DNA of 64,000 nt, from positions 1,736,001 through 1,800,000 of the forward strand of contig NZ_CP093845.1 in the NCBI RefSeq assembly GCF_024732245.1, read 5' to 3'. Source of the DNA: Dietzia sp. B32 (lineage in GTDB: Bacteria; Actinomycetota; Actinomycetes; Mycobacteriales; Mycobacteriaceae). The position numbers and the translations under genes are program-made. The notes under the pieces are model-generated. The model made no database searches and had not been told where the DNA came from. It saw nothing but the letters and a program-made list of their open reading frames with translations. This document shows positions 1-64,000 of the stretch, piece by piece. Within the stretch, counting starts at the first letter, position 1. Each line of letters begins with the position of its first letter.

Positions 1-590
1 ATCCGGCTGGATCGGTCCTGCACGTCGGGGACCCCGTCGGGGGCCGCGGCGACCGCCAGGTAGGTCTTGGTGACCCGGCGGGCGGCGAAGAGTTCCTGGT
101 AGGCGCCCCGGTACGCGGGGTCGACGGTGAAGACCAGGACGCCGGCGGTGAGGCGGTCGAGGCGGTGGGCGGGCGCCAGGTCGTCCAGCGCGAGGTCGCG
201 CCGGAGTCGGACGAGCGCGGTCTCGGTGACGTGCCCCGCGCGCGGGGTGGTGGCGAGGAAGTGGGGTTTGTCGACGACGACGAGGCGGTCGTCGGAGTAC
301 AGCACGTCGATCTGATGCGGGACGGGGATCTCGGGCTCCGGCGTCCGGTACATCCACACGTCCATCCCCCGGTGTCGCCGGGTGGCGGCGGTGACCGGCG
401 CTCCGTCGGCGGTGACGACCTGCCCCGCCTCGAGGGCCTCGGTCAGCTCGGCGAGCCGGTCGGGGAAGCGCCGGCGCAGCTCCTCGGTGATGCTGCGGGG
501 CCCCTGTCCGGGGTCGGCCAGCCGGATGCGGACCGGGTCCACCCCGTCGCGCAACGGGAGAGGCCGCCCGCGGCGCCTGGAGCTGGACAT
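1..590 (-). CDS. RluA-family RNA pseudouridine synthase, 3' end cut by window edge
   Basis: An open frame runs on the minus strand from an ATG at 590 (an alternative GTG lies at 596) off the left edge, giving 196 residues without a stop. It carries the RluA-type catalytic motif HRLDRLTAG at residues 142-150, where Asp145 would be the catalytic aspartate that isomerises uridine to pseudouridine. It also has the typical preceding strand with VVVDKPHFLATTP and, after the motif, the family hallmark VTKTYLAV. The N-terminal part (residues 1-90) is a family-specific extension rather than a clear S4 domain. The rRNA or tRNA target cannot be told from sequence. The gene is divergent from the small ORF at 686. 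Confidence 0.85.
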   Translation of the reverse strand, partial: MSSSRRRGRPLPLRDGVDPVRIRLADPGQGPRSITEELRRRFPDRLAELTEALEAGQVVTADGAPVTAATRRHRGMDVWMYRTPEPEIPVPHQIDVLYSDDRLVVVDKPHFLATTPRAGHVTETALVRLRRDLALDDLAPAHRLDRLTAGVLVFTVDPAYRGAYQELFAARRVTKTYLAVAAAPDGVPDVQDRSSR

Positions 591-613
591 GTCCACGAGC
601 CTAGTCGCTGGGT

Positions 614-619
614 TACACT
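614..619 (+). promoter_or_regulatory. candidate -10 element (TACACT) for the small ORF at 686
   Basis: A TACACT hexamer preceded by T lies in the divergent gap between the pseudouridine synthase and the 39-codon ORF. It is about 66 nt upstream of that ORF's start, leaving room for a leader and the GGGAG ribosome binding site at 676-680. No convincing -35 box is visible. Confidence 0.25.
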
Positions 620-685
620 CACTCGCGCACCATCTGTCCCACGCAACACTTTGGGAACCATCACCTTGAGATTTCGGGAGTGCCC

Positions 686-805
686 ATGATCGACGCCGTC
701 GTCGACTTCTTCCTCTTCGGTCCCGGCCGCGCCGTCCTCCCGGCGTTCCAGGGCAGCTTCAACATGGCGTATCCGGCCAACGCGCCGTTCCCGGACCAGC
801 TGTAG
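686..805 (+). CDS. small hypothetical protein, 39 aa
   Basis: An ATG at 686 is preceded by GGGAG at 676-680 with 5 nt spacing and opens a 39-codon frame ending in TAG at 803-805. The product starts MIDAVVDFFLFGPGR, a short amphipathic hydrophobic helix, and ends in a Pro/Ala-rich tail. There is no signal peptide or lipobox. I do not recognise the family. The size and amphipathic start resemble the small ORFs at 61464 and 61991, but there is no clear sequence similarity. It lies alone between the divergent pseudouridine synthase and the universal stress gene, so it could be a real microprotein or chance. Confidence 0.4.
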   Translation: MIDAVVDFFLFGPGRAVLPAFQGSFNMAYPANAPFPDQL

Positions 806-862
806 GAACGGGCGCTCCTAAACCCCGGTCCGACGTCGTACCCCGGCGGTAGGGTCGGGGCC

Positions 863-1759
863 ATGGCCTCCCTCGAGAACACCGTCGTCGTCGGCGTCGA
901 CGGCTCCGCCGCCTCCATCGGCGCGGTCGCGTACGCCGCCAACACCGCCGCCACCCGGCGCATCCCACTCCTGCTCGTGACCAGTTACACGATGCCGGCC
1001 GCGATGTTCGCCGAGGGAATGATCCCCCCACAGCCCGTCTATGACGAGCTGGAACGCGAGTGCGTGCCCATCATCGAGAAGGCGAAGGCGACCGCGGCCA
1101 AGGTCGCGCCCGGCATCGAGGTCTCGCACGCGATCGTCGAGGGCAACCCCGCGCAGGTGCTCATCGACTACTCGCGCAAGGCGAAGCTCATCGTCCTGGG
1201 CTCCCGCGGCCTGGGCGGTATCAAGGGCATGGTGCTGGGATCGGTCTCCGCCTCGGTGGCCAGCCACGCGTTCTGTCCGGTCGTGGTGACCCGGGAGGAC
1301 ACGGACGACCCGGACCGCAGCGGCCCCGTCGTGGTGGGCATCGACGGCTCCGAGATCAGCGCCAAGGCCACCGAGTGGGCGTTCGCCGAGGCCTCCGCGC
1401 GCTCTACCCCGCTCGTCGCCGTGCACACCTGGATGGACCCGCAGGTCCAGGCCGCGGCCGCCGGGATCTCCCTGACGGAGGAGGACTGGAAGCAACTCGA
1501 GGAGCAGCAGCTCCAGACGCTGTCCGAACGACTGGCGGGATTCTCCGACCGCTACCCCGATGTCGAGGTGAAGCGCTACGTCACCCGTGACCGCGCGGTC
1601 CGGGCACTCGTCGAGCAGGCCACGAACGCCCAGCTCGTCGTCGTCGGCTCGCACGGGCGGGGCGGCTTCACCGGCATGGTCCTCGGCTCCACCTCCCGCG
1701 CGCTCCTGCAGGCGGCGCCGTGCCCGGTGATGGTCGTCCGTCCGGAGTCCCATTCATGA
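863..1759 (+). CDS. universal stress protein, tandem two-domain type
   Basis: The 298-residue protein has two UspA domains (about residues 5-147 and 153-296). Each keeps the ATP-binding signature: GSRGLGGIKGMVLGSVS in the first and GSHGRGGFTGMVLGSTS in the second. Each also has the N-terminal strand-Asp (VVGVDGS, VVGIDGS). Tandem ATP-binding Usp proteins are common in mycobacteria and act in dormancy, hypoxia and stress adaptation. The ligand is probably ATP or cAMP. The ATG sits 7 nt after TAGGGT (850-855), so the mRNA may be leaderless. The gene overlaps the following acetyltransferase by 4 nt (ATGA), implying cotranscription and coupled translation. Confidence 0.93.
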   Translation: MASLENTVVVGVDGSAASIGAVAYAANTAATRRIPLLLVTSYTMPAAMFAEGMIPPQPVYDELERECVPIIEKAKATAAKVAPGIEVSHAIVEGNPAQVLIDYSRKAKLIVLGSRGLGGIKGMVLGSVSASVASHAFCPVVVTREDTDDPDRSGPVVVGIDGSEISAKATEWAFAEASARSTPLVAVHTWMDPQVQAAAAGISLTEEDWKQLEEQQLQTLSERLAGFSDRYPDVEVKRYVTRDRAVRALVEQATNAQLVVVGSHGRGGFTGMVLGSTSRALLQAAPCPVMVVRPESHS

Positions 1760-2046
1760 GCAGCGAAGGCAACGTTCAGGTTCGGCGGGACAGCGTCGCG
1801 GGGCGTTTCGAGATCCTGGTGGATGACGTCGTGGCGGGATACGCCGACTACTCGGACGGCACGGACGGCGTCCGGGAGTTCCCCCACACCGTCGTCGCGT
1901 CCGAGTTCGGTGGGCGCGGTCTCGCCGGGGAACTGGTCGGTGAGGCGCTGCGCGTGACCAGAGACGAGAACCTGCGGGTGCGGCCGACGTGCTCGTTCGT
2001 CGCCGGATACCTCGAGAAGCATCCGGAGGCGGCGGACGTCGCCTGA
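1756..2046 (+). CDS. GNAT-like N-acetyltransferase, small YjdJ-type
   Basis: The 96-residue protein starts at the ATG overlapping the stress-protein stop codon (ATGA at 1756-1759). The sequence has the compact Gcn5-like fold of the small GNAT-like family: an antiparallel sheet (RFEILVDDVVAGYADY), FPHTVV, then the acetyl-CoA loop EFGGRGLAGELVGEAL and a terminal TCSFVAGYLEKHPE block. The family is about 90-100 residues long, so this is complete. The substrate is unknown. Coupling to a universal stress protein suggests a role in stress metabolism, which is inference. Confidence 0.85.
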   Translation: MSSEGNVQVRRDSVAGRFEILVDDVVAGYADYSDGTDGVREFPHTVVASEFGGRGLAGELVGEALRVTRDENLRVRPTCSFVAGYLEKHPEAADVA

Positions 2047-2208
2047 GGCTCTACCGCCGCATTGCCGGACGGACACGGGCCGGTAACGAGTGAGCGACGT
2101 TTAACGCCGCACCGCGCCCGACCGGAAGCATTCGTGTCGTCGTCGTGTTCTCCTGAGAGAGCGGCCCGTCCCGGGCCGAGTACGACTCTCGGGAAAGGAC
2201 CAACCACA

Positions 2209-2487
2209 ATGCTGTGGAGCATCATCTCCTGGATCATCGTCGGCGGCCTCGCTGGCTGGATCGCTTCCATGATCATGGGCAAGAACGCACAGATGGGCCT
2301 TGTCGCCAACATCCTCGCGGGTGTCGTCGGCGCTTTCGTCGTGGGTCTCATCGTGTCGCTCGTCACCGGCGGCGGTGGCATGCCGGAGGCCTTCTCCATC
2401 TGGGGCTTCGTCGCTGCCATCATCGGTGCCTGCCTGCTGATCTTCATCATCTCGGCCGTCAAGGGCCGCGGGCGCACCCGGGTCTGA
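2209..2487 (+). CDS. GlsB/YeaQ/YmgE-family stress response membrane protein
   Basis: The 92-residue protein has three predicted membrane helices (about residues 2-20, 27-50 and 61-83) with the family's glycine-rich pattern, for example GGLAGWIASMIMG and NILAGVVGAFVVG. It ends in a short basic tail KGRGRTRV. The ATG at 2209 follows an AAGGA ribosome binding site around 2194-2199. The longer upstream extension in the same frame lacks hydrophobic helices and was not used. Transglycosylase-associated (GlsB-like) proteins are induced by stress, but their molecular role is unknown. A strong hairpin follows at 2525-2554. Confidence 0.9.
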   Translation: MLWSIISWIIVGGLAGWIASMIMGKNAQMGLVANILAGVVGAFVVGLIVSLVTGGGGMPEAFSIWGFVAAIIGACLLIFIISAVKGRGRTRV

Positions 2488-2524
2488 CCCCGGCGCCGGA
2501 CGCCAGAAACACCGCACCATCCGG

Positions 2525-2554
2525 ACGGCCCGGCCCCTCGACGGGCCGGGCCGT
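2525..2554 (+). terminator. hairpin terminator after the GlsB-like gene
   Basis: A 12-bp perfect inverted repeat (2525-2536 with 2543-2554) with a 6-nt loop, almost entirely G/C, is followed by TTCGTGTT. It lies 37 nt after the GlsB-like stop and before the next ribosome binding site. Confidence 0.65.
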
Positions 2555-2584
2555 TCGTGTTGACCTACATGGAAGGAGCCTGAC

Positions 2585-2854
2585 ATGGGATTTCTCGACA
2601 AGGCGAAGGACTTCGCGGGCAAGAACCCCGACAAGGTGAAGTCCGCCCTCGACAAGGTCGGCGACGCGTTCGACAAGCGGACCGGCGGCAAGCACGTACA
2701 TCACACCGACACGGCCCAGCAGAAGGCCGGCGAGTTCCTCACGGGCCGCACGGCGGACGCCCCGGCCGGGGACCCGGCCACCGACCCGGCTGAAGGCCGG
2801 GCCGCCGATCCGGCCGAGAGGCCCGGGCCGGGCGGCGAGCAGCCCCCGCTCTAG
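2585..2854 (+). CDS. Rv0909/MT0933-type antitoxin-like small protein
   Basis: The 89-residue soluble protein begins MGFLDKAKDFAGKNPDKVK and continues with amphipathic Lys/Asp-rich helices (DKVGDAFDKRTGGKH) and AQQKAGEFL. This is the pattern of the actinobacterial MT0933-like antitoxin family. Residues 55-89 form a Pro/Ala/Asp-rich disordered tail. The ATG follows AAGGAG at 2572-2577. In M. tuberculosis the Rv0909 antitoxin is paired with Rv0910. No toxin-like gene adjoins this one, so an antitoxin role is doubtful, and the family is also annotated in many species as a general small stress protein. Confidence 0.75.
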   Translation: MGFLDKAKDFAGKNPDKVKSALDKVGDAFDKRTGGKHVHHTDTAQQKAGEFLTGRTADAPAGDPATDPAEGRAADPAERPGPGGEQPPL

Positions 2855-2869
2855 ATCCGTGCAGGACTT

Positions 2870-2904
2870 CGGGGCCGGTGTCGCAGCATGCGGCACCGGC
2901 CCCG
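2870..2904 (+). terminator. hairpin terminator
   Basis: An 11-bp perfect stem (2870-2880 with 2894-2904) encloses a loop that itself can form a CGCA/TGCG mini-stem. It sits 15 nt after the antitoxin-like gene and ends 34 nt before the next start codon. Confidence 0.6.
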
Positions 2905-2938
2905 TGGTGTCAGCGGTCACTGCCGATAGGCTGTCACC

Positions 2939-3541
2939 GTGACGAGCACACGGTCGACCAAGCCCGGGCCGCGGGAGCGGCTCCTGGCGACGGCGACCCG
3001 CCTGTTCTCCACCGACGGTATCCGTGCGGTCGGGATCGACCGGATCCTGCGCGAAGCCGGGGTGGCCAAGGCCAGCCTCTACAACACGTACGGGTCCAAG
3101 GACGAGCTCGTGGTCGCCTATCTGCGATCAGTGGCCGAGCGGGACCGTGACCTGTGGACGCGCCGCGCCGACCTCGCGCCGGACGCCCGGGGCCGGATTC
3201 TGGCCCTGTTCGACATCGTCCGCGAGCAGGTCGAGCCCGCGATGCCCGGTTCCTGCCATCTCGCAGCGGCGATCGAGTTCCCCAGCCCGGCAACCGACGG
3301 CGAACGCGCCATCCGCGCCGCCGTGACGGATCAGCGACAGTGGGTCGCGGAGACCCTGCGTGCCGAACTGGCCGGCATGGGACTGCAGGACCCGGACAAC
3401 ATCGACGACCTGGCCGACCGGCTCGCCCTCCTGCACGACGGATCTGTCACCGCCGCGATGCTCGGCGAGGTCCGGACCACGGCGATGACCGCCCGCAGCA
3501 TGGCCGAACTCATCCTGGGGATGGTCACCGACCCGGCGTGA
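2939..3541 (+). CDS. TetR/AcrR family transcriptional regulator
   Basis: The 200-residue protein has an N-terminal TetR helix-turn-helix (about residues 14-60): RLFSTDGIRAVGIDRIL then AGVAKASLYNTYGSKDELV. The C-terminal ligand domain includes PGSCHLAAAIEFPSP, similar to LmrA/YxaF-type regulators in which this Cys-containing loop is conserved. The GTG start at 2939 lies 6 nt after TAGGCT (2927-2932), which suggests a leaderless transcript. No target gene is obvious: downstream genes are convergent and the upstream gene is separated by a terminator. The ligand is unknown. Confidence 0.88.
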   Translation: MTSTRSTKPGPRERLLATATRLFSTDGIRAVGIDRILREAGVAKASLYNTYGSKDELVVAYLRSVAERDRDLWTRRADLAPDARGRILALFDIVREQVEPAMPGSCHLAAAIEFPSPATDGERAIRAAVTDQRQWVAETLRAELAGMGLQDPDNIDDLADRLALLHDGSVTAAMLGEVRTTAMTARSMAELILGMVTDPA

Positions 3542-3547
3542 GCCGGG

Positions 3548-4096
3548 TCAGCCCGCCACCCGGGGAGCGGCGAGCTCGGCGATCCGCTGGACCGTCATCG
3601 AGTCCTCCTGCGTGGACTGCACGGCCAGCACCCGCGCATCGCGGGCCATCACCAGCAGTGCTCCGCCCGGGCCCGCCGTGCGACCACCGCTCCAGCCTCC
3701 CTCCGCCTCCGACGGCTCGGCCTCGGCCGCGGGCGCCGACTCCTGCACCAGTTCCATCGCCCGCTCCGGGGACGCGACCGAGTACACGGTGGTCGTGAGC
3801 TGCACGGCGCCGTCGCCGTCGTAGAAGAAACACGCCGCGGGCTCGACACCGTCGTCGATCCGCACGTCGGTGACCGGCGCGCCGTTCAGCCGCGAGACCT
3901 CCTCGGCGGACAGGTACGGGCAGTCCGCCTTCGCGACCGGTTCGACCGACGGCAGTTCCGGCGCACTGGTCTCGGGCGGGGCCGTACGGATGGTGCCCAT
4001 CTCCGTGGCCGGCTCGGATCCGCCACCGCATCCGGCGAGAACACCGAGCAGGACCGCGGACACCGGGACGAGGGCTGTGGGGACGGGTTTGCGCAT
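3548..4096 (-). CDS. DUF2020-type lipoprotein
   Basis: The 182-residue protein starts at ATG 4096 with a lipoprotein signal peptide (MRKPVPTALVPVSAVLLGVLAGC). The lipobox LAGC places the lipidated Cys at residue 23. The mature part has the mycolata DUF2020 pattern: DCPYLSAEEVSRLNG, then VEPAACFFYDGDG, and a later ERAMELVQESAP helix, with an internal Cys pair. It is expected to be anchored on the outer face of the cytoplasmic membrane. The function is unknown. TATCCT (4108-4103) precedes the ATG by 6 nt, so the mRNA may be leaderless. It is divergent from the TetR gene at 4188 and ends 6 nt from the convergent TetR gene at 3541. Confidence 0.8.
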   Translation of the reverse strand: MRKPVPTALVPVSAVLLGVLAGCGGGSEPATEMGTIRTAPPETSAPELPSVEPVAKADCPYLSAEEVSRLNGAPVTDVRIDDGVEPAACFFYDGDGAVQLTTTVYSVASPERAMELVQESAPAAEAEPSEAEGGWSGGRTAGPGGALLVMARDARVLAVQSTQEDSMTVQRIAELAAPRVAG

Positions 4097-4119
4097 ACCG
4101 TCAGGATAGTTGCCGGGCC

Positions 4120-4136
4120 GGTCAGTAATGTTGACC
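4120..4136. promoter_or_regulatory. inverted repeat between DUF2020 lipoprotein and TetR genes
   Basis: GGTCA and TGACC arms are separated by 7 nt (4120-4136) in the 91-nt divergent region. The position and size would suit an operator for the TetR protein encoded at 4188. The arms are only 5 bp, so chance cannot be excluded. Confidence 0.35.
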
Positions 4137-4187
4137 GCGGCGGCCCGGCGGAGCGCCGGAGACGGGAACGACAGCGGGAGGTGGGCG

Positions 4188-4811
4188 ATGAGCGGTTTCC
4201 CCGACACCACGGCGGGAGCCGACCGCGCGGAGGACCGCCGGAGCGAGCTGCGCGGCGCCATCTCGGCGGCCGCGGTCGACCTCGTCATCGAGCGGGGGCT
4301 CGACGCGGTGACGGTCGACGAGATCGCCAGGGCCGCCAACGTATCGCGTCGGACGTTCTTCAACTACTTCCCGTCCAAGGCTGCCGCGTGCATCCCGGAC
4401 ACTCCCCCGGCCGGTCGTGACGCCGTCAAGGAGTTCCTCACCGACCGCAGCGTGCCCACCATGACCGCCCTGGCCCGGCTCATGTGGCACCAGGTGTCCA
4501 ACGCACGGCGACAGAGCCGGGCCTTCGACCGGTTCCATGACATGTGGCGGCGGGAGCCGAGTGTCCGGACCCAGGTCTACGAGATCCTGGCGGGTACCGA
4601 GAGGGAGCTGGCGCACCTCGTCGCACGCCGGGAGGGCCGGGCCCCCGACTCCGTGGAGGCCGCGACGGTGGCTGCGGCGTCCATCGCGATCCTCCGGATC
4701 GCCGTGGAACGGTGGCGGACCGACGAGCCCGGGGCGTTGCTGGAATACCGCATCCGGGAATCGTTCGACGCGATCCGGGCGTCGGTGGCGGAACCGGCCG
4801 ACAGCGCCTGA
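4188..4811 (+). CDS. TetR/AcrR family transcriptional regulator
   Basis: The 207-residue protein has a TetR DNA-binding domain at about residues 17-64: VDLVIERGLDAVTVDEIARAA followed by NVSRRTFFNYFPSKAAA. The C-terminal half fits the common TetR_C family with the VAAASIAILRIAVERW helix. The ATG at 4188 is chosen because GGGAGGTGGG at 4176-4185 is a strong ribosome binding site. Longer versions of the frame read through non-coding-like sequence. The gene is divergent from the DUF2020 lipoprotein and convergent with the DUF1990 gene 15 nt downstream. The target is unknown. Confidence 0.87.
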   Translation: MSGFPDTTAGADRAEDRRSELRGAISAAAVDLVIERGLDAVTVDEIARAANVSRRTFFNYFPSKAAACIPDTPPAGRDAVKEFLTDRSVPTMTALARLMWHQVSNARRQSRAFDRFHDMWRREPSVRTQVYEILAGTERELAHLVARREGRAPDSVEAATVAAASIAILRIAVERWRTDEPGALLEYRIRESFDAIRASVAEPADSA

Positions 4812-4826
4812 GGGCGAGCAGGCAGG

Positions 4827-5354
4827 CTATTGCGCGGGGCCGAGCGCCCGGAGCAGTCGTGAGCCGAGGCGTTCGTAGGCGCGTTCCTCGCGGGCGGCCG
4901 CGCCGGGCAGCACGTAGAAGGTACGGGGACGCCACATGGTTCGGACGGTGGCGGTGACCTCGGCGGTGCCGGGCTGCAGGTCGAGGTGGCAGCGGTGCTC
5001 GGCCACCGCCGAATTGCCCTCGAGGGTGCCGACGACGAGGCCCTGCCGCAACGACTCGTCGATCCGGTCGACGAGCCGGCAGGGTCCACGCATCGGCCCG
5101 TCGAGCACCACCAGGTCCGACGGCAGGGGCGGATCTGCCGGCGCCGTCCTGATCCCCGCGCGGTCGTGGGCGGTCAGGCTCAGCAGGTCGTCCGCCGAGG
5201 TGTCGAACAGCTCGATCCCCTCGCCGAGCACGGTGCACGCCACGACCTCCCTCCACCCCTCGGGGAGCCGCCTGTGCCCGTTCAGGTCTGAGCGCCGGTA
5301 GCCGAGAGCACGGCCGGGCAGCTGCAGCTCACCTCGACGGGGTCTCGACTCCAC
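4827..5354 (-). CDS. DUF1990 (UPF0548) family protein
   Basis: With a GTG start at 5354 the product is 175 residues, the usual family length. It has the family elements LGYRRSDLNGHRRLPEGWREV near the N-terminus (described here in two parts, LGYRRSD and LPEGWREV), a central hydrolase-like sheet, VVGTLEGNSAVAEHR, and the terminal FYVLPGAAAREERAYERLG helix. The family fold is SRPBCC-like in predictions, and the biochemical role is unknown. The start is uncertain because no strong ribosome binding site precedes it and the open frame extends much further upstream. It lies head to head with the lipoprotein gene at 5454. Confidence 0.72.
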   Translation of the reverse strand: MESRPRRGELQLPGRALGYRRSDLNGHRRLPEGWREVVACTVLGEGIELFDTSADDLLSLTAHDRAGIRTAPADPPLPSDLVVLDGPMRGPCRLVDRIDESLRQGLVVGTLEGNSAVAEHRCHLDLQPGTAEVTATVRTMWRPRTFYVLPGAAAREERAYERLGSRLLRALGPAQ

Positions 5355-5453
5355 ATCCGGCAGTCTCGCCGGACGAGGTGAGCGCCGGGCGCACACGCGG
5401 TGAACGCCGGACGTCGGGGCGGTGGCCGCGGGGCCGACCCGTAGGATCGGGCC

Positions 5454-6344
5454 ATGCGATCGCAGCGACCCCGACCGGCCCACGGCCGCCGCTTCGCTCC
5501 CGGGTTCGTCGCCCTCGCGGCGGTCGTGACAGTCGCCGGGTGCTCCGGCGCCGGTCCCGAATCCGACCCCGGACCACCGAGGCTGACCCCGAATCCCCAG
5601 CACGAGATCGCCGCCGGGATGGTCGGGGGGCGACCCGCGCCCGAGGCGCGGCTCAACGCCTGCGGACTCCTCGAGCTGACGACCGAGGAGGTCATCGAGC
5701 TCACAGGTGCCGACATGCCGGAGGTCGACCCGACCGGCTCCGGTGACCTCGGCCTGCTGTGCACCTACGGCGGCCCCGGTTCACCCGAGAGGTACGAGGC
5801 CGCCCGCGCCGAGGTCGATTCGACCGACTCCTCGGCGCCGGAGGCCACCGCGACCGCCGACGGCACCGACACCGACACCGACACCTCGACCGATGCCTCG
5901 ATTACCCCGTCGACCACGCCGACGATCACCCAGTCGATCACGCCGCCGGCGTTCGACCCGGACATCGTCCCCGACACCTTCGCCGCCGGGGTCGTGACGC
6001 CCCGCGGCGGTGCCGGGGCCGCGCTCGCCGGTCAGGCGACATTGCTGGGAGTCCGATACGCGTGCTCGGAGATCCGCGGATCGGAAGGGGCGGAGCCCGG
6101 GTCGGCGGGTCCGGGCGCTCCCGAAGCTCCCGCGATCGTGGAACCGCAGCCCGACACGATGTACATCGACTGCGCGGCGGCGCCCGCCGGCGGCGGCGTC
6201 GAGGTGCACACGATCCTGGTGTCCGGCGACGAGTTGTGGCACATCACCCTGCTCAAGCCGGAGACGCCCCGGTCACCGGAGGCCGAGGCGACCGCTCTGG
6301 CAGGGCTCCACCGGGTGGCGGACGAGATCATCGCCCGGGCGTGA
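5454..6344 (+). CDS. putative secreted lipoprotein with low-complexity insert
   Basis: The 296-residue protein opens with a basic n-region (MRSQRPRPAHGRRF), a hydrophobic core and the lipobox VAGC (Cys at about residue 30). The mature protein begins with a CGLL motif (LNACGLLELTTEEVIELTG) and a CTYGG motif, weakly like DUF3558-type mycolata lipoproteins. Residues about 125-160 are a Thr/Asp/Ser-rich stretch encoded by a short GACACC repeat. The C-terminal part resumes a folded pattern with two further Cys residues. TAGGAT (5442-5447) is 6 nt before the ATG, so it may be leaderless. The function is unknown. A hairpin follows at 6381-6419. Confidence 0.7.
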   Translation: MRSQRPRPAHGRRFAPGFVALAAVVTVAGCSGAGPESDPGPPRLTPNPQHEIAAGMVGGRPAPEARLNACGLLELTTEEVIELTGADMPEVDPTGSGDLGLLCTYGGPGSPERYEAARAEVDSTDSSAPEATATADGTDTDTDTSTDASITPSTTPTITQSITPPAFDPDIVPDTFAAGVVTPRGGAGAALAGQATLLGVRYACSEIRGSEGAEPGSAGPGAPEAPAIVEPQPDTMYIDCAAAPAGGGVEVHTILVSGDELWHITLLKPETPRSPEAEATALAGLHRVADEIIARA

Positions 6345-6916
6345 GGTCCGTTGCGCCCGGAACCCCGGGCTGAAATGACGGGAACGGCGCCGGAGCCCCT
6401 CAGCATCCGACGCCGTTCCACCATCTGACAGATCGCGTACGATCCGGCCTCCACACCGCCCTCTCGGGCAGCGGGTCGGCACCCCCCAGGTGCCCCGGTC
6501 GGCATGACCGGCCCCTCGCAATGTGAAGTCGCAGCCCCTCAGCAACCACTTCACTTCGCCACCCACCCCTCGGCGGTGACTGAGATGACCCTATGTTGCA
6601 TCTGCCGTTCGATCAAGCCGATGAACAGGCATTTCGTCGTTGACTTCAGCTCAACGAGAGCGGCCACATGGATCTACCAGCGGTTCTCCCCGCGGGGATA
6701 CCAACGAACGTTGGAAAGGTGTCCGGCGACGTGTGGGCGGATCCGCGTCCGGGCGGCGGGCCCGGCCGGGATCCCCTCTCGCACACGGGATGTACAGGCG
6801 TGGCGATCTGAATGTACTGTTACGGATGTTACTGATGTGGCGCATGAGGTCGGCCCCCCGGCCTCCCGCCACCCTGTCGTCGCCGCCCTGTCGCGGCACC
6901 CGCTCCGAGGAGAACG
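6345..6916. other. 572-bp gap upstream of the first L,D-transpeptidase
   Basis: No frame here has coding character or a recognisable protein. It contains the hairpin at 6381-6419, a 12-bp direct repeat AGCCCCTCAGCA at 6394-6405 and 6533-6544, and a short inverted repeat GTGAAGT/ACTTCAC at 6523-6554. A lower-GC stretch follows at about 6785-6840 that probably holds the promoter (TACTGT at 6814, TGTTAC repeats). The length suggests a long 5' leader for the transpeptidase mRNA. I could not match it to a known riboswitch. Confidence 0.5.
6381..6419 (+). terminator. hairpin after the lipoprotein gene
   Basis: A 14-nt arm (6381-6394) pairs with 6406-6419 with one internal mismatch and an 11-nt loop. 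It lies 36 nt after the lipoprotein stop. There is no U-run, as is common in high-GC actinobacteria. Confidence 0.55.
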
Positions 6917-7840
6917 ATGTCGCGCCGCAGTCGGTCCATCGCCACACTTCTGGCCGCAGCAGGCCTCGTCGTCGTCGGCCTCTCGCCCGCCGCCTCCGCG
7001 CAGTCCCTCATGGGCTCGACCGGATCCACCGGGTCGGTCGGCGCGCTCGGCCTGGAGTCGGCGCCGATCCCCACGCCCGCGATCCCCGGACTGTCCGGTG
7101 TGCTGACGATCCCCGTCCCCGCCCCGGAACGACGGCAGACGGAGACCACGGTGGCCTCGGTCTACCCCACCTCCGGCGAGACGGTGGGCGTCGCGCAACC
7201 GGTGATGATCCGGTTCGACCAGCCCGTCACCGACCGAGCCCGCGCCGAGGCGTCGGTGGGGATCCGGACCGCGCCCGCCGTCGACGGCAAGTTCTACTGG
7301 GTCGGTGACACGGAACTGCGCTGGCGACCGCTCGAATTCTGGCCCGCCCACACCTCCGTGACCGTGTGGGCCGGCGGCCGCGAGACCGTCTTCCGCACCG
7401 GCGACGCCGTGGTATCGACCTACGACGACCACACCCACACCGTCACCGTGACCCGCAACGGGCAGGTGGTGCGCACCATGAAGGCCTCCGCGGGCCGCGA
7501 CGCCTATGCCACCCACAACGGTGTCTACTACAACGGGTGGCGCGCCCGCGAGGTGCGGATGGACTCGGAGACCTGGGGACTGTCCAGGACCGCCGGCGGA
7601 TACGACACGACGGTGGCCAACGGGGTGCGGTTGAGCTACGACGGCATCTTCATCCACTCGGCGCCGTGGTCGGTGGCCGACCAGGGAGTCCGCAACGTCT
7701 CCCACGGCTGCATCAACCTCAGCCCCGAGGATGCCGCCTGGTACTTCGACAACACCCGCAACGGCGACCCGTTCATCGTCAGCGGTGGCCCCGGCCGGCA
7801 GTTCGGCGCCTTCGACGGTCAGGGCGACTGGAACTACTGA
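6917..7840 (+). CDS. L,D-transpeptidase with Ig-like and YkuD domains
   Basis: The 307-residue protein has a Sec signal peptide (residues 1-28, cleavage after AASA). A linker follows, then an Ig-like domain with YPTSGETVGVAQPVMIRFD at about residues 82-155, and a C-terminal YkuD catalytic domain. The catalytic motif reads SHGCINLSPEDA, with His and nucleophilic Cys, preceded by the IHSAPW histidine. It ends in QGDWNY, like mycobacterial Ldt enzymes. It should form 3-3 cross-links in peptidoglycan outside the membrane. The ATG follows GAGGAG at 6907-6912. A close paralogue lies immediately downstream. Confidence 0.93.
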   Translation: MSRRSRSIATLLAAAGLVVVGLSPAASAQSLMGSTGSTGSVGALGLESAPIPTPAIPGLSGVLTIPVPAPERRQTETTVASVYPTSGETVGVAQPVMIRFDQPVTDRARAEASVGIRTAPAVDGKFYWVGDTELRWRPLEFWPAHTSVTVWAGGRETVFRTGDAVVSTYDDHTHTVTVTRNGQVVRTMKASAGRDAYATHNGVYYNGWRAREVRMDSETWGLSRTAGGYDTTVANGVRLSYDGIFIHSAPWSVADQGVRNVSHGCINLSPEDAAWYFDNTRNGDPFIVSGGPGRQFGAFDGQGDWNY

Positions 7841-7945
7841 TCCCCGCGGGTCGACGAAACACTTCGGTTGTGGCGCACGACATATCCGGGTAGAAGTCTG
7901 TTCCAACCCCCAGAGAACCGCCCGTCGCCCTCAGGAGCCCCTCAC

Positions 7946-8887
7946 ATGACCCGTGCCTCCCTACCTTCGGCGGCCGCCGCGGTCCTCGCCGCGATCGCTC
8001 TCCTCATGGGGGTCTCGGTCGGTACGGGCACCACCCCGACCGCCGGGGCCCAGTCGGTGATGCCGCTGAGCCCGCCCGGGGTGCCGCAGCTCGAGAACGC
8101 GCCCCTGCCCACCCCGGCCATCCCGGGTGTCGGCGCCATGCCCGTGCTGACCTACCCGGTCATCGGTCCGCCGCGGCCGACCACCGAATACGGCGACGTC
8201 AACGTCTTCCCCACCCCGAACGAGATCGTGGGCGTGGCGCAGCCCGTCATGTTCTTCTTCGACCGCCCGATCCGCGACCGGGCACGGGCCGAGGCCACGA
8301 TCGGTATCCGCACCGAGCCGCCGGTCGCGGGCAAGTTCTACTGGGTGGGTGACCGCGAGCTGCGCTGGCGGCCCCACACCTTCTGGCCCGTCAACTCCTC
8401 GGTCACCGTGTGGGCCGGCGGGAAGCGCCAGCAGTCGTTCCGGACCGGCGACGCCGTGATCGCCGAGTTCGACGACCGCACCAAGCTCGTCACCGTCACC
8501 CGCAACGGCCAGCACGTCCGCACCATGCGCGCCTCCGCCGGGCGGCCCGGCTGGGACACCTACAACGGCGTCTACTACACGGGCCAGCGCGGGCGGGCGG
8601 TCCGCATGAACTCCGCCGCCTTCGGCCTGCGGATCGAGGACGGCGGGTACGACTCGATCGTCAACGACGCGGTCCGGCTCTCCTACGACGGGATCTACAT
8701 CCACTCCGCGCCGTGGTCGATCGCCGACCAGGGGGTTCGCAACGTCTCCCACGGCTGTATCAACGTCAGTCCCGCCGACGCCCGCTGGTACTACGACACC
8801 AGCCGCAACGGCGACCCGTTCATCGTCAAGAACGGACCCGGACGCCCCTTCGGCGCCTTCGACGGCCAGGGAGATTGGAACTACTGA
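7946..8887 (+). CDS. L,D-transpeptidase, tandem paralogue
   Basis: The 313-residue paralogue of the preceding gene has the same order: signal peptide (MTRASLPSAAAAVLAAIALL, cleavage near AGAQ), Pro-rich linker, Ig-like domain and YkuD domain with SHGCINVSPADA. It shares long identical segments with its neighbour, such as GKFYWVG, SVTVWAGG and GACDQG-free HSAPWSIADQGVRNVSHGC, and the same QGDWNY end. The ATG at 7946 is chosen because AGGAG at 7933-7937 precedes it and the signal peptide starts here. The pair arose by tandem duplication. The 105-nt gap may carry its own promoter. A hairpin terminates the pair at 8913-8939. Confidence 0.92.
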   Translation: MTRASLPSAAAAVLAAIALLMGVSVGTGTTPTAGAQSVMPLSPPGVPQLENAPLPTPAIPGVGAMPVLTYPVIGPPRPTTEYGDVNVFPTPNEIVGVAQPVMFFFDRPIRDRARAEATIGIRTEPPVAGKFYWVGDRELRWRPHTFWPVNSSVTVWAGGKRQQSFRTGDAVIAEFDDRTKLVTVTRNGQHVRTMRASAGRPGWDTYNGVYYTGQRGRAVRMNSAAFGLRIEDGGYDSIVNDAVRLSYDGIYIHSAPWSIADQGVRNVSHGCINVSPADARWYYDTSRNGDPFIVKNGPGRPFGAFDGQGDWNY

Positions 8888-8912
8888 CACCACCCGCCGC
8901 TGTAGTGGAAGT

Positions 8913-8939
8913 GAAAACCCCCGGCGCGCCGCGGTTTTC
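8913..8939 (+). terminator. hairpin terminator after the transpeptidase pair
   Basis: Outer arms GAAAACC (8913-8919) and GGTTTTC (8933-8939) enclose the self-complementary CGGCGCGCCG (8922-8931). It is 25 nt after the second transpeptidase stop. Confidence 0.65.
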
Positions 8940-8964
8940 AACATCTGTACCGTTTAGCCCTCTG

Positions 8965-8982
8965 TAGGCCACCGGTGGTCTA
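8965..8982. promoter_or_regulatory. 18-bp palindromic operator in front of the ugp-type operon
   Basis: TAGGCCACCGGTGGTCTA is self-complementary apart from one position pair (the fourth base from each end), with a central CG. It ends 45 nt before the first permease GTG and overlaps a possible -10 element, TATCGT, at 8981-8986. The central-CG palindrome resembles LacI-type operators, and repression by such a regulator is inference. No regulator gene adjoins the operon. Confidence 0.55.
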
Positions 8983-9027
8983 TCGTCCGGACAAGAAACG
9001 TTCATTCGTGACGGCGAGGCTTCCACC

Positions 9028-9987
9028 GTGCAGACGACGAACCCCCCGGCGGCCGAGAGATCGGACGTCGCCACCCCGCCCGGGACTGCGGCACGACGCC
9101 GACGTGTCCGCCTGGGCGGTTCGGCGGGTGAGAAGCTGCTGTTCCTCGCGCTCGTCCTGCCCAACCTCGCACTGCTCGGGATGTTCGTCTACCGCCCGCT
9201 GATCGACAACATCCGTCTGAGCTTCTTCGACTGGAACATCTCGTCGCCGAACTCCACCTTCATCGGTTGGTCCAACTACATCGAGTGGTGGAACCGCGGC
9301 GACAGCTGGGTGGTCGTACAGAACACCGTGATCTTCACCGTGGCCGCGGTCGTCGGATCGATGGTGCTGGGACTGGCGCTGGCACTGCTCCTGGACCAAC
9401 AACTGGTCGGGCGGGGGATCGTGCGGTCGGCCGTCTTCGCGCCGTTCGTGATCGCCGGCGCCGCGATCGGTGTCGCGTTCCAGTTCATCTTCGACCCGCG
9501 CTTCGGCATGATCTCGGCCCTGCTCACGATGGTCGACCTGCCGGTGCCGAACTTCTACCAGGACCCGGACTGGGCGCTGTTCATGGTGACCGTGACCTAC
9601 ATCTGGAAGAACCTCGGCTACAGCTTCGTCATCTACCTCGCCGCTCTGCAGGCCAAGCCCGCCGAACTCTACGAGGCCGCCGAGATGGACGGCGCGGGAC
9701 GCTGGTCGACGTTCCGCTCGGTCACCCTGCCGCTGCTGCGTCCCACCACGTTCTTCCTGTCGATCACCGTCATGCTGAACTCCCTGCAGGTGTTCGACAT
9801 CATCTACGTGATGACCCGCGGCGGTCCGCAGGGCAACGGCACCACCACCATGGTGTTCCAGGTGTACCAGGAGACCTTCCAGAACTTCCGTGCCGGCTAC
9901 GGCGCCACCGTCGCGACGGTCATGTTCCTGGTCCTGCTCATCGTCACCGCGATCCAGGTGCGCGTGATGGACAGGAAGACGATATGA
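9028..9987 (+). CDS. ugpA: ABC transporter permease, UgpA-like
   Basis: The 319-residue MalF/UgpA-type permease has six membrane helices starting at about residue 33. It carries the cytoplasmic EAA loop EAAEMDGAGRWSTFRSVTLP (residues about 213-232) that docks on the ATPase. The gene order permease-permease-binding protein-ATPase equals ugpAEBC of M. tuberculosis, whose system imports glycerophosphodiesters such as glycerophosphocholine. The substrate here is therefore inferred, and another sugar or polyol is possible. The GTG start at 9028 is weakly preceded by GGCGAGG. It overlaps the second permease by 4 nt (ATGA at 9984-9987). Confidence 0.85.
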   Translation: MQTTNPPAAERSDVATPPGTAARRRRVRLGGSAGEKLLFLALVLPNLALLGMFVYRPLIDNIRLSFFDWNISSPNSTFIGWSNYIEWWNRGDSWVVVQNTVIFTVAAVVGSMVLGLALALLLDQQLVGRGIVRSAVFAPFVIAGAAIGVAFQFIFDPRFGMISALLTMVDLPVPNFYQDPDWALFMVTVTYIWKNLGYSFVIYLAALQAKPAELYEAAEMDGAGRWSTFRSVTLPLLRPTTFFLSITVMLNSLQVFDIIYVMTRGGPQGNGTTTMVFQVYQETFQNFRAGYGATVATVMFLVLLIVTAIQVRVMDRKTI

Positions 9988-10823
9988 ACCCGATCTCCGG
10001 CCCGTCCCGGGCGATGAAGGTGGCCGGTTACCTGGCCATGTTCCTGGTGCTCGCCATCATCGCGCTGCCGCTGTACTGGGTCATCGTCACGTCGTTCAAG
10101 ACTCCCGACATGGTGTACATCCAGCCGCCCGCCTGGTGGCCGGACCCGGTCACCGCGGACCCGTACTCACGTGTTGTCGAGCAGGTGCCGTTCCTGAAGT
10201 ACTTCGCCAACTCGCTGATCATCACGGGCGCGCTGGTCACCGCCAAACTGGTCTTGGGGATCCTCAGCGCGTACGCGTTCGTCTACCTGCGCTTCCCCGG
10301 GCGCGGCGTGGTCTTCATGCTGGTCCTGGCGGCGCTGATGGTGCCCAACCAGATCACCGTCATCTCCAACTACGCCCTGATCTCCCAACTGGGCTGGATC
10401 AACACCTTCCAGGGCATCATCTTCCCGCTCGCCGGGGTCGCGTTCGGCACGTTCCTCATGCGCAACCACTTCCTCACCCTGCCGTTCGAGATCGTCGAGG
10501 CCGCGCGCATGGACGGCTGCGGCCACATGAAGCTGCTGCTGCGGGTCCTGCTGCCGATGAGCTGGCCCACGGTCGTGGCGTTCGCGCTCATCACGATCGT
10601 CAACGAGTGGAACGAATACCTCTGGCCGTTCCTCGTGGCGTCCGACGAGACGGTGGCCCCACTGCAGGTCGGGCTGGCGCGCCTCATCTCCACCGACGCC
10701 TACATCGACTGGCCGATGGTCATGGCCGCCACGATCCTCACCATCACCCCGATCCTCGTCGTGTTCCTGCTCCTGCAGCGCCACATGATCAAGGGCCTCA
10801 CCTCCGGCGCGGTCAAGGGCTGA
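9984..10823 (+). CDS. ugpE: ABC transporter permease, UgpE-like
   Basis: The 279-residue MalG/UgpE-type permease has six membrane helices. The conserved EAA loop reads VEAARMDGCGHMKLLLRVLLP, which contains the invariant Glu-Ala-Ala and Gly. It starts at the ATG that overlaps the ugpA stop, with AGGAAG at 9973-9978 as ribosome binding site. It forms the heterodimeric membrane pore with the UgpA-like permease. The next gene follows after 86 nt containing a 15-bp tandem repeat. Confidence 0.86.
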   Translation: MNPISGPSRAMKVAGYLAMFLVLAIIALPLYWVIVTSFKTPDMVYIQPPAWWPDPVTADPYSRVVEQVPFLKYFANSLIITGALVTAKLVLGILSAYAFVYLRFPGRGVVFMLVLAALMVPNQITVISNYALISQLGWINTFQGIIFPLAGVAFGTFLMRNHFLTLPFEIVEAARMDGCGHMKLLLRVLLPMSWPTVVAFALITIVNEWNEYLWPFLVASDETVAPLQVGLARLISTDAYIDWPMVMAATILTITPILVVFLLLQRHMIKGLTSGAVKG

Positions 10824-10851
10824 CCCGCCGCCACACTCCACCCGTCCCCCA

Positions 10852-10879
10852 TACACCCACCGTCCGTACACCCACCGTC
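10852..10879 (+). repeat. 15-bp tandem repeat in the ugpE-ugpB gap
   Basis: TACACCCACCGTC occurs at 10852-10864 and again at 10867-10879, a 15-bp period, just before the ribosome binding site of the binding-protein gene. Only two copies are present, and no function is evident. Confidence 0.6.
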
Positions 10880-10909
10880 AGGTTCGACCTCGAGAAAGGC
10901 ATCACCGCC

Positions 10910-12238
10910 ATGAATCCCCTGAACCGCAGGCTATTCCTGGGTCTCCTCGGCGCATCCGCCGCCACCGTCACCGTCGCCGGCTGCGCCGGGACCGGTGGCG
11001 ACGACTCCTCCGGCGACACCGGTGGATCCGGTGGCGGCGGCGGTGACACGGGCACCATCACCTTCTGGTCCAACCACCCCGGCGACTCCAAGGACGTCGA
11101 GGAGCAGCTCATCGACACCTTCCAGAAGGAGAACCCCGGGCTCAGCGTCAACCTCGTCGACGGCGGCAAGAACTACGAGGAGGTCGCCCAGAAGCTCAAC
11201 GCGGCCCTGACCGGCAACGACGTCCCCGACGTCGTGGTGGTCTCCGACGTCACCTGGTTCAACTTCGCGCTCAACGACCAGCTCACCCCGCTGGACGACC
11301 TGTTCGCCGAGGCCGGGGTGGACACCGGCAGCTACGTCGACGCACTCTTCGGCGACTACGAACTCCAGGGCAAGACCTACGGCCTGCCGTTCGCCCGGTC
11401 GACGCCGTTGTTCTACTACAACAAGCAGATCTGGGAGCAGGCCGGCCTGCCCGACCGCGGCCCCGAGAGCTGGGACGAGTTCATGGACTGGGCCCCGCGC
11501 ATCCAGGACGCGATCGGCGAGGGCAAGCACGCGATCGCCATGTACGACGGCTCCAACTATCTCGACTGGACCATGCAGAACATGGTGTGGGACGAGGGCG
11601 GCGCCTTCTCCCGCGAGTGGGAGGCCACGTTCACCGACCCCGCCACCATCGCCGGCGTCGAGCGGCTCAAGCAGATCAACGACGAGGGCTTCCTCGTGGT
11701 GTCCGCGGACTCGATCACCGAGTTCGGTTCCGGCCTGGCCGCCTGCGCCATGGCCTCCACCGGCTCCCTGCGCACCGCCACCGAGAACGCACAGTTCCCG
11801 TTCGGCACCGCCTTCCTCCCGGGCGCGCAGGCCAACTCCTCCTGCCCCACCGGTGGAGCCGGACTGGCGATCCCGGCCAAGATCTCCGACGAGCGCAAGA
11901 TCAACGCGCTCAAATTCATCGACTCGATCACCTCCACCCAGAGCACCGCGAAGTTCGCGCAGGCGACCGGGTACATGCCGGTCCGCAAGAACGCCCGCGA
12001 GGCCCAGGAGATCCGGGACTACCTGGCGGAGACCCCGCAGGCCGGCACCGCGATCGACCAGCTGGAGTTCACCCGCCCGCAGGACAACGCCCGGGTGTTC
12101 GTCCCGAACGGCGGCAACCGGATCGGCGGCGGTCTGGACAAGGTGCTCGCCGGCGAGGACGTCCGTCAGGTGATGGAGCAGCTCCAGACCGAGACCCAGC
12201 AGATCATCGACACCCAGCTCACGCCGAAGCTCGGCTGA
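10910..12238 (+). CDS. ugpB: ABC transporter substrate-binding lipoprotein, UgpB-like
   Basis: The 442-residue extracellular solute-binding protein family 1 member has an N-terminal NRRLFLG motif with twin arginines followed by a hydrophobic stretch and the lipobox VAGC (Cys at about residue 24). It may therefore be a Tat-exported lipoprotein. A Gly/Ser/Asp linker precedes ITFWSNHPGDSKDVEEQLI, the usual start of the periplasmic-binding fold. The ATG at 10910 follows GAGAAAGG. The C-terminus has the family's residues for ligand enclosure (GGAGLAIPAK). It delivers substrate to the UgpA/UgpE pore. The ligand is not certain. Confidence 0.87.
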   Translation: MNPLNRRLFLGLLGASAATVTVAGCAGTGGDDSSGDTGGSGGGGGDTGTITFWSNHPGDSKDVEEQLIDTFQKENPGLSVNLVDGGKNYEEVAQKLNAALTGNDVPDVVVVSDVTWFNFALNDQLTPLDDLFAEAGVDTGSYVDALFGDYELQGKTYGLPFARSTPLFYYNKQIWEQAGLPDRGPESWDEFMDWAPRIQDAIGEGKHAIAMYDGSNYLDWTMQNMVWDEGGAFSREWEATFTDPATIAGVERLKQINDEGFLVVSADSITEFGSGLAACAMASTGSLRTATENAQFPFGTAFLPGAQANSSCPTGGAGLAIPAKISDERKINALKFIDSITSTQSTAKFAQATGYMPVRKNAREAQEIRDYLAETPQAGTAIDQLEFTRPQDNARVFVPNGGNRIGGGLDKVLAGEDVRQVMEQLQTETQQIIDTQLTPKLG

Positions 12239-12363
12239 GCGGCTCACCTCCCGCCACCTCGGCGGAAGCCCGAGCCCGCGGGCCGTGGGGGTCGACGGCG
12301 GACCTCGTCGTCGTCGACCCCCTCGCGCCCTCCCACCGCCCCGCCCCAGGAGACCCACCGACC

Positions 12364-13428
12364 ATGGCCACCGTCCGGTTCGACCACGCCACCAGGCGCT
12401 TCGACACGTCATCGGCGCCCGCCGTCGACTCGCTCGACATCGACATCGACGACGGCGAGTTCCTCGTCCTGGTGGGGCCGTCCGGGTGCGGCAAGTCCAC
12501 GAGCCTGCGCATGCTGGCCGGGCTCGAGCCGATCGACTCCGGTCGGGTGCTCATCGACGGCCAGGACATGAACCGCGTCGCCCCGCGGGACCGCGACGTG
12601 GCCATGGTCTTCCAGAACTACGCGCTGTACCCCACCATGACGGTCGCCCAGAACATGGGCTTCGCCCTGCGCAACGCCGGCGTGAACAAGGCGGACACCC
12701 GACGGCAGGTCGAGGAGGCCGCCCGGGTGCTGCAACTGGAGGACCTGCTCGACCGAAAGCCGTCCCAACTGTCCGGCGGGCAGCGGCAGCGCGTGGCGAT
12801 GGGGCGCGCGATCGTGCGCCGCCCCAAGGTCTTCTGCATGGACGAACCGCTGTCCAACCTCGACGCCAAGCTCCGGGTCTCCACCCGCGGCGAGATCGCC
12901 GGACTGCAGCGCCGACTCGGGGTCACCACCGTCTACGTCACCCACGACCAGGTCGAGGCGATGACGATGGGCACCCGGGTGGCGGTGCTCAACGCGGGCG
13001 TCCTGCAGCAGGTCGCGGCCCCGCGCGAGCTGTACGACCGACCGGTCAACGCGTTCGTCGCCGGGTTCATCGGCACGCCCGCCATGAACCTCGTCGAGGT
13101 GGCGGTCGAGGGCGGGCGCGCGCGGGTCGGCGACGCCGAGGTCGAGGTCCCGGCCGCGCTCGACGGGCGCGACCGGATCACCCTGGGCGCCCGCCCCGAG
13201 GACCTGCGCCCGGTCGGGCCGGGCGAGCCGGGGTTCGACCTCACCGTGGACCTCGTCGAGGAACTCGGCGCCGAGGCCTTCGCCTACGGCCACACCGACG
13301 CCGGCGAACGGACCGCCATCCGCCTCGACCGCGGACACGGCACGGTCGTCGGCGAGCGGATCCGGGTACGGCACGACGACGCGGCGGTCCACGCCTTCGA
13401 CATCGAGACCGGCCTGCGCCTCGACTGA
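12364..13428 (+). CDS. ugpC: ABC transporter ATPase, UgpC/MsmK-like
   Basis: The 354-residue ATPase has Walker A GPSGCGKST (residues about 39-47), the Q-loop MVFQNYALYP, the ABC signature LSGGQRQR, Walker B VFCMDEPLSNLDAKL and the H-loop VTHDQVEAMT. A C-terminal TOBE-type regulatory domain covers about residues 240-354. It energises the import complex encoded upstream. The ATG lies 125 nt after ugpB, a gap with no visible terminator, so it is probably in the same operon. The gene is convergent with the lipase gene at 13453. A weak 6-bp hairpin at 13441-13456 may end transcription. Confidence 0.9.
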   Translation: MATVRFDHATRRFDTSSAPAVDSLDIDIDDGEFLVLVGPSGCGKSTSLRMLAGLEPIDSGRVLIDGQDMNRVAPRDRDVAMVFQNYALYPTMTVAQNMGFALRNAGVNKADTRRQVEEAARVLQLEDLLDRKPSQLSGGQRQRVAMGRAIVRRPKVFCMDEPLSNLDAKLRVSTRGEIAGLQRRLGVTTVYVTHDQVEAMTMGTRVAVLNAGVLQQVAAPRELYDRPVNAFVAGFIGTPAMNLVEVAVEGGRARVGDAEVEVPAALDGRDRITLGARPEDLRPVGPGEPGFDLTVDLVEELGAEAFAYGHTDAGERTAIRLDRGHGTVVGERIRVRHDDAAVHAFDIETGLRLD

Positions 13429-13452
13429 CCTGGGCCTGGACTGACCTGCGGG

Positions 13453-14388
13453 TCAGCGCGGCGGCACGGGCGCGAGCACGCCCAGCAGCTGATCCGCGAC
13501 CACGCACCGCGGAGCAGACGCAGCACCGCGCGGCCCGCCCAGGGCGTCGACCACCAGGTCCACCGCCCGCGGTGAGGCCAGCACCGTCAGGTGCCCCGAT
13601 CGATCGACCTCGCACCCGTCCTGGAGCCGCACCACGTCCAGGTCCACGAAGTCCGGTACCTCCGGCGCCACGACCGGCCCGGTGAGCTCGTCGTAGTCCG
13701 AGGACACCGCCACGTACCGCACGCCGCGCGCGAAGGGCACGCCCTCCTCGCCCAGCCACGCCAGTGTCGCCTCGGCATCCCGCTGCGCCGTGTCGGGAGA
13801 CAGCACGCCGAGCAGGTCGGTGACGAACTCCGGCGGCCCGTCTCCCGACCGGGCGGGGTCGGCGCCCAGCGTGGCGACGGTCCGCACGGCGTCGCCCCGG
13901 GTGGTCGCGGCGACGTAGGAGGCGATTATCGCGCCCTGCGAGTGCCCCACCAGGTCCACGTCAGACGCCCCGGTGATCGCGCGGACGCGGTCGATCTCGG
14001 CGGCGAGCTGCGGTGCCGAGGCCCCGGTGAGCGAGTCGATCCCGCCCACCGATCCGGGTCCGCCACCCGGTCCGGGGGGCGCTCCCACGGTGGGGGCCCA
14101 CACGCAGTACCCCTCCGCGGCCAGTGCGGCACCGAGGGTGGCCCACGAGTTGCCGCCGTTCAGGCCGGTGCCGTGCACGAGGATCACCGGCACGGGGTGG
14201 TGCGCCGTCGGCCGGCAGTCATCGCGGTTGATGCCCGGAGGGTCGGTCAGGTTGTGGGTGAGTTGGTGCACCGCGCCGTCCCACCACCGCCACGGCACCT
14301 GCGCGTGCGTGGGTGCGGGGGCCGCCACACCGGGGACGACGACGAGGGCCGCAGCCGCGAGCAGACCCGCGATCCCGGGCCGGATCAC
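13453..14388 (-). CDS. secreted alpha/beta-hydrolase (lipase/esterase)
   Basis: The 311-residue protein has a signal peptide of about 30 residues. The lipase fold shows the oxyanion-hole strand VPVILVHGTGLNGG and the nucleophile elbow GHSQG (residues about 148-152). The catalytic acid and His are probably in VAVSSDYDE and DRSGHLTVL. Two Cys pairs (DDCRP, EGYCVW; DGCEVD, PRCVV) suggest disulphides. It resembles the class-2-like secreted lipases of actinobacteria. The GTG start overlaps the stop of the upstream paralogue by 4 nt, so it is the last gene of a three-gene coupled operon. It probably hydrolyses lipid or ester substrates outside the cell. Confidence 0.86.
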   Translation of the reverse strand: MIRPGIAGLLAAAALVVVPGVAAPAPTHAQVPWRWWDGAVHQLTHNLTDPPGINRDDCRPTAHHPVPVILVHGTGLNGGNSWATLGAALAAEGYCVWAPTVGAPPGPGGGPGSVGGIDSLTGASAPQLAAEIDRVRAITGASDVDLVGHSQGAIIASYVAATTRGDAVRTVATLGADPARSGDGPPEFVTDLLGVLSPDTAQRDAEATLAWLGEEGVPFARGVRYVAVSSDYDELTGPVVAPEVPDFVDLDVVRLQDGCEVDRSGHLTVLASPRAVDLVVDALGGPRGAASAPRCVVADQLLGVLAPVPPR

Positions 14389-15356
14389 GATCCCGGCAGC
14401 GTGGGGACCGGTCCCAGGTAGGGAGCCACCGCCTCACATCGCGGTACACGCTGGTCGGCGGGGTCCAGCGCACCCAGGATGAAGTCGGCGGTGCGGCCGT
14501 CGGAGGCGATGGCCAGATGCTCGGCGTGGTTCTGCTCGCACCCGTCCTGGATGGTGATGTTGGTGGCCTGCGGGCCCTCGACGACACCGGAGGTGTACGG
14601 CTGGACCAGCTGGTCGTACCGGGTCACGAGGTTGAGGTAGGTCACGCCCGGTGCATAGGGGGTGCCGCCCGCCCACAGGAGTTCGAGCGTCTCCGACCCT
14701 GCGGCCATCTGGCCGAGGGACGGGGCGATCTCGACCGCGCGTCCGCGGTCCCCGCTGGCCAGCGCGGTGCCGATCGCCCCGGACCCGGTCCCGCGGGAGC
14801 CGTGCCACAGGGGGGCTATCGCGGCGACGGTGTTCACCTTGCCGGGTCGGCCCACCTTGGCCACCAGGCCGGAGACGAGCGTCCCCTGCGAGTGCCCGAT
14901 GAGGTCCACCTGCTCGGCACCGGTCGAGGCGAGGACACGGTCGACGAACTCGCCGACCTGCGGCACCGAGACCTCCGTGATGTCCGACAGGCCGCCCAGC
15001 ATGCTCACCGGCCACGGCTGGCCGGGCAGCGCACCGTAGGTGAGCGTGTAGACGCAGTAGCCCTCGTTGTGCAGCAGGGGTCCGTAGGTGGCCCAGTTGG
15101 TGACCGCACAGCCGGAGGTGCCGTGGACCAGCACGACCGGGCGCGGCTTGTCGGCGGTGGGGCGGCACGACCAGTCGTTGGCCCCGGGTAGCTCCGACCC
15201 CGGGGCGGTGAGCGCCTGAACCGCTCCGGTGAAGAACGAGTACGGCACCGGCAGCGGCGCCCGCGTCGACGGGTCGGTGGCGTTCGCGGCGCCCGCGCCC
15301 GTCACTGCGAGGAGCGCGGCGGCGGTGACGGCCAGGGCGGCCCGCAGGGTTCTCAT
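14385..15356 (-). CDS. secreted alpha/beta-hydrolase (lipase/esterase), paralogue
   Basis: The 323-residue paralogue of the following lipase has a signal peptide ending near GAANA (about residue 26). It has the oxyanion strand RPVVLVHGTSGCAVTNW and the nucleophile elbow GHSQG (about residues 166-170). The acid and His candidates lie in VTRYDQLVQP and NHAEHLAI. The Cys positions match those in the paralogue, supporting conserved disulphides. The ATG overlaps the upstream reductase stop by 4 nt (ATGA), and its own stop overlaps the next lipase start. Duplicate lipases in one operon probably differ in substrate chain length, which is inference. Confidence 0.86.
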   Translation of the reverse strand: MRTLRAALAVTAAALLAVTGAGAANATDPSTRAPLPVPYSFFTGAVQALTAPGSELPGANDWSCRPTADKPRPVVLVHGTSGCAVTNWATYGPLLHNEGYCVYTLTYGALPGQPWPVSMLGGLSDITEVSVPQVGEFVDRVLASTGAEQVDLIGHSQGTLVSGLVAKVGRPGKVNTVAAIAPLWHGSRGTGSGAIGTALASGDRGRAVEIAPSLGQMAAGSETLELLWAGGTPYAPGVTYLNLVTRYDQLVQPYTSGVVEGPQATNITIQDGCEQNHAEHLAIASDGRTADFILGALDPADQRVPRCEAVAPYLGPVPTLPGS

Positions 15357-16429
15357 GTGCTCATTAAGCCACGCCCGGTGATCATCGGCAGGTCCTTCGC
15401 GTAGACCAGTCCGGGCTCGGCCGCCACGACCGCCTCGACCGCGTTGACCAGCCGCATCGCGGTGATGAGCATGCCGGAGACATTATGGTCTCCGTGCTCG
15501 GCGTGGTGGCCGAACTCCACCCGCATCGCGGGCTCGCCGGCGATCTCGACGCGGTAGCAACCGTCCCCGTGGTCGGGCCGGGGCCAGTCGGGAGCCTGGT
15601 CGGGCGCGGTGCGGGTGACGTGTTCCAGGACGATGCGGTCCTCGCCGTCGACCTGTCCCACCACCTCGAACCGCAACGCCGCCTGCGTCCCCGCCGGGAC
15701 CTCACACGCCAGCAGGGTCAGGTCGCGGTTCGCGGGCAGACGTTCGTGACGCTCTACCAGCGGCTCGTCCAGCGTCACGTCGAGCGCGGCGGCGAGCTGG
15801 CGGATCACCGATCCCCACCCCGCCGCGAGCATCCCCGGCCGCAGGAGCGGAGGCAGCGTGTCCATGGGGCCGCCGAAGCCGAACAGCCGCCGCATGGTCT
15901 CGCCCTGGTGGTACACGGAATAGTCCGCGATCTCGCCCACACGGATGTGGTCGATACGCCGGGACAGGCTCGTCATGGCCAGTGGGAGCACGTCGTTGGC
16001 GAAGCCCGGGTCGATGCCGTTGACATGCAGCGTCGCGCCGCCCTCCCGCCCGGCGGCGACCAGCTCGGAGATCATCTCCTCGGGCAGCGTGCCGTGCGGG
16101 TACTGGAGCAGGACGGGGCCGGAGGCCACCACGTTGACGCCCGCGCGCAGGAAGCGGTCGAAGTCGGAGATCGCCTCCATGAACCGGGTCTCGGTCTCAG
16201 CGGTGTAGACCACCACGTCCGGCTCCAGCGCGAGCAGCGCGGCCCGGTCGTCGGTCGCGGGCACACCCAGGTCGCGGTCCATCCCGGCGAGCCGACCGGC
16301 GTCCACGCCGACCTTGGCCCGGTCGGAGACGAAGACGCCCACCAGCTCCAACTCGGGCCGGGCATCGATCGCCTCGACGGCCATCCGGCCCAGATACCCC
16401 GTCGACCATTCCACCACCCGGATCGTCAT
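15353..16429 (-). CDS. NAD(P)-dependent reductase/dehydrogenase of the dihydrodipicolinate-reductase-like type
   Basis: The 358-residue protein starts at ATG 16429 directly with a Rossmann strand, IRVVEWSTGYLGRMAVEAI, followed by LELVGVFVSD. This pattern belongs to the actinobacterial amine-dehydrogenase/dihydrodipicolinate-reductase-like family that is often found beside lipid-metabolism genes. A conserved NGIDPGFANDVLPL segment follows in the catalytic domain. The substrate is unknown. The 4-nt overlap with two lipase genes suggests a role in processing an ester-derived product, which is inference. TAGTGT lies 8 nt before the start, so a nearly leaderless transcript is possible. Confidence 0.78.
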   Translation of the reverse strand: MTIRVVEWSTGYLGRMAVEAIDARPELELVGVFVSDRAKVGVDAGRLAGMDRDLGVPATDDRAALLALEPDVVVYTAETETRFMEAISDFDRFLRAGVNVVASGPVLLQYPHGTLPEEMISELVAAGREGGATLHVNGIDPGFANDVLPLAMTSLSRRIDHIRVGEIADYSVYHQGETMRRLFGFGGPMDTLPPLLRPGMLAAGWGSVIRQLAAALDVTLDEPLVERHERLPANRDLTLLACEVPAGTQAALRFEVVGQVDGEDRIVLEHVTRTAPDQAPDWPRPDHGDGCYRVEIAGEPAMRVEFGHHAEHGDHNVSGMLITAMRLVNAVEAVVAAEPGLVYAKDLPMITGRGLMST

Positions 16430-16492
16430 GGGCACCGACACTATCCGTCGCCCCGACCCGGCGGTTGCCGCTTCCACACACCGGCCCTACGG

Positions 16493-18262
16493 TCAACTCC
16501 TGTGGGGAGAGGGCCCCCGGTCGGCGACATCCTTCGCCGCGTCGGGGTCCTGCGCCTGTCGGAAGCCGCCGACGTGGGCCTCGTCGCGCATCCGCTCGCT
16601 CATGTGTGGGTAGTGCAGCTCGAACGCGGGGCGCTCGGAGCGGATCCGGGGCAACACCGCGAAGTTGTGGCGCGGCGGCGGGCAGGAGGTCGCCCACTCG
16701 AGGGAGTTGCCCGCGCCCCACGGGTCGTCGACGGTGACAATCGGACCGTAGCGCCAGCTCTTGATGATGTTCCAGATGAACGGGAGCATCGCGATGCCGA
16801 GGATGAACGAGCCGACCGTGGAGATCTGGTTGAGGACCGTGAAATTGTCCGTTGCCAGGTAGTCGGCGTAGCGGCGCGGCATGCCCTGGTTGCCCAGCCA
16901 GTGCTGGACGAGAAAAGTCGTGTGGAAGCCGATGAACATCAGCCAGAAGTGCCACTTGCCCAGTGTCTCGTCGTACATCCGGCCCGTCATCTTGGGGAAC
17001 CAGAAGTACACGCCGGCGAAGGTGGCGAACACGATGGTGCCGAAGAGCGTGTAGTGGAAGTGCGCCACGATGAAATACGAGTCGTGGATGTGGAAGTCGA
17101 TCGGCGCCGACGCCATCATGATGCCGGTCAGCCCGCCGAACAGGAACGTGACCATGAACCCGAGCGCGAACAGCATCGGAGTCTCGAAGGTGATCTTGCC
17201 CTTCCAGATTGTGCCGATCCAGTTGAAGAACTTCACGCCGGTCGGGACCGCGATCAGATAGGACATGAACGAGAAGAACGGCAGCAGGACCGCACCGGTG
17301 GCGAACATGTGGTGCGCCCACACCGCCATCGACAGCGCCGCGATCGCCAGGGTCGCGAAGACAAGTCCGGCGTAGCCGAACAGCGGCTTGCGCGCGAAGA
17401 CCGGAAAGACCTCGGAGACGATGCCGAAGAACGGCAATGCCACCACGTACACCTCGGGGTGGCCGAAGAACCAGAACAGGTGCTGCCAGAGGATGGCGCC
17501 CCCGTTCCCGGGGTCGTAGATGCGCCCGCCGAAGGTGCGGTCGTAGAACACCCCCATGGCCGCAGCGGTGAGCAGCGGGAAGATCAGAAGGATCAGAACC
17601 GACGTGATCAGCACATTCCAGGTGAAGATCGGCATCCGGAACATGGTCATACCCGGCGCACGAAGGCAGATGATGGTGGTGACGAAGTTGACTGCACCGA
17701 GGATGGTGCCGATCCCGCCGATGCCGACACCGAGGATCCACAGGTCCGCGCCCACGTTCGGGGAATGGATCTTGTCCGCCAGCGGCATGTACATGGTCCA
17801 GCCGAAAGCGGCCGCGCCGCCGGGGGTCAGGAAACCGGTAAGCGCCACAGTCGCGCCGAACGTGAAGAGCCAGAAGCCGAACGCGTTGAGTCGCGGGAAC
17901 GCGACGTCGGGCGCGCCGATCTGGAGCGGCATCACGTAGTTGCCGATGCCGATCACGATGGGGGTGGCATAGAAGAGCAGCATCACGGTGCCGTGCATGG
18001 TGAACAGCTGGTTGTACTGCTCATTCGACAGGAACTGCATCCCCGGAAGGAAGAGCTCAGCGCGGATGAGCAGCGCCATGAGCCCGCCGGCGAAGAAGAA
18101 CACGAAGCACGTGACGATGTACATGATGCCGATCAGCTTGTGATCGGTCGTCGTCAGCATCTTCCACACGAACGCGCCCGGCCGACCTCCACCTGTGGGG
18201 ACCCCCGGCGGGTGGTCGAGCTGGTGGGCCAGGCGCGTGGGCGGTACGAGAACTTCCGACAT
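16493..18262 (-). CDS. ctaD: cytochrome c oxidase subunit I (aa3 type)
   Basis: The 589-residue protein has twelve membrane helices and the haem-copper signature. The CuB and haem ligands are visible in [18 protein letters not shown] and [10 protein letters not shown], and the Glu of the proton channel lies beside HPEVY. It is the catalytic subunit of the terminal oxidase, reducing O2 with electrons from the cytochrome bcc complex. The ATG at 18262 follows GGAGAG with good spacing, and an upstream in-frame ATG lacks one. As in corynebacteria, ctaD stands apart from the ctaCEF-qcr cluster. It is divergent from a Crp/Fnr-type regulator, with palindromic sites in between. Confidence 0.96.
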
Positions 18263-18317
18263 GTCGCTCTCCGTTCGTTCGTGCACCTGAAACTAGGGCG
18301 ACTCCCTCGAAAGCGCA

Positions 18318-18331
18318 TTGACCTAGGTCAA
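18318..18331. promoter_or_regulatory. perfect 14-bp palindrome TTGACCTAGGTCAA between ctaD and crp-like gene
   Basis: TTGACCTAGGTCAA is exactly self-complementary and lies in the 120-nt divergent region, 56 nt from the ctaD start. Its TTGA-N6-TCAA arms resemble the half-sites of Fnr/Crp-family operators. Recognition by the adjacent regulator is inference. Confidence 0.6.
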
Positions 18332-18336
18332 CATTG

Positions 18337-18352
18337 TGTGAGGAACGACACA
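18337..18352. promoter_or_regulatory. Crp/GlxR-type half-matching site
   Basis: TGTGA and ACACA are separated by 6 nt. The actinobacterial Crp/GlxR consensus is TGTGA-N6-TCACA, so there is one mismatch in the right arm. In Corynebacterium, terminal oxidase genes including ctaD are known GlxR targets, which fits the position. Confidence 0.45.
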
Positions 18353-18382
18353 GGGAACGATCTGCGCGCCCACACTGGAGGT

Positions 18383-19078
18383 ATGACCGCACACGAGCAC
18401 GACTCCGGGTTCGCCGGGTCCGCACTGTTCGCGGGCTCGATCCTGTTCGCCTCGCTGCCGGCCCGGTGCGGGGCCGCCCTGGCCGCCTCGTCGCGGACGA
18501 GTACGGCGAGGCCGGGTGCGGTGGTGCAGGTCACCGGGGAACCCGTGGGCCGTCTGGTGGTGATCACGGCCGGGGCCCTCCACCTCGCCCGGGAGGACCG
18601 GTCCGGCCACCAGCGTCACGTTCGGGTCCTCGGCCCCGGGAGCCATCTCGGACTGGTGGAGTTCGCCCTGGGCTGCCCTGCCCGTCACACCGTCGTCGCC
18701 GCGGAGGCCACCACATTGACCAGCGTCTCGCATGACGCGCTCCGATCAGCTGCCGCCGCGTGCCCGGTGCTCAACGACTCGATCACCCGCGAACTGGCGT
18801 GGAAGGTGGTCGAGTGCGAACAGCACCTCGCGTCCTTCGCCTCGGAGGACGTGCTCACGCGACTGTCCACCTACCTCGTGTCGTTGCCCGGGTCGCCCCG
18901 CCCGGACGGGAGGATCCGGGTGCGCCTGCCGATGGCTCAGTCCGACCTCGCCACGCACCTGGGGACGACCCCGGAGACGCTGAGCCGTCGACTGCACGAC
19001 CTCATCGACTCCCGGGCCGTCGAGAGGGTCGCGCGGCGGGAGTTCGACCTCGATCACCGGCGGCTCTCCGGCGCCTGA
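18383..19078 (+). CDS. Crp/Fnr-family transcriptional regulator
   Basis: The 231-residue protein has a cyclic-nucleotide-binding-like beta barrel (about residues 20-120), a dimer helix and a Crp-type winged helix at about residues 183-206 (PMAQSDLATHLGTTPETLSRRL). The cNMP pocket is not canonical. Its four cysteines (29, 98, 127, 145) are not spaced like the Fe-S ligands of E. coli Fnr, so the signal is unclear. The ATG is only 1 nt after GGAGG (18377-18381), an unusually short spacing. It is divergent from ctaD and is probably its regulator. It is convergent with the metalloprotease gene. Confidence 0.85.
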   Translation: MTAHEHDSGFAGSALFAGSILFASLPARCGAALAASSRTSTARPGAVVQVTGEPVGRLVVITAGALHLAREDRSGHQRHVRVLGPGSHLGLVEFALGCPARHTVVAAEATTLTSVSHDALRSAAAACPVLNDSITRELAWKVVECEQHLASFASEDVLTRLSTYLVSLPGSPRPDGRIRVRLPMAQSDLATHLGTTPETLSRRLHDLIDSRAVERVARREFDLDHRRLSGA

Positions 19079-19084
19079 GCACAT

Positions 19085-21103
19085 TCACCAGATGCTGACG
19101 CGTTCCTCGGGGGCGAGCCACAGCCCGTCGCCCTCGGTGACACCGAAGGCGGCGTGGAAGTCCTCGAGGTTCTTCACCACCTGGTTGCAGCGGAACTCCG
19201 GCGGGGAGTGCGGGTCCACGGCGAGCCGGCGGGCCGCCTCCTCGGCGCGGGTCTTGGTGCGCCACACGATCGCCCACGAGGTGATGAGCCGCTGGATGCC
19301 GGTCATCCCGTCGATCTCCGGGCCCACGTCGGCGCCGTCGGCGGGCTCACCGTCGGCGCCCTGCGCCAGCCGGTAGGCCAGCAGCGCGATCGTGAGACCG
19401 CCCAGGTCACCGATGTTCTCCCCCACCGTGAAGGCCCCGTTGACGTGGTCCTTGGCAGTGTCCAGGCCATCCGGGGTGAGGCCCTCGTACTGTGCGATCA
19501 GCGCCTCCACGCGGGTTCCGAACGCCGCGCGATCGTCGTCGGTCCACCAGTCGACCAGGTTGCCGTCGCCGTCGTACTTCGATCCCTGATCGTCGAAACC
19601 GTGACCGATCTCGTGCCCGATCACGGCACCGATCGCGCCGTAGTTCGCGGCGTCGTCCGCGTCGGCGTCGAAGAACGGCGGCTGCAGGATGGCGGCCGGG
19701 AAGACGATCTCGTTCATCACCGGGTTGTAGTACGCGTTGACCGTCTGCGGGGTCATGTGCCACTCGTCGCGATCGACCGGGCCTCCGAGCTTGCCCAGCT
19801 CGTAACCGTGCTCGAACTCGGCGGAGCGGCGGACATTGCCTACCAGATCGTCGGCGCGGACCTCTAGCGCCGAGTAGTCACGCCACTTCTCGGGGTAGCC
19901 GATCTTGGGCACGAACGCCTCGAGCTTCGCGAGCGCGCGCTCGCGGGTGGCCGGGGTCATCCACGGCAGCGCGCTGATGGAGTACCGGTAGGCGGCGGTG
20001 AGGTTCTCGACCAGCTCGACCATGCGGGCCTTGTGGCCGGGAGGGAAGTGTCGGGCGACGTATTCCTTGCCCACCTCCTCGCCAAGGGCGGCCTCGACCG
20101 CGCCGACGCCACGCTTCCAGCGGGCCTTGATCTCCTCGGTGCCGGACATGGCGGTGCCGTAGAAGCGGAAGTTCTCGTCCACCAGCTCGGCGGTCAGGTA
20201 CGGCGCGCGGGAGGAGACGGTCCGCCAGCGCAGCCACTGCTTCCACGTCTCTAGTGGTTCGGTGGCCCACAGTCCGGCCACAGCGGTGAGGAAGTCCGGC
20301 TGCATCGCGACGAGCCGGCCGAACGTCTCCTCGGTACCGCCGAGCTCGCGGGCCCACTCATGCCACGGGAAGCCGGGCGCCAGTTGCGGCAGCTCGTCCC
20401 AGGTGACGGGGTTGTAGGTCTTGTCGGCGTCGCGGCGGGCCACGACGTCCCAGTGCGCGGCGGCGATCCGGGTCTCCAGCGCGACGATCTGCTCGGCGGT
20501 CTGCCGGGCCCCGGCCCCTCCGTCCGCGTCGTCGACCAGTCCGGCGAGGTCGAGCATCCGGGCGATGTGCTCGGTGTACTGCTCGCGCATCTCCGCGTAC
20601 TGGTCCTCGCGGTAGAAGGACTCGTCGGGCAGCCCGATGCCGTACTGGACCAGGTAGAGGATGTACTCGCTCGAGTTCTTGGCGTCGTTGTTGACGTAGG
20701 CGCCGATCAGCCCGCCGACGCCCACCTTCTCCAGCCGCGCCATGGCCAGGGCGAGGGAGTCGGCGTCGCTCGCGCCGTCGATCTCGGCCAGGTCGGGGGC
20801 GAGCGCCGCCACGCCCGCGGCCTCGACGGCGTCGGTGTCCATGAAGGACGCGTAGAACGCGCCGATCCGCGAGTCGACCGGGGCGTCGGTGATGATGTCT
20901 CGCACCCGCTCCTCGGACAGGTCGCGCAGGGCGAGGAACGCCCCGTCGATCGGCCGGTCGGCGGGGATCACGTGATCACGGATCCAGGTGCCGTTGACGT
21001 GCTGGTAGAGGTCGTCCTGGGGTCGGACGTCCGGGTCGACGTACTGCAGGTCGAGGCCCGAGGGACGAGGGGCGTCGGTGGTGGGGATCTCGGTGGCTGT
21101 CAT
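19085..21103 (-). CDS. zmp1: M13-family zinc metallopeptidase (neprilysin/PepO/Zmp1 type)
   Basis: The 672-residue protein is the usual M13 length. It has the zinc motif HEIGHGFDDQG at about residue 496, the second zinc-ligand motif ENIGDLGGL at about residue 562, the substrate-binding NAYYNP motif, and the C-terminal Trp (VSIW). The N-terminus lacks a signal peptide, as in M. tuberculosis Zmp1 (Rv0198c), an endopeptidase affecting host responses in that pathogen. In this probably environmental organism it more likely degrades peptides. The ATG lies 6 nt after TAACCT (21115-21110), consistent with a leaderless mRNA. Confidence 0.92.
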   Translation of the reverse strand: MTATEIPTTDAPRPSGLDLQYVDPDVRPQDDLYQHVNGTWIRDHVIPADRPIDGAFLALRDLSEERVRDIITDAPVDSRIGAFYASFMDTDAVEAAGVAALAPDLAEIDGASDADSLALAMARLEKVGVGGLIGAYVNNDAKNSSEYILYLVQYGIGLPDESFYREDQYAEMREQYTEHIARMLDLAGLVDDADGGAGARQTAEQIVALETRIAAAHWDVVARRDADKTYNPVTWDELPQLAPGFPWHEWARELGGTEETFGRLVAMQPDFLTAVAGLWATEPLETWKQWLRWRTVSSRAPYLTAELVDENFRFYGTAMSGTEEIKARWKRGVGAVEAALGEEVGKEYVARHFPPGHKARMVELVENLTAAYRYSISALPWMTPATRERALAKLEAFVPKIGYPEKWRDYSALEVRADDLVGNVRRSAEFEHGYELGKLGGPVDRDEWHMTPQTVNAYYNPVMNEIVFPAAILQPPFFDADADDAANYGAIGAVIGHEIGHGFDDQGSKYDGDGNLVDWWTDDDRAAFGTRVEALIAQYEGLTPDGLDTAKDHVNGAFTVGENIGDLGGLTIALLAYRLAQGADGEPADGADVGPEIDGMTGIQRLITSWAIVWRTKTRAEEAARRLAVDPHSPPEFRCNQVVKNLEDFHAAFGVTEGDGLWLAPEERVSIW

Positions 21104-21170
21104 GTGAACAGGTTACGGAATGGTCGCGGGGCGGGCGGGCCGGACGACGACGACGAGGCGGCGCGCGTGG

Positions 21171-21773
21171 TCAGGGCAGGCCGTGGCGGGCGTTGTGGTC
21201 CTTGGCGCCCCGGTACGCGTCGATCATCCCCCAGATCCAGAACCCGAACATGATCGGCAGTCCGATCAGCACCACGGACAGTACGAGCCCCACGAAGTAG
21301 CCGCCGAGGATGCCGATCCCCTTGCCGACCTGCCCGTTGAGCATCGTCCCCAGGCCCGGCACGAGGAGGGACGCCACCAGCATCAGTGCCGGGTCCTTGC
21401 GGGCTGCCGGCGGGAACTGCCCGTAGGGCTGCATCGCTCCGTACTGCGGGTTGTGGGGCTGCATCCCGAACGGTTGCTGCCCGCCGTAGGCCTGCGCGGC
21501 CCCGTAGAACGGCTGCGCGCCGTAGTGGCCCGGGTCGAACTGGCCACCGTACTGCGAGTCGCCGTACTGAGGGTTTCGGTATTGCGGGTCGCCGTACTGG
21601 GGGTTTCCGTACTGCGGACTGCCGTACTGCTGCCCGCCGTCTGGGCTACCGCCGTACGGGTTGCCGTACCCCGAGTCGTACCCCGAGCCGTAGCCGGGCC
21701 ACTGATCGTCGCCCCGGCCGCCGAACGGGTCGTCGGGCCGGTCGGAGGCGTTGCCGTCAGCGGGAGTGTTCAT
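21171..21773 (-). CDS. Gly/Tyr/Gln-rich protein with C-terminal membrane hairpin (TM2-like)
   Basis: The 200-residue protein starts at ATG 21773. Residues 1-125 are disordered and rich in Gly, Tyr, Pro and Gln, with several degenerate PQYG[DN] repeats. The C-terminal 70 residues contain two hydrophobic helices with PGLGTMLNGQVGKGIGIL and FGFWIWGMIDAYRGAKDH, the signature of TM2-type membrane domains. The Tyr/Gln-rich repeat may mediate assembly at the membrane, and the function is unknown. It lies 67 nt downstream of the metalloprotease start on the same strand but faces its own upstream gap. Confidence 0.75.
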   Translation of the reverse strand: MNTPADGNASDRPDDPFGGRGDDQWPGYGSGYDSGYGNPYGGSPDGGQQYGSPQYGNPQYGDPQYRNPQYGDSQYGGQFDPGHYGAQPFYGAAQAYGGQQPFGMQPHNPQYGAMQPYGQFPPAARKDPALMLVASLLVPGLGTMLNGQVGKGIGILGGYFVGLVLSVVLIGLPIMFGFWIWGMIDAYRGAKDHNARHGLP

Positions 21774-21922
21774 GAATCCACAGTAACGCGGTCCCACGAC
21801 AGCCGGCGGCCACGACGACGCCCGCCGAGCCGGAGAGGGGGCAGCCGGCCAACACAATCAGCCCCGGATACGCTGCGTCTCTGCCCCACGCTGCGCCAGT
21901 GCACGATCTTGGAGGGGTTGCG

Positions 21923-22015
21923 ATGCGGGATTGGACCATTCCGCGATCGCAAGCCGACGAGACAGCACACCTCTGGCCGGGTGCGCTGGCGCGCTGCCAC
22001 CCGCGGCCCGGCTGA
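21923..22015 (+). CDS. candidate 30-codon small ORF
   Basis: ATG at 21923 is preceded by TTGGAGGGG (21909-21917), a strong ribosome binding site at about 5-nt spacing, and the frame runs 30 codons to TGA. The product (starting MRDWTIPRSQADETAH) has no membrane segment or recognisable motif. The only support is the ribosome binding site, and it could be a chance frame. Confidence 0.2.
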   Translation: MRDWTIPRSQADETAHLWPGALARCHPRPG

Positions 22016-22047
22016 CCGGGGACGACGGGCTGACCGGGGACGACGGG
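22012..22047 (+). repeat. 18-bp tandem repeat, two copies
   Basis: CTGACCGGGGACGACGGG is present twice head to tail (22012-22029 and 22030-22047), 43 nt beyond the 3' end of the DUF4395 gene. Two exact copies point to recent slippage. Confidence 0.75.
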
Positions 22048-22089
22048 CCGCGACCAGCGCGTCGGGACGAGCGTGGGCGCGAGCGGTCG

Positions 22090-22602
22090 TCAGTTCCGGG
22101 CGGTCATCCCGGGCCGTGCCCAGATGTCCGCGCAATCCACGCACGCGTCCTCCGAGACGATGCCGACCCGCTGGAGCTGCCCGTACATCCAGCAACCCAG
22201 GCAGAATCCGAGCGCCGCCTCGGCGAGCGCGGCGGCGACGAGCACGCCGAGCACGACGCTGCCGGCCACGCCGAACCCGGCGAGGAACAGCCCGAATGCG
22301 ATCGACGACATCACCAGGCCGATCATCTGCGCGAAGCGCTTGGGTGCGCCGGCGACCATCTTGGGCTCGTCGCTCACCCGGGGTGCGAGCACATGCACCG
22401 AGAGTCGGCCGAACGGCGAGTACCGCGGGCCGCCCGCCACGCGGAGCGCGAAGCCCACCGCCAGCGCCCCGGCCAACCAGGTCTGGGCCGGCGCGGGGAC
22501 GATGATCGTCACGATCGCGAGCGTCACCACGAGCGCGGCCGTGCACCGTGCTGCGTAGTCGTTGACGATTTCGGGGAAGGCGAAGGCCTCTCGCACACTC
22601 AC
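22090..22602 (-). CDS. DUF4395 membrane protein
   Basis: The start is set at GTG 22602, because AGGAG lies 7 nt upstream of it, giving 170 residues. Upstream GTG codons lie on or before that site. The protein has four predicted membrane helices. It shows the DUF4395 hallmarks: an N-terminal FPEIVNDYAARCTA, a central RYSPFGRLS-like loop after PRYSP, and the C-terminal Cys-rich GFCLGCWMYGQLQ. A terminal CVDCADIW adds a second Cys pair. In some actinobacteria this family adjoins thioredoxin-like genes, but not here. The function is unknown. Confidence 0.8.
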   Translation of the reverse strand: MSVREAFAFPEIVNDYAARCTAALVVTLAIVTIIVPAPAQTWLAGALAVGFALRVAGGPRYSPFGRLSVHVLAPRVSDEPKMVAGAPKRFAQMIGLVMSSIAFGLFLAGFGVAGSVVLGVLVAAALAEAALGFCLGCWMYGQLQRVGIVSEDACVDCADIWARPGMTARN

Positions 22603-22628
22603 AGTCTCGCTCCTCACACATGCATCGA

Positions 22629-22644
22629 TAGACCGATCGGTCTA
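22629..22644. promoter_or_regulatory. perfect 16-bp palindrome TAGACCGATCGGTCTA
   Basis: The site is exactly self-complementary and lies 27 nt upstream of the DUF4395 start, in the divergent gap to the pentapeptide-repeat gene. Palindromes of this type (AGACCG-N2-CGGTCT) are typical TetR-family operators. No TetR gene is adjacent, so it may belong to a regulon controlled from elsewhere. Confidence 0.6.
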
Positions 22645-22742
22645 CCACTCGGTCGACAGTACTCCTCCACCCGCGCGATCGCAGATACCGCAGAGCGCCG
22701 GGCCATGACCCCCGCCAGAGCACCCGACCTAGGCTGGATGTC

Positions 22743-23432
22743 GTGCCCCCACCGTTGCGTCGCCGTTCCAGCTCGCCCCGCCCGCCGGCCGCCCCCGCCC
22801 TCCCGAGGCGCGAGCAGCTCGGGCCGCCGCGCACCGAGCTCGAGGCGGACGGGGTCTGGGACGGCGTGCTGGCCTCCGTTGATCACGCACCCGGCCCGGA
22901 CGAGGGCGCAGCCCAGATCGGCGGGATGGAGATCCGGGAGTCCGTCCTCGAGGGCCTGCGCCTGAGCGGTGCGCGTGCCGACGGCCTGCGCCTGACCGAT
23001 GTGGTCGTGAGCGGCGGCGACCTCTCCGGCATGGTGGCCGACGGCGCCTCCCTGACCCGGGTGAGATTCGTGGGCTGTCGGCTGACGGGGGTCGTACTGT
23101 CCGATGCACGCCTGACCGACGTGTCGTTCGAGGACTGCCACGCCGACCTGATCAATCTGCGGATGGCGCGCCTCCAGCGGGTGCGCCTGGCCTCGACCCG
23201 GTGCAGGCAGGCGGACCTACTCGAAGCGCGCGTCGCCGATCTCACCACCGAGGGCGTCGATCTGCGCGGGGCCGCGTTCGACCGGGCCAGCCTGGCTGCC
23301 GCGGACCTGCGGGGAGCCGACCTCGAGGACATCCGTGGGGCGTCGGCGCTGCGGGGCGCGCTCATCTCACCCGAGCAGGTGCTGGGCGTCGGCCTGGCGC
23401 TGATCGGCGAGGCGGGGATCCGGGTCGAGTAG
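22743..23432 (+). CDS. pentapeptide-repeat protein
   Basis: The 229-residue protein has a Pro/Arg-rich N-terminal segment (residues 1-60), then about 25 pentapeptide repeats of the A(D/N)LXX type. Examples are LEGLRLSGARADGLRL and FDRASLAAADLRGADLEDI. They form a right-handed quadrilateral beta helix. It ends with a short capping helix (LGVGLALIGEAGI). Some members mimic DNA and protect gyrase (MfpA), but this one has an atypical leader and interrupted repeats, so its role is unknown. GTG 22743 is 7 nt after TAGGCT (22730-22735), consistent with a leaderless transcript. It converges on the next gene. Confidence 0.82.
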   Translation: MPPPLRRRSSSPRPPAAPALPRREQLGPPRTELEADGVWDGVLASVDHAPGPDEGAAQIGGMEIRESVLEGLRLSGARADGLRLTDVVVSGGDLSGMVADGASLTRVRFVGCRLTGVVLSDARLTDVSFEDCHADLINLRMARLQRVRLASTRCRQADLLEARVADLTTEGVDLRGAAFDRASLAAADLRGADLEDIRGASALRGALISPEQVLGVGLALIGEAGIRVE

Positions 23433-23512
23433 CGCGACCCACCCGGACAGGCTCTCCCGGACAGGCCCCGCCGGACGGGCGACGGGCCGGGGATTCGTCG
23501 GAACGGTGAACG

Positions 23513-23785
23513 TCAGGCCAGGTGCGAGGCGGACTCGCGCCACTGGTTGACGGCCCGGTTGATGATGGCCTGGAGTTGCAGGATCTGGTCCCGATCGGTG
23601 AGCGTGATGCCCTCGACCCCGGTACACACCCGCAGCTCGGGCACCCCACGCCCCGCGCCGTCCTCGTCGAGCATCACGGTCTCGGCAACCGACACCTGCA
23701 GGTAGGGGTCGTCGTCCGGGCCGTCGACCTCGGTGACGAGGTCCTGGCGGAATCGAGGGGTGGTCAGATCGATCGCGTTGTTCAT
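23513..23785 (-). CDS. small conserved-looking hypothetical protein, 90 aa
   Basis: ATG 23785 is preceded by GGGAG and by a good sigma-A promoter (23819-23846). The product is soluble and acidic with predicted strands (RFRQDLVTEVDGP, LQVSVAETVMLDEDG, ELRVCTGVEGITL) and a C-terminal helix (DQILQLQAIINRAVNQW). There is no membrane segment or signal. I do not recognise the family. The clear promoter and balanced codon use make it a real gene. It is convergent with the pentapeptide-repeat gene. Confidence 0.72.
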   Translation of the reverse strand: MNNAIDLTTPRFRQDLVTEVDGPDDDPYLQVSVAETVMLDEDGAGRGVPELRVCTGVEGITLTDRDQILQLQAIINRAVNQWRESASHLA

Positions 23786-23818
23786 GAGGGGCACTCCCGA
23801 CTGGTCGGTGGGATTGCC

Positions 23819-23846
23819 TTAATAGTAGGTGAGAAACAGAGGTCAA
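23819..23846 (-). promoter_or_regulatory. sigma-A-type promoter (TTGACC-N16-TATTAA)
   Basis: On the minus strand TTGACC (23846-23841) is separated by 16 nt from TATTAA (23824-23819) in an AT-enriched stretch. Transcription would start near 23812, leaving a 27-nt leader with the ribosome binding site of the 90-residue gene. This is the clearest -35/-10 pair I found in the window. Confidence 0.6.
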
Positions 23847-24007
23847 CACACGCGTGGGACAGCGTGTTACAGGTTGTGATGAACCCGTGACCCACACCAC
23901 TCGCCGCGGCCCCCACCTCGCCTTCTCCCCCGGCCGGTCCTGGACGGATGTGAGAAAAGTTGCGTGAGTTGCTTGTGTGACTGGAGGGGCTGACACATAC
24001 TCACCCC

Positions 24008-25027
24008 ATGACTTCTGCCGGACCATTGGCCCGACGTGCTCTCCTCCCCCGACTTCTCGTCGCCGTGGCCTCTGCAGCCGCTCTGGCACTCGGCCTCCTC
24101 GTCGTCGTCATCTCTCCCCGCGCCGACGCCGGCGTCCCCCTGGCGCCCGCCTATCACGGGCTCGCACAGGGCGTGGACGCGGCGAGTTGGCAGCACCCGC
24201 ACGGTGCCGCGGTCGACTGGCACGCGGCGGCGGCGTCCGGCCAGTCCTTCGCGTTCATCAAGGCCACCGAGGGCACCGGGCCGGCCAACAGGTACTACGA
24301 GTCCGATGTCGCCGATGCCCGCGCCGCCGGCATGCTCATCGGCAGCTATCACAAGGCGCGCCCCGGCATGGACCCCGCGCAGCAGGCCCACGCGTTCGCC
24401 GATCGCCTGCAGTCGGTCGGCGGCCCCCAGCTCCCACCCGTCCTCGACCTCGAGGTGGACGAGGGACTCGATCCCGCGCGGTTGGCGGAGTGGACGCAGG
24501 TCTTCCTCGACACGCTCGGCCACCGCACCGGGCGCGCACCGATCATCTACACCTACCGCTACTTCTGGATCGACAGGATGGCCAACACGCCCCGCTTCGC
24601 CGAGTACCCGCTGTGGCTCGCCGAGTACGGCGTCTCCGAGCCCACGCGGCCCGTGATCGGCGGCTGGAACGAGTGGCTGTTCTGGCAGCGCTCCGAGACC
24701 GGGGAGGTGCCCGGTTTCACCGACGCCGTGGACCTCAACGTCTTCGCCGGCACCCGCGCCGACCTGGACGCGTGGCTGGGTCCGGTCGAACCCGCACCCG
24801 CACCCGCACCCGCGCCGGAGCCCGTTCCCGAGCCTGCTCCCGCGCCGATCGCCGACGGCCCGATCGTCGAGGCGCCCGCCGGGATCCCGCCGGAGGTGCC
24901 CGTGCCCGTCGAGCCGTTCACCGTCGCGGTCCCGCGCGACCTGCCGACCCCGGACGGGGTGCGGCTCCCGGACACCATCGAGGTGCCCCGCGAGGTCGTG
25001 GCACAACTGCCGCCGGGGATGCGCTGA
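24008..25027 (+). CDS. secreted glycoside hydrolase family 25 muramidase
   Basis: The 339-residue protein has a signal peptide (hydrophobic core at residues 15-38, cleavage after ADA). The GH25 lysozyme domain covers about residues 48-262, with the Asp of QGVDAASWQ and the catalytic DXE motif in PPVLDLEVDEG. It also has FIKATEGTG and the terminal DLNVFAGT. A Pro/Ala/Glu repeat linker (residues about 263-290) and a 50-residue tail follow. It cleaves the beta-1,4 bond between N-acetylmuramic acid and N-acetylglucosamine in peptidoglycan. ATG 24008 is preceded by CATACT 6 nt upstream, possibly leaderless. Confidence 0.9.
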   Translation: MTSAGPLARRALLPRLLVAVASAAALALGLLVVVISPRADAGVPLAPAYHGLAQGVDAASWQHPHGAAVDWHAAAASGQSFAFIKATEGTGPANRYYESDVADARAAGMLIGSYHKARPGMDPAQQAHAFADRLQSVGGPQLPPVLDLEVDEGLDPARLAEWTQVFLDTLGHRTGRAPIIYTYRYFWIDRMANTPRFAEYPLWLAEYGVSEPTRPVIGGWNEWLFWQRSETGEVPGFTDAVDLNVFAGTRADLDAWLGPVEPAPAPAPAPEPVPEPAPAPIADGPIVEAPAGIPPEVPVPVEPFTVAVPRDLPTPDGVRLPDTIEVPREVVAQLPPGMR

Positions 25028-25071
25028 CCCTCGCCTGACGCTCGCCCGGACGGCTCGCCACCCGGGCTCCG

Positions 25072-25443
25072 CTAGCGCGGTGCGGCCCCGCGTCGCCGCA
25101 GCACCGCGGCCCGGACCGCGCGCCACCCGATGAGGAACACGGCGGTAACGACGCCCGCCACGATGATGAAGCTCCAGTGCGGCACGCGCCCGTCGCCCAG
25201 CCCGCGGATGACCATGCCCACCACGAGCGTCGACAGCCACAGCAGCACGCCCGACCCCGTGGCCGCCGGAGCACGGCGGGTCGCCAGCAGGATCAGCCAC
25301 CCCACGGCCAGCCCGATGAGGAACGGCCACGCCGTGCCCCACACCTGCGCCGCGCCGAGCCCCTCGGAGTGCGCTCCCCGGCCGAAGGTCGAGAACACCA
25401 CCACCAGCACCGCGTCGACCAGGACCATCACCGGTAGGGCCAC
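25072..25443 (-). CDS. DUF3054 membrane protein
   Basis: The 123-residue protein has four predicted membrane helices. It shows the DUF3054 motifs FSTFGRGAHSEG near the start, WPFLIGLAVGWLILL in helix 2 and a short basic C-terminus. GTG 25443 is preferred because AGAAGGAG (25461-25454) lies 10 nt upstream. An ATG at 25464 is an alternative and would overlap the preceding gene by 17 nt. It sits directly after the YbhN-like membrane protein on the same strand and is probably cotranscribed. The function is unknown. Confidence 0.83.
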   Translation of the reverse strand: MALPVMVLVDAVLVVVFSTFGRGAHSEGLGAAQVWGTAWPFLIGLAVGWLILLATRRAPAATGSGVLLWLSTLVVGMVIRGLGDGRVPHWSFIIVAGVVTAVFLIGWRAVRAAVLRRRGAAPR

Positions 25444-25447
25444 GGGC

Positions 25448-26785
25448 TCACCGCTCCTTCTCATCGCGTGGATCGCTGTCGCCGTTGCTGACCGAGCAGG
25501 AGGCGTCGCCCGCCTCGTCGTCCACGACGCCGTCCTCACGCACGCGCAACAGTGGGATGGGGCCTGAGTCGTGGGGCACGTGGGGGCGCCACGGCGTGCC
25601 CCTGAGCGGCCACATCGCCGAGAGCCCGGCCGGCGGGGCCGCCGCGACGGTCTCACGCGGCGCCGCGGGATACGCCGCCGAGGGGGACGACGAGGGCGAC
25701 GACGACGAGGTCTTCTCCCCCGGATCCTCGTCCTCGGCCGGGTCCGCATCGGGGTCGACGTCCACGGCACCCCGGTAGAAGAGGAAGAAGACCACCCAGC
25801 CGGCCAGGGCGACCAGCACGAAGCTGGCGATGCGGTAGACGAACACCGTCGCGAACGCCTGATGCGCGCCGAGCCCGCCCGCGGTCAGGGTTGTGATGAG
25901 CGCGAACTCCACGGTGCCGAGCCCACCGGGCGTGATGGGCGCGCTGGCCACGATCTTGCCGGTCACGTAGGCGATGCACAGGCCGCCGATGCTGTGCTGG
26001 GCCCCGACCGCGTTGGCCGCCGCCCACAGGCAGCCGATGTCGGCGACCCAGTTGAGCAGCGAGAAGGCGAAGGCCTTGGACAGCTGGGTCTTGGTCAGGT
26101 CGACGGCCTCGGCCTGTTCCACGACCTTGCGCACCGCGGCGGCACCGTGGTCGGCGGGCTTGCGGCGGCGGGCGTTGAGCCATTCGAGGATCGACAGCAG
26201 CGACCCCTCGATCCGGTCCGGGTTGCGGGCGGCCCACTGGACCACCACGACGATCCCCACCAGGCCCAGCGCGGAGAGCACCAGCAGGAACGGGTTGGAC
26301 ACCGAGCCCACCAGGAAGAAGCCGAGCAACGCCAGCAGCACGATGCCGACGGTCGACAGCACCCCGGAGATGACCAGCTGCCACGAGGCGACGACGCGCG
26401 TCGCGCCCCACTGCCGGGTCTTGCGGTAGGTCAGGGTGGTGCCGAAGACCTGCCCGCCGGGAATGCTCGTGGAGAACGCGTTGGCGGAGAAGATCAGCCC
26501 GACGCTCGCCCAATACCCCACGTCGACGCCCGCGGACTGCAACAGCAGCTTCTGCACCGAGCCGTAGCTCGACATCGACAGATAGGCGAACACGAGCGCG
26601 GCGGCGACCCAGCCCCAGTGCGGGCTGGTGACGGCCTCGAACCCCTCGGCGAAGAACGGCATCTGGCCCCGGAGCCAGTAGAGGACCAAACCGAGGACAG
26701 CCAGGGTCGCGATGGCCTTGAACCACGGGTTGCCCAGGACCATCCGGATTCGACGCCGCGTCGCAGCGCCCCGCGTCCCCGTCAT
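25448..26785 (-). CDS. YbhN/UPF0104-type integral membrane protein (lysylphosphatidylglycerol synthetase TM-region family)
   Basis: The 445-residue protein starts at ATG 26785, 6 nt after TATGGT, suggesting a leaderless mRNA. About eight membrane helices carry the UPF0104 signature: SSYGSVQKLLLQSAG, SIPGGQVFGTTLTYR and the conserved APITPGGLGTVEFAL. A long acidic/Pro/Ser-rich cytoplasmic tail occupies the last 110 residues. Family members are flippase-like or lipid-modifying membrane proteins. By position beside mmpL3 it matches the M. tuberculosis Rv0204c type. No catalytic synthetase domain is attached, so transport or flipping is more likely than lipid aminoacylation. Confidence 0.84.
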   Translation of the reverse strand: MTGTRGAATRRRIRMVLGNPWFKAIATLAVLGLVLYWLRGQMPFFAEGFEAVTSPHWGWVAAALVFAYLSMSSYGSVQKLLLQSAGVDVGYWASVGLIFSANAFSTSIPGGQVFGTTLTYRKTRQWGATRVVASWQLVISGVLSTVGIVLLALLGFFLVGSVSNPFLLVLSALGLVGIVVVVQWAARNPDRIEGSLLSILEWLNARRRKPADHGAAAVRKVVEQAEAVDLTKTQLSKAFAFSLLNWVADIGCLWAAANAVGAQHSIGGLCIAYVTGKIVASAPITPGGLGTVEFALITTLTAGGLGAHQAFATVFVYRIASFVLVALAGWVVFFLFYRGAVDVDPDADPAEDEDPGEKTSSSSPSSSPSAAYPAAPRETVAAAPPAGLSAMWPLRGTPWRPHVPHDSGPIPLLRVREDGVVDDEAGDASCSVSNGDSDPRDEKER

Positions 26786-26812
26786 CGACTCACCATAACC
26801 AGAGCACCGGAC

Positions 26813-26847
26813 CCCGCCCAGGCCCCACACCGAGGGGGCCGGGCGGG
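26813..26847 (-). terminator. hairpin terminator at the end of the trmB-NYN-mmpL3 operon
   Basis: A 13-bp GC-rich stem with one bulge (26847-26835 with 26826-26813) lies immediately after the mmpL3 stop codon on the minus strand. Confidence 0.55.
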
Positions 26848-26849
26848 CG

Positions 26850-29333
26850 TCACGCGTCGCGTCCCTGCTGACGTTCCCGCATCAGGCGGGCGATCAGCTC
26901 CGAGGCGGGGATCCTGCCCTCGTCGGCCGGGTCGGGCTCCTCGTCGTACTCGGTGTCGTAGACCGGCTCGAACTCCGACTCCGGTTCGACGTCAGCGTCC
27001 GGCTCGACGTCAGCGTCCGGCTCGAACCCAGCGTCCGGCTCGCGTTCGAGCACACCGATCGCGGTGGCGGGTCCGTCGGCCCCGGCCTGCGCGGACCCCG
27101 CGGACAGCGGCGACGTTCCGTGGACCTCGGCCCGTGCCGGTTCGGCCGTGCCGGTGGTGGCGGGTCGGCCGGTGATCAGCTCGGGCTCGTCATCGATCTC
27201 CGCCTCGCCCAGGCCGATCCGCTCCTGGACGCGCTTCATCCACTTCGGCGCCCACCAGTTATCCGTGCCGAGCATCTGCATCACCGCCGGCACGAGCAGC
27301 ATGCGGATGACGGTGGCGTCGATGATGAGCGCCGCGATCATGCCGAACGCGATGTATTTCATCATCACGATCTCGGAGAACGCGAACGCGCCGGTCACCA
27401 CGATGAGGATGAGCGCGGCCGAGGTGATGATCCGGCCCGTGTTGGCGACGCCGCTGCGGATCGCCTCCGCCGTGCGGGCGCCGCGCGAACGGGCCTCCAC
27501 CATCCGCGAGACCAGGAAGACCTCGTAGTCGGTGGACAGCCCGTAGATGATCGCCATGAGCAGCACCACGACCGGGGAGGTGAGCGGGCCGGGCGTGAAG
27601 CCGAGCAGCCCGGACAGGTGCCCGTCGACGAAGATCCAGGTGAGGATGCCGAGGGTGGCGCCCAGGCCGAGCAGGTTCATGATCGCGGCCTTGATCGGCA
27701 GCACCAGTGACCCGAACGCCAGGAACATCAGGATCGTGGTGGCCAGCAGGACGTAGAGCACGAACCACGGCAGGCCGTCGACCAGGGCGTCGACGGAATC
27801 GCGCTCCATGGCCGGGTTACCGCCGACGTAGACCTCGGTGCCGTCGGGGATCGGGAACGACTGCAGGTAGTCGACGGTGTCGGCGGCCGCGTTCCGGTCG
27901 ATCACGCCGGTCTGCAGCACCACCACGTCGCGTCCCTGTGCGTCCTGCTCACCCGAGCGGGCGAACTGGAACGGGCCGGTCAGACCCGGCGCCTCGTTGG
28001 CCGCCGAGCGGATCTGCGACAGGGTGCCGCCATCGGAGCCGATCACCACGAGCTTGACCGGGTCGGTGCGGGTGCCGGGGAAGTTCTCGTCGTACTGCTC
28101 CTGCGCGACGCGCGTGGTGTTGTCCGGCGGGAGGTAGGTCTCGTTGATGCCGCCGAACTTCACGCCGGAGAACGGGATGATGAGCGCGACCAGCACCACG
28201 ACGACCGGGATGGCCACGGCCACCGGTCGCTTCATGGAGAAGTCGGCGACGCGGCCGAACAGTCCGTTCTCGACCTGCTCGCGGGAGCGGTGACGCTGGA
28301 GGCGAGCGATGCCGAGCATGTCGACCCGGCGACCGAGCAGCATCAGCACCGCCGGCAGGAGGGTCACCGACAGCACGGCGGCGAGGACCACCGCGGCGAT
28401 CGCGCCGTAGGCGACGGACTTGAGGAAGGCCTGCGGGAAGATGAGCAGGCCGGACAGGGTCACGCCCACCATGACGGCCGAGAACACCACGGTCCGTCCC
28501 GCGGTCGCCACCGCCCGGCGCACGGCGGCGTCCGGTGGGTAGCCCTCGGCCATCTCCTCCCGGAACCGGCTCACGACGAAGAGCCCGTAGTCGATCGCCA
28601 GACCCAGGCCGATCAGCGTCACCACGTTCTGCGCGAAGGAGTTCACGGGCGTGACCAGTGACAGCAGGTGCAGTGCCCCGAGCGAGCCGAGAATGGTCAG
28701 GACCCCCACCGCGACCGGCAGGAACGCGGCCACGACTCCGCCGAACACCACGATGAGCAGGAGGAACACCAGCGGGAGCGCGATGAGCTCGGCGCGCACG
28801 AGGTCCGCGTCCATACCGTCCTGCAGGGCTCCGGCGACGGCCTGGACGCCCGCGACGTCGGTCTGGATGCCGTCGAGGGCGATCCGGTCCTCGATCACCC
28901 GGAAGTTCTCGAGGATCTCCTCGTCCTCGCCGGCGATCTGGATGGAGGCCACGGCGATGCCCTCGTCCCGGTTGACCAGGGCCGGGGACTGGTTGAACAC
29001 GAAGCTGGTGACGCCGGTGACCTGGTCCGGGAACTCGGTGCGGATCGACTCGAGCGACTCGCGGATCGGGTCCTGGAAGGCCGGATCGTCGACCGAGGTG
29101 CCCTCGGGGGCGTGGTACGACACCACGACGTCGCCGAGCGCGTCGCGTCCGTATGCCTCCTGCTCGAGTTGTTCGGCGGTCGCCCACCCGCTCTCGGGGT
29201 CCTCGAAGCCACCCTGACCGAACGGGTTGCCGAACGCGGTTCCGGCGAGGCTGATGAACGCCATGACCAGAACCGAGCACACCAGGACCAGCACGCGGCG
29301 GTGGGCGACGAACCGCCCGAGTGAGTTGAACAC
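26850..29333 (-). CDS. mmpL3: MmpL3-type RND transporter, trehalose monomycolate flippase
   Basis: The 827-residue protein starts at GTG 29333, with AGGAG 8 nt upstream. It has two repeats of one helix, a periplasmic porter domain and five helices, as in all MmpL proteins. The proton-relay Asp-Tyr pairs are visible in GLAIDYGLFVVSR (Asp248/Tyr249) and YGLSTDYEVFLVSR. A 130-residue acidic C-terminal tail contains an 18-bp repeat coding DADVEP. The adjoining NYN gene, trmB, and pckA beyond them match the Rv0206c-Rv0211 order in M. tuberculosis, supporting MmpL3 rather than another MmpL. It exports trehalose monomycolate for the outer membrane and is normally essential. Confidence 0.93.
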   Translation of the reverse strand: MFNSLGRFVAHRRVLVLVCSVLVMAFISLAGTAFGNPFGQGGFEDPESGWATAEQLEQEAYGRDALGDVVVSYHAPEGTSVDDPAFQDPIRESLESIRTEFPDQVTGVTSFVFNQSPALVNRDEGIAVASIQIAGEDEEILENFRVIEDRIALDGIQTDVAGVQAVAGALQDGMDADLVRAELIALPLVFLLLIVVFGGVVAAFLPVAVGVLTILGSLGALHLLSLVTPVNSFAQNVVTLIGLGLAIDYGLFVVSRFREEMAEGYPPDAAVRRAVATAGRTVVFSAVMVGVTLSGLLIFPQAFLKSVAYGAIAAVVLAAVLSVTLLPAVLMLLGRRVDMLGIARLQRHRSREQVENGLFGRVADFSMKRPVAVAIPVVVVLVALIIPFSGVKFGGINETYLPPDNTTRVAQEQYDENFPGTRTDPVKLVVIGSDGGTLSQIRSAANEAPGLTGPFQFARSGEQDAQGRDVVVLQTGVIDRNAAADTVDYLQSFPIPDGTEVYVGGNPAMERDSVDALVDGLPWFVLYVLLATTILMFLAFGSLVLPIKAAIMNLLGLGATLGILTWIFVDGHLSGLLGFTPGPLTSPVVVLLMAIIYGLSTDYEVFLVSRMVEARSRGARTAEAIRSGVANTGRIITSAALILIVVTGAFAFSEIVMMKYIAFGMIAALIIDATVIRMLLVPAVMQMLGTDNWWAPKWMKRVQERIGLGEAEIDDEPELITGRPATTGTAEPARAEVHGTSPLSAGSAQAGADGPATAIGVLEREPDAGFEPDADVEPDADVEPESEFEPVYDTEYDEEPDPADEGRIPASELIARLMRERQQGRDA

Positions 29334-29343
29334 CGGGGAACTC

Positions 29344-30018
29344 CTAGCGCGAGGTGAGCAGGGCCGTGAGCGGCCGCAGCGGCTGCAGCCAGGCGCCCTC
29401 GTCGGGCAGGTTCTCGAGGCTGACCCGGGGCAGCGGCTCGCGGAACACACCGGGGATGTCCTCGAGGTCGAGGAACGTGATGGTGTCGTGCTGGACGGCC
29501 CAGGTGGCGTGCTCACGGAACCCGATCACCGAGACCGGGATGTCGCGGGCCAGGTCCTCCAGCGGCTCGCGGAACGCCTGGCCGTCGGCCGAGGCCACCA
29601 CCACACCCGCGAGTCGCCCGGAGGCGGCGCGCAGGTCGATGTGCTGCAGCATGTCCTCGTCGACATCGGAGTCGTCGCTGGTCTTGGGCTTGGCGAACAC
29701 GGCGAAGCCGACGTTGCGCAGTGCCTCGACCCACGGTCGGACGTTGTCCGAGGTGCCCTGGACGATGTTGGTGAAGACCGTCGCCTCGGCCTCGAGGGTG
29801 TCCTCGGTCTGCAGGGACAGGTCCGCGGTGTACCCGAGGAGCCAGCGGCCGAGCGCGTCGAACCGCGGGCGGTACACCGCGGTGGGTCGGCCACCGAGGA
29901 TGGAGCCCAGCCCCATGTCCACGTTGGGCGCGTCCCACACCAGGAGCACCACCCCCGGGGCGTCGGGCGTGACCACGTCCGCCGTGTCGTGGTTGCGCAT
30001 CTCATCTGGGGGGGTCAT
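29344..30018 (-). CDS. NYN-domain protein (Rv0207c type)
   Basis: The 224-residue protein has a PIN-like NYN fold with the acidic strand VVLLVWDAPNVDMGLGSIL, the central TSDNVRPWVEALRNVGF and VVVASADGQAFREPLEDLA. These Asp residues could bind a metal and cut RNA, but activity is unproven. In M. tuberculosis the orthologous gene sits between trmB and mmpL3 as here. It starts at ATG 30018, with a second in-frame ATG at 30000. It ends 10 nt before the mmpL3 start, so it is in an operon with it. A link between an RNase-like protein and mycolate export is unexplained. Confidence 0.83.
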   Translation of the reverse strand: MTPPDEMRNHDTADVVTPDAPGVVLLVWDAPNVDMGLGSILGGRPTAVYRPRFDALGRWLLGYTADLSLQTEDTLEAEATVFTNIVQGTSDNVRPWVEALRNVGFAVFAKPKTSDDSDVDEDMLQHIDLRAASGRLAGVVVASADGQAFREPLEDLARDIPVSVIGFREHATWAVQHDTITFLDLEDIPGVFREPLPRVSLENLPDEGAWLQPLRPLTALLTSR

Positions 30019-30066
30019 CGCGTCCGCCTCGGTTGTCGTCGTCGGGGGGCTGGAAAGAAAGGGGCG

Positions 30067-30879
30067 TCAGTTCTGACGACGCCAGTGGAATTCGTTGATC
30101 ACTCGCTCCTCCTGCAGCCCCTTGCCCTCGAACTTCGTCACGGGTCTGTCCAGACTGAACGGTACGTGCCCGAGGTCGGTCGCGGGGTCCAGCCGTCTCA
30201 GCGCCGGCTCGGCGTCGCCGGTCTCGCCGATCCACTCGGCGTAGTCGGCATGGTCGGTGGCCACGTGGAGCACGCCGCCCGGCGCCAGACGCGAGGCGAT
30301 GAGCTCGAAAGTCCCGGACTGCAACAGCCGCCGCTTGTGGTGGCGGGCCTTGGGCCAGGGATCGGGGAAGAACACGCGGACCCCCGTCAGGCTCGCCGGC
30401 GCGATCATGTTGGTGAGCACGTCCACGCCGTCACCGCGGATCATGCGGACGTTCTCGAGCCCCTCGCGCAGGATCATCCCCAGCAGCTGGGCCAGTCCCG
30501 GCTGGTAGACCTCCACGGCGATCACGTCGACGTCCGGCTCGGCGGCGGCCATCGCGGCGGTCGAGGTCCCGGTCCCGGACCCGATCTCCACGATCAGTGG
30601 AGCCGTGCGGCCGAACATCTTCCCCGGGTCCACGATCTCGTCGGAGACGTTGCGCCCGTAGGTCGGCCAGTGCTCCTCCCAGTTGCGCTGCTGCCCCGGC
30701 CGCAGTGTTCCGCGCCGGAACCGGTAGGCCGTCACCCGGGGGAACAGGCGGGCGCTGTCGTCGGGGGTCGCACCGTCGTCAGGGGTCGCACTGCCGTCAG
30801 GAGTCGCACCGCCGTCAGGAGTCGCACCGTCGTCAGGGGTCCCGTCGGCCGCCGGGGCGGGGTTCTCGCTCTGGTTCAC
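30067..30879 (-). CDS. trmB: tRNA (guanine-N7-)-methyltransferase
   Basis: The 270-residue protein has the TrmB SAM-binding motif PLIVEIGSGTGTSTAAMA (residues about 94-111), the VEVYQPGLAQLL segment and the substrate motif VFFPDPWPKARHHKRRLL, followed by THEYAEWI-like DHADYAEWI. It methylates guanosine 46 of tRNA. Residues about 13-43 are an Asp/Gly/Ala-rich leader made of PD[DG][GS]AT repeats from an 18-bp tandem repeat, absent from the conserved core. The start is GTG 30879. It heads a minus-strand operon with the NYN gene and mmpL3, 48 nt away, and is divergent from the gene at 31026. Confidence 0.92.
   Translation of the reverse strand: MNQSENPAPAADGTPDDGATPDGGATPDGSATPDDGATPDDSARLFPRVTAYRFRRGTLRPGQQRNWEEHWPTYGRNVSDEIVDPGKMFGRTAPLIVEIGSGTGTSTAAMAAAEPDVDVIAVEVYQPGLAQLLGMILREGLENVRMIRGDGVDVLTNMIAPASLTGVRVFFPDPWPKARHHKRRLLQSGTFELIASRLAPGGVLHVATDHADYAEWIGETGDAEPALRRLDPATDLGHVPFSLDRPVTKFEGKGLQEERVINEFHWRRQN
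30756..30846 (-). repeat. 18-bp tandem repeat, about five copies, in the trmB N-terminus
   Basis: Imperfect units of the form GTCGTCAGGGGTCGCACC repeat about five times, in frame, coding the hexapeptide TPD[DG][GS]A. The repeat is unlikely to be structured and could vary in length between strains by slippage. Confidence 0.8.
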
Positions 30880-31025
30880 CGGGCCATCATCCCGTAATCC
30901 GTGGTCGGGTTACGAATCCGATCGGCGCGCCCGTCCTCCCCACGGGGCCGCCCACAGCGCCGCGCGGGTGACCCTGCCTGGGGGAAGGTCTTGCCGCGGG
31001 CAGGGCACCGCGTCACGATGATCGC

Positions 31026-31739
31026 GTGCCGACCGTGACGCGTGACACCGAGCCCCGGGGCCCGGTGCGCCCCGAGAGACCGGATCCCGCCGCGCGGGTC
31101 CGGCGCCTGGTCGGTTCCGCGTGGGAACGGTCCGCGAGGTCGACCGACACCGCGATCGACCCGGACGGGTGCGGCCCGGTGGAGGCCGCACTGGCGCGAT
31201 TCGACGCTCCCGTCGACATCCGCATCCGTGGCGGACTCGGATCGGGGCGGCGCACCCTCGCCGCCGCGCTGCGGGCGCGTCGCGGGTGGCGCGCGCAGAT
31301 CGACGACCTGGACGTGCTCGCCGCGCCCGGCGCCCCGGCCGCCGCCGCGCCCGACGTGGAGATCCTGTGCCTGCGCACCGCCCCCTGCCGTCATGAGGAG
31401 GCGTGGACGCGGCGCCCGCGCCGCCACGCCCTGCTGGTGGTGGCGACGGGCGTCGGCGACGGCGACGGCGGCGACCGCGGCCACGACCGTGACGACGACC
31501 GTGACGACGACGAGGCCCCGCCACGGTGGGCCCGTGGGCTGCCCGCCGTGGACGCGCGGGAGCCCGAGCACCGGTCGGTCGATCGCGTCGTGTCCTTCGT
31601 CGACCGCGCCCTGGAGACCCTGGCGACCGTCCGCGTGGCCCGTCTCGAGGCGGAGCTGGAGCGACTCGCGGTCCACGACGAGGTGGGAGACCTCGCCGAG
31701 GCCGCCCTGTGTGCGCTCACCGGACCGGATCCGTCGTGA
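31026..31739 (+). CDS. hypothetical protein with degenerate P-loop (Rv0209-like position)
   Basis: The 237-residue protein starts at GTG 31026. It has a P-loop-like strand-loop in DIRIRGGLGSGRRTLAAAL (about residues 65-82), in which the usual GKS/T is replaced by GRR. A second strand follows, ILCLRTAPC. A His/Asp-rich low-complexity insert (GDGDGGDRGHDRDDD) lies at about 147-168, and a helical C-terminus ends the protein. No membrane segment is seen. By position it corresponds to Rv0209 of M. tuberculosis, whose function is unknown. It overlaps the next gene by 4 nt (GTGA), so the two proteins are probably made together and may interact. Confidence 0.72.
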   Translation: MPTVTRDTEPRGPVRPERPDPAARVRRLVGSAWERSARSTDTAIDPDGCGPVEAALARFDAPVDIRIRGGLGSGRRTLAAALRARRGWRAQIDDLDVLAAPGAPAAAAPDVEILCLRTAPCRHEEAWTRRPRRHALLVVATGVGDGDGGDRGHDRDDDRDDDEAPPRWARGLPAVDAREPEHRSVDRVVSFVDRALETLATVRVARLEAELERLAVHDEVGDLAEAALCALTGPDPS

Positions 31740-33022
31740 CCGCCGCGACAGCCCCGCCCCGTGACGTCCCCGCCGGCGATCCCCCGTCCCGCGGGCTGAC
31801 GATCGCGGTCCTGGGAGCGCGGGACTCCGCCGCACCCGCCGTCGCGCGGGCGCTCTCCACCGCGTCCCCCGCCGGCGGGGACGGACCCCGTCTCCGCGTG
31901 CTCGTCGACGCCGCACCCGAGGACCGTCCCGACGCCGCGGTCCTCGTCGTCGACGCCGTGTGCCCGGTACGTCCCGACGACGTCGAGGTCGCCCGCGGCG
32001 TGGCCGCCCGCCTGCCGATGGCCGTCGCCCTGGCCGGGCGAGCCGACCAGTGCGGCGCCGAGGTCCTGGCGGAGACGGTCGACGTCACCACCCGGCGCCT
32101 GGCGGACGCGGGCGTGACCGCACCGGTCCACGTCGTCGTCGACGGCCGGCCCGGCGCCCCCGCCGCTCTGCTCGCCGACCTGATCTCCGCCGTGCGCCGC
32201 CCCCGACCGGCGCGCGCCGTGCCCGACGCCGGGCCTGCGGCCGACCCGGGCGTGGCGACCGTCGACTGGCTCCTCGCCCGCCGCACGGAGGCCATCACCA
32301 CTCGCTCCCAGGCCCTGCGTCAGGACGTGCAGGCGTTGCGGATGCACGTCGTCCAGGATCTGCACCGGTCGGTGCGCGACCTCGGCGGGCGGGCCCGCGA
32401 GGAACTCGCGGCCGCGCCCCGCGCCCGTGTCGACGACCTGGTCCTCCAGCTGGCCGCCGACGCCGACGCCGCGGTGGCGGGGGCCTTTGCCCGCGCGGAT
32501 CGGCGGGCCGAGGCCCTCGTCGCCCGGCACCTCGGCTCCGCCGCACCGGCTGGCCCCCGCATGCCCGTCCCCACCAGCGGCATCGCCCCGGGCCGCCCGC
32601 CCCGGAACACCGGGGAGGAACTGCTCGTCATGGTGATGGGCGCCGCCGGCGGGACCGGGGTGGGGCGCATGCTGCTGTCCCCGCTCGCCGAGATCCCCGG
32701 GCTCGCGGCCGTGGTCGTCCCGCTCGCGCTGTTGTGCGGGCTGGTGCTGGGATGGATCACCGTCACGGTCCGCCGGACGCAGGCGCTGCGCACCCATTCC
32801 ATCGCGGCGGTGGCGGACCGGCTCGCGGCCCTGAGGTCCGAGGCCGAGCAGTCCCTCGGCTCGAGGATCCTCGCCGCCGAGGCGACCATCACCGACGGGT
32901 TCGTCCACGACCCCGGCCCCCGGGTGGCCGATCTCGAACGGCGCATCCGCGCCGCCCGGGCCGGCCGGGTCGTAGCGACTCCGCCCCCACCGACCGTGCC
33001 CACCACAGGGAGCCCCTCATGA
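31736..33022 (+). CDS. membrane-hairpin protein with degenerate GTPase-like N-terminus (Rv0210-like position)
   Basis: The 428-residue protein starts at the GTG overlapping the preceding stop. The N-terminal 150 residues look like a Rossmann/GTPase fold without a functional P-loop (LTIAVLGARDSAAPAVARAL) but with DAAVLVVDAVCPV and MAVALAGRADQC strands. A long helical region follows, then a hydrophobic hairpin (about residues 300-345), and a coiled-coil C-terminus (LRSEAEQSLGSRILAAEATI). This domain order resembles bacterial dynamin-like proteins, but activity is doubtful. It corresponds by position to Rv0210. The function is unknown. It overlaps the next gene by 4 nt. Confidence 0.72.
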   Translation: MTAATAPPRDVPAGDPPSRGLTIAVLGARDSAAPAVARALSTASPAGGDGPRLRVLVDAAPEDRPDAAVLVVDAVCPVRPDDVEVARGVAARLPMAVALAGRADQCGAEVLAETVDVTTRRLADAGVTAPVHVVVDGRPGAPAALLADLISAVRRPRPARAVPDAGPAADPGVATVDWLLARRTEAITTRSQALRQDVQALRMHVVQDLHRSVRDLGGRAREELAAAPRARVDDLVLQLAADADAAVAGAFARADRRAEALVARHLGSAAPAGPRMPVPTSGIAPGRPPRNTGEELLVMVMGAAGGTGVGRMLLSPLAEIPGLAAVVVPLALLCGLVLGWITVTVRRTQALRTHSIAAVADRLAALRSEAEQSLGSRILAAEATITDGFVHDPGPRVADLERRIRAARAGRVVATPPPPTVPTTGSPS

Positions 33023-33432
33023 CCGATCCGTTGTTCGGCGCGGACCCCTTCGACCACCACCCGGCGCCCGACGTGTGCGGACTCCAGGACGCTCAGCTGG
33101 CCGAGCCCTCGTCCCTGGGCCTGCACGTGCCCGTGGGGGAGGATGTCCTCGACCTCGGCTCCCCCGAGGCCGACCTCGACGGCGACGGCTTCATGGAGGC
33201 GGTGACGCTCGGCGACGACCGGGGTCTGACCGTCTACACGGACGCTGATGGGGACGGCACCGTCGACCACGTCTCGACCGTGCGGTTCGACGGCAGCTAT
33301 GACTCGTGGCGGCTGGCGAACCCGACGGAGGGAGTGCCCTTCGGGGGGTTCACCAACGAGGCCCGTGACGACACGACCGGCGGTGCCGCCGCTCCCGCCC
33401 GCTGGGAGCGCATCGACCACGGCCACATCTGA
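33019..33432 (+). CDS. small protein with DxDGDG calcium-type repeats
   Basis: The 137-residue protein starts at the ATG overlapping the preceding stop (ATGA). It contains two FG-GAP/EF-hand-like loops, EADLDGDGFMEAVTLG and DADGDGTVDHVSTV, that could bind Ca2+. It ends in a Trp/Arg/Asp-rich segment. There is no signal peptide or membrane segment. I recall this pattern from small mycolata proteins placed in a DUF family (probably DUF6802), but I cannot confirm that. It is the third gene of a coupled trio with the two P-loop-like proteins, which lies just before pckA. Confidence 0.72.
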   Translation: MTDPLFGADPFDHHPAPDVCGLQDAQLAEPSSLGLHVPVGEDVLDLGSPEADLDGDGFMEAVTLGDDRGLTVYTDADGDGTVDHVSTVRFDGSYDSWRLANPTEGVPFGGFTNEARDDTTGGAAAPARWERIDHGHI

Positions 33433-33570
33433 GGTGCGGCACACGACACCCCACCGGCGACCTGAGGGTTTCCTCACCTCTGGGTGTGCAAAGGGGGCTG
33501 GGAGTCGGCACCCGATAACGCTTGACGATACTCTGTGACTAACACCATGCACCACGCGCGAGGAGCTGTG

Positions 33571-35397
33571 ATGACCACCACCACCATTCCCGGCCTCGAG
33601 GGGCAGGCACCAACCGATCACGCGGAGATGCTCGCGTGGATCGCCGAGGTCGCCGAGCTCACCCAGCCGGACCGGGTCGTGTTCGCCGACGGCTCCGATG
33701 CGGAATGGGATCGCCTCACCTCCGAGATGGTGGAGGCCGGGACCTTCGTCAAGCTCAACGAGCAGAAGAAGCCCAACTCCTTCCTGGCCCAGTCCGACCC
33801 GAAGGACGTCGCCCGCGTCGAGTCGCGGACCTTCATCTGCTCGGAGACCGAGGAGGGTGCCGGCCCGACCAACAACTGGCGCGACCCGGCCGAGATGCGC
33901 GCCCAGATGACCGACCTGTTCCGCGGCAGCATGCGTGGTCGCACGATGTACGTCGTGCCGTACTGCATGGGCCCGCTCGAGGCGGAGGATCCCAAGCTCG
34001 GCATCGAGCTGACCGACTCGGCGTACGTCGTGGTCTCGATGAAGATCATGACCCGCATGGGCGCTGCGGCCCTGGCCAAGATCGGCACGGACGGCGAGTA
34101 CGTCAAGGGACTGCACTCCGTGGGCGCGCCGCTCGCCGAGGGCGAGCAGGACGTGCCCTGGCCGTGCAACGAGGAGAAGTACATCACCCACTTCCCGGAG
34201 ACCCGGGAGATCTGGTCCTACGGCTCCGGGTACGGCGGTAACGCCCTGCTGGGCAAGAAGTGCTTCGCGCTGCGCATCGCCTCCGCCATGGCCCGCGACG
34301 AGGGCTGGATGGCCGAGCACATGCTCATCCTCAAGCTCATCTCGCCCACCGACGAGGTGCACTTCATCGCCGCCGCCTTCCCGTCCGCCTGCGGCAAGAC
34401 CAACCTGGCGATGCTGCAGCCGACCATCGAGGGCTGGCGCGCCGAGGTCGTGGGCGACGACATCGCGTGGATGCGCTTCGGAGCCGACGGTCGGCTGTAC
34501 GCGGTCAACCCGGAGTACGGCTTCTTCGGCGTGGCCCCCGGCACCAACTACTCGTCCAACCCCAACGCCATGAAGACCCTGGAGCCGGGCAACGCGATCT
34601 ACACCAACGTCGCGCTGACCGACGACGGTGACGTGTGGTGGGAGGACCTCGAGGGCACCCCGGACCACCTCATCGACTGGCTGGGCAACGACTGGACCCC
34701 CGAGGGCGACGGGAAGGCCGGCAACGCCGCGCACCCCAACTCGCGCTACTGCGTGCCGATCAACCAGTGCCCGGTCACCGCGCCCGAGTTCAACTCCCCC
34801 GAGGGTGTGCCGATCTCGGCGATCCTGTTCGGTGGCCGCCGGGCCGACACCGTCCCGCTGGTCAGCGAGGCGTACTCGTGGAACCACGGCGTCTACATCG
34901 GCGCGACCCTGTCCTCCGGGCAGACCGCCGCCGCCGAGGGCAAGGTCGGGGCCGTGCGCCGCGATCCGATGGCCATGCTGCCGTTCGTCGGCTACAACGT
35001 CGGCGACTACTTCCAGCACTGGGTCGACATGGGCGCCCGCGGTGGCGACAAGATGCCCAAGATCTTCCTGGTCAACTGGTTCCGTAAGGGCGCGGACGGC
35101 CGCTTCCTGTGGCCGGGCTTCGGCGAGAACAGCCGTGTCCTCAAGTGGGTCGTGGATCGTATCGAGGGTCGCGTCGAGGGCGAGGAGACCGCCGCCGGCC
35201 TCACCGCCCGTGCGGCCGACATCGACATGACCGGCCTCGACACCCCGCTCGAGGATCTCGAGGCCGCCCTGGCCGTGGATCCCGAGGAGTGGCGTCGGGA
35301 GCTGCCGCTCATCACCGAGTGGCTCGAGTTCTGCGGCCCCAAGGTGCCGACCGAGGTCCACGAGCAGTTCGCCGCCCTCAAGGAGCGGCTGGGCTGA
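33571..35397 (+). CDS. pckA: phosphoenolpyruvate carboxykinase (GTP)
   Basis: The 608-residue protein has the GTP-type PEPCK motifs. The kinase-1a P-loop [13 protein letters not shown] lies at about residues 270-282, kinase-2 is [10 protein letters not shown], and the GTP-binding and catalytic loops include [12 protein letters not shown] and NWFRKG. It converts oxaloacetate to phosphoenolpyruvate, the first step of gluconeogenesis. The ATG at 33571 is preceded by AGGAG (33561-33565). A possible -10 GATACT lies at 33527-33532, but no -35 box is clear. Its position next to the Rv0209/Rv0210-like genes equals Rv0211. A very strong terminator follows. Confidence 0.97.
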
Positions 35398-35422
35398 CGC
35401 CTCCACCTGCAGCGAAACCCTC

Positions 35423-35461
35423 GCGGACGGGCCACACCATTTCCTGGTGTGGCCCGTCCGC
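35423..35461 (+). terminator. strong intrinsic terminator after pckA
   Basis: A perfect 17-bp stem (35423-35439 with 35445-35461) has a 5-nt TTTCC loop and is followed by CTCTAGAAT. It starts 25 nt after the pckA stop. Confidence 0.85.
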
Positions 35462-35556
35462 CTCTAGAATCTGGGCAAAGCCCTGTACTACGGCCCTTGT
35501 TGATGTCACAGTTACTCGCTGTGCGGGCCACAGCGTTTCCGCCCGGAAGGAGGGGC

Positions 35557-36501
35557 ATGAGAGCCAGCGTGATCGGCCTCATCGCGCTCCCGATCGCGGC
35601 GAGCGGGGTCGCGGCGGCCACCGTGGTGGGTTACGGACTCTCCGATCCGCCGACCTCTCCGGTCGGGCAGACCGCCACCGCCGGGGTGACCGGCGAGGCG
35701 ACGGATGAGGCTCCCCTGGTCCGCGAGGGTGGCGGGGGCACCGCCATCGACGGAGCCAAGCCCTATCTCACGGTCATCGACGGCATGGACACCGTGCCCG
35801 TCCCGGCGCCGATCCCCTCGTACCTGGCGCAGCTCACGGCACCGTCCGTGAGCCTGGCGCCGCTTCCCGCGCCCGGCGGGCCCGCGGGCACCGGCGGAGC
35901 GCGGACCGGATCGGCCCCGGGCGATGTCCACGCACCCCATGTCCATGCACCCCACGGCGCCCCGACGCAACCCGGTTCCGGGCGCGGCGACCAGCCGGTC
36001 GTCGTCGATCCCCGCTCCGACTCCGGGAGCGACCGGGACGACCGCCCCGGAAACGACGTGCCCGGCGGCGATCCCGCCACGCCGACACCCGGCATCGGCC
36101 GTCCTCCGGTGCAGGCCCCCAGCCCGCCGGGAGCCGGCAGCCCGCCGGGTGGTCCCCCACCGCATGCCGGCGAGACGGGCCCGCCCCCGCATGCCGGCGA
36201 GACGGGCCCGCCCCCGCATGCCGGCGAGACGGGTCGGCCCCCGCACGCCGGCGAGACGGGTCGGCCCCCGCACGCCGGTGGGCCGGGTGGGTCGCCCCAT
36301 GCCGCCCGCGGGGGGCTCGACACTCCCGCCGCCGCCCCGGCGCGCGGACTGCCCCTCACGGAAGTTCCCGTCCCGGGCGGACGCACGACGACGACGCCCG
36401 ATGCGGGGCCCCCCGCCGAGACCACCGCGGCGGCGGACGCGCCCGCCACGGGCGATACCGCCCCCGCGGGGACTGCCGACGCCCGCCCGGCACAGAGGTG
36501 A
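35557..36501 (+). CDS. secreted His/Pro-rich repeat protein coupled to a sensor kinase
   Basis: The 314-residue protein starts at ATG 35557 after GGAAGGAGGGG. It has an N-terminal hydrophobic segment (residues 4-25, IGLIALPIAASGVAAATVVG) that acts as signal or anchor. The rest is disordered and rich in Pro, Gly, Ala and Thr. It contains a His cluster, VHAPHVHAPHGAP (about residues 126-138), and five GPPPHAGET nonapeptide repeats (about 200-245) encoded by a 27-bp tandem repeat. I do not recognise it. The frame overlaps the histidine kinase start by 4 nt, so it is probably an accessory of that two-component system. The spaced histidines could bind metal ions, which is inference. Confidence 0.7.
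   Translation: MRASVIGLIALPIAASGVAAATVVGYGLSDPPTSPVGQTATAGVTGEATDEAPLVREGGGGTAIDGAKPYLTVIDGMDTVPVPAPIPSYLAQLTAPSVSLAPLPAPGGPAGTGGARTGSAPGDVHAPHVHAPHGAPTQPGSGRGDQPVVVDPRSDSGSDRDDRPGNDVPGGDPATPTPGIGRPPVQAPSPPGAGSPPGGPPPHAGETGPPPHAGETGPPPHAGETGRPPHAGETGRPPHAGGPGGSPHAARGGLDTPAAAPARGLPLTEVPVPGGRTTTTPDAGPPAETTAAADAPATGDTAPAGTADARPAQR
36154..36288 (+). repeat. 27-bp tandem repeat, five copies, in the His/Pro-rich gene
   Basis: Units of 27 bp (beginning GCATGCCGGCGAGACGGG at 36162 and 36189) encode GPPPHAGET, drifting to GRPPHAGET in later copies. The last copy is degenerate. The third base changes between copies are mostly silent, so the peptide sequence seems conserved. Confidence 0.85.
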
Positions 36502-38075
36502 ACGCCTCGATCCGGACGGCGGCCCCGATCCGTTGGTGGCACTCCGCACGACTGCGCATCACCCTCGGCATCACCCTCATCACGGCCGCGGTGTTCGCCG
36601 CGATGATGGTGTTCACCTTCCAGTTGCTCAATCTCAGCACCGAACGAGTCATGGATTCCAGGCTCAACCGCGAGGCCGCCGACTTCTCCACCTTCATGTC
36701 GGCGGGGATCCTGCCGTCGTTCGAATCGGAGAACCCCACCGTCGAGCAACTCATCCGCGCATACCTGGCCCAGCAGTATCCGTCGTCAGAACTACTACTG
36801 GTCGGGACCGCCAACGAGTCGGGGACCCAGTTCACGCTCTCCCGCTACGGGCCCGACGAGGACCAGCTCTTCCCGCCGGCGATGAGGTCCCAGATCCAGA
36901 AGATCGGACTGGGGGCCACCGAGAGTTCGGGAATCCTCGACGACTCGGTCCGGTGGCGCAAGACCACCGTCGAGAGCCCCGCGGGACTGGCCAACATCGT
37001 CGTGGCCGTCAACGACCGGGGCACCCATGAGGAGACCCGGCGAGTGGTCTTCTACATGCGCTGGGCCAGCGCCGGCGGCATGGTCGTCAGCGCGGTGTTG
37101 GCCTGGTGGATCGCCGGACGGATGCTCGTCCCGGTGCGCCGCATCCGCGAGGCGGCGGAGACGATCTCCGCCGCGGACCTGTCGAGGCGGGTCCCCTCCG
37201 ACGGTCCGGACGAGATCGTCTCCCTCGCCGACACCGTCAACGCCATGCTCCAACGCGTCGAGGAGGCCTACCGGACCCAGCGGGAGTTCCTCGACGACGC
37301 CGGACACGAACTGCGCACCCCGCTGACCGTCGTGCAGGGCAACCTCGACCTCATGCCCGACGATCCCGAGGGGCGCGCCGAGGCCACCCGCCTCATGCAG
37401 GACGAGCTGTCGCGGATGACCCGCATCGTGGAGGACCTGCTCACCCTCGCCCGGGCCGACCGGCCCGACTTCCTCCAGACCGTCCCCACCGATGTCGCCG
37501 AACTCGTTCTGGACGTGGAGGCGAAGATCGAGGTGGTCGCCGACCGCGACTGGCGGGTGCTCCCCTACGCCGAGGGGGTGGCCCGGTTGGACCAACACCG
37601 GATCACCCAGGCCCTCATGCAGTTCTGCTCCAACGCGGTCCGCTTCACGGAGTCCGGCGACACCATCGAGATCGGGTGCCGCATCATCGAGCCGGGGGAC
37701 CCCACCGTGCCGGACGGGTTCGCGGCGGGTCCTGTCTCCCCGGCCCCCAAGCGGGAGGACTACCGCCGTCGCCTGCTGTGGTGGGTCCGCGATCACGGCG
37801 CCGGCATTCCTCAGGGGGAGGAGGAGAGCATCTTCCAACGGTTCCACACCGCCCGTGGGCAACTACGCGACGGCCGCGGAGGGACCGGCCTGGGACTTGC
37901 CATCGTCTCCACCATCGCCAAGGCCCACGGGGGCCGTGCGTTCGCGTTCAACGCCGAGGGTGGGGGCGCGGCGTTCTGCATCGTCGTCCCCTTCATCGCG
38001 CCGCCACCCGAGAAGCGCTCCCGCGGCGTCACGGACGACCGCGGGTCGCATCCGGCCGACCACGGGAAGTCCTGA
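36498..38075 (+). CDS. sensor histidine kinase
   Basis: The 525-residue protein has membrane helices at about residues 19-44 and 186-206 that flank an extracytoplasmic sensor loop of about 140 residues. A HAMP domain (about 207-260), a HisKA domain with phospho-acceptor His270 (DDAGHELRTPL) and an HATPase domain with N-box QFCSNAVRF and G-box GGTGLGLAIV follow. The GTG start overlaps the stop of the repeat protein (GTGA). The response regulator follows after 99 nt. The signal is unknown. Linkage to a His-rich secreted protein suggests an envelope or metal signal, which is inference. Confidence 0.92.
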   Translation: MNASIRTAAPIRWWHSARLRITLGITLITAAVFAAMMVFTFQLLNLSTERVMDSRLNREAADFSTFMSAGILPSFESENPTVEQLIRAYLAQQYPSSELLLVGTANESGTQFTLSRYGPDEDQLFPPAMRSQIQKIGLGATESSGILDDSVRWRKTTVESPAGLANIVVAVNDRGTHEETRRVVFYMRWASAGGMVVSAVLAWWIAGRMLVPVRRIREAAETISAADLSRRVPSDGPDEIVSLADTVNAMLQRVEEAYRTQREFLDDAGHELRTPLTVVQGNLDLMPDDPEGRAEATRLMQDELSRMTRIVEDLLTLARADRPDFLQTVPTDVAELVLDVEAKIEVVADRDWRVLPYAEGVARLDQHRITQALMQFCSNAVRFTESGDTIEIGCRIIEPGDPTVPDGFAAGPVSPAPKREDYRRRLLWWVRDHGAGIPQGEEESIFQRFHTARGQLRDGRGGTGLGLAIVSTIAKAHGGRAFAFNAEGGGAAFCIVVPFIAPPPEKRSRGVTDDRGSHPADHGKS

Positions 38076-38174
38076 GCCGGACCCGGTCCGTCCCCGAAAG
38101 GGCCAACACGGTCCCTTGCAGCGACCAACTGGTCTCCCCGCGTGGAATACTCCGGGGTCGGAGAAGGAGGATGC

Positions 38175-38837
38175 ATGACGAATGTTCTCGTCGTGGAGGA
38201 TGATGACCTCATCCGCTCGGTGTTGGTGAAAGCACTCGGCGGCGCGGAGTACACCGCGCTCGAGGCGGTGGACGGGGAGAGCGCCCGGGCGATCCTGTCG
38301 ACCATCTCCGACATCGACCTGATGCTGCTCGACATCGGCTTGCCGGACACGGACGGGCTGACCCTCCTGCGCGAGGCCCGCGACCGCGGGTTCGACGCAC
38401 CCGTCATCATCCTAACGGCCCGGGACAGCGTCGCGAACACCGTCGAGGGGTTGGACTCCGGCGCCAACGACTACATGGTCAAGCCCTTCCGCGTTCCCGA
38501 GCTGCTCGCCCGCATCCGCCTCCGGCTGCGTGAGCACGAGGCGACCGAGGACCCGGGCATTCTCGAGCACGCCGGGATGCGTCTGGACATCCGCACCCGC
38601 CGTGTCGAGGTGGACGGCCGCATCCAGGAGCTGACCAACCGCGAGTACTCGCTGCTGGAGATGCTGCTTCGGAACAAGGGCGAGACCATCAGCCGCGAGC
38701 AGCTGCTCGAGAGCGTCTGGGGCATGGACTTCGACCCGGGCTCCAACATCGTCAACGTCTACATCCGTTCGCTGCGCCGCAAGATCGGCGAGAACAAGGT
38801 GCAGACCGTCCGCGGCGTCGGCTACCGCGTGGAGTGA
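38175..38837 (+). CDS. OmpR/PhoB-family response regulator
   Basis: The 220-residue protein has a receiver domain with the acidic pocket VVEDDD, phospho-acceptor Asp53 (MLLDIGLPD), the Thr of ILTAR and the Lys of MVKPF. A winged-helix DNA-binding domain follows (LTNREYSLLEMLLRN, VNVYIRSLRRKI, VRGVGYRVE). The ATG at 38175 follows AAGGAGG at 38163-38169, and the 99-nt gap after the kinase gene may contain its own promoter (AATACT near 38147). It is the partner of the kinase just upstream. A long palindromic terminator follows. Confidence 0.95.
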   Translation: MTNVLVVEDDDLIRSVLVKALGGAEYTALEAVDGESARAILSTISDIDLMLLDIGLPDTDGLTLLREARDRGFDAPVIILTARDSVANTVEGLDSGANDYMVKPFRVPELLARIRLRLREHEATEDPGILEHAGMRLDIRTRRVEVDGRIQELTNREYSLLEMLLRNKGETISREQLLESVWGMDFDPGSNIVNVYIRSLRRKIGENKVQTVRGVGYRVE

Positions 38838-38871
38838 CCCCGGCCGGTCGGCCCGGCGCCGGCCCGTCCGG

Positions 38872-38911
38872 CACGAGAAGACCCCCGGCCGCGGCCGGGG
38901 GTCTTCTCGTG
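38872..38911. terminator. bidirectional terminator, 40-nt perfect palindrome
   Basis: The two 20-nt halves (38872-38891 and 38892-38911) are exactly complementary, with the core built of GGCCGCGGCC and flanks CACGAGAAGACCCCC. It lies between the convergent response regulator and MFS genes and can end both transcripts. Confidence 0.85.
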
Positions 38912-38933
38912 GCTGGTGGGCCGGCGGGTGTGG

Positions 38934-40394
38934 TCAGTCTCGCTGCGGGGCGGCCTTGACGAACAGCGAGCAGACGACCGCGACCGTCGCGAGGATCCCG
39001 CCCGCGAGGAACGCGGTGCGCGCCCCGCCGAACAGCCCGTCGACCAGCCGCGCCCCGTCGTCGGTCCGCCCCAGGGCGACCGTGCTCATGACGGTGACGA
39101 AGATCGTGGTGCCGATCGCGCCGCCGAGTTGCTGGGCCGTGTTGAAGATCGCCGAGCCGTGGCCGTAGAGCTCCCGGGGGACATCGCTCAACGCCGCGGA
39201 GAGCAGGCCCGTCATGAGCATGGCGAGGCCCGTGCAGAAGATCGTGTGGAAGACGACCATCAACCCGAGCGCCGTCTCCGGGTCGATCGTGGTGAACAAC
39301 CACTGCCCCAGGGCCAGCAGGAGGGCGCCCGGGATGAGCACCGGCCGCGGGCCGTGGCGGTCGAAGACCCGTCCGAAGACCGGGCCCACAGCGACCTGCA
39401 CGAGGCCACCGGGCAGCAGCATGAGTCCGATGGTCAGCGCGCTCAGGCCGCTCCCGTTCTGGAGGAGGATCGGCAGGATGACCACCGTGCCGAGCAGGGT
39501 GCCCATGGCGATCATGATCATGACGACGCTCACCGAGAAGGTGCGGTTCCTGAACGGGGCCGGGTCGAGCAGTTCGCCCCCGGTGCGGGCCAGCCCGATC
39601 TGCCGGGAGATGAACAGCGCGAGCGCCACGAGACCCACTGCGGCGCTGGCCAGCGGCAGCAGGGGCTCGCTGAGCACGTCCCCGAAGATCGAGACCGAAT
39701 AGACGAGCCCGCCGAACGCGAGGACCGACAGGGCCACGGAGGGCACGTCGAGGGGCGCCCTGCGCGTGGCGGTGGGGATCTTGATGAAGACGATGCCCAG
39801 GACGAGGATGAGCACGGCCAGAGGGGTCATGCCGACGAAGATCCAGTGCCAGGACGCCGTGTTGACGACAATGCCGGACACGGTAGGGCCGATGGCCGGG
39901 CCGACCGCGATCACGATGGAGTTCAGGCCCATGACCGTGCCCCGGTGCTGCAGCGGGACCAAGGTCAGGGTGGTGTTCATGAGCAGCGGCATGAGGATCG
40001 CGGTGCCGACGGCCTGCAGGACACGGGCGGCCAGCAGGACGCCGAAGACCGGGGCGACGATCGCGAGCACGGTGCCCACCAGGAAGCTGACCAGAGCGGC
40101 GATGAACAGGGCGCGTATCCCGAAGCGCTGGAGCAGGAAGCCAGTGGTGGGGATCACCACGGCCATCGTGAGCAGGAACCCGGTGGTGAGCCACTGTCCG
40201 GTCGCGGCGGAGATCCCGTAGTCGGCCATGATCGACGGCAACGCCACCGTCAGGACCGTCTCGTTGAGGATCATCAGGAACGCGCCCAGGGCGAGCGACC
40301 CGATGATCCCGGTGAGCTGTCGTCGGGGCAGGGTCGGCGGGGCGGAGGTCGGCGGGGCTGGCGGAGCGGCGTCGCCCTCGGCGATAGTCGTCAT
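38934..40394 (-). CDS. MFS drug efflux transporter, DHA2 (EmrB/QacA) family
   Basis: The 486-residue protein has 14 predicted membrane helices. It carries the DHA2 motifs LNETVLTVALPSIMADYG in helix 1, ATGQWLTTGFLLTMAV in helix 2, and the motif C-like GPAIGPTVSGIVV in helix 5. It exports drugs or other toxic compounds by proton antiport, and the substrate is not predictable. It starts at ATG 40394. The divergent TetR gene at 40480 and two related operator-like sites in the 85-nt gap indicate substrate-inducible control. Confidence 0.9.
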   Translation of the reverse strand: MTTIAEGDAAPPAPPTSAPPTLPRRQLTGIIGSLALGAFLMILNETVLTVALPSIMADYGISAATGQWLTTGFLLTMAVVIPTTGFLLQRFGIRALFIAALVSFLVGTVLAIVAPVFGVLLAARVLQAVGTAILMPLLMNTTLTLVPLQHRGTVMGLNSIVIAVGPAIGPTVSGIVVNTASWHWIFVGMTPLAVLILVLGIVFIKIPTATRRAPLDVPSVALSVLAFGGLVYSVSIFGDVLSEPLLPLASAAVGLVALALFISRQIGLARTGGELLDPAPFRNRTFSVSVVMIMIAMGTLLGTVVILPILLQNGSGLSALTIGLMLLPGGLVQVAVGPVFGRVFDRHGPRPVLIPGALLLALGQWLFTTIDPETALGLMVVFHTIFCTGLAMLMTGLLSAALSDVPRELYGHGSAIFNTAQQLGGAIGTTIFVTVMSTVALGRTDDGARLVDGLFGGARTAFLAGGILATVAVVCSLFVKAAPQRD

Positions 40395-40404
40395 CGGCGA
40401 ATCA

Positions 40405-40419
40405 TGTCACTCACTGACA
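40405..40419. promoter_or_regulatory. operator-like site 1 (TGTCACTCACTGACA)
   Basis: TGTCA and TGACA arms flank a 5-nt centre, 11 nt upstream of the MFS start. The reverse complement matches the second site at 40438-40452 in 12 of 15 positions, supporting a shared binding site for the TetR encoded at 40480. Confidence 0.5.
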
Positions 40420-40437
40420 GAATCGGTAAGCTGAAGG

Positions 40438-40452
40438 TGACAGAGTGTGACA
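40438..40452. promoter_or_regulatory. operator-like site 2 (TGACAGAGTGTGACA)
   Basis: This is the second copy of the 15-bp motif, in the opposite orientation and 28 nt upstream of the TetR GTG start. Two sites facing both promoters are a common layout for a TetR repressor that controls itself and its pump. Confidence 0.45.
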
Positions 40453-40479
40453 CAACTAATGATCAGGAGGTCGAGCGCC

Positions 40480-41061
40480 GTGGGAATCCGCGACGATCAC
40501 CGCGCCCGGATGCTGCGCGAAATCCAGCGCGCGGCCCTCGACCTGGTCGAGCAGAACGGGCTGGACTCCACCACGGTCGCCGACATCGCCGCGCGGGTGG
40601 GCATCTCCGAACGAACGGTCTTCCGGTACTACACCTCGAAGGTGCACGCGCTGATGCCCGGGCAACAGGGATTGATCGATGCGCTGGTGGCGGTGGAGAG
40701 CGCTCGCTCCGACCCGGCCGGGATCCTCGCCGATCTCCTCGCCGCGAGCCGCGAGGTGTTCGCCTCCGAGGTGGAGAGGCGCGTCTTCCGCAGGGTCTCC
40801 CGCCTGCTGATCCGGGAGCCGGACCTGCTGCAAGTGGTGGCGCAGCAGGAGCGCGCCCTGGTGGAGTCCCTCAGCGCCGCCCTGCAGGAGCGGGGGGCTC
40901 TGGGCCACCTGCAGTCGCTCGTCGTGGCCGAGGTCGTGACCATGGCCTGGCGAGTGGCGTGGAAGTCCTTCGCCCGTGAGGAGCTCGAGGGGCGGGAGTG
41001 CGACCCGCTGGCCCTGTTCGACGACACGGTGCGCGAACTGGGCGGCCTGCTGGACGGCTGA
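40480..41061 (+). CDS. TetR-family regulator of the divergent MFS pump
   Basis: The 193-residue protein starts at GTG 40480. AGGAGG at 40465-40470 lies 9 nt upstream, so the two earlier in-frame starts are less likely. The TetR helix-turn-helix is LVEQNGLDSTTVADIAARVG followed by ISERTVFRYYTSKV (about residues 20-60). The C-terminal domain is helical with a Trp-containing VVTMAWRVAWKSF segment. It probably represses the divergent DHA2 exporter until a substrate binds. The stop codon lies inside the terminator stem at 41055-41094. Confidence 0.88.
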   Translation: MGIRDDHRARMLREIQRAALDLVEQNGLDSTTVADIAARVGISERTVFRYYTSKVHALMPGQQGLIDALVAVESARSDPAGILADLLAASREVFASEVERRVFRRVSRLLIREPDLLQVVAQQERALVESLSAALQERGALGHLQSLVVAEVVTMAWRVAWKSFAREELEGRECDPLALFDDTVRELGGLLDG

Positions 41062-41094
41062 CGGCCCCCACCCTGGAGTGGGGGCCGTCAGCCG
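41055..41094. terminator. bidirectional terminator between TetR and aldehyde dehydrogenase
   Basis: A perfect 17-bp stem (41055-41071 with 41078-41094) with a 6-nt loop. The TetR stop codon TGA (41059-41061) is part of the stem, and the convergent aldehyde dehydrogenase gene ends 13 nt beyond. Confidence 0.85.
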
Positions 41095-41106
41095 GGCCCG
41101 CGGGGT

Positions 41107-42579
41107 TCAGCCCTCGGTGGGCTCCCAGCCGAACGGCATGAGGACACTCTGCAGCTCGCAGTAGGCGTCCAGCCCCTCGGGGCCGTTCTCGCGGCCCAGG
41201 CCCGAATTCTTGAATCCGCCGAAGGGCGCGCTCGGGTCGAAGGCGTACCAGTTGATGCCCATCGTGCCGGTGCGCACCCGCTGCGCCACGGCGAGCGCGG
41301 CGTCGGGGTCGGCGGAGTACACCGCGCCGGCGAGGCCGAACTCGGAGTCGTTGGCGATCTGCACGGCCTCGTCGACCGTGTCGTACGCGATGACCTGCAG
41401 GACCGGCCCGAAGATCTCCTCCTGGGCGATCGTCATGGAGTTGTCGACGTCCCGGAACACGGTCGGCTGGACGTAGGCGCCCTCGGCGACCCCCTCGGGC
41501 AGGCCCTCGACCTTCCCGCCGCCGTAGGCGATGGTCGCGCCCTCCTCGACACCCTTGCGGATGTAGCCCTCGACGGACTGCTTCTGCTTGTGGTTGGCCA
41601 GCGGGCCGAAGGCGGTGCCGTCGTCGGCCGGGTCACCCACGGGCATGGCCTTGACGTTCTCGACCAGCGCATCGACGACCTCGTCGTACTTCGACCGCGG
41701 CGCGAGGATGCGGTTCTGCGACACACACGCCTGGCCGGAGTTCATGAGCGCGGAGAACACCATGGTGCCGGCGTGCGCGGCGATGTCCGCGTCCTCGAGC
41801 ACGATGGCGGCGCTCTTGCCACCCAGCTCCAGCGAGCACCGCTTGAGGCTCTGGGCGGCGATCCCGGCGATGTGCTTGCCCACGCCGGTGGAGCCGGTGA
41901 ACGAGATCTTGTCGACGTCCACGTGGGAGACGAGGTGGTCGCCCACCGAGCTGGGGCCGGTGACCACGGACAGCACACCCTCGGGCAGCCCGGCCTCACG
42001 GAACAGGTCGGCCAGCCACAGCGCGGACAGCGGCGTGGCCGAGGACGGCTTGAGGACCACCGAACTGCCGGACAGCAACGCGGGCGCCAGCTTGGCGGTG
42101 TTGAGGTAGAGCGGGACGTTCCACGCCGTGATGGCGGCGACGACGCCGACGGGCTGGCGGGTGACCACGGAGGCGCCGAAGTCGCCGTGGCGCACCTCGG
42201 ACCACGGGAAGGTCTCGGCCAGGCGGGCGTAGTAGCGCAGCACGCCCAGGGTCGGCGTCACCTGGATCATGGCGGCGGTGCCGGGCGGGGTGCCCATCTC
42301 GTCGGAGAGGATCTGGCACACCTCTGCCTGGCGCTCCTCGAGCATGTCGGCCACGCGTGCCAGCAGGGCGCCGCGCTCGGCGGGCGGGGTGGAGCGCCAC
42401 ACGCCGGACTCGAACGAGTCGCGCGCCTGGCTGACCATCTCGTCCAGGTCCTCGGTGGTGGTCTCGGCGACCCGGCCCACGACGGCGTTGGTGGCCGGCG
42501 AGGTCACCTCGAGGACGCCGGTGGTGATGGGATCGGTCCAGCGGGTGCCGGAGAAGAGCTTGTCATGGACGACGACCAC
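41107..42579 (-). CDS. aldehyde dehydrogenase (Rv0223c type)
   Basis: The 490-residue NAD(P)-dependent aldehyde dehydrogenase has the catalytic Cys in NSGQACVSQNRI (about residue 284), the general base Glu in LELGGKSAAIV and the cofactor loop SFTGSTGVGKHIAG. The C-terminal half carries QEEIFGPVLQVI and PFGGFKNSGLGRENG. It oxidises an aldehyde to the acid, and the substrate is unknown. The GTG start at 42579 has GGAGG 7 nt upstream, and this site is flanked on both sides by complementary CCTCC. It matches Rv0223c, which also adjoins the Rv0224c-type methyltransferase. Confidence 0.93.
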   Translation of the reverse strand: MVVVHDKLFSGTRWTDPITTGVLEVTSPATNAVVGRVAETTTEDLDEMVSQARDSFESGVWRSTPPAERGALLARVADMLEERQAEVCQILSDEMGTPPGTAAMIQVTPTLGVLRYYARLAETFPWSEVRHGDFGASVVTRQPVGVVAAITAWNVPLYLNTAKLAPALLSGSSVVLKPSSATPLSALWLADLFREAGLPEGVLSVVTGPSSVGDHLVSHVDVDKISFTGSTGVGKHIAGIAAQSLKRCSLELGGKSAAIVLEDADIAAHAGTMVFSALMNSGQACVSQNRILAPRSKYDEVVDALVENVKAMPVGDPADDGTAFGPLANHKQKQSVEGYIRKGVEEGATIAYGGGKVEGLPEGVAEGAYVQPTVFRDVDNSMTIAQEEIFGPVLQVIAYDTVDEAVQIANDSEFGLAGAVYSADPDAALAVAQRVRTGTMGINWYAFDPSAPFGGFKNSGLGRENGPEGLDAYCELQSVLMPFGWEPTEG

Positions 42580-42597
42580 GGGAGGACCTCCGGGAGG
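42580..42597 (-). promoter_or_regulatory. ribosome binding site inside an inverted repeat
   Basis: On the minus strand the leader reads CCTCCcGGAGGtCCTCCC just before GTG 42579. The GGAGG ribosome binding site can pair with either flanking CCTCC, so translation of the dehydrogenase could be controlled by mRNA folding. The loops for direct pairing are very short, which weakens the idea. Confidence 0.35.
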
Positions 42598-42656
42598 TAG
42601 AAAACAAGAACGTGTTCCACCTCACTGTAGTCGAGGGTCCGCCGCGGCGTGGGTGC

Positions 42657-43475
42657 CTACTCAGCCCGCAACACCAGAACCAGATTGGACACGAGCGCCT
42701 CGCGGACGCCGGGCACCCGCACCAGCCACCACGCCCACCGCGGGTGGTAGCGCGGGAACGCCGCCAGCAGCTCGCCCGAGGACGTGCTGCGCGCCCACTC
42801 GAGCCCCTCGGCGCACCCCACCTCGAACAGCGATTCCCCGTAGACGTTCTTCGGCGGGCGGCCGTGGCGCCGCTCGTACATCCGCCGTGCCCGCTCGCCG
42901 CCGAGGTAGTGGGTCAGCCCCATCTCATGGCCGCCGAAGGGTCCGTACCAGAGCGTGTAGGAGACGACGACGAGGCCGCCCGGTCGCGTGACGCGGCACA
43001 TCTCCTCGGCCATCGTCCAGGGCTCGGGGACGTGTTCGGCCACATTGGACGAGATGCAGACGTCGACGGCATCCGACCTGATCGGCAGCGACATGCCGCT
43101 GCCGCGGATCGAGCCCGCCTGGTCCAGGCCCGCGGCCGACATCTCGCCGACGTCCGGCTCGACCGACACGTACCGCGCCCCCTCGGCGGCGTAGGCATCC
43201 GAGAAGTAGCCCGGCCCGCCGCCGACGTCCAGCACCGTGAGCCCCGGCAGCCTGCCGGTGCCCGGCCCGGTGCCCGGCTCGGCCGCCCGGTCCCCCGAGC
43301 GCTCCCACAGGTCGGCCACCAGTTCCACCGTGTCGTGGGCCAGGCCGGAGTAGAAGACGTCCGGGGCGGACTGCTCGAGCGGGAACGAGCGCAGTAGTCC
43401 GAGCGACCGCCCGAGGGTGGCGCGGCGGGCCACCGAACGCAGTGCGGTCGAGCGGTGGAGCGGGTCGGTGATCAC
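42657..43475 (-). CDS. class I SAM-dependent methyltransferase (Rv0224c type)
   Basis: The 272-residue protein starts at GTG 43475, chosen by its agreement with the short N-terminus expected for this family (RRATLGRSLGLLRSF). It has the SAM motif LTVLDVGGGPGYFSDAYA, the acidic VSVEPDVGEM strand, and the VDVCISSNVAEHVPEPW loop. The C-terminus ends in hydrophobic residues (LVSNLVLVLRAE) and may touch the membrane. It lies beside the glycosyltransferase and envelope cluster, as Rv0224c does. Methylation of a lipid or glycan in envelope assembly is inference. It is divergent from the glycosyltransferase. Confidence 0.84.
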   Translation of the reverse strand: MITDPLHRSTALRSVARRATLGRSLGLLRSFPLEQSAPDVFYSGLAHDTVELVADLWERSGDRAAEPGTGPGTGRLPGLTVLDVGGGPGYFSDAYAAEGARYVSVEPDVGEMSAAGLDQAGSIRGSGMSLPIRSDAVDVCISSNVAEHVPEPWTMAEEMCRVTRPGGLVVVSYTLWYGPFGGHEMGLTHYLGGERARRMYERRHGRPPKNVYGESLFEVGCAEGLEWARSTSSGELLAAFPRYHPRWAWWLVRVPGVREALVSNLVLVLRAE

Positions 43476-43545
43476 GGCGGTGACGATACCGGCGGCAGCG
43501 CTGACCACCCCGTCGGCGGTCCCGCCGCCCGCGTACAGTGTCCGC

Positions 43546-44793
43546 GTGGCTCGAATCCTGCTGCTGTGCTGGCGCGACAGCACCCATCCCCAGGGCGGCG
43601 GCAGCGAACGCTACCTCGAACACGTCGCCGACGGCCTCGCCGACGCCGGGCACACCGTCATCTACCGGACCTCACGCTCGCGGGGTGCGGCCCGCTCCAC
43701 CACGACCGGGTCCGGGGTGACGTTCAGCCGGGCCGGTGGGCGCTTCACGGTCTACCCGCGCGCCCTGCTGGCCATCCTGTTCGGCAGGGTCGGACTGGGG
43801 CCGCTCGGCTCGCTGCGGCGGCCCGACGTCGTCGTCGACACCCAGAACGGCGTCCCCTTCTTCTCCCGCCTGGCCACCACGGCACCCGTCGTGGTCCTGG
43901 TCCACCACATCCACCGCGAGCAGTGGCCGGTCGCCGGGTGGCTCGTCGCGCGGATCGGCTGGTGGATCGAGTCGCGGCTGTCCCCGTGGGTGCACCGGCG
44001 CAGCCAGTACGTCACCGTGTCGCTGCCGTCCGCCGACGAGCTCGCCGGGCTCGGCGTGGACCCCGCCCGGATCGCGGTGGTGCGCAACGGCCTCGACCCA
44101 CTGCCGGCCGGCATCGAGCCCGGCGGGCCGGCCACCCGAGTCGGCGGCCCCCGTCTGGTGGTGCTGTCGCGCCTGGTGCCGCACAAGCACGTCGAGGACG
44201 CCCTCGACGTCGTCACCACCCTGCGCGCGAGCCGCCCCGACCTGGTGCTGGACGTCATCGGCAGTGGCTGGTGGTCCGACCGCCTCCGTGAGTACGCCGC
44301 CGAGCGCGGGCTCCTCGTCCCCGCGCCGGGCTCGGGTGCCGGCACGGGCCCCGGCCCGGACGCGGGTTCGGTCGTGTTCCACGGGCACGTCGACGAGGCC
44401 ACCAAGCACCGCATCCTCGCCGGCGCCACCGTCCACCTCATGCCCTCGCGCAAGGAGGGCTGGGGCCTGGCCGTGTCCGAGGCCGCGCAGCACGGGGTGC
44501 CCACCGTCGGCTACCACCACGCGGCGGGACTACGCGACTCGATCGACGACGGCGAGACCGGCGTCCTCGTGGACGATGTCGCGGCCATGACCCTGGCCAC
44601 CGACCGCCTGCTCGCCGACCCCGACCTGTGCGGACGCATGGGTGAGGCCGCCCGCCGCAAGGCCGCGGGGATGTCGTGGCCCGCCACCGGATCGGCGATG
44701 GCGCAGGTCCTCCGGGCCGTCACCGAGGGCCGGCGCGTGAGCGGTGTGATGAGCCGTGAGGTCACCGGCGACGCCGACCGCGCCCGCGGCTGA
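43546..44793 (+). CDS. family 4 glycosyltransferase (Rv0225 type)
   Basis: The 415-residue GT-B enzyme has the N-terminal acceptor loop DSTHPQGGGSERYLEHVADGL and the C-terminal nucleotide-sugar motif EGWGLAVSEAAQHGVPTVGY, including the EX7E pair. A conserved LSRLVPHKHVEDALD strand-helix precedes it. It presumably transfers a sugar, possibly mannose, in envelope glycan or glycolipid synthesis. The GTG is 6 nt after TACAGT (43534-43539), so the transcript is probably leaderless. Its 3' end overlaps the convergent membrane-protein gene by 32 nt. Confidence 0.88.
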   Translation: MARILLLCWRDSTHPQGGGSERYLEHVADGLADAGHTVIYRTSRSRGAARSTTTGSGVTFSRAGGRFTVYPRALLAILFGRVGLGPLGSLRRPDVVVDTQNGVPFFSRLATTAPVVVLVHHIHREQWPVAGWLVARIGWWIESRLSPWVHRRSQYVTVSLPSADELAGLGVDPARIAVVRNGLDPLPAGIEPGGPATRVGGPRLVVLSRLVPHKHVEDALDVVTTLRASRPDLVLDVIGSGWWSDRLREYAAERGLLVPAPGSGAGTGPGPDAGSVVFHGHVDEATKHRILAGATVHLMPSRKEGWGLAVSEAAQHGVPTVGYHHAAGLRDSIDDGETGVLVDDVAAMTLATDRLLADPDLCGRMGEAARRKAAGMSWPATGSAMAQVLRAVTEGRRVSGVMSREVTGDADRARG

Positions 44794-46747
44794 CCACCCC
44801 GCCGAGCGCGACCGCCCCACCGAGCGCCAGCGTGAGCAGCCACAGCGCGTGCGCCGCCAGCACCACCGCGCGGGCCGGGCCCGGGGCGGCGGGCTCGGCG
44901 GCCGCCTCCCATCGGGCATCGGCCCCGCCCGGCCCGTTCGGCGGGCTCAGCTCGTGCAGGACGAGTTCGGGACCCGCGAACCTCGTCGTCGTCGGTGCCC
45001 ACGGCGTCCCGGCCAGCACCCGTTCCGACTCGCCGCGGGGGCCTGCGGAGGTGCGCTCGTCGAGCACCCACCGCACCCCCAGGTCGATCAGGGCCCGCGG
45101 ATCGTCCCCTCGCAGCAGCGCCTCGGCCGCCCGCCGCGCGCGATCGCCCTCGCCCGGCACCGCCGCGGCATCGTCGCCTGCCGCTCCGCCCACGACCAGG
45201 TCGCCGGGCACCAGCACACGGGTGTCGAGCAACCGGGGCGCCGGGTCGAGCACCGCCGCGCCACCGGCCCACAGCGGCGTCGACCGGAACGACCCCGCCG
45301 GCAGGACCAGCAGGTCACCGGGCCTGCCGTCGACGATCCGCGCCACCTGCTCCCAGTCCTGCCCGTAGACGACCGGCCGCAGGTGGTCCCGCAGGGCGGT
45401 CGGGGCGTCGGGCACGGCGGCGACGGCCACCGCGGTGAGCAGCAGGCCCGCTCCGGCCGGTCGGAGTCGCCCGGCCGGTGCTCGAGTGGCCTGTGCACGG
45501 GTGGCCGGGTCCGGGCCGGCCAGCTCGCGGGCGGCGAAGCCCAGCGCCAGCACGGTCGCCGGGAGCGCCAACGCGACGCACTTCTGGGTGTCGCGCAGCA
45601 GGCCCGCGCCCGGGACGGCGGAGACGAAGGCGTCCATCACGACCAGGCCCGGCCCCGTCGCGGCGGCCGCCACCAGCAGCCACGTCCCGACCGCCAGGGG
45701 CACCGTCGCCCGCACCACCGGGTCGCGGCGCGCCCGCCACAGGCCGGGAGCCGCCAGTGTCCACACCAGGAGCACCAGCACGAGCGCCGCGGCCGTCCAC
45801 CACGTCGTCCGCGACGGCGGCACCGCCTCCGAGTTCCAGATACCGCCCAGGGCGACGACGGACCCGAGGGTGCCGATGCCGGGCTCGGCGCGGGCGGCGA
45901 ACGCGCTCACGCCCGTGGCGGCGGTCGGCGCGGTGCCGGTCCCGGCCGGGGCGAGCGCGGTCGCGAGCAGCCACGGCAGCGCGGTCACCACGGCCATGGC
46001 GGCCAACGGCAGCGCCGCCCGGGTGCGTCGGCCCGGCCGCGCGGCGGAACCGGCACCGGCACTAGCACCGCCACCGCCACTGACCAGGGACACCACCGCG
46101 GCGACGACCGCGAGGACCCAGCCCGTCGGCGTGAGGCCCGCCGCGGCCAGCGCCGCGCACGCCGCCGCCACCCGGCGCCGGCCGGGAGCCCCACCGAGCG
46201 CGCCACCGAGGGCCCGAGACGGGGCCAGCAGCACCGGCATCGACATCACCGCCGCCGCCCCGGCCAGCACCGACCAGTGCCCCTGCAGCAGCCGCTCCAC
46301 CACGAACGGGTTCCACACCGCCCCCACCACGGCGGGCAGCCGCAGCCAGAGCCCGGGCAGCCCCGCGGCCCCGTCGCCGGGCAGGATCCGGCGCACCAGC
46401 GCCCCCGCAGCCACCGCCAGCCAGATGCAGAACACGGCGGTGAGCACGCCGGTCAGCGGCCATACCGGCAACCCCACCGCCTGCAGCCCGCGGGTCGCCC
46501 ACACCACCGCCACGTCCTGGGGCACCGCCCGCGCCGCCGACTCCCCCAGCCCGAGCGCGGCATCCGACAGCGGCGGCGACGGGGTGGCCACCCAATCCCT
46601 GAGCAGCGGGAACCCGGGCCTCGCCAGCCCCGCCAGCAGCAGGGCGGTCACCACCGCACCCACGGCCGCATCGACCGCCGCATCCCGCACGGCGTCCCGG
46701 CCCGCGGGTCGCGTGATCTCGCGACGAGAACCGAGAGCCGAGGACAT
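44762..46747 (-). CDS. large polytopic membrane protein (Rv0226c type)
   Basis: The 661-residue protein has about eleven membrane helices in the first 430 residues, then an extracytoplasmic domain (RPVVYGQDWEQVARIVDGRPGD and a later ERTSAGPRGES segment) and a final helix. The helical part with WNPFVVERLLQGHW resembles GT-C glycosyltransferases, but I see no certain catalytic Asp motif. Its position equals Rv0226c in the M. tuberculosis envelope cluster. ATG 46747 is taken because upstream residues are low complexity. The gene is divergent from the flippase at 46854 and overlaps the convergent glycosyltransferase at its 3' end. Confidence 0.8.
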   Translation of the reverse strand: MSSALGSRREITRPAGRDAVRDAAVDAAVGAVVTALLLAGLARPGFPLLRDWVATPSPPLSDAALGLGESAARAVPQDVAVVWATRGLQAVGLPVWPLTGVLTAVFCIWLAVAAGALVRRILPGDGAAGLPGLWLRLPAVVGAVWNPFVVERLLQGHWSVLAGAAAVMSMPVLLAPSRALGGALGGAPGRRRVAAACAALAAAGLTPTGWVLAVVAAVVSLVSGGGGASAGAGSAARPGRRTRAALPLAAMAVVTALPWLLATALAPAGTGTAPTAATGVSAFAARAEPGIGTLGSVVALGGIWNSEAVPPSRTTWWTAAALVLVLLVWTLAAPGLWRARRDPVVRATVPLAVGTWLLVAAAATGPGLVVMDAFVSAVPGAGLLRDTQKCVALALPATVLALGFAARELAGPDPATRAQATRAPAGRLRPAGAGLLLTAVAVAAVPDAPTALRDHLRPVVYGQDWEQVARIVDGRPGDLLVLPAGSFRSTPLWAGGAAVLDPAPRLLDTRVLVPGDLVVGGAAGDDAAAVPGEGDRARRAAEALLRGDDPRALIDLGVRWVLDERTSAGPRGESERVLAGTPWAPTTTRFAGPELVLHELSPPNGPGGADARWEAAAEPAAPGPARAVVLAAHALWLLTLALGGAVALGGVVSRGRGRRRR

Positions 46748-46853
46748 GCGCTCATTCCACCACGCATGGCGTGCGGGCCCGACCGCCGCCGCGCGGCCGG
46801 CCCGGCGGCGGCCAGCCACCGGGCCACCGCGGCGGCCCCCTACGATTCCCGGT

Positions 46854-48074
46854 GTGGACCATCAGGCGCGCGAGGCAGCACCCGGCTCCGCCACCAGGCG
46901 CTTCCTGACCGGCGCGGGAGCGGTGACGGCCGGCTCGATGCTGGCCAACATCGCCGCCTACCTGCTGCACCTTCCGGCCTCCCGGTGGCTCGGCCCCGAG
47001 GGGTACGGCGCGTTCGCCGCCTTGCTGTCCGCGCAACTCCTGGTGGCCGTGCCGTCGCTGGCGCTGCAGGCGGTCGTCGCCCGCGAACACGTCCGCGGGG
47101 TTCCGCACGACGTGCTGCGGACGCTCGGCAGGCGCGTCGCGCTCCTGGTCGCGGTGGTCGCCGCGCTGGCGGTCGTCCCGGTGTCGCTGCTGCTGGACAC
47201 CCCCCTCCCGGCCACCGCCGCCGCGCTGGCCCCAGGCCCGGTGCTCTGTCTGCTCACCACCGAGCAGGGCCTGCTGCAGGGCGCCGAGCGGTTCCGCGCC
47301 CTCGGTGGAGTGCTCGCCCTGGCCGGCGCCGGCAAGGTGGTGCCCGCCGTCGCGGTCCTCGCCGCGGGCGGGGGCGTGGGGCTCGCGCTCGCGGCCGGGG
47401 CCGTCTGCGTGACGGTGGCCTGGGTGGTGGCGACGTGGATCTCGACACGCGGGTCCGAGGCGCGGCGACCGCCGACCGGGACCTCGTCGACCTCACCCGG
47501 CGTCGCGGCCGTACTCGCGGCCGGCCAGGTGCAGCTCGTGATGATGGCCTTGACCTCCGTCGACCTGCTCCTCGCACGCGCGCTGCTGTCCCCCGAGGAC
47601 GCCGGCCGCTACGCGCTCGGGGCGGTCGCCGCCAAGGCCGCGTTCTGGCTGCCCCAGGCCGTGGGCACAGTGCTCTATCCGCGGATGGCCGATCCGGCGG
47701 GGCACCGGGGCGCGGTCCGTTCCGCGGTGGGCGTCCTGCTGGGCATCGGTACCGTCGTGGTGATCGGTGCCGCCGCGGCCGCACCGCTCGTGCCGGTGGT
47801 CGTCGGCGAGGACTACCGGCCCGTGGCCGGCCTGCTGTGGGCGTTCGCCGCCCTGGGCGTGACGCTGAGCGTGCTGCAGGCGTTCCTGCTGGCGAGCATC
47901 GCCTCCGACCGGACGGTGGAGGCCGCGATCGCCTGGTGCGGTCTGGTGCTCACCGCCGTCGCGGTGTGGTTCGCGCCCCGCGACGTCGAGGGCGTCCTGG
48001 GCGCGACGCTCGTCGCGGTCGCCCTCACCACGGTCGCCGCCGGCTGGCGGGCGCTCCGCGTCCGCCCCGCCTGA
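46854..48074 (+). CDS. polysaccharide-flippase-like membrane protein (Wzx/MOP-type)
   Basis: The 406-residue protein has about 12 membrane helices. It has the N-terminal pattern of oligosaccharide flippases: GAGAVTAGSMLANIAAYLLHL followed by RWLGPEGYGAFAALLS. Charged residues within helices include RALLSPEDAGRYALG, a common MOP-superfamily signature. It may move a lipid-linked sugar across the membrane. GTG 46854 lies 7 nt after TACGAT (46841-46846), suggesting a leaderless mRNA. It is convergent with the DUF3068 gene, with a terminator between. Confidence 0.84.
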   Translation: MDHQAREAAPGSATRRFLTGAGAVTAGSMLANIAAYLLHLPASRWLGPEGYGAFAALLSAQLLVAVPSLALQAVVAREHVRGVPHDVLRTLGRRVALLVAVVAALAVVPVSLLLDTPLPATAAALAPGPVLCLLTTEQGLLQGAERFRALGGVLALAGAGKVVPAVAVLAAGGGVGLALAAGAVCVTVAWVVATWISTRGSEARRPPTGTSSTSPGVAAVLAAGQVQLVMMALTSVDLLLARALLSPEDAGRYALGAVAAKAAFWLPQAVGTVLYPRMADPAGHRGAVRSAVGVLLGIGTVVVIGAAAAAPLVPVVVGEDYRPVAGLLWAFAALGVTLSVLQAFLLASIASDRTVEAAIAWCGLVLTAVAVWFAPRDVEGVLGATLVAVALTTVAAGWRALRVRPA

Positions 48075-48452
48075 GGCGAGGGCGCCGAGCGGGCCGCGCC
48101 CTCGAGCCGAGCCACGTCGCCTGTCCGTTGGCGACTCACCTACGGGATCCGCTAGGTGGCGCGTGATCCGATAGGCGAAGCGGCCGGCGGAGCGGGATCG
48201 TCGAGGCCGGCCTCGGGTTCGCAGCGCCCGATCCGAGGGACAGATCGCGGGAGCCGGGCGGCTGGTGTCCCCGACGGTCGCGCGGCGGTCGCGGTCGGCT
48301 GTGCGGCGGCTGCGCGACGGTCGCGGGTCCGTCACCCAACGAGAAGAGCGTTCCGCACACTCCCACTCGGGTGTCGTGTGCGGAACGCTCTTGGCGATGC
48401 TCCGGGTGCGGCCCCCGCCCCGGTCAGGCGGGCGGCCGCGGGGTCGGACAGG
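48075..48452. other. 378-bp gap between flippase and DUF3068 genes
   Basis: No gene is seen. The part up to 48343 is GC-rich without clear signals. It then contains the shared terminator at 48344-48392. Confidence 0.6.
48344..48392. terminator. bidirectional terminator between flippase and DUF3068 genes
   Basis: A perfect 17-bp stem (48344-48360 with 48376-48392) encloses a 15-nt loop. The arms start AAGAGCG and end CGCTCTT, giving A-rich and T-rich edges useful in either direction. Confidence 0.8.
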
Positions 48453-49754
48453 TCAGGCGCGGGTCCGGGTGGTCCGTCCGCCGGTGCGACCGCCGCCGCG
48501 CAGGCCCAGCACGAGGCCACCGATCAGCGAGAGCAGACCGAGGATGCCCAGCACGGCCGGGACGACGCGGCCGAAGGTGTTGAGCGTGTCGGCGCTCTCC
48601 TGCGCGCCGGCGAGGGTGTTGTCCTGGGTCTCCTCGTTCCAACCGGACTGGAAGCGGACGGCCGTGCGGGTGGGCTCGGACTTCTCCTCCTCCATGCGGG
48701 CCTTGTCGTTGAAGAAGGTTTCGGCCTCGTCCTGGTCCTCGGCGAAGAACTGGTAGATGTCCTCCTTGCCGTTGATGATCTGGCCGGTGGCCGGGTTCAC
48801 GTACACCGTGCGGGTGTTGGTGTAGAAGCGGCGCATGTCGACCTCGCGCTCCGGGTCACCCTCGAGGCCCCACTGGCCGGCCGTCATGCCCTCGCGGCGG
48901 TAGCTGGCCAGGACCGACTCCACGGCGGGGTCGTAGCCGTCGGAGATCGAGGCGAAGTGGTCGCGGATCGAGGACCACATGTCGATCGGGCCGAGCTCCT
49001 GCGTGAACTCGTAGGCCTCGATCCCACCGACACTCGTCTCCCCGACGAACTCGATCGGGTTGGTGGTGAAGGTGCTGGCGTCGAAGTAGTCGTACGCGCG
49101 CTGCTCGGTGTCGAACGGGAACTTGTACTGCAGCCCGTTGCGGGCGAAGCCCGCGGGAGCGGCGTCGTCGCCCCCGCCGGCCACGACCTGCAGGGTGCTG
49201 GTGGCCTCGTCGACCGGCATGGCCGACACGCGGTCGACGGTCACACGGTCGACGGTGGCGTTGATCAGGGCCTCGACGTCCTCGCCGCCCGCGATGTCCT
49301 CGCGCAGCAGCGACTGGGCGGCCTGCAGGGTGATGACGTCGGAGTCCGACGGCTCGACGGCCATGACACGGCGCTGCGAGTACAGCGGGATGTCGTTGTC
49401 GATGAAGCACGAGACCGGGAACGCCTGCTCGGTCTCCGCCTCGGCGGCCTCACCCTCGGGTGCGTCGCCCTCGGCCTCGCCGCCGGCCGCGGCCCCGCCC
49501 TCGGGACGGCACTCCGGCCGGTCGGAGTTGAGATCCGTGGGGGTGTTGCCCGCCAGCGCCTTGCCCACGAGGACCGCCCCCGGCGCGACCTCGGTGACCG
49601 TCGTGGAGTTGATGTCCAACGGCGTCTTCTTCTGGCCGGGCACCACGAAGAACACGAGTGCCAGTGCGATAGTGATCAAGAATGCGCCGAGCCCGACGAG
49701 GACCAGTGCGGGCACTGAGGACCTCCGTCCCGCGGAACTGCTCTGTCGTGCCAT
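48453..49754 (-). CDS. pgfA: DUF3068 membrane-anchored protein (Rv0227c/PgfA type)
   Basis: The 433-residue protein has an N-terminal membrane helix (about residues 16-38), a large extracytoplasmic domain and a C-terminal helix (about 395-418) followed by a basic GRTGGRTTRTRA tail. The domain contains KKTPLDINSTTVT, the ATSTLQVVAGGG segment and YDPAVESVLASYRREG. The M. smegmatis homologue, PgfA, is reported to act with MmpL3 in trehalose monomycolate trafficking and polar growth. An acidic Glu/Ala-rich insert lies at about residues 83-107. ATG 49754 follows AGGAGGAC. The gene is divergent from the TmaT-like acyltransferase. Confidence 0.88.
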   Translation of the reverse strand: MARQSSSAGRRSSVPALVLVGLGAFLITIALALVFFVVPGQKKTPLDINSTTVTEVAPGAVLVGKALAGNTPTDLNSDRPECRPEGGAAAGGEAEGDAPEGEAAEAETEQAFPVSCFIDNDIPLYSQRRVMAVEPSDSDVITLQAAQSLLREDIAGGEDVEALINATVDRVTVDRVSAMPVDEATSTLQVVAGGGDDAAPAGFARNGLQYKFPFDTEQRAYDYFDASTFTTNPIEFVGETSVGGIEAYEFTQELGPIDMWSSIRDHFASISDGYDPAVESVLASYRREGMTAGQWGLEGDPEREVDMRRFYTNTRTVYVNPATGQIINGKEDIYQFFAEDQDEAETFFNDKARMEEEKSEPTRTAVRFQSGWNEETQDNTLAGAQESADTLNTFGRVVPAVLGILGLLSLIGGLVLGLRGGGRTGGRTTRTRA

Positions 49755-49857
49755 CGGTTGTCCTCCTGGAGTCGCGCCCTCGGTCCGTGGGTTACGCCCG
49801 GGTAACTTCCCGGGTCGCCTGCCAGACCGGACCATCATCAGGAGAAGATTAACAGTG

Positions 49858-51111
49858 ATGAAGAACGCATTCGGCACCCCCGACCAACGAGTCGGAACTC
49901 TCCCTTCCGCGACGGGCTTCGTCCCGGCGCTCGAGGGGCTCCGCGCCGTGGCCGCGTTCGCTGTTCTCACAACACATGTCGCGTTCCAGACGGGGGCCTC
50001 GACGGGATCGTTCCTCAACCGGGTCTGGGGTCGGTTCGACCTGTCCGTGGCCGTATTCTTCGCCCTGTCGGGATTCCTCCTGTGGCGCGCGCACGCCCTG
50101 CACGCCCGTCGGGGAACCCCGGGGACGGCGCGGTCCGCCCGTGTCTATCTGCGCTCCCGCCTCGTCCGGATCATGCCTGCCTATCTGGTCCTGGTGGCCG
50201 CCGTCTTCCTGCTGATCCCCCGGAACGCCCGCAGCTCGGCCAGCACATGGACGTCCAACCTGACGCTCACACAGGTGTTCGTGCCGGATTCCCTGGTGGA
50301 GGGGCTCACGCACGCGTGGTCGTTGTCCGTGGAGATGAGCTTCTATCTGGTGCTGCCCCTGCTGTGGTGGGCCCTCGCCCGGTTACGCGGTCGGGCGGCG
50401 CGGTGGCGCATCCCGGTGATCGCGGGGGTGGGGGTGGCGAGTCTCGCGTGGGCGCTCGTTCCGTGGTACGACCTCGGCCTGCACGAGCGGATCAACGACC
50501 AGATCCTGCCGCCGGCGTTCGCGTCGTGGTTCGCGGCGGGGATGATCCTGGCCGAACTCGCCTGCGCCCCACCCGGCCGCGCGGCGGCACTGGCCCGTCA
50601 CCGGCACGCGCGGTGGGGGTGGTGGGCGGTCGCGGCCACCGCGTTCCTCGTGAGCACGGCGCCGCAGTGGTTCGCCGAGGGCTTCGTCCACCCGGCGGGC
50701 CCGGAGTTCGCGGCCCGCACCGCGCTGGGCGCGATGGTCGCGTTCTGCCTGCTCGCCCCGGTCGCACTGGCCCCCGCGGTCCCGGACGACGGCGGCCCGC
50801 ACTTCGCGGTCCTGGGCTCGACCCTGTTCACCACGCTGGGCCGGTGGTCGTACGGCGTGTTCCTGTGGCATGTGCTGGTGCTGCATTTCGCGTTCCAAAT
50901 CGCCGCGGTGCCCATGTTCTCCGGACAGATGCTGCGGGTCTGGGTGGTCACCGCGGTGGTCTCGACGGTGGTCGCGGCCGCCGGTTACGCGCTGGTGGAG
51001 GTCCCTGCCGGGCGCTGGCTGGCACCTCGACGCGCACCGCGCGGGCGGCCCGCGGACGGCCAGCTCGCGGCCAACCCGGCGCACACGAGTCCGGCCACCG
51101 TCGCGACCTGA
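49858..51111 (+). CDS. tmaT: acyltransferase_3 family membrane protein (Rv0228/TmaT type)
   Basis: The 417-residue protein has about ten membrane helices of the acyltransferase_3 fold. It has the opening motif PALEGLRAVAAFAVLTTHV with its conserved His, then FDLSVAVFFALSGFLLWR and SRLVRIMPAYLVLV. The Corynebacterium homologue TmaT acetylates trehalose monomycolate and promotes its MmpL-mediated export, so this probably does likewise. ATG 49858 follows GGAGAAG, with a GTG one codon earlier as an alternative. The last 127 nt overlap the convergent aftD coding sequence, an unusually long tail-to-tail overlap. Confidence 0.84.
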   Translation: MKNAFGTPDQRVGTLPSATGFVPALEGLRAVAAFAVLTTHVAFQTGASTGSFLNRVWGRFDLSVAVFFALSGFLLWRAHALHARRGTPGTARSARVYLRSRLVRIMPAYLVLVAAVFLLIPRNARSSASTWTSNLTLTQVFVPDSLVEGLTHAWSLSVEMSFYLVLPLLWWALARLRGRAARWRIPVIAGVGVASLAWALVPWYDLGLHERINDQILPPAFASWFAAGMILAELACAPPGRAAALARHRHARWGWWAVAATAFLVSTAPQWFAEGFVHPAGPEFAARTALGAMVAFCLLAPVALAPAVPDDGGPHFAVLGSTLFTTLGRWSYGVFLWHVLVLHFAFQIAAVPMFSGQMLRVWVVTAVVSTVVAAAGYALVEVPAGRWLAPRRAPRGRPADGQLAANPAHTSPATVAT

Positions 51112-54100
51112 GGACCCCACCCGTCCCCGGCGTAGCCGAGTGGATCCGGCCAGGGCGCGCGGGCCAGCAGCGCGGCACCGGCGACGATCCCCACCCCGGA
51201 GCCGACGACCAGCAGGGTCCGCGCGTTCCCCGCCCCCAGATGGCGGCTGGCCACCAGGGCGCCGACGGTCAGGCCGGCGGTGAGCCCGAGCCCGACCGGT
51301 CCGGCCACCGCGAATCCGACCCCGGCGGTCGCGGCGATCGTCAGCAGTCCGCGGCCCCGCCACGACGTCGCTCGGGTCCCGGCCCTGTCGCGGCTGCCGC
51401 GCACGAGGAACAGCAGCAGGACCAGCAGCAGCGCGAGCGGTCCGGTGAGCAGCGCCCAGCGGTAGGGAGCGTCGAGGGGCACGGTGAGCACGAGGGTCGC
51501 CCCTGTGGTGGTGGCGGGCAGGACCCACCCCTGTTTCCACCCGTCGACGGTCACCGGGCGCGGGTCGGCCAGCTCGGAGCCGTCGTCGGCGACGAGCCGG
51601 GCCCGCCACGCGGGGGTGACGGATTCGGGGATAACCAGGACCCGTTCGCGCGGCGCGGACGGCACGCGGAGTTCGCGCCGCGAGTCGTCCCACAGCGCGG
51701 TGGTGACGGCCCGGGTGGGTTGCGGGGCACCGCCGAGGATGGGCGCGGGGCCGCCGCGGGTGCCGCCCGTGCCGGTTCCGGCCGCGGGGTCGACGACGAC
51801 GAGGCCCACCGTGTCCACGGAGAACGCCTCACCCGGGTCCACCGAGACCTCCTGCGGTCCCGCGGGCAGCGGGACCGAGGAGTCGTCGCAGGGTTCGGCC
51901 GTCACCGCGCGACCCTCGAGCAGTGCGCGGCGGGTGGCGGTGATCCGCGTGCCGACGACCCGGTCTCCGATGTGCACCCGCGGCCCGTCCCGGCAGGTCA
52001 GCGTGACGGGGTCGTCGTCGGCGGCGGGCAGCGCGCCGATCCGGGCGCCCGTCGGGTCCTGCACCCACACCTCGGCGATTCCGGTGGGCAGCTGTGCGCC
52101 GGCGGGGCCGCGCACGTCCCGGGTGTCGTCGACGCGGACGGTGATCCGGTCGGTGTGGTCGGCGGGGACGTCGACGACGACGGAACCGTCCGCCTCCGGG
52201 GTGAGCGTGGACAGGTCGACCCGGGTGCGCTGGACGCCGGTGTCGATGGTGATGAGCTCGGGCGCGGCCGGGGTCTCGGAGCGGGGCGCCCAGAGGCGGA
52301 GCGAGCCGACGAGCTGGCGACCGGGCAGGCCCAGTGCGAGCGACGGCGCGGGCACGTCCGGTGCGTGCCAGCTGGTGGAGCGGTCACCGTCGACGGCGGC
52401 GGACGGCCTGCCCGCGGGGTCGGTCACGAGTGACTCGCCCGTGGCGCGGACCTGTCGGGCGCGGGAGGCCGGGTCGCCGCGCAGCACGTCGTCCAGGGCG
52501 GCCCCGGGGCGCGGGCGGACGAGCAGTTGCGGGACCACGGCGGTGGCGGTGGGGACGTCGAGCAGGCGGGCGAACCGGCGCGGCTCCTCGGGGTCGATCG
52601 CCAACTCGGGGGCGCAGCGGGCGGCGCCGGTCGCCTCCTCGGCCCCGGCCAGTCCCTCGACCGGGCGGCCACCGTGGACGCAGTCCGAGCGGCCGGACAG
52701 TTCCTGGCGCAGCAACCATCCCGACGGGGGCCGCGAGTCCTCGGGCCGGTCCGGCAGGGCGATGGTCCGCAACAGCGGGAGGTCCTGCCCGCCCGCGGTC
52801 AGCCCGATCTCGGAGACCTCGAAGTAGGTGCCGCGACCGCCGTCCGCGAAACCCGTCACCGTCACCCGGACCCGCTGCGTGGCGCCGGGCGGCAGCGGCA
52901 CGGTGGTCTCCTCGCCCACCGACGGGAACACCGTGGTGGTGCCGGTGTCGGTGCGCACCTGCAGGGTGCTGACCTGCGGGCCGGCGACCGGGGTCGGGAT
53001 GGTCAGCGTGAGCACGCCGCGGTCGACGGGTTCGGGGAGCTCTATCTCCATCCATTCGCCGAACGCCGACCCGTACCCGCCGGAACGCCAGGCGGTCCCG
53101 GGATCACCGTCGACGGCGGCCGCGACGGAGTTCGACGGCCGCACCGGCCCGGTCTGGGCCGAGTCGGAGGCCGAGGACGACACCGCCACCCGGGCATCCC
53201 ACCACCGGGCCCGGGTCAGGGGCGGATCGTCCGGCGCGACCGTGGCCGCGTAGTCGGGGACCGTCCCGCGGCTGCGCCGGGGGTCGCCGTCGGCGCGGAC
53301 GGCGGACGAGTTGTGATCGAGGCGCCCGAAGTCGGTCTCGCGGTCGGTCGGCGAGTCGGTGAGAACCGGGGCGGTGGAGTTCAGCGGCCGAGGACGCGGG
53401 AACGGGTCGGAGGCCGGGTCGACCCCGGCCGCGAGGGCGTCGGCCTCGAGCAGGCGCGTGACCCGGGACGGCGAGCCGATCGAGTCCTGCGCCGCCAGCA
53501 GATCGTCCAGCCGGGACAGCGCCTCGGGCCCGCCCGCGACGACCGGCAGGTCGCGGACCTCCACAGTGTAGGGGGCCGTGGCCGACCGCGCCGGTCCGGG
53601 CGGCGTCGCGTCCGATCCCAGTCGGGAGTCGACCCGGTAGATCTCGATCGCCGGATAGGCCGGCCGCAGCCCGGAATCGGGGACCACGACCACCTCGTCG
53701 TCGTCGTCGTCCTCACTCCCGCCGTCTCCGTCCCCGACCCGGGATCCCCCGACGGGGTCGCCGAACTCGGCGACCTTCACCAGCCCCGGCGAGCCGTCGA
53801 TCGCCTGGTGCACCAACGCCGGGCGCGGCGCCGCGGAGTCCTCCGACAGGTCGTTGCGCACCACCAGAAACCCCACGCCCAGCGACGCCAACGTCGCGGC
53901 CATCCCCGGCGCGGCGCGACCGTCCGCCAGCCGGCGCTGCACGGCGTCGAGGGCACGGATCGCGGGGGCCGGCTGCAGCGGCACGGAGTCGCGGACCGCC
54001 CAGGGTGTCCCGGCCAGCGGCTGCAGGGGTTCGTCGCGGGTGACACCCCACACCTGACGGCCGAACGACGCCCCGGGGACCACGAGCGCGCGGGTGGTGG

Positions 54101-55502
54101 CGGCCGGATCGTGGTCCCCGTCCGCGCCGGGCCGGTCCACCGGCGCGTTCTCCGACAGCCACGCGGCAGCGGCGGGCCAGTGGTCGGGCAGCGCCTCGTG
54201 GGCCCCGACCGGCGCGAGCCGCCCCAGCCACGCCGGGGCGAGAGACACGCCCGCCGCCAGCACGACGACCATCGCCACGGCCACGGGCCGGTGACGCTCG
54301 GGGTGCGACACCGCGTCGACGACCCGGGCCCGGGCGGGGCGGTCGCCGACGAGCCCCGCGAGCAGACGGGACAGCAGGTGGGCGACGCCCAGTACCAGCG
54401 GCAACCGCAGCAGCGGCTCGAACTTGTGGACGTTGCGCAGCGCGGCACCCGGGCCGTCGAGGAAGGCGCGCAGCGTCTCGGCGAGGCCGCCGCCGGCCGG
54501 TCCGACCCACGGTGCCGCCATCGCCACCAGCCCGACGGCCGCGATCACCAGCAGCCGACCGCGCGCGGGCATCCCGCGCCACAGCAGCCCCACGACCCCG
54601 GCTGCCGCGAGCGCCCCGGTCGCCAGGGCGAACACCGGCTCGCTCGTGAGGTCCGCCCCGGCGGTCCGGTCGGTCGAGACGAACGGCACCCACGTCGCGG
54701 CGCCGCGCAGCACCTCGGTCACCGAGGACCAGCGGGTGGTGACCTCGGCGGACTCGATGTGGTCGAGGAACGGCGGCGAGACCCGGCCGAGCAGCACCAA
54801 CGGCACCGCCCACCACACGCACACCGCCACGGACAGCGGCATCCACCACGCGGCCAGCCGACCCCACGTGCGATTCGGACGGTGCAGGGCCCACCACAGG
54901 ATCGCGGGCAGGCAGGCGGCGGCGGTGGCGACGGCGTTGACGGCGCCCATGAGCGCCAACGCGAGCGCGGCACCGGCCCCGCCCCGCCGCGGCGACATCC
55001 GCCCCTGCAGGACCCGGATGACCGGCAGCAGCACCCAGGGGGCGAGGGCGACAGGCCAGATCTCCGACGAGATCGACCCGAGATCGCCGAGCATGCGCGG
55101 CGCGAGAGCGTAGAGGACTCCCGCCACGACCCGGGTCTGGCGGGTGCCGACGCGCAGGGCGGCGGCCACGCGGACCACGCCGGTGAAGGCGACGGTGAGC
55201 ACGACGGCCCACCACAGGCGTTGAGTCAGCCAGGCGGGCATCCCGACCAGGTCGAACAGTGCGAAGAAGGGCCCCTGGGGGAACAGATAGCCGTACGCCT
55301 GGTTCTGGACCTGGCCGCCGAAGGACAGCCCGGTCCAGAGGTGAGTGGCCTGGGCGAGGAAGCGCCCGGGGTCCACGACGAGGTCGTACTTGGTGTCCGG
55401 GACGACCAGGCCCGGGGCCTGGAGGCAGGCCAGCAGGAGGAAGGTAAGGAACGCGACGACCGCGTCACGCGCGCCGGCGCCGAGACGGACCCCGCTGATC
55501 AC
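50985..55502 (-). CDS. aftD: alpha-(1->3)-arabinofuranosyltransferase AftD
   Basis: The 1505-residue protein has the N-terminal GT-C membrane part with about a dozen helices and the DUF3367 opening (APGLVVPDTKYDLVVDPGRFL, whose Asp residues are probably catalytic). A large periplasmic region follows with two F5/8-type carbohydrate-binding modules, recognisable by AAAVDGDPGTAWRS at about residue 790 and SAAVDGDRSTSWHAP at about 1037. Final membrane helices end the protein (about 1370-1490). AftD adds arabinofuranose branches to arabinogalactan and lipoarabinomannan from decaprenyl-phosphoarabinose. It starts at GTG 55502. The DUF2613 gene immediately upstream matches Rv0236A. Confidence 0.95.
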   Translation of the reverse strand: MISGVRLGAGARDAVVAFLTFLLLACLQAPGLVVPDTKYDLVVDPGRFLAQATHLWTGLSFGGQVQNQAYGYLFPQGPFFALFDLVGMPAWLTQRLWWAVVLTVAFTGVVRVAAALRVGTRQTRVVAGVLYALAPRMLGDLGSISSEIWPVALAPWVLLPVIRVLQGRMSPRRGGAGAALALALMGAVNAVATAAACLPAILWWALHRPNRTWGRLAAWWMPLSVAVCVWWAVPLVLLGRVSPPFLDHIESAEVTTRWSSVTEVLRGAATWVPFVSTDRTAGADLTSEPVFALATGALAAAGVVGLLWRGMPARGRLLVIAAVGLVAMAAPWVGPAGGGLAETLRAFLDGPGAALRNVHKFEPLLRLPLVLGVAHLLSRLLAGLVGDRPARARVVDAVSHPERHRPVAVAMVVVLAAGVSLAPAWLGRLAPVGAHEALPDHWPAAAAWLSENAPVDRPGADGDHDPAATTRALVVPGASFGRQVWGVTRDEPLQPLAGTPWAVRDSVPLQPAPAIRALDAVQRRLADGRAAPGMAATLASLGVGFLVVRNDLSEDSAAPRPALVHQAIDGSPGLVKVAEFGDPVGGSRVGDGDGGSEDDDDDEVVVVPDSGLRPAYPAIEIYRVDSRLGSDATPPGPARSATAPYTVEVRDLPVVAGGPEALSRLDDLLAAQDSIGSPSRVTRLLEADALAAGVDPASDPFPRPRPLNSTAPVLTDSPTDRETDFGRLDHNSSAVRADGDPRRSRGTVPDYAATVAPDDPPLTRARWWDARVAVSSSASDSAQTGPVRPSNSVAAAVDGDPGTAWRSGGYGSAFGEWMEIELPEPVDRGVLTLTIPTPVAGPQVSTLQVRTDTGTTTVFPSVGEETTVPLPPGATQRVRVTVTGFADGGRGTYFEVSEIGLTAGGQDLPLLRTIALPDRPEDSRPPSGWLLRQELSGRSDCVHGGRPVEGLAGAEEATGAARCAPELAIDPEEPRRFARLLDVPTATAVVPQLLVRPRPGAALDDVLRGDPASRARQVRATGESLVTDPAGRPSAAVDGDRSTSWHAPDVPAPSLALGLPGRQLVGSLRLWAPRSETPAAPELITIDTGVQRTRVDLSTLTPEADGSVVVDVPADHTDRITVRVDDTRDVRGPAGAQLPTGIAEVWVQDPTGARIGALPAADDDPVTLTCRDGPRVHIGDRVVGTRITATRRALLEGRAVTAEPCDDSSVPLPAGPQEVSVDPGEAFSVDTVGLVVVDPAAGTGTGGTRGGPAPILGGAPQPTRAVTTALWDDSRRELRVPSAPRERVLVIPESVTPAWRARLVADDGSELADPRPVTVDGWKQGWVLPATTTGATLVLTVPLDAPYRWALLTGPLALLLVLLLFLVRGSRDRAGTRATSWRGRGLLTIAATAGVGFAVAGPVGLGLTAGLTVGALVASRHLGAGNARTLLVVGSGVGIVAGAALLARAPWPDPLGYAGDGWGPQVATVAGLVCAGLAASWPSAGRPRGARRGASQRPAGTSTSA

Positions 55503-55537
55503 CTACGCCGGTGTGAGGGCTCGACGGCGGCGCGGGG

Positions 55538-55705
55538 TCAGCGCGCGCCGTATTCGACCTGGCCGAGCAGGGCCTGGTCGGCGGGCGGCTGCGCCACCTC
55601 GGGGATGGAGTTCTCGGCCATGGCGGAGCTGACTCCGAAGGCGACGATGCCGCCGAGGACAATTCCGCCGACTGCGCTGGCGAGCGCTCCGGTACCGAAG
55701 CTCAT
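55538..55705 (-). CDS. DUF2613 small secreted/membrane protein (Rv0236A type)
   Basis: The 55-residue protein starts at ATG 55705 after GGGAGA. It has one hydrophobic helix (residues 8-27, SAVGGIVLGGIVAFGVSSAM) followed by a short polar tail containing NSIPEVAQPPADQ and VEYGAR. This matches the DUF2613 family of mycolata, found next to aftD. It is the first gene of a two-gene unit with aftD, 35 nt away. The product may be a small membrane partner or chaperone of AftD, which is inference from conserved proximity. Confidence 0.88.
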   Translation of the reverse strand: MSFGTGALASAVGGIVLGGIVAFGVSSAMAENSIPEVAQPPADQALLGQVEYGAR

Positions 55706-55820
55706 CGGGTTCTCCCTGCGGTTCACGTGACAGTGTCTTCCGGTGGTGCCGTGGAGCACACCGACGCCGGAAGAGTAGCACCCACCTCACGTCAGATCGG
55801 TGGAGCGGCTCCCATAAGTC

Positions 55821-55836
55821 CTTACCGGCGGGTAAG
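55821..55836. promoter_or_regulatory. palindromic operator CTTACCGGCGGGTAAG
   Basis: CTTACC and GGTAAG arms flank a 4-nt GGCG centre, 39 nt upstream of the TetR start and 115 nt from the DUF2613 start. The size and place fit an operator for autoregulation of the TetR-fadD6 operon. Confidence 0.6.
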
Positions 55837-55875
55837 TTGGTGGCATTCGACACCGCGCCCGCCGGGAGGAGACCT

Positions 55876-56502
55876 GTGACCACGGGGACCAAACGCATCC
55901 CACGCGCGATCCGCGAGCAACAGATGCTCGATTCCGCGATCAGCGTGTTCTCCGATCTCGGCTACCGGTCGGCCTCGATGGACACCATCGCCCGTCACGC
56001 GAGCATCTCCAAGCCGATGCTGTACCTCTACTACGGCTCCAAGGAGGAGTTGTTCGCCGCGTGCGTGGTCCGCGAGTCCGGCCGGCTCATCGACCACCTC
56101 ACCACCGCCGCGACCGGCAGCGCCGGCCCGCGGGGGCGACTCCAGGGAGTCGTCGAGGCGTTCCTGGAGTTCGTCGATGAGCACACGGACTCGTGGAACG
56201 TCGTCTACCGTCAGGCCTTCGCGGAACCCCAGTTCCGGGAGGAGGTCGAGAAGACCCGGTCGGTCCTGGTGGACCTGACCACCGACCTGCTCGAGCAGAA
56301 CTCGGTCGACCAGCGCAGTCGCGAGGTGCTCGAGGTGGTCGCCACCGCCCTCGTCGGGGCGGGCGAGGCCGTCGCGGACCGCGTCGCGCACCGCTCGATC
56401 CCCCGATCGGTGGCCGCCGGGGTCGTCGTCGAGCTCGCCTGGCGTGGCCTCGCGGGCGATCCAGCGAAGTCACTCACCACCGCCACAGAGGAGAAGCCGT
56501 GA
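55876..56502 (+). CDS. TetR-family regulator of the fadD6-like operon
   Basis: The 208-residue protein has a TetR helix-turn-helix: SVFSDLGYRSASMDTIARHA followed by SISKPMLYLYYGSKEEL (about residues 23-68). GTG 55876 is chosen because GGGAGGAGA at 55862-55870 is a strong ribosome binding site. The helical C-terminal domain is typical of regulators that sense acyl-CoA or fatty acids. It overlaps the acyl-CoA synthetase gene by 4 nt, so its ligand is probably linked to fatty acyl compounds. The palindrome at 55821 is its likely operator. Confidence 0.88.
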   Translation: MTTGTKRIPRAIREQQMLDSAISVFSDLGYRSASMDTIARHASISKPMLYLYYGSKEELFAACVVRESGRLIDHLTTAATGSAGPRGRLQGVVEAFLEFVDEHTDSWNVVYRQAFAEPQFREEVEKTRSVLVDLTTDLLEQNSVDQRSREVLEVVATALVGAGEAVADRVAHRSIPRSVAAGVVVELAWRGLAGDPAKSLTTATEEKP

Positions 56503-58376
56503 CCGACTCGTCCACTGCCACCGCCCGCCGGTCCGAGGCCGCCCGGACCCTCAGCCCGGTCGATCTCGCCAAGGGTCTGCCCTCCCTCACCGCCGACCTG
56601 CCGTCGGTCCTCAACGGGTTGCGCATCGTGCGTACGTCCCGCAGCAGCCACAAGGTGTCGATCGGCCGGCGCTTCCAGAAGCTCGCGGCGGCCCGGCCCG
56701 ACGCACCGTTCCTCAAGTTCCTCGGCTCCGAGGTCTCCTACGGTGAGGCCAACCGGCGGGCGAACCGCTTCGCCGAGGTTCTCAGGGCGCGCGGGGTCGA
56801 GCGGGGTGACACCGTCGGCATCTGCATGGTCAACCGCACCGAGGTCCTGCTCGCGATCCTGGGCGCGGTCAAGGTCGGCGCGTCGGTGGGCCTGCTCAAC
56901 CACCAGCAGCGCGGGGAGGTCCTCGACCACTCGCAGAAGATCCTCGGATCCAAGCTCGTCCTGGTCGGCGCCGAGTGCGCGGAGGCGGTCCAGTCCGTGC
57001 CCCGCGAGAACTGGATCGGGGAGCTCGTCGCCGTCAGCTCCCAGGTCGACCTGCCCTACCGCGAGTTCACCGCCGGGCACCGTCCGGAGGAACTGTCCGA
57101 CCTGACGTGGCTGGAGGACGAGCTCGAGGCGCTGGGCGACGACGTGGGTGAGGTCAACCCGCCGGAGGCCGACGAGACCGTGGGCGAGGAGACGGCGTAC
57201 TACGTCTTCACGTCGGGGACGACGGGCCTGCCCAAGGCCTCGACGATGTCCCACTACCGCTGGAACAAGGCGATGGCCGGGTTCGGCCTGTCGGGTGTGC
57301 GGCTGAAGAAGGACGACGTCCTGCTCTGCCCGCTGCCGATGTACCACAACAACGCGCTCACCGTGGCCCTCGGCTGCGTCCTAGCCTCCGGGGCGTGCCT
57401 GGCGATCGAGGAGCATTTCTCCGCGACCAAGTTCTGGGACCAGGCCCGCGCGGCCGGGGCCACGGCCGCGATCTACATCGGCGAGATCTGCCGGTACCTG
57501 CTCAACCAGGACCCCGGCCCGGGCGATCGTGACCACTCCGTCCGCGTGATGACCGGCAACGGCCTGCGGCCCGAGATCTGGGACGAATTCCAGGAGCGGT
57601 TCGGGGTGGGCCGGATCTGTGAGTTCTACGCGGCCAGCGAGTGCAACATCGCCTTCGTCAACGCCTTCAACGTTCCCCGGACCACCGGTTACTGCCCGAT
57701 GGACTTCGCGATCGTCGACTACGACCCCGAGACGGGCGAGCCCCGCCGCGGTGACGACGGCCGGCTGACCCGGGTGGGCAAGGGGAAGACCGGCCTGCTG
57801 ATCAGCGGCATCTCCGACTCGCAGCCCTTCGACGGATACACCGACAAGGAGGCCACGGAGAAGAAGATCGTCCGCGACGCCTTCAGCGACGGCGACGCGT
57901 GGTTCGTCTCCGGTGACCTCATGCTCAACCAGGGGCTCAAGCACGCGTCCTTCGTCGACCGTCTGGGGGACACCTTCCGCTGGAAGGGCGAGAACGTCGC
58001 CACCACCGAGGTCGAGGCCGCGGTCAGTTCCCTCCCCGAGGTGGACCAGGCCGTGGTCTACGGCGTGGCCGTGCCCGACGCCGACGGCAAGGCGGGCATG
58101 GCGGCGGTGCGCCTGCACGACAAATCCGACTTCGACGGCGCGGCACTGGCCGAGCACCTACGGGCATCGCTGCCCTCGTACGCGGTGCCCCTGTTCATCC
58201 GGCTGTCCAAGGAGCTCGAACACACCTCGACCTACAAGAGCCGCAAGACCGAACTCCGCGAGCAGGCCTTCGACACCTCGAAGTTCGACGACCCGCTCTA
58301 CGTGTTGTCCAAGGAGAAGGGGTACGTCCCGTTCTACGATGGCGCGGAGAACGACGTCGTCGCCGGCACCGCCTGA
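56499..58376 (+). CDS. fadD6: very-long/long-chain fatty acid CoA ligase (FadD6/FATP type)
   Basis: The 625-residue adenylate-forming enzyme has the AMP-binding motif VFTSGTTGLPKAS (about residue 237), the A5-like EFYAASECNIAF and the terminal hinge DTFRWKGENVATTEV. It lacks a signal peptide but has the N-terminal SLTADLPSVLNG segment seen in the fatty-acid-transport-protein branch (FadD6 of mycobacteria). It activates a fatty acid to acyl-CoA and may couple this to uptake. The GTG start overlaps the TetR stop (GTGA). The preferred chain length is not visible in the sequence. Confidence 0.92.
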   Translation: MTDSSTATARRSEAARTLSPVDLAKGLPSLTADLPSVLNGLRIVRTSRSSHKVSIGRRFQKLAAARPDAPFLKFLGSEVSYGEANRRANRFAEVLRARGVERGDTVGICMVNRTEVLLAILGAVKVGASVGLLNHQQRGEVLDHSQKILGSKLVLVGAECAEAVQSVPRENWIGELVAVSSQVDLPYREFTAGHRPEELSDLTWLEDELEALGDDVGEVNPPEADETVGEETAYYVFTSGTTGLPKASTMSHYRWNKAMAGFGLSGVRLKKDDVLLCPLPMYHNNALTVALGCVLASGACLAIEEHFSATKFWDQARAAGATAAIYIGEICRYLLNQDPGPGDRDHSVRVMTGNGLRPEIWDEFQERFGVGRICEFYAASECNIAFVNAFNVPRTTGYCPMDFAIVDYDPETGEPRRGDDGRLTRVGKGKTGLLISGISDSQPFDGYTDKEATEKKIVRDAFSDGDAWFVSGDLMLNQGLKHASFVDRLGDTFRWKGENVATTEVEAAVSSLPEVDQAVVYGVAVPDADGKAGMAAVRLHDKSDFDGAALAEHLRASLPSYAVPLFIRLSKELEHTSTYKSRKTELREQAFDTSKFDDPLYVLSKEKGYVPFYDGAENDVVAGTA

Positions 58377-58435
58377 GATTTACTGCCTGAACCCCGGGCC
58401 GACCGGCTCCCCCGACCAGGAGGTCCCGCCGCCGC

Positions 58436-59467
58436 ATGCCCAGCCCCCGATCGTCCGGCCGCCGCTCGCCCGGTCGCCGCGCCCGGCCCGATCTGTCCCG
58501 CCGGTCCCTGCTGGTCGGCTTGTCCGCGGTTCTCGGCGGGGCGGCGGGGTGGGCGTTGACCTCGGTGATCGCCGGGGATGACGACGACGAGGAGTTCGCC
58601 TCCGGCCAGGGTTCGGACTCGGTGGCACCGCGCCCGTACGTTGCGCCGGAGGGCGCCGTCCGGGTGCGGGAGCCCCGTCGCTTCTACTACACCGATCCGG
58701 GCGACACCGACGGCCAGACGTTCGGCGACCTGTACCTGCCCGATTCGGCCAACCCGGCGCTGCCGGTGGTGGTGCTCATCCACGGCGGAGGTTGGCGGGA
58801 CTCGCTCGGCCTGGCGTACATGGAGAACCATGCGCGCGACCTGGCGTCCTTCGACGTAGCTGTGTGGAACGTCGAGTACCGCCGGGTGGACTCCGGTGGC
58901 GGCTGGCCCACCACCGTGGCGGACGTCTGCGACGCGGTGGACCACCTCGTCGAGGTCTCCGCCCGGGTCGACGACCGGCTCGACCTGCGTCGCGTGGTGG
59001 TGGCCGGGCATTCCTCCGGCGGCCATCTCGCGCTGTGGGTCGCAGGGCGGGCCCGGCTGCCGTCCTCGCTTCCGGGGTCGCGACCCGCGGTGCCCGTCTC
59101 CGGCTGCGTCTCCCTGGCCGGGGTGGCGGACCTCCTCGCGGCCGAGCGCGCCGGCGACCGCTACGTCCACGAACTCCTCGGCGGCCGGCCGGACGATCGC
59201 CGCCAGCGCTACGTTGACGCCTCGCCGACGACCCACCTGCCCACGGGCCTGCCGGTGGTGTGCGTCCACGGCCGCGACGACAAGGTCGTGCCCCCCGAGC
59301 AGTCGGAGGCGTACGTTCGGGCGGCCCGCCGCGCCGGGGACCCGGCCCGCGTCTCGCTCGTGCCGGGCGGCCACGACCCGTGGGGCGACATCACCGGCAC
59401 CGTGTGGCACGACACCCGCGACACCCTGCTCTCCATGGCGCGCCGCAGTCCCAACCCGGCGGGCTAG
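58436..59467 (+). CDS. secreted or anchored alpha/beta-hydrolase (carboxylesterase)
   Basis: The 343-residue protein has a basic start, a twin-arginine motif SRRSLLVGLSAVLGG and a hydrophobic segment at about residues 24-46, so it is probably Tat-exported. The hydrolase domain shows the oxyanion-hole motif IHGGGWRDS, the nucleophile elbow GHSSGG (about residue 184), the acid in HGRDDKVVPP and the His in VPGGHDPW. It belongs to the BD-FAE/esterase-lipase group with the HGGGW loop. ATG 58436 follows AGGAGGTCC (58419-58427). It shares its final CTAG with the stop codon of the convergent SnoaL-like gene (4-nt overlap). Confidence 0.86.
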   Translation: MPSPRSSGRRSPGRRARPDLSRRSLLVGLSAVLGGAAGWALTSVIAGDDDDEEFASGQGSDSVAPRPYVAPEGAVRVREPRRFYYTDPGDTDGQTFGDLYLPDSANPALPVVVLIHGGGWRDSLGLAYMENHARDLASFDVAVWNVEYRRVDSGGGWPTTVADVCDAVDHLVEVSARVDDRLDLRRVVVAGHSSGGHLALWVAGRARLPSSLPGSRPAVPVSGCVSLAGVADLLAAERAGDRYVHELLGGRPDDRRQRYVDASPTTHLPTGLPVVCVHGRDDKVVPPEQSEAYVRAARRAGDPARVSLVPGGHDPWGDITGTVWHDTRDTLLSMARRSPNPAG

Positions 59468-59937
59468 TTCCAGCCGGTGTCCACCCGGATCCGTTCGAGC
59501 CTCCGGTACGCGATCAGCCAGCGCCCGTCCACCCGGCGGTAGCGCTCGTGGTAGTGCCCCCAGCCGTGGAGCCAGCGCTCGCGGCCGTCGACCGACCACC
59601 ACAGCCGGTCCTCCATCGCCCAGACGCCGGTGGCCGTGGCCTCGCCGGTGGTCGGGTCCGGGCCCGTCAGCTCCAGCAGCGGGGTGTGCCCGTGGTGGAC
59701 GCTCGTCACCGGGTTCGGCCCGTCGAGGGTGTCGCGGATCGCGGCGGTGAGCGCCTCGCGACCGCGCACCTGCGCGGCACCGCCGCTGGCGGCCCAGGAT
59801 TCGCTGACCACGTCCTCGGTGTGGCACGGACCGTAGCCGTCCCACTGCTTGGTGTCCATGACGTACAGGCGGCGGGCGAAGACGGCCCGGATCGCCTCGA
59901 GGTCTGCGGCGGTGCCAGCCGACCCGACCCCGCTCAC
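59464..59937 (-). CDS. SnoaL-like domain protein (nuclear transport factor 2 fold)
   Basis: The 157-residue protein has the NTF2-like pattern of the SnoaL_4 group. An N-terminal helix (AADLEAIRAVFARRLYVMDTK) with the Trp-Asp-GYGP stretch is followed by VRGREALTAAIRDTL, then the three-strand block (HHGHTPLLEL, TATGVWAMED, YHERYRRVDGRWLIAYRRLERI). Members are steroid-isomerase-like or dehydratase-like enzymes, and the substrate is unknown. GTG 59937 overlaps the argJ stop by 4 nt (GTGA), so it is translationally coupled to argJ. It ends inside the 4-nt CTAG shared with the esterase gene. Confidence 0.82.
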   Translation of the reverse strand: MSGVGSAGTAADLEAIRAVFARRLYVMDTKQWDGYGPCHTEDVVSESWAASGGAAQVRGREALTAAIRDTLDGPNPVTSVHHGHTPLLELTGPDPTTGEATATGVWAMEDRLWWSVDGRERWLHGWGHYHERYRRVDGRWLIAYRRLERIRVDTGWN

Positions 59938-61148
59938 GTCGTGTAGTCGGCGTTGATCGAGATGTACTCGCGGGTGAGGTCGCAGCCGTAGACCGTGCAG
60001 CTCCCGTCGGCGGCGCCACCCTCCACTCCCAGGTCGACCGCGATGGTGACCTCCTCGGCCTGCATGATCTCGGTGAGCCGTTCGAGCTCGGCCTCGCCCG
60101 GGAACGCGGGATACGTCTCGAGGTCGCCGAACACGATCCGCACCCGCTCGGGGTCGATGTCCGTGTCGTCGTGACACTTGCCGATCGCCATCGCCACCCG
60201 GCCCCAGTTGGGGTCGGCGCCGTGCACCGCGGTCTTGACCAGTGGGGAGTTGAGGATCGCCTTGGCGACCCGCTTGGCCTGCGCGCGGTCACGCGCGCCG
60301 GTCACCTCGACGGTCAGGAGTTTGGTGGCGCCCTCGCCGTCGCGCGCCAGCTGGCGGGTCAGGTCCAGGCAGATCGCCGCGAACGCCTCGCGCAGTTCGT
60401 CCTCCCCGACCGGGTCACCCGACCCGCTCGCCAACGCGATCGCGGTGTCGGAGGTCGAGGTGTCCGTATCGACGGACAAGCAGTTGAAGGTCTCGTCCAC
60501 CGCGGCCCTGAACGCGGCGTCCAGCACACCCGGCTCCACTGCGGCATCGGTGAACAGCACCGCGATCATCGTCGCCATGTCCGGTTCGATCATCCCGACG
60601 CCCTTGGCGATGCCCACGATCTCAGCCGTGCCGCCCGTCGTCGTCGTCATCTCCACCCGCGCGGTCTTGGGGTGGGTGTCCGTGGTCATCATCGCGCCGG
60701 CCAGGGCGACGGCGTCGGCATCGAACTCGGCGTCGGCCAACCCGTCGAGGTGCGTGCGCAGCAGGTCCATCGGGTAGCGCCGCCCGATGACCCCGGTGGA
60801 GGCGATGAGCATCTCCTCCGGCTCGGCGCCCACCGCGCCGGCCGCGTGCTCGAGCACCTCGCGCGCGTCGGCCATGCCCTGCTCACCGGTCGCGACGTTG
60901 GCGTTCTTGGCCACCACCACGACGCCGCGCGCCCGACCGCTCTGTGCGTTGGCGCGGCTGAGCACGACCGACGGGCCGGCGAAGAGGGACCGGGTGAACA
61001 CCGCGGACGACGCCGGGGAGGGGCCGTCGTTGACGACGACGAAGACGTCATCCCCGCGCTCGCGCAGTCCGGCGGCACCCGCGCGGGCGCGGAAGCCCTG
61101 CGGGAGCGGGATCGTCTGGGCGGTGTCGGCGGCGTTCGGCGGCGTCAT
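59934..61148 (-). CDS. argJ: bifunctional glutamate N-acetyltransferase / N-acetylglutamate synthase
   Basis: The 404-residue protein (ATG 61148; a second in-frame ATG at 61157) has the ArgJ autocleavage motif KGVGMIEPDMATMIA, in which Thr near residue 190 becomes the nucleophile at the new N-terminus of the beta chain. It also carries the ASTGVIGRRYPMD segment and GADPNWGRVAMAIG. It transfers acetyl groups from N-acetylornithine to glutamate (and from acetyl-CoA) in arginine synthesis. No argC, argB or argD is next to it, which is unusual. GGGGGAG precedes the start. It is cotranscribed with the SnoaL-like gene. Confidence 0.93.
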   Translation of the reverse strand: MTPPNAADTAQTIPLPQGFRARAGAAGLRERGDDVFVVVNDGPSPASSAVFTRSLFAGPSVVLSRANAQSGRARGVVVVAKNANVATGEQGMADAREVLEHAAGAVGAEPEEMLIASTGVIGRRYPMDLLRTHLDGLADAEFDADAVALAGAMMTTDTHPKTARVEMTTTTGGTAEIVGIAKGVGMIEPDMATMIAVLFTDAAVEPGVLDAAFRAAVDETFNCLSVDTDTSTSDTAIALASGSGDPVGEDELREAFAAICLDLTRQLARDGEGATKLLTVEVTGARDRAQAKRVAKAILNSPLVKTAVHGADPNWGRVAMAIGKCHDDTDIDPERVRIVFGDLETYPAFPGEAELERLTEIMQAEEVTIAVDLGVEGGAADGSCTVYGCDLTREYISINADYTT

Positions 61149-61463
61149 GGCCACCATTCTCCCCCGTACCCGCCCGCGGTGGCACCCGGGCGTCCGATGG
61201 CCCGTCTAACGCGTCCCCGCTCCCCGAGTTTTTTCGCGAATGTGACTCCCCTAACAAAAGAAAGTTCGAGAGGCTCATTATCTGCGTGGATAAAGACATG
61301 TGTGCTGTCCCGGGGGCCCCGAAACCGAGCTGTAGGTAGAAATTCCGCGATCGCTGCGTAACGTCCTCCAGCGGATTCGGGATGTACATCGCGAGTCCGA
61401 AAGCAGGACTGCACCACGAGTGCGGCGCACCCTCGCGCCGCCCGCAGACGAAAGGATCATCAC
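61149..61463 (+). other. 315-bp leader/promoter region of the first small ORF
   Basis: No gene is visible. The part at about 61225-61300 is clearly richer in A and T than the rest of the window (a TTTTTT run, AACAAAAGAAAG, GGATAAAG) and likely holds the promoter. A possible pair is TTCGAG at 61265 and GATAAA at 61289. A small hairpin (CGGCGC/GCGCCG) lies at 61423-61440 just before the ribosome binding site. If transcription starts near 61300 the leader is about 160 nt. Confidence 0.45.
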
Positions 61464-61625
61464 ATGATCGAGCAGATCTTCACCGGTTTCCTCAACTTCT
61501 TCAACAGCCTGATCGGCACCGGCTCCACCGCCGCCGAGGGCTTCGTCAACACCGGCTCCGCCGCTGCCGAGGGTGTCTACGGCACCGTCACCGGCTCGCT
61601 CGGCAACGTCGTGGGCTCGCTCTGA
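61464..61625 (+). CDS. small PorA/PorH-like ORF 1, 53 aa
   Basis: The 53-residue product (starting MIEQIFTGFLNFFNSLIG) has no signal peptide, Lys, Arg or Cys. It is amphipathic and rich in Gly, Ser, Thr and Val with a repeated TGS-A-AEG[FV] pattern: TGSTAAEGFVNTGSAAAEGV. These features match the tiny PorA/PorH pore-forming proteins of Corynebacterium, which act in the mycomembrane, although I see no residue-level homology. The ribosome binding site GACGAAAGGATCATCAC (61447-61463) is nearly identical to that of the second small ORF. AT-rich leader DNA upstream and strong terminators downstream suggest high expression. Confidence 0.75.
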   Translation: MIEQIFTGFLNFFNSLIGTGSTAAEGFVNTGSAAAEGVYGTVTGSLGNVVGSL

Positions 61626-61663
61626 GCTGAGTGACGCTGGACCCGCGAGGTCCTGGTCGCATT

Positions 61664-61699
61664 CAACGCCGACATTCTCTTTCGAGAATGTCGGCGTTG
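61664..61699 (+). terminator. terminator after small ORF 1
   Basis: A perfect 16-bp stem (61664-61679 with 61684-61699) with a TTTC tetraloop, followed by TGCATTTAT. It is one of the best intrinsic terminators in the window. Confidence 0.85.
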
Positions 61700-61730
61700 T
61701 GCATTTATCAGCCCATTCTTCTCCCGCCTT

Positions 61731-61754
61731 CCGGGCTTTTCCGGGAAAGCCCGG
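61731..61754 (+). terminator. second hairpin behind small ORF 1
   Basis: A 9-bp stem (CCGGGCTTT with AAAGCCCGG) and a 6-nt loop, 31 nt after the first terminator. It could be a back-up terminator or part of the upstream control of small ORF 2. Confidence 0.5.
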
Positions 61755-61771
61755 CACGCCTTTCGGCAATG

Positions 61772-61791
61772 AATGTGGCGCAGATCACATT
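61772..61791. promoter_or_regulatory. Crp/GlxR-type site AATGTGGCGCAGATCACATT
   Basis: The site has perfect outer arms AATGTG and CACATT and only one mismatch (G for A) to TGTGA-N6-TCACA. It lies 200 nt upstream of small ORF 2. It suggests cAMP-dependent control of the second small ORF by the GlxR-type global regulator. Confidence 0.6.
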
Positions 61792-61990
61792 AAACCGCGA
61801 GTGCCTGCCAACCAGCGAAAGTAAAGAGCTTTCCCCGTGAACCGCCCGCGCGCGACACTGATCCGGGTGAATCCTGCTGCAGCCCTACGTAGCGTCCAGA
61901 GGTGAGTTCCCGATGAGCCCCGAGCCCACCGGGAACCACGCACACCGATCGACGCACCAGGCGTCGCATCCCCGACGAAAGGACCATCTC

Positions 61991-62149
61991 ATGGGTTCCA
62001 TCGAGACCTTCCTCCCCGGCCTCGCGACCGGCTCCAGCGCTGTCAGCACCGGTTCGCAGGTCGTCGACGGCGGTGCCGACCTGGCCGCCAACGTCCTCCA
62101 GTTCTTCGGCGGCCTCGTCAGCACGGTCACCGACGCCCTCGGTTCCTGA
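61991..62149 (+). CDS. small PorA/PorH-like ORF 2, 52 aa
   Basis: The 52-residue product (starting MGSIETFLPGLATGSSAVSTG) has no signal peptide, Lys, Arg or Cys. It alternates small and hydrophobic residues in two amphipathic segments, the second being ANVLQFFGGLVSTVTDALGS. As with the first small ORF, the length, acidity and amphipathicity match PorH/PorA-type porins, and a FFGG/FFN motif is shared in spirit. ATG 61991 is preceded by GACGAAAGGACCATCTC, matching the leader of ORF 1 in 15 of 17 positions. A strong terminator follows at 62209-62242. Confidence 0.75.
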   Translation: MGSIETFLPGLATGSSAVSTGSQVVDGGADLAANVLQFFGGLVSTVTDALGS

Positions 62150-62208
62150 GCCGACGCGCCTGACGGCGCCTCGCCCGGGCCCGGCTGCGGTCGGCCCGAG
62201 TGCACCGT

Positions 62209-62242
62209 GAGACCGGCCCCCGCTCCGGCGGGGGCCGGTCTC
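62209..62242 (+). terminator. terminator after small ORF 2
   Basis: A perfect 15-bp stem (62209-62223 with 62228-62242) with a TCCG tetraloop, 59 nt after the second small ORF. Confidence 0.82.
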
Positions 62243-62305
62243 CGCGTTTCCGCGACCCGTTCTGTCGCGACCCGTTCCGTCCGGAGGCGCCGGTACCGTG
62301 GAGAC

Positions 62306-62767
62306 ATGGAACTCGACCTGACCCGCCACGTCGCCGCCGACCCCGCGACCGTGTGGGCCGTGCTCGCCGACATCCCGGAGGCGCACCGCACGCTCAGCGG
62401 GGTGCAGGCGGTCGAGATCCTCACGCCCGGCCCGTACCAGCCCGGTCTGCGCTGGCGCGAGACCCGCACGATGTTCGGCATGAAGGCCACCGAGGAGATG
62501 ATGGTGGTGGCCGTCGAGCCGCCGCACTCCACCACGATCGTCGCCGAAAACGGCGGCACCGAGTACAAGACCGTCTTCACTGTCACCCCGGACGCCGACG
62601 GTGGCTCGACCCTGCGGATGCGGTTCAGGGCGCACACCGCGCACGCTCCCGCGGTCTCCCGCGTCGTGATGACCGTGATGGGCCGGTTCGCGGAGAAGTC
62701 CACCCGCAAGACGATGGAGCAGGACCTGGCCGACATCGCCGCCGAGGCCGAACGCCGGGCCGCCTGA
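62306..62767 (+). CDS. SRPBCC-family protein (START-like ligand-binding fold)
   Basis: The 153-residue protein starts at ATG 62306 with the SRPBCC opening LTRHVAADPATVWAVLADIPE, the helix-grip fold of polyketide cyclase/dehydrase-like proteins. A central sheet (LRWRETRTMFG, TTIVAENGGTEYKTVFTV) and a long C-terminal helix (STRKTMEQDLADIAAEAE) follow. It binds a hydrophobic ligand that cannot be predicted. TACCGT (62294-62299) is 6 nt before the ATG, so a leaderless transcript is likely. It is convergent with the nitronate monooxygenase gene. Confidence 0.84.
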   Translation: MELDLTRHVAADPATVWAVLADIPEAHRTLSGVQAVEILTPGPYQPGLRWRETRTMFGMKATEEMMVVAVEPPHSTTIVAENGGTEYKTVFTVTPDADGGSTLRMRFRAHTAHAPAVSRVVMTVMGRFAEKSTRKTMEQDLADIAAEAERRAA

Positions 62768-62798
62768 CCCCCGCTTTCTCCCGACTCGCCGGGGTCCC

Positions 62799-63905
62799 CT
62801 AACCGCGCTGCTGGACCGCCCGGTCCCAGAGGTCCGCGACGACCTCGGCTGCCGGTCGATCGGCGTAGGCGTCGGCCTCCCGCCAGCGGGAGCCGGCCCA
62901 CAGCGGCGGCACCTCGGGGTCGCCGGCCTGCGCGGCGGCCTTCCGCATGGGTCCGGTGAGCAGGTGGAGATGCGGGTACGCCGGGGGCGCGGCCGCGTCG
63001 AACTCGTCCACGAACTCGTTGACCAGTGACCGTGCGAAGCGGCCGGTGTAGCAGCGGGTCGGCCGCGACTCGGTGAACCGGGGGTCCCCGAGCGCGGCCC
63101 GGTGCAGGGCACTCGTACCCGCCTCCGGCGTGCGCAGCAGGACGGTGCCCACCTGGACCCCGTCCGCCCCGGCGGCCAGAACGGCGGCGACGTCCTCGGG
63201 CGTACTGATCCCGCCCGCCGCCACGAACTCCGTCTCCGGCAACTCCTCGCGCACCGCCCGCACCAGTGCCAGCGTCGTGATGTCGTCGGGCTCCTCCCCG
63301 ACCGTCGTCGTGGACCGGTGACCGCCGGCCTCCGCGCTCTGCACCGACAGCCAGTCCGCGCCCACCTCGACCGCACGGCGCGCGTCCGCGACCCCGGCCA
63401 CCGTGACGACCACGGCCGACCCCACGTCCTGCAACGCCCGGACCACCCCGGGGTCCGGGATGCCGAAGGTGAAGGAGACCACCGCGACCGGGTCCTCGAC
63501 CAGGGCGTCCAGGGTGGCGTCCTGGTCGAAGTCGGTGAACTCCGGCCCCGGAGTGAGTGCGACCCCCAGCCGCTGTGCGACCGGTCCGATCGCGGCCGCG
63601 AACTCCGCCACCACGCCGGGGCCACCCGCCGCGGACAGCGCGGCGTCGGAGTCCGCGCGGTCGAGGAGGAAGACGTTGACCCCGAACGGCGCGTCGGTGA
63701 GTTCACGGACGCGAGCCATCTCCGCCCGGGTGCCGGCGGCGTCGAGGTAACCGGAGCCGATCATCGCGATCCCGCCCGCCTCTCCGACGGCGGCGATGAG
63801 CTCCGGTGTCGTGGGCCCGCCCGCCATGGGCGCCCCGATCACGGCGCGGCGCAGGTGGGACGGGAGCAGACGGGCCCGGGCGGGGCGGGAGTCGACGCGA
63901 GTCAT
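62799..63905 (-). CDS. nitronate monooxygenase (2-nitropropane dioxygenase type)
   Basis: The 368-residue FMN-binding TIM-barrel enzyme has the opening PMAGGPTTPELIAAVGEAGG, the FMN-site strand ADWLSVQSAEAGGHRS with the catalytic His, and EFVAAGGISTPEDVAAVLAAGADGVQVGTVLLRT in pieces along the barrel. It oxidises nitronates such as propionate 3-nitronate to carbonyl compounds. The ATG at 63905 overlaps the stop of the partial upstream gene by 4 nt (ATGA), so it is the second gene of an operon extending beyond the window. Confidence 0.92.
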   Translation of the reverse strand: MTRVDSRPARARLLPSHLRRAVIGAPMAGGPTTPELIAAVGEAGGIAMIGSGYLDAAGTRAEMARVRELTDAPFGVNVFLLDRADSDAALSAAGGPGVVAEFAAAIGPVAQRLGVALTPGPEFTDFDQDATLDALVEDPVAVVSFTFGIPDPGVVRALQDVGSAVVVTVAGVADARRAVEVGADWLSVQSAEAGGHRSTTTVGEEPDDITTLALVRAVREELPETEFVAAGGISTPEDVAAVLAAGADGVQVGTVLLRTPEAGTSALHRAALGDPRFTESRPTRCYTGRFARSLVNEFVDEFDAAAPPAYPHLHLLTGPMRKAAAQAGDPEVPPLWAGSRWREADAYADRPAAEVVADLWDRAVQQRG

Positions 63906-64000
63906 GCCTGTGACGCTACGCCCGGGGGCACCGCCCGGCGGCGCGTGACCGCGTAGACCCCGCCCCCGACGACGAAGACGACGACACCCCCGGCCACGGA
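63902..64000 (-). CDS. partial CDS, C-terminal membrane segment of an unknown protein
   Basis: The minus-strand frame entering from the right edge encodes SVAGGVVVFVVGGGVYAVTRRR followed by AVPPGVASQA and TGA at 63904-63902. The run is given here in two parts because only 32 residues are visible. A hydrophobic segment followed by three arginines looks like a terminal membrane anchor with a cytoplasmic tail. The stop overlaps the nitronate monooxygenase ATG by 4 nt, which supports real translation. The identity cannot be told. Confidence 0.55.
   Translation of the reverse strand, partial: SVAGGVVVFVVGGGVYAVTRRRAVPPGVASQA

Follow-up and report, generated by a model that had tools for sequence, protein, structure and literature searches.

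The mycomembrane pore MspA is a beta-barrel of secreted subunits, presumed to act as the general pore of this membrane. Smaller envelope proteins have been described in Corynebacterium glutamicum, where PorA, PorH and ProtX are reported to be tiny and helical or predicted helical (excerpts of PMC12632848 and PMC9671496) and to have no signal sequences (excerpts of PMC12632848). The same excerpts state that surface assembly of PorH needs both PorA and O-mycoloylation. ProtX is described as a very small, predicted helical, signal-less, O-mycoloylated and cell-wall-linked member of the sigma-D regulon (PMC12632848, PMC11175481), with no pore activity described in the excerpted text, and as the likely receptor of phage Cog (PMC9671496, in excerpt). 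A 40-aa cell wall channel protein of C. jeikeium, PorACj, is homo-oligomeric and anion-selective, according to a title cited in PMC9233653. Moreover, porA, porH and mycoloyltransferase genes are named as members of the sigma-D regulon of C. glutamicum (PMC11175481, in excerpt), and overexpression of sigD is stated to raise porH and cmt1 (PMC5508688, in excerpt); porA and porH are not among the 11 sigma-D promoters directly tested in PMC6338062, nor are they mentioned in its excerpted text. As for Dietzia, its channels are said to belong to the MspA superfamily (excerpt of PMC9233653, citing Mafakheri 2014), and the genome announcement of D. maris mentions a purified channel protein and gives no sequence.

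We analyzed a window of 64,000 nt (G000:C1:1736001-1800000, the whole stretch of DNA under study) from Dietzia sp. B32, in which two small ORFs stand in tandem between argJ and an SRPBCC/polyketide-cyclase-like gene (Table 1). A preliminary description had pointed to the range 61149-62242, the first 9 bases of which lie inside argJ, and had given the ORFs as 53 and 52 codons long and without Lys, Arg or Cys; both are exactly so. In fact, among 605 ORFs of 40-70 codons in the window (start-to-stop, both strands, nested starts counted apart), only ORF1 and ORF2 are free of these three residues. The absence of a signal peptide, which had been claimed from reading the sequence alone, agrees with the complete lack of basic residues in either ORF, and a Shine-Dalgarno precedes ORF1 and ORF2 alike. 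No description of such small proteins in Dietzia was found in the open-access papers searched.

Table 1. Features of the locus and of the further family members in the same genome. Plain numbers are positions in the window; C1 numbers are positions on the contig.
Feature	Position	Strand	Remarks
argJ (flank)	59934..61157	-	PF01960, 417 bits; synteny conserved
CRP/GlxR-like palindrome, ORF1 upstream (-223)	61241..61256	+	TGTGACTCCCCTAACA; 9/10 half-site matches
Sigma-D-type promoter, ORF1 upstream (-106)	61358..61384	+	GTAACG-N17-GATG
5'-UTR hairpin before ORF1	61422..61441	+	GCGGCGC-ACCCTC-GCGCCGC; 8 nt before Shine-Dalgarno
Ribosome-binding leader of ORF1	61447..61463	+	15/17 positions common to ORF2 leader
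ORF1	61464..61625	+	53 aa, anionic (-3), amphipathic, no K/R/C
Hairpin after ORF1, possible terminator	61664..61699	+	perfect 16-bp stem; folding z -7.9
CRP/GlxR-like palindrome, ORF2 upstream (-217)	61774..61789	+	TGTGGCGCAGATCACA; 9/10 half-site matches
Sigma-D-like promoter, ORF2 upstream (-102)	61889..61915	+	GTAGCG-N17-GATG; misses strict GTAACR form
5'-UTR hairpin before ORF2 Shine-Dalgarno	61950..61966	+	CGACGC-ACCAG-GCGTCG; score 17
Ribosome-binding leader of ORF2	61974..61990	+	15/17 positions common to ORF1 leader
ORF2	61991..62149	+	52 aa, anionic (-4), amphipathic, no K/R/C
Hairpin after ORF2, possible terminator	62209..62242	+	perfect 15-bp stem; folding z -6.1
SRPBCC/polyketide-cyclase-like gene (flank)	62306..62767	+	PF10604, 66 bits; synteny conserved
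Nitronate monooxygenase-like (NMO) gene (flank)	62799..63905	-	PF03060, 222 bits; synteny
Family tandem pair (L114, C1:2832500-2836500)	C1:2834397-2834552 + 2834040-2834195	-	
Family member (L115, C1:2385600-2389700)	C1:2387572-2387721	-	
Family member (L208, C1:39500-43500)	C1:41490-41651	-	

ORF1 and ORF2 are real genes. The search across relatives that had been suggested as a check found both frames conserved in Dietzia, with synteny and upstream sites kept. The ORF1 profile matched 14 of 23 Dietzia genomes (E < 1e-12) and the ORF2 profile 16 of them (E < 1e-16), 14 of the latter at the argJ/SRPBCC locus; the remaining two, in G001 (contig 139) and G014, are at another place or showed none of the three flanks. 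In total, 17 of the 23 genomes have ORF1 and/or ORF2 between argJ and the SRPBCC gene. Both are found there in 11 genomes, ORF2 alone in three (G002, G003 and G005), ORF1 alone in two (G021 and G022, the second tallied with the first, whose gene is the same), and ORF1 with a different third-type gene in one (G001). Neither is present in the other six (G004, G006, G007, G012, G014 and G018), and of these, G004 and G012 alone reach a completeness of 90%. The species with both ORFs include D. maris (genome 83% complete), D. massiliensis, D. cinnamea, D. alimentaria and D. aurantiaca, as well as Ca. D. intestinigallinarum and Dietzia sp. NCCP-2495; the NMO gene was not found on the short D. maris contig that carries the locus. 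Because six genomes retain one of the pair only, the proposal of a strict two-component channel is weakened.

Searches with the single ORF sequences in 101 relatives gave nothing below E 0.01 outside Dietzia. A combined profile (A4) matched 13 of 121 genomes of the family, eight of Dietzia and five of other genera, and the latter five are judged to be chance matches because they are weak (E 9e-4 to 9e-3) and lie within frames of 212-633 aa. No convincing homologue outside Dietzia was found among the 121 family genomes. A mobile origin was also considered, and neither a plasmid search with ORF2 nor a phage search with ORF1 returned a match.

We then compared the ORFs with the described systems. 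Pfam gave no family match for ORF1 or ORF2 beyond one of ORF1 to an antiporter at chance level (E 0.13). The NCBIfam models of PorA and PorH (NF033925, NF033938) did not match either ORF at E <= 10, while C. glutamicum PorA and PorH match them over the cut-off. Comparison by hhalign with profiles of 16 PorH and 18 PorA rows (15 and 17 hand-picked among the matches listed, plus the C. glutamicum sequences) gave probabilities of only 1.4, 0.6, 1.35 and 1.6%. Homology to PorA/PorH thus failed both by family model and by profile comparison, and the suggested kinship holds at the level of traits (tiny size, no signal sequence as read from the sequence, amphipathic helix) and not of family membership. 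The two systems also resemble each other in the mostly acidic character of the helix, the adjacent genes, the Ser-rich motifs and the sigma-D regulon reported for porA and porH. However, porA and porH stand in tandem with gaps of mostly ~50-130 nt, whereas in Dietzia separate upstream sites and a separate following hairpin accompany each gene, and ORF1 and ORF2 are mutual paralogues with four more relatives in the genome. ProtX and PorACj are likened to the Dietzia proteins by description and not by sequence, and PorACj differs in its anion selectivity, the Dietzia proteins being acidic.

The MspA model (PF09203, 179 positions) matched none of the 23 Dietzia genomes. Matches in 44 of 61 family genomes serve as the positive control, because the 14 standing control genomes gave none; several other genera of the family likewise include genomes without an MspA match. 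This result conflicts with the excerpted statement of PMC9233653 on Dietzia channels: the one channel reported from D. maris was subsequently assigned to the MspA superfamily, whereas none of the 23 Dietzia genomes matches MspA. PorH (NF033938) was likewise unmatched in all 23 Dietzia genomes at E <= 0.1, with control matches in C. glutamicum; in Corynebacterium it was found in 28 of 61 genomes at E <= 0.01 and in 10 of 61 over the cut-off. With MspA and PorH undetected, some other pore is expected in Dietzia.

Each protein was predicted by AlphaFold2 (monomer, 8 rows) with moderate confidence as a single helix, spanning residues 2-52 in ORF1 (mean pLDDT 77, pTM 0.41) and 4-51 in ORF2 (mean pLDDT 80, pTM 0.42). 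Amphipathicity peaks at 100 degrees per residue in both, and the helical moment was equalled by none of 1000 shuffles for either ORF. On the column means of the alignments, the corresponding share of 2000 shuffles was 0.002 for ORF2 and 0 for ORF1. In the same moment test, C. glutamicum PorH was significant and PorA was not (0.135). Three Gly-Ser pairs never vary in the alignments: Gly20-Ser21 and Gly31-Ser32 in ORF1, and Gly21-Ser22 in ORF2. Moreover, ORF1 contains an internal repeat of 33 nt or 11 residues, which would place Ser21 and Ser32 on one helix face. O-mycoloylation sites are reported to have Ser/Gly/Ala-rich surroundings and no strict motif (PMC11066868, in excerpt), and the invariant Gly-Ser serines, whose surroundings are in line with this, are candidate O-mycoloylation sites.

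Divergence was measured over 36 pairs of nine genomes, with argJ and the SRPBCC gene as yardsticks. Mean synonymous divergence was 0.19 for ORF1 and 0.29 for ORF2, against 0.35 for argJ and 0.40 for the SRPBCC gene, and mean non-synonymous divergence (pN) was 0.22 and 0.19 against 0.08 and 0.11, respectively. Codon bias is strong, with ACC and ACG used 49 and 1 times in ORF1 and 202 and 89 times in argJ. Biased codons together with low synonymous divergence are read as high expression, so the two genes are probably highly expressed and at the same time change fast in their amino acids.

The two ORFs are not just a pair, as had been supposed. Alignment of the ORF1 and ORF2 sets by hhalign gave a probability of 92.6% (E 4.5e-7, 26 columns), and judged by these profiles the two are paralogues. 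Four further relatives in this genome, K/R-poor and 50-62 aa long, have no sigma-D-type motif upstream and bring the family to at least six members here. Other Dietzia genomes have extra divergent pairs, triplets and loci of relatives. On the best reading, this appears to be a Dietzia-specific family of signal-less, acidic, amphipathic single-helix proteins of 39-63 aa.

The upstream regions of ORF1 and ORF2 share the same architecture. The ribosome-binding leaders had been called nearly identical, and their 17 nt, GACGAAAGGA(T/C)CATC(A/T)C, do agree as claimed. This likeness extends well past 17 nt, since palindrome, promoter and hairpin recur across species. The upstream DNA is also AT-rich as described, with 47% GC at 61222-61310 and 56% at 61690-61840, against 71.5% in the window; merely 0.02% and 0.3% of window stretches of equal length, respectively, are as low in GC. 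A CRP/GlxR-like palindrome scoring at least 8 near -220 is present in 12 of 14 ORF1-type upstreams (3.8% of shuffles) and in 14 of 15 ORF2-type upstreams (5.3% of shuffles), and a stem scoring at least 18 stands directly before the Shine-Dalgarno in 26 of 29 leaders (4.8% of shuffles), where the compared upstreams come from related genomes and are not independent. The hairpin of ORF2 itself scores just below the threshold of 18 used in this count. Compensating changes occur between the arms, for example GCGGCGC/GCGCCGC and GCGACGC/GCGTCGC, as read from the list of arms. Downstream, perfect inverted repeats do follow each ORF; their description as strong terminators is merely plausible, because neither has a proper T-run and a consensus terminator scan of the region found none. 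A separate inverted repeat (61372-61399) lies across the -10 region of the promoter of ORF1; its two 18-nt arms overlap and are 89% complementary.

A scan of the region for ordinary sigma-70 promoters gave nothing. The sigma-D consensus is published as GTAAC(A/G)...GAT, with PrsdA reading GTAAC-15 nt-CTCGAT (PMC6338062, in excerpt). The motif GTAACR-N17-GAT is found in 13 of 14 ORF1-type upstreams (from 13 ORF1 orthologues plus an additional G015 gene; shuffled mean 0.03), at -103 to -107 before the start, or at -135 in G010. Its spacing, GTAAC-N18-GAT, is that of PrsdA, and these sites conform to the published motif. The agreement is weak in ORF2-type upstreams, where the strict GTAACR form occurs in 5 of 15 and the relaxed GTARCR-N17-GAT in 7 of 15. 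Upstream of family members at other loci the motif is missing in 31 of 34 cases, and it is missing at L208 as well. Across this genome, GTAACGN{16,18}GATG has eight hits, seven besides the ORF1 site (reversed control, none), some of them apparently within coding frames, and no known sigma-D targets were seen downstream of these hits, as judged from translations. Eight occurrences in the genome are too many for the motif to carry much weight alone. The anti-sigma-D domain of RsdA (PF16751) was detected in 20 of 23 Dietzia genomes at E <= 0.01, in 14 of them over the cut-off, and in none of 14 controls; G012, a genome with the motif before each of its three 39-aa genes, gave no match. From these upstream sites, ORF1 and ORF2 may be regulated by a CRP/GlxR-like protein and sigma-D. 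Two of the other GTAACGN{16,18}GATG sites, C1:914648 (L199) and C1:1297101 (L200), begin 109-123 nt before ORFs of 143 and 198 aa with a Shine-Dalgarno-like stretch, which are candidate sigma-D targets of their own.

Taken jointly, we favor with some reserve a reading in which ORF1 and ORF2 are Dietzia-specific, signal-less helices of the mycomembrane that are probably O-mycoloylated and likely form a pore in place of MspA. What has been computed is conservation, codon bias, common upstream architecture, the predicted helix, paralogy and the undetected MspA; from these we infer regulation, export, mycoloylation, location, oligomer and pore. A promoter region controlled by a CRP/GlxR-like regulator and sigma-D would drive abundant production of the proteins, which would cross the plasma membrane by the same route as corynebacterial PorA and PorH. 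O-mycoloylated on the serines of the invariant Gly-Ser pairs, they would form oligomers in the mycomembrane that enclose a water-filled and probably cation-selective pore replacing MspA. The PorA/PorH-like role had been put forward in the preliminary description, and it remains the best reading in view of conservation, missing signal, sigma-D-type promoter and undetected MspA, without the family membership. It is a tentative possibility that alpha-helical mycoloylated pores of this kind are peculiar to Dietzia, as a family that arose separately from PorA/PorH or has diverged from it beyond recognition.

The strongest rival takes them instead for O-mycoloylated surface or tether proteins like ProtX, which would link mycomembrane and wall or serve as phage receptors and would not be pores. 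The size, predicted helix, missing signal, regulon and wall linkage reported for ProtX, as well as its link to phage Cog, all speak for such a role, and the high non-synonymous divergence and many paralogues fit exposed surface proteins. However, another pore is expected where neither MspA nor PorH is detected, and the amphipathicity is that expected of a pore-lining helix; neither point is decisive, and we consider a ProtX-like role less likely than the favored reading. Secreted membrane-active peptides, such as a two-peptide bacteriocin or surfactant-like products outside the envelope, could also be small, amphipathic, adjacent and codon-biased, but ORF1 and ORF2 are acidic with zero basic residues and have no double-glycine leader. 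Their immediate neighbors, argJ, SRPBCC and NMO, include no immunity or transport genes, this position is kept across species, and the sigma-D-type promoter and the empty plasmid (ORF2) and phage (ORF1) searches make such peptides very unlikely.

One hydrophobic helix behind an envelope-stress-type promoter would suit small peptides of the inner membrane or of a stress response, either regulatory or resembling type I toxins, whose genes respond to envelope stress. The codon bias and the multiple copies point rather to abundant structural products, and no known RNA family was found in the region, which may still hold an undescribed antisense RNA; we rate this explanation as highly improbable. 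Finally, the conserved hairpins and upstream sites might belong to a non-coding regulatory or repeat locus, which is hardly credible: the frames are retained in 14 genomes each with length changes in-frame, the ORF1 set keeps its protein motifs at 33-91% identity, and Shine-Dalgarno and codon bias are both present.

Returning to the mycomembrane pore, ORF1 and ORF2 are concrete candidates for the passage of small molecules across the Dietzia mycomembrane. They would represent a second signal-less helical outer-membrane family, unrelated in sequence to PorA/PorH. If the pores are indeed a family peculiar to Dietzia, mycomembrane pores would have had three or more separate origins, two genera would have recruited unrelated helical porins to the sigma-D regulon, and this genome would hold six or more pore paralogues under different promoters. 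The family would also offer an independent system in which to look for the export route of such proteins and for what governs O-mycoloylation.

Several arrangements of the relatives were observed besides. The second gene of the tandem pair at L114 has an upstream TTGACT...GATAAA that resembles an ordinary promoter. Divergent pairs with one common intergenic region occur in several Dietzia genomes (L118, L119, L121, L124, L125, L126 and L131). G012, which is without the pair at the argJ locus, has three tandem 39-aa relatives (L217, 3638-4536), each with GTAACG...GAT at -135 to -139. Tandem K/R/C-free ORFs of 47 and 56 aa lie between the SRPBCC and NMO genes in G001 (L211, 1393-1771) and G016 (L212, 709-1086), on the strand opposite to ORF1 and ORF2, and the locus in G016 totals five small genes.
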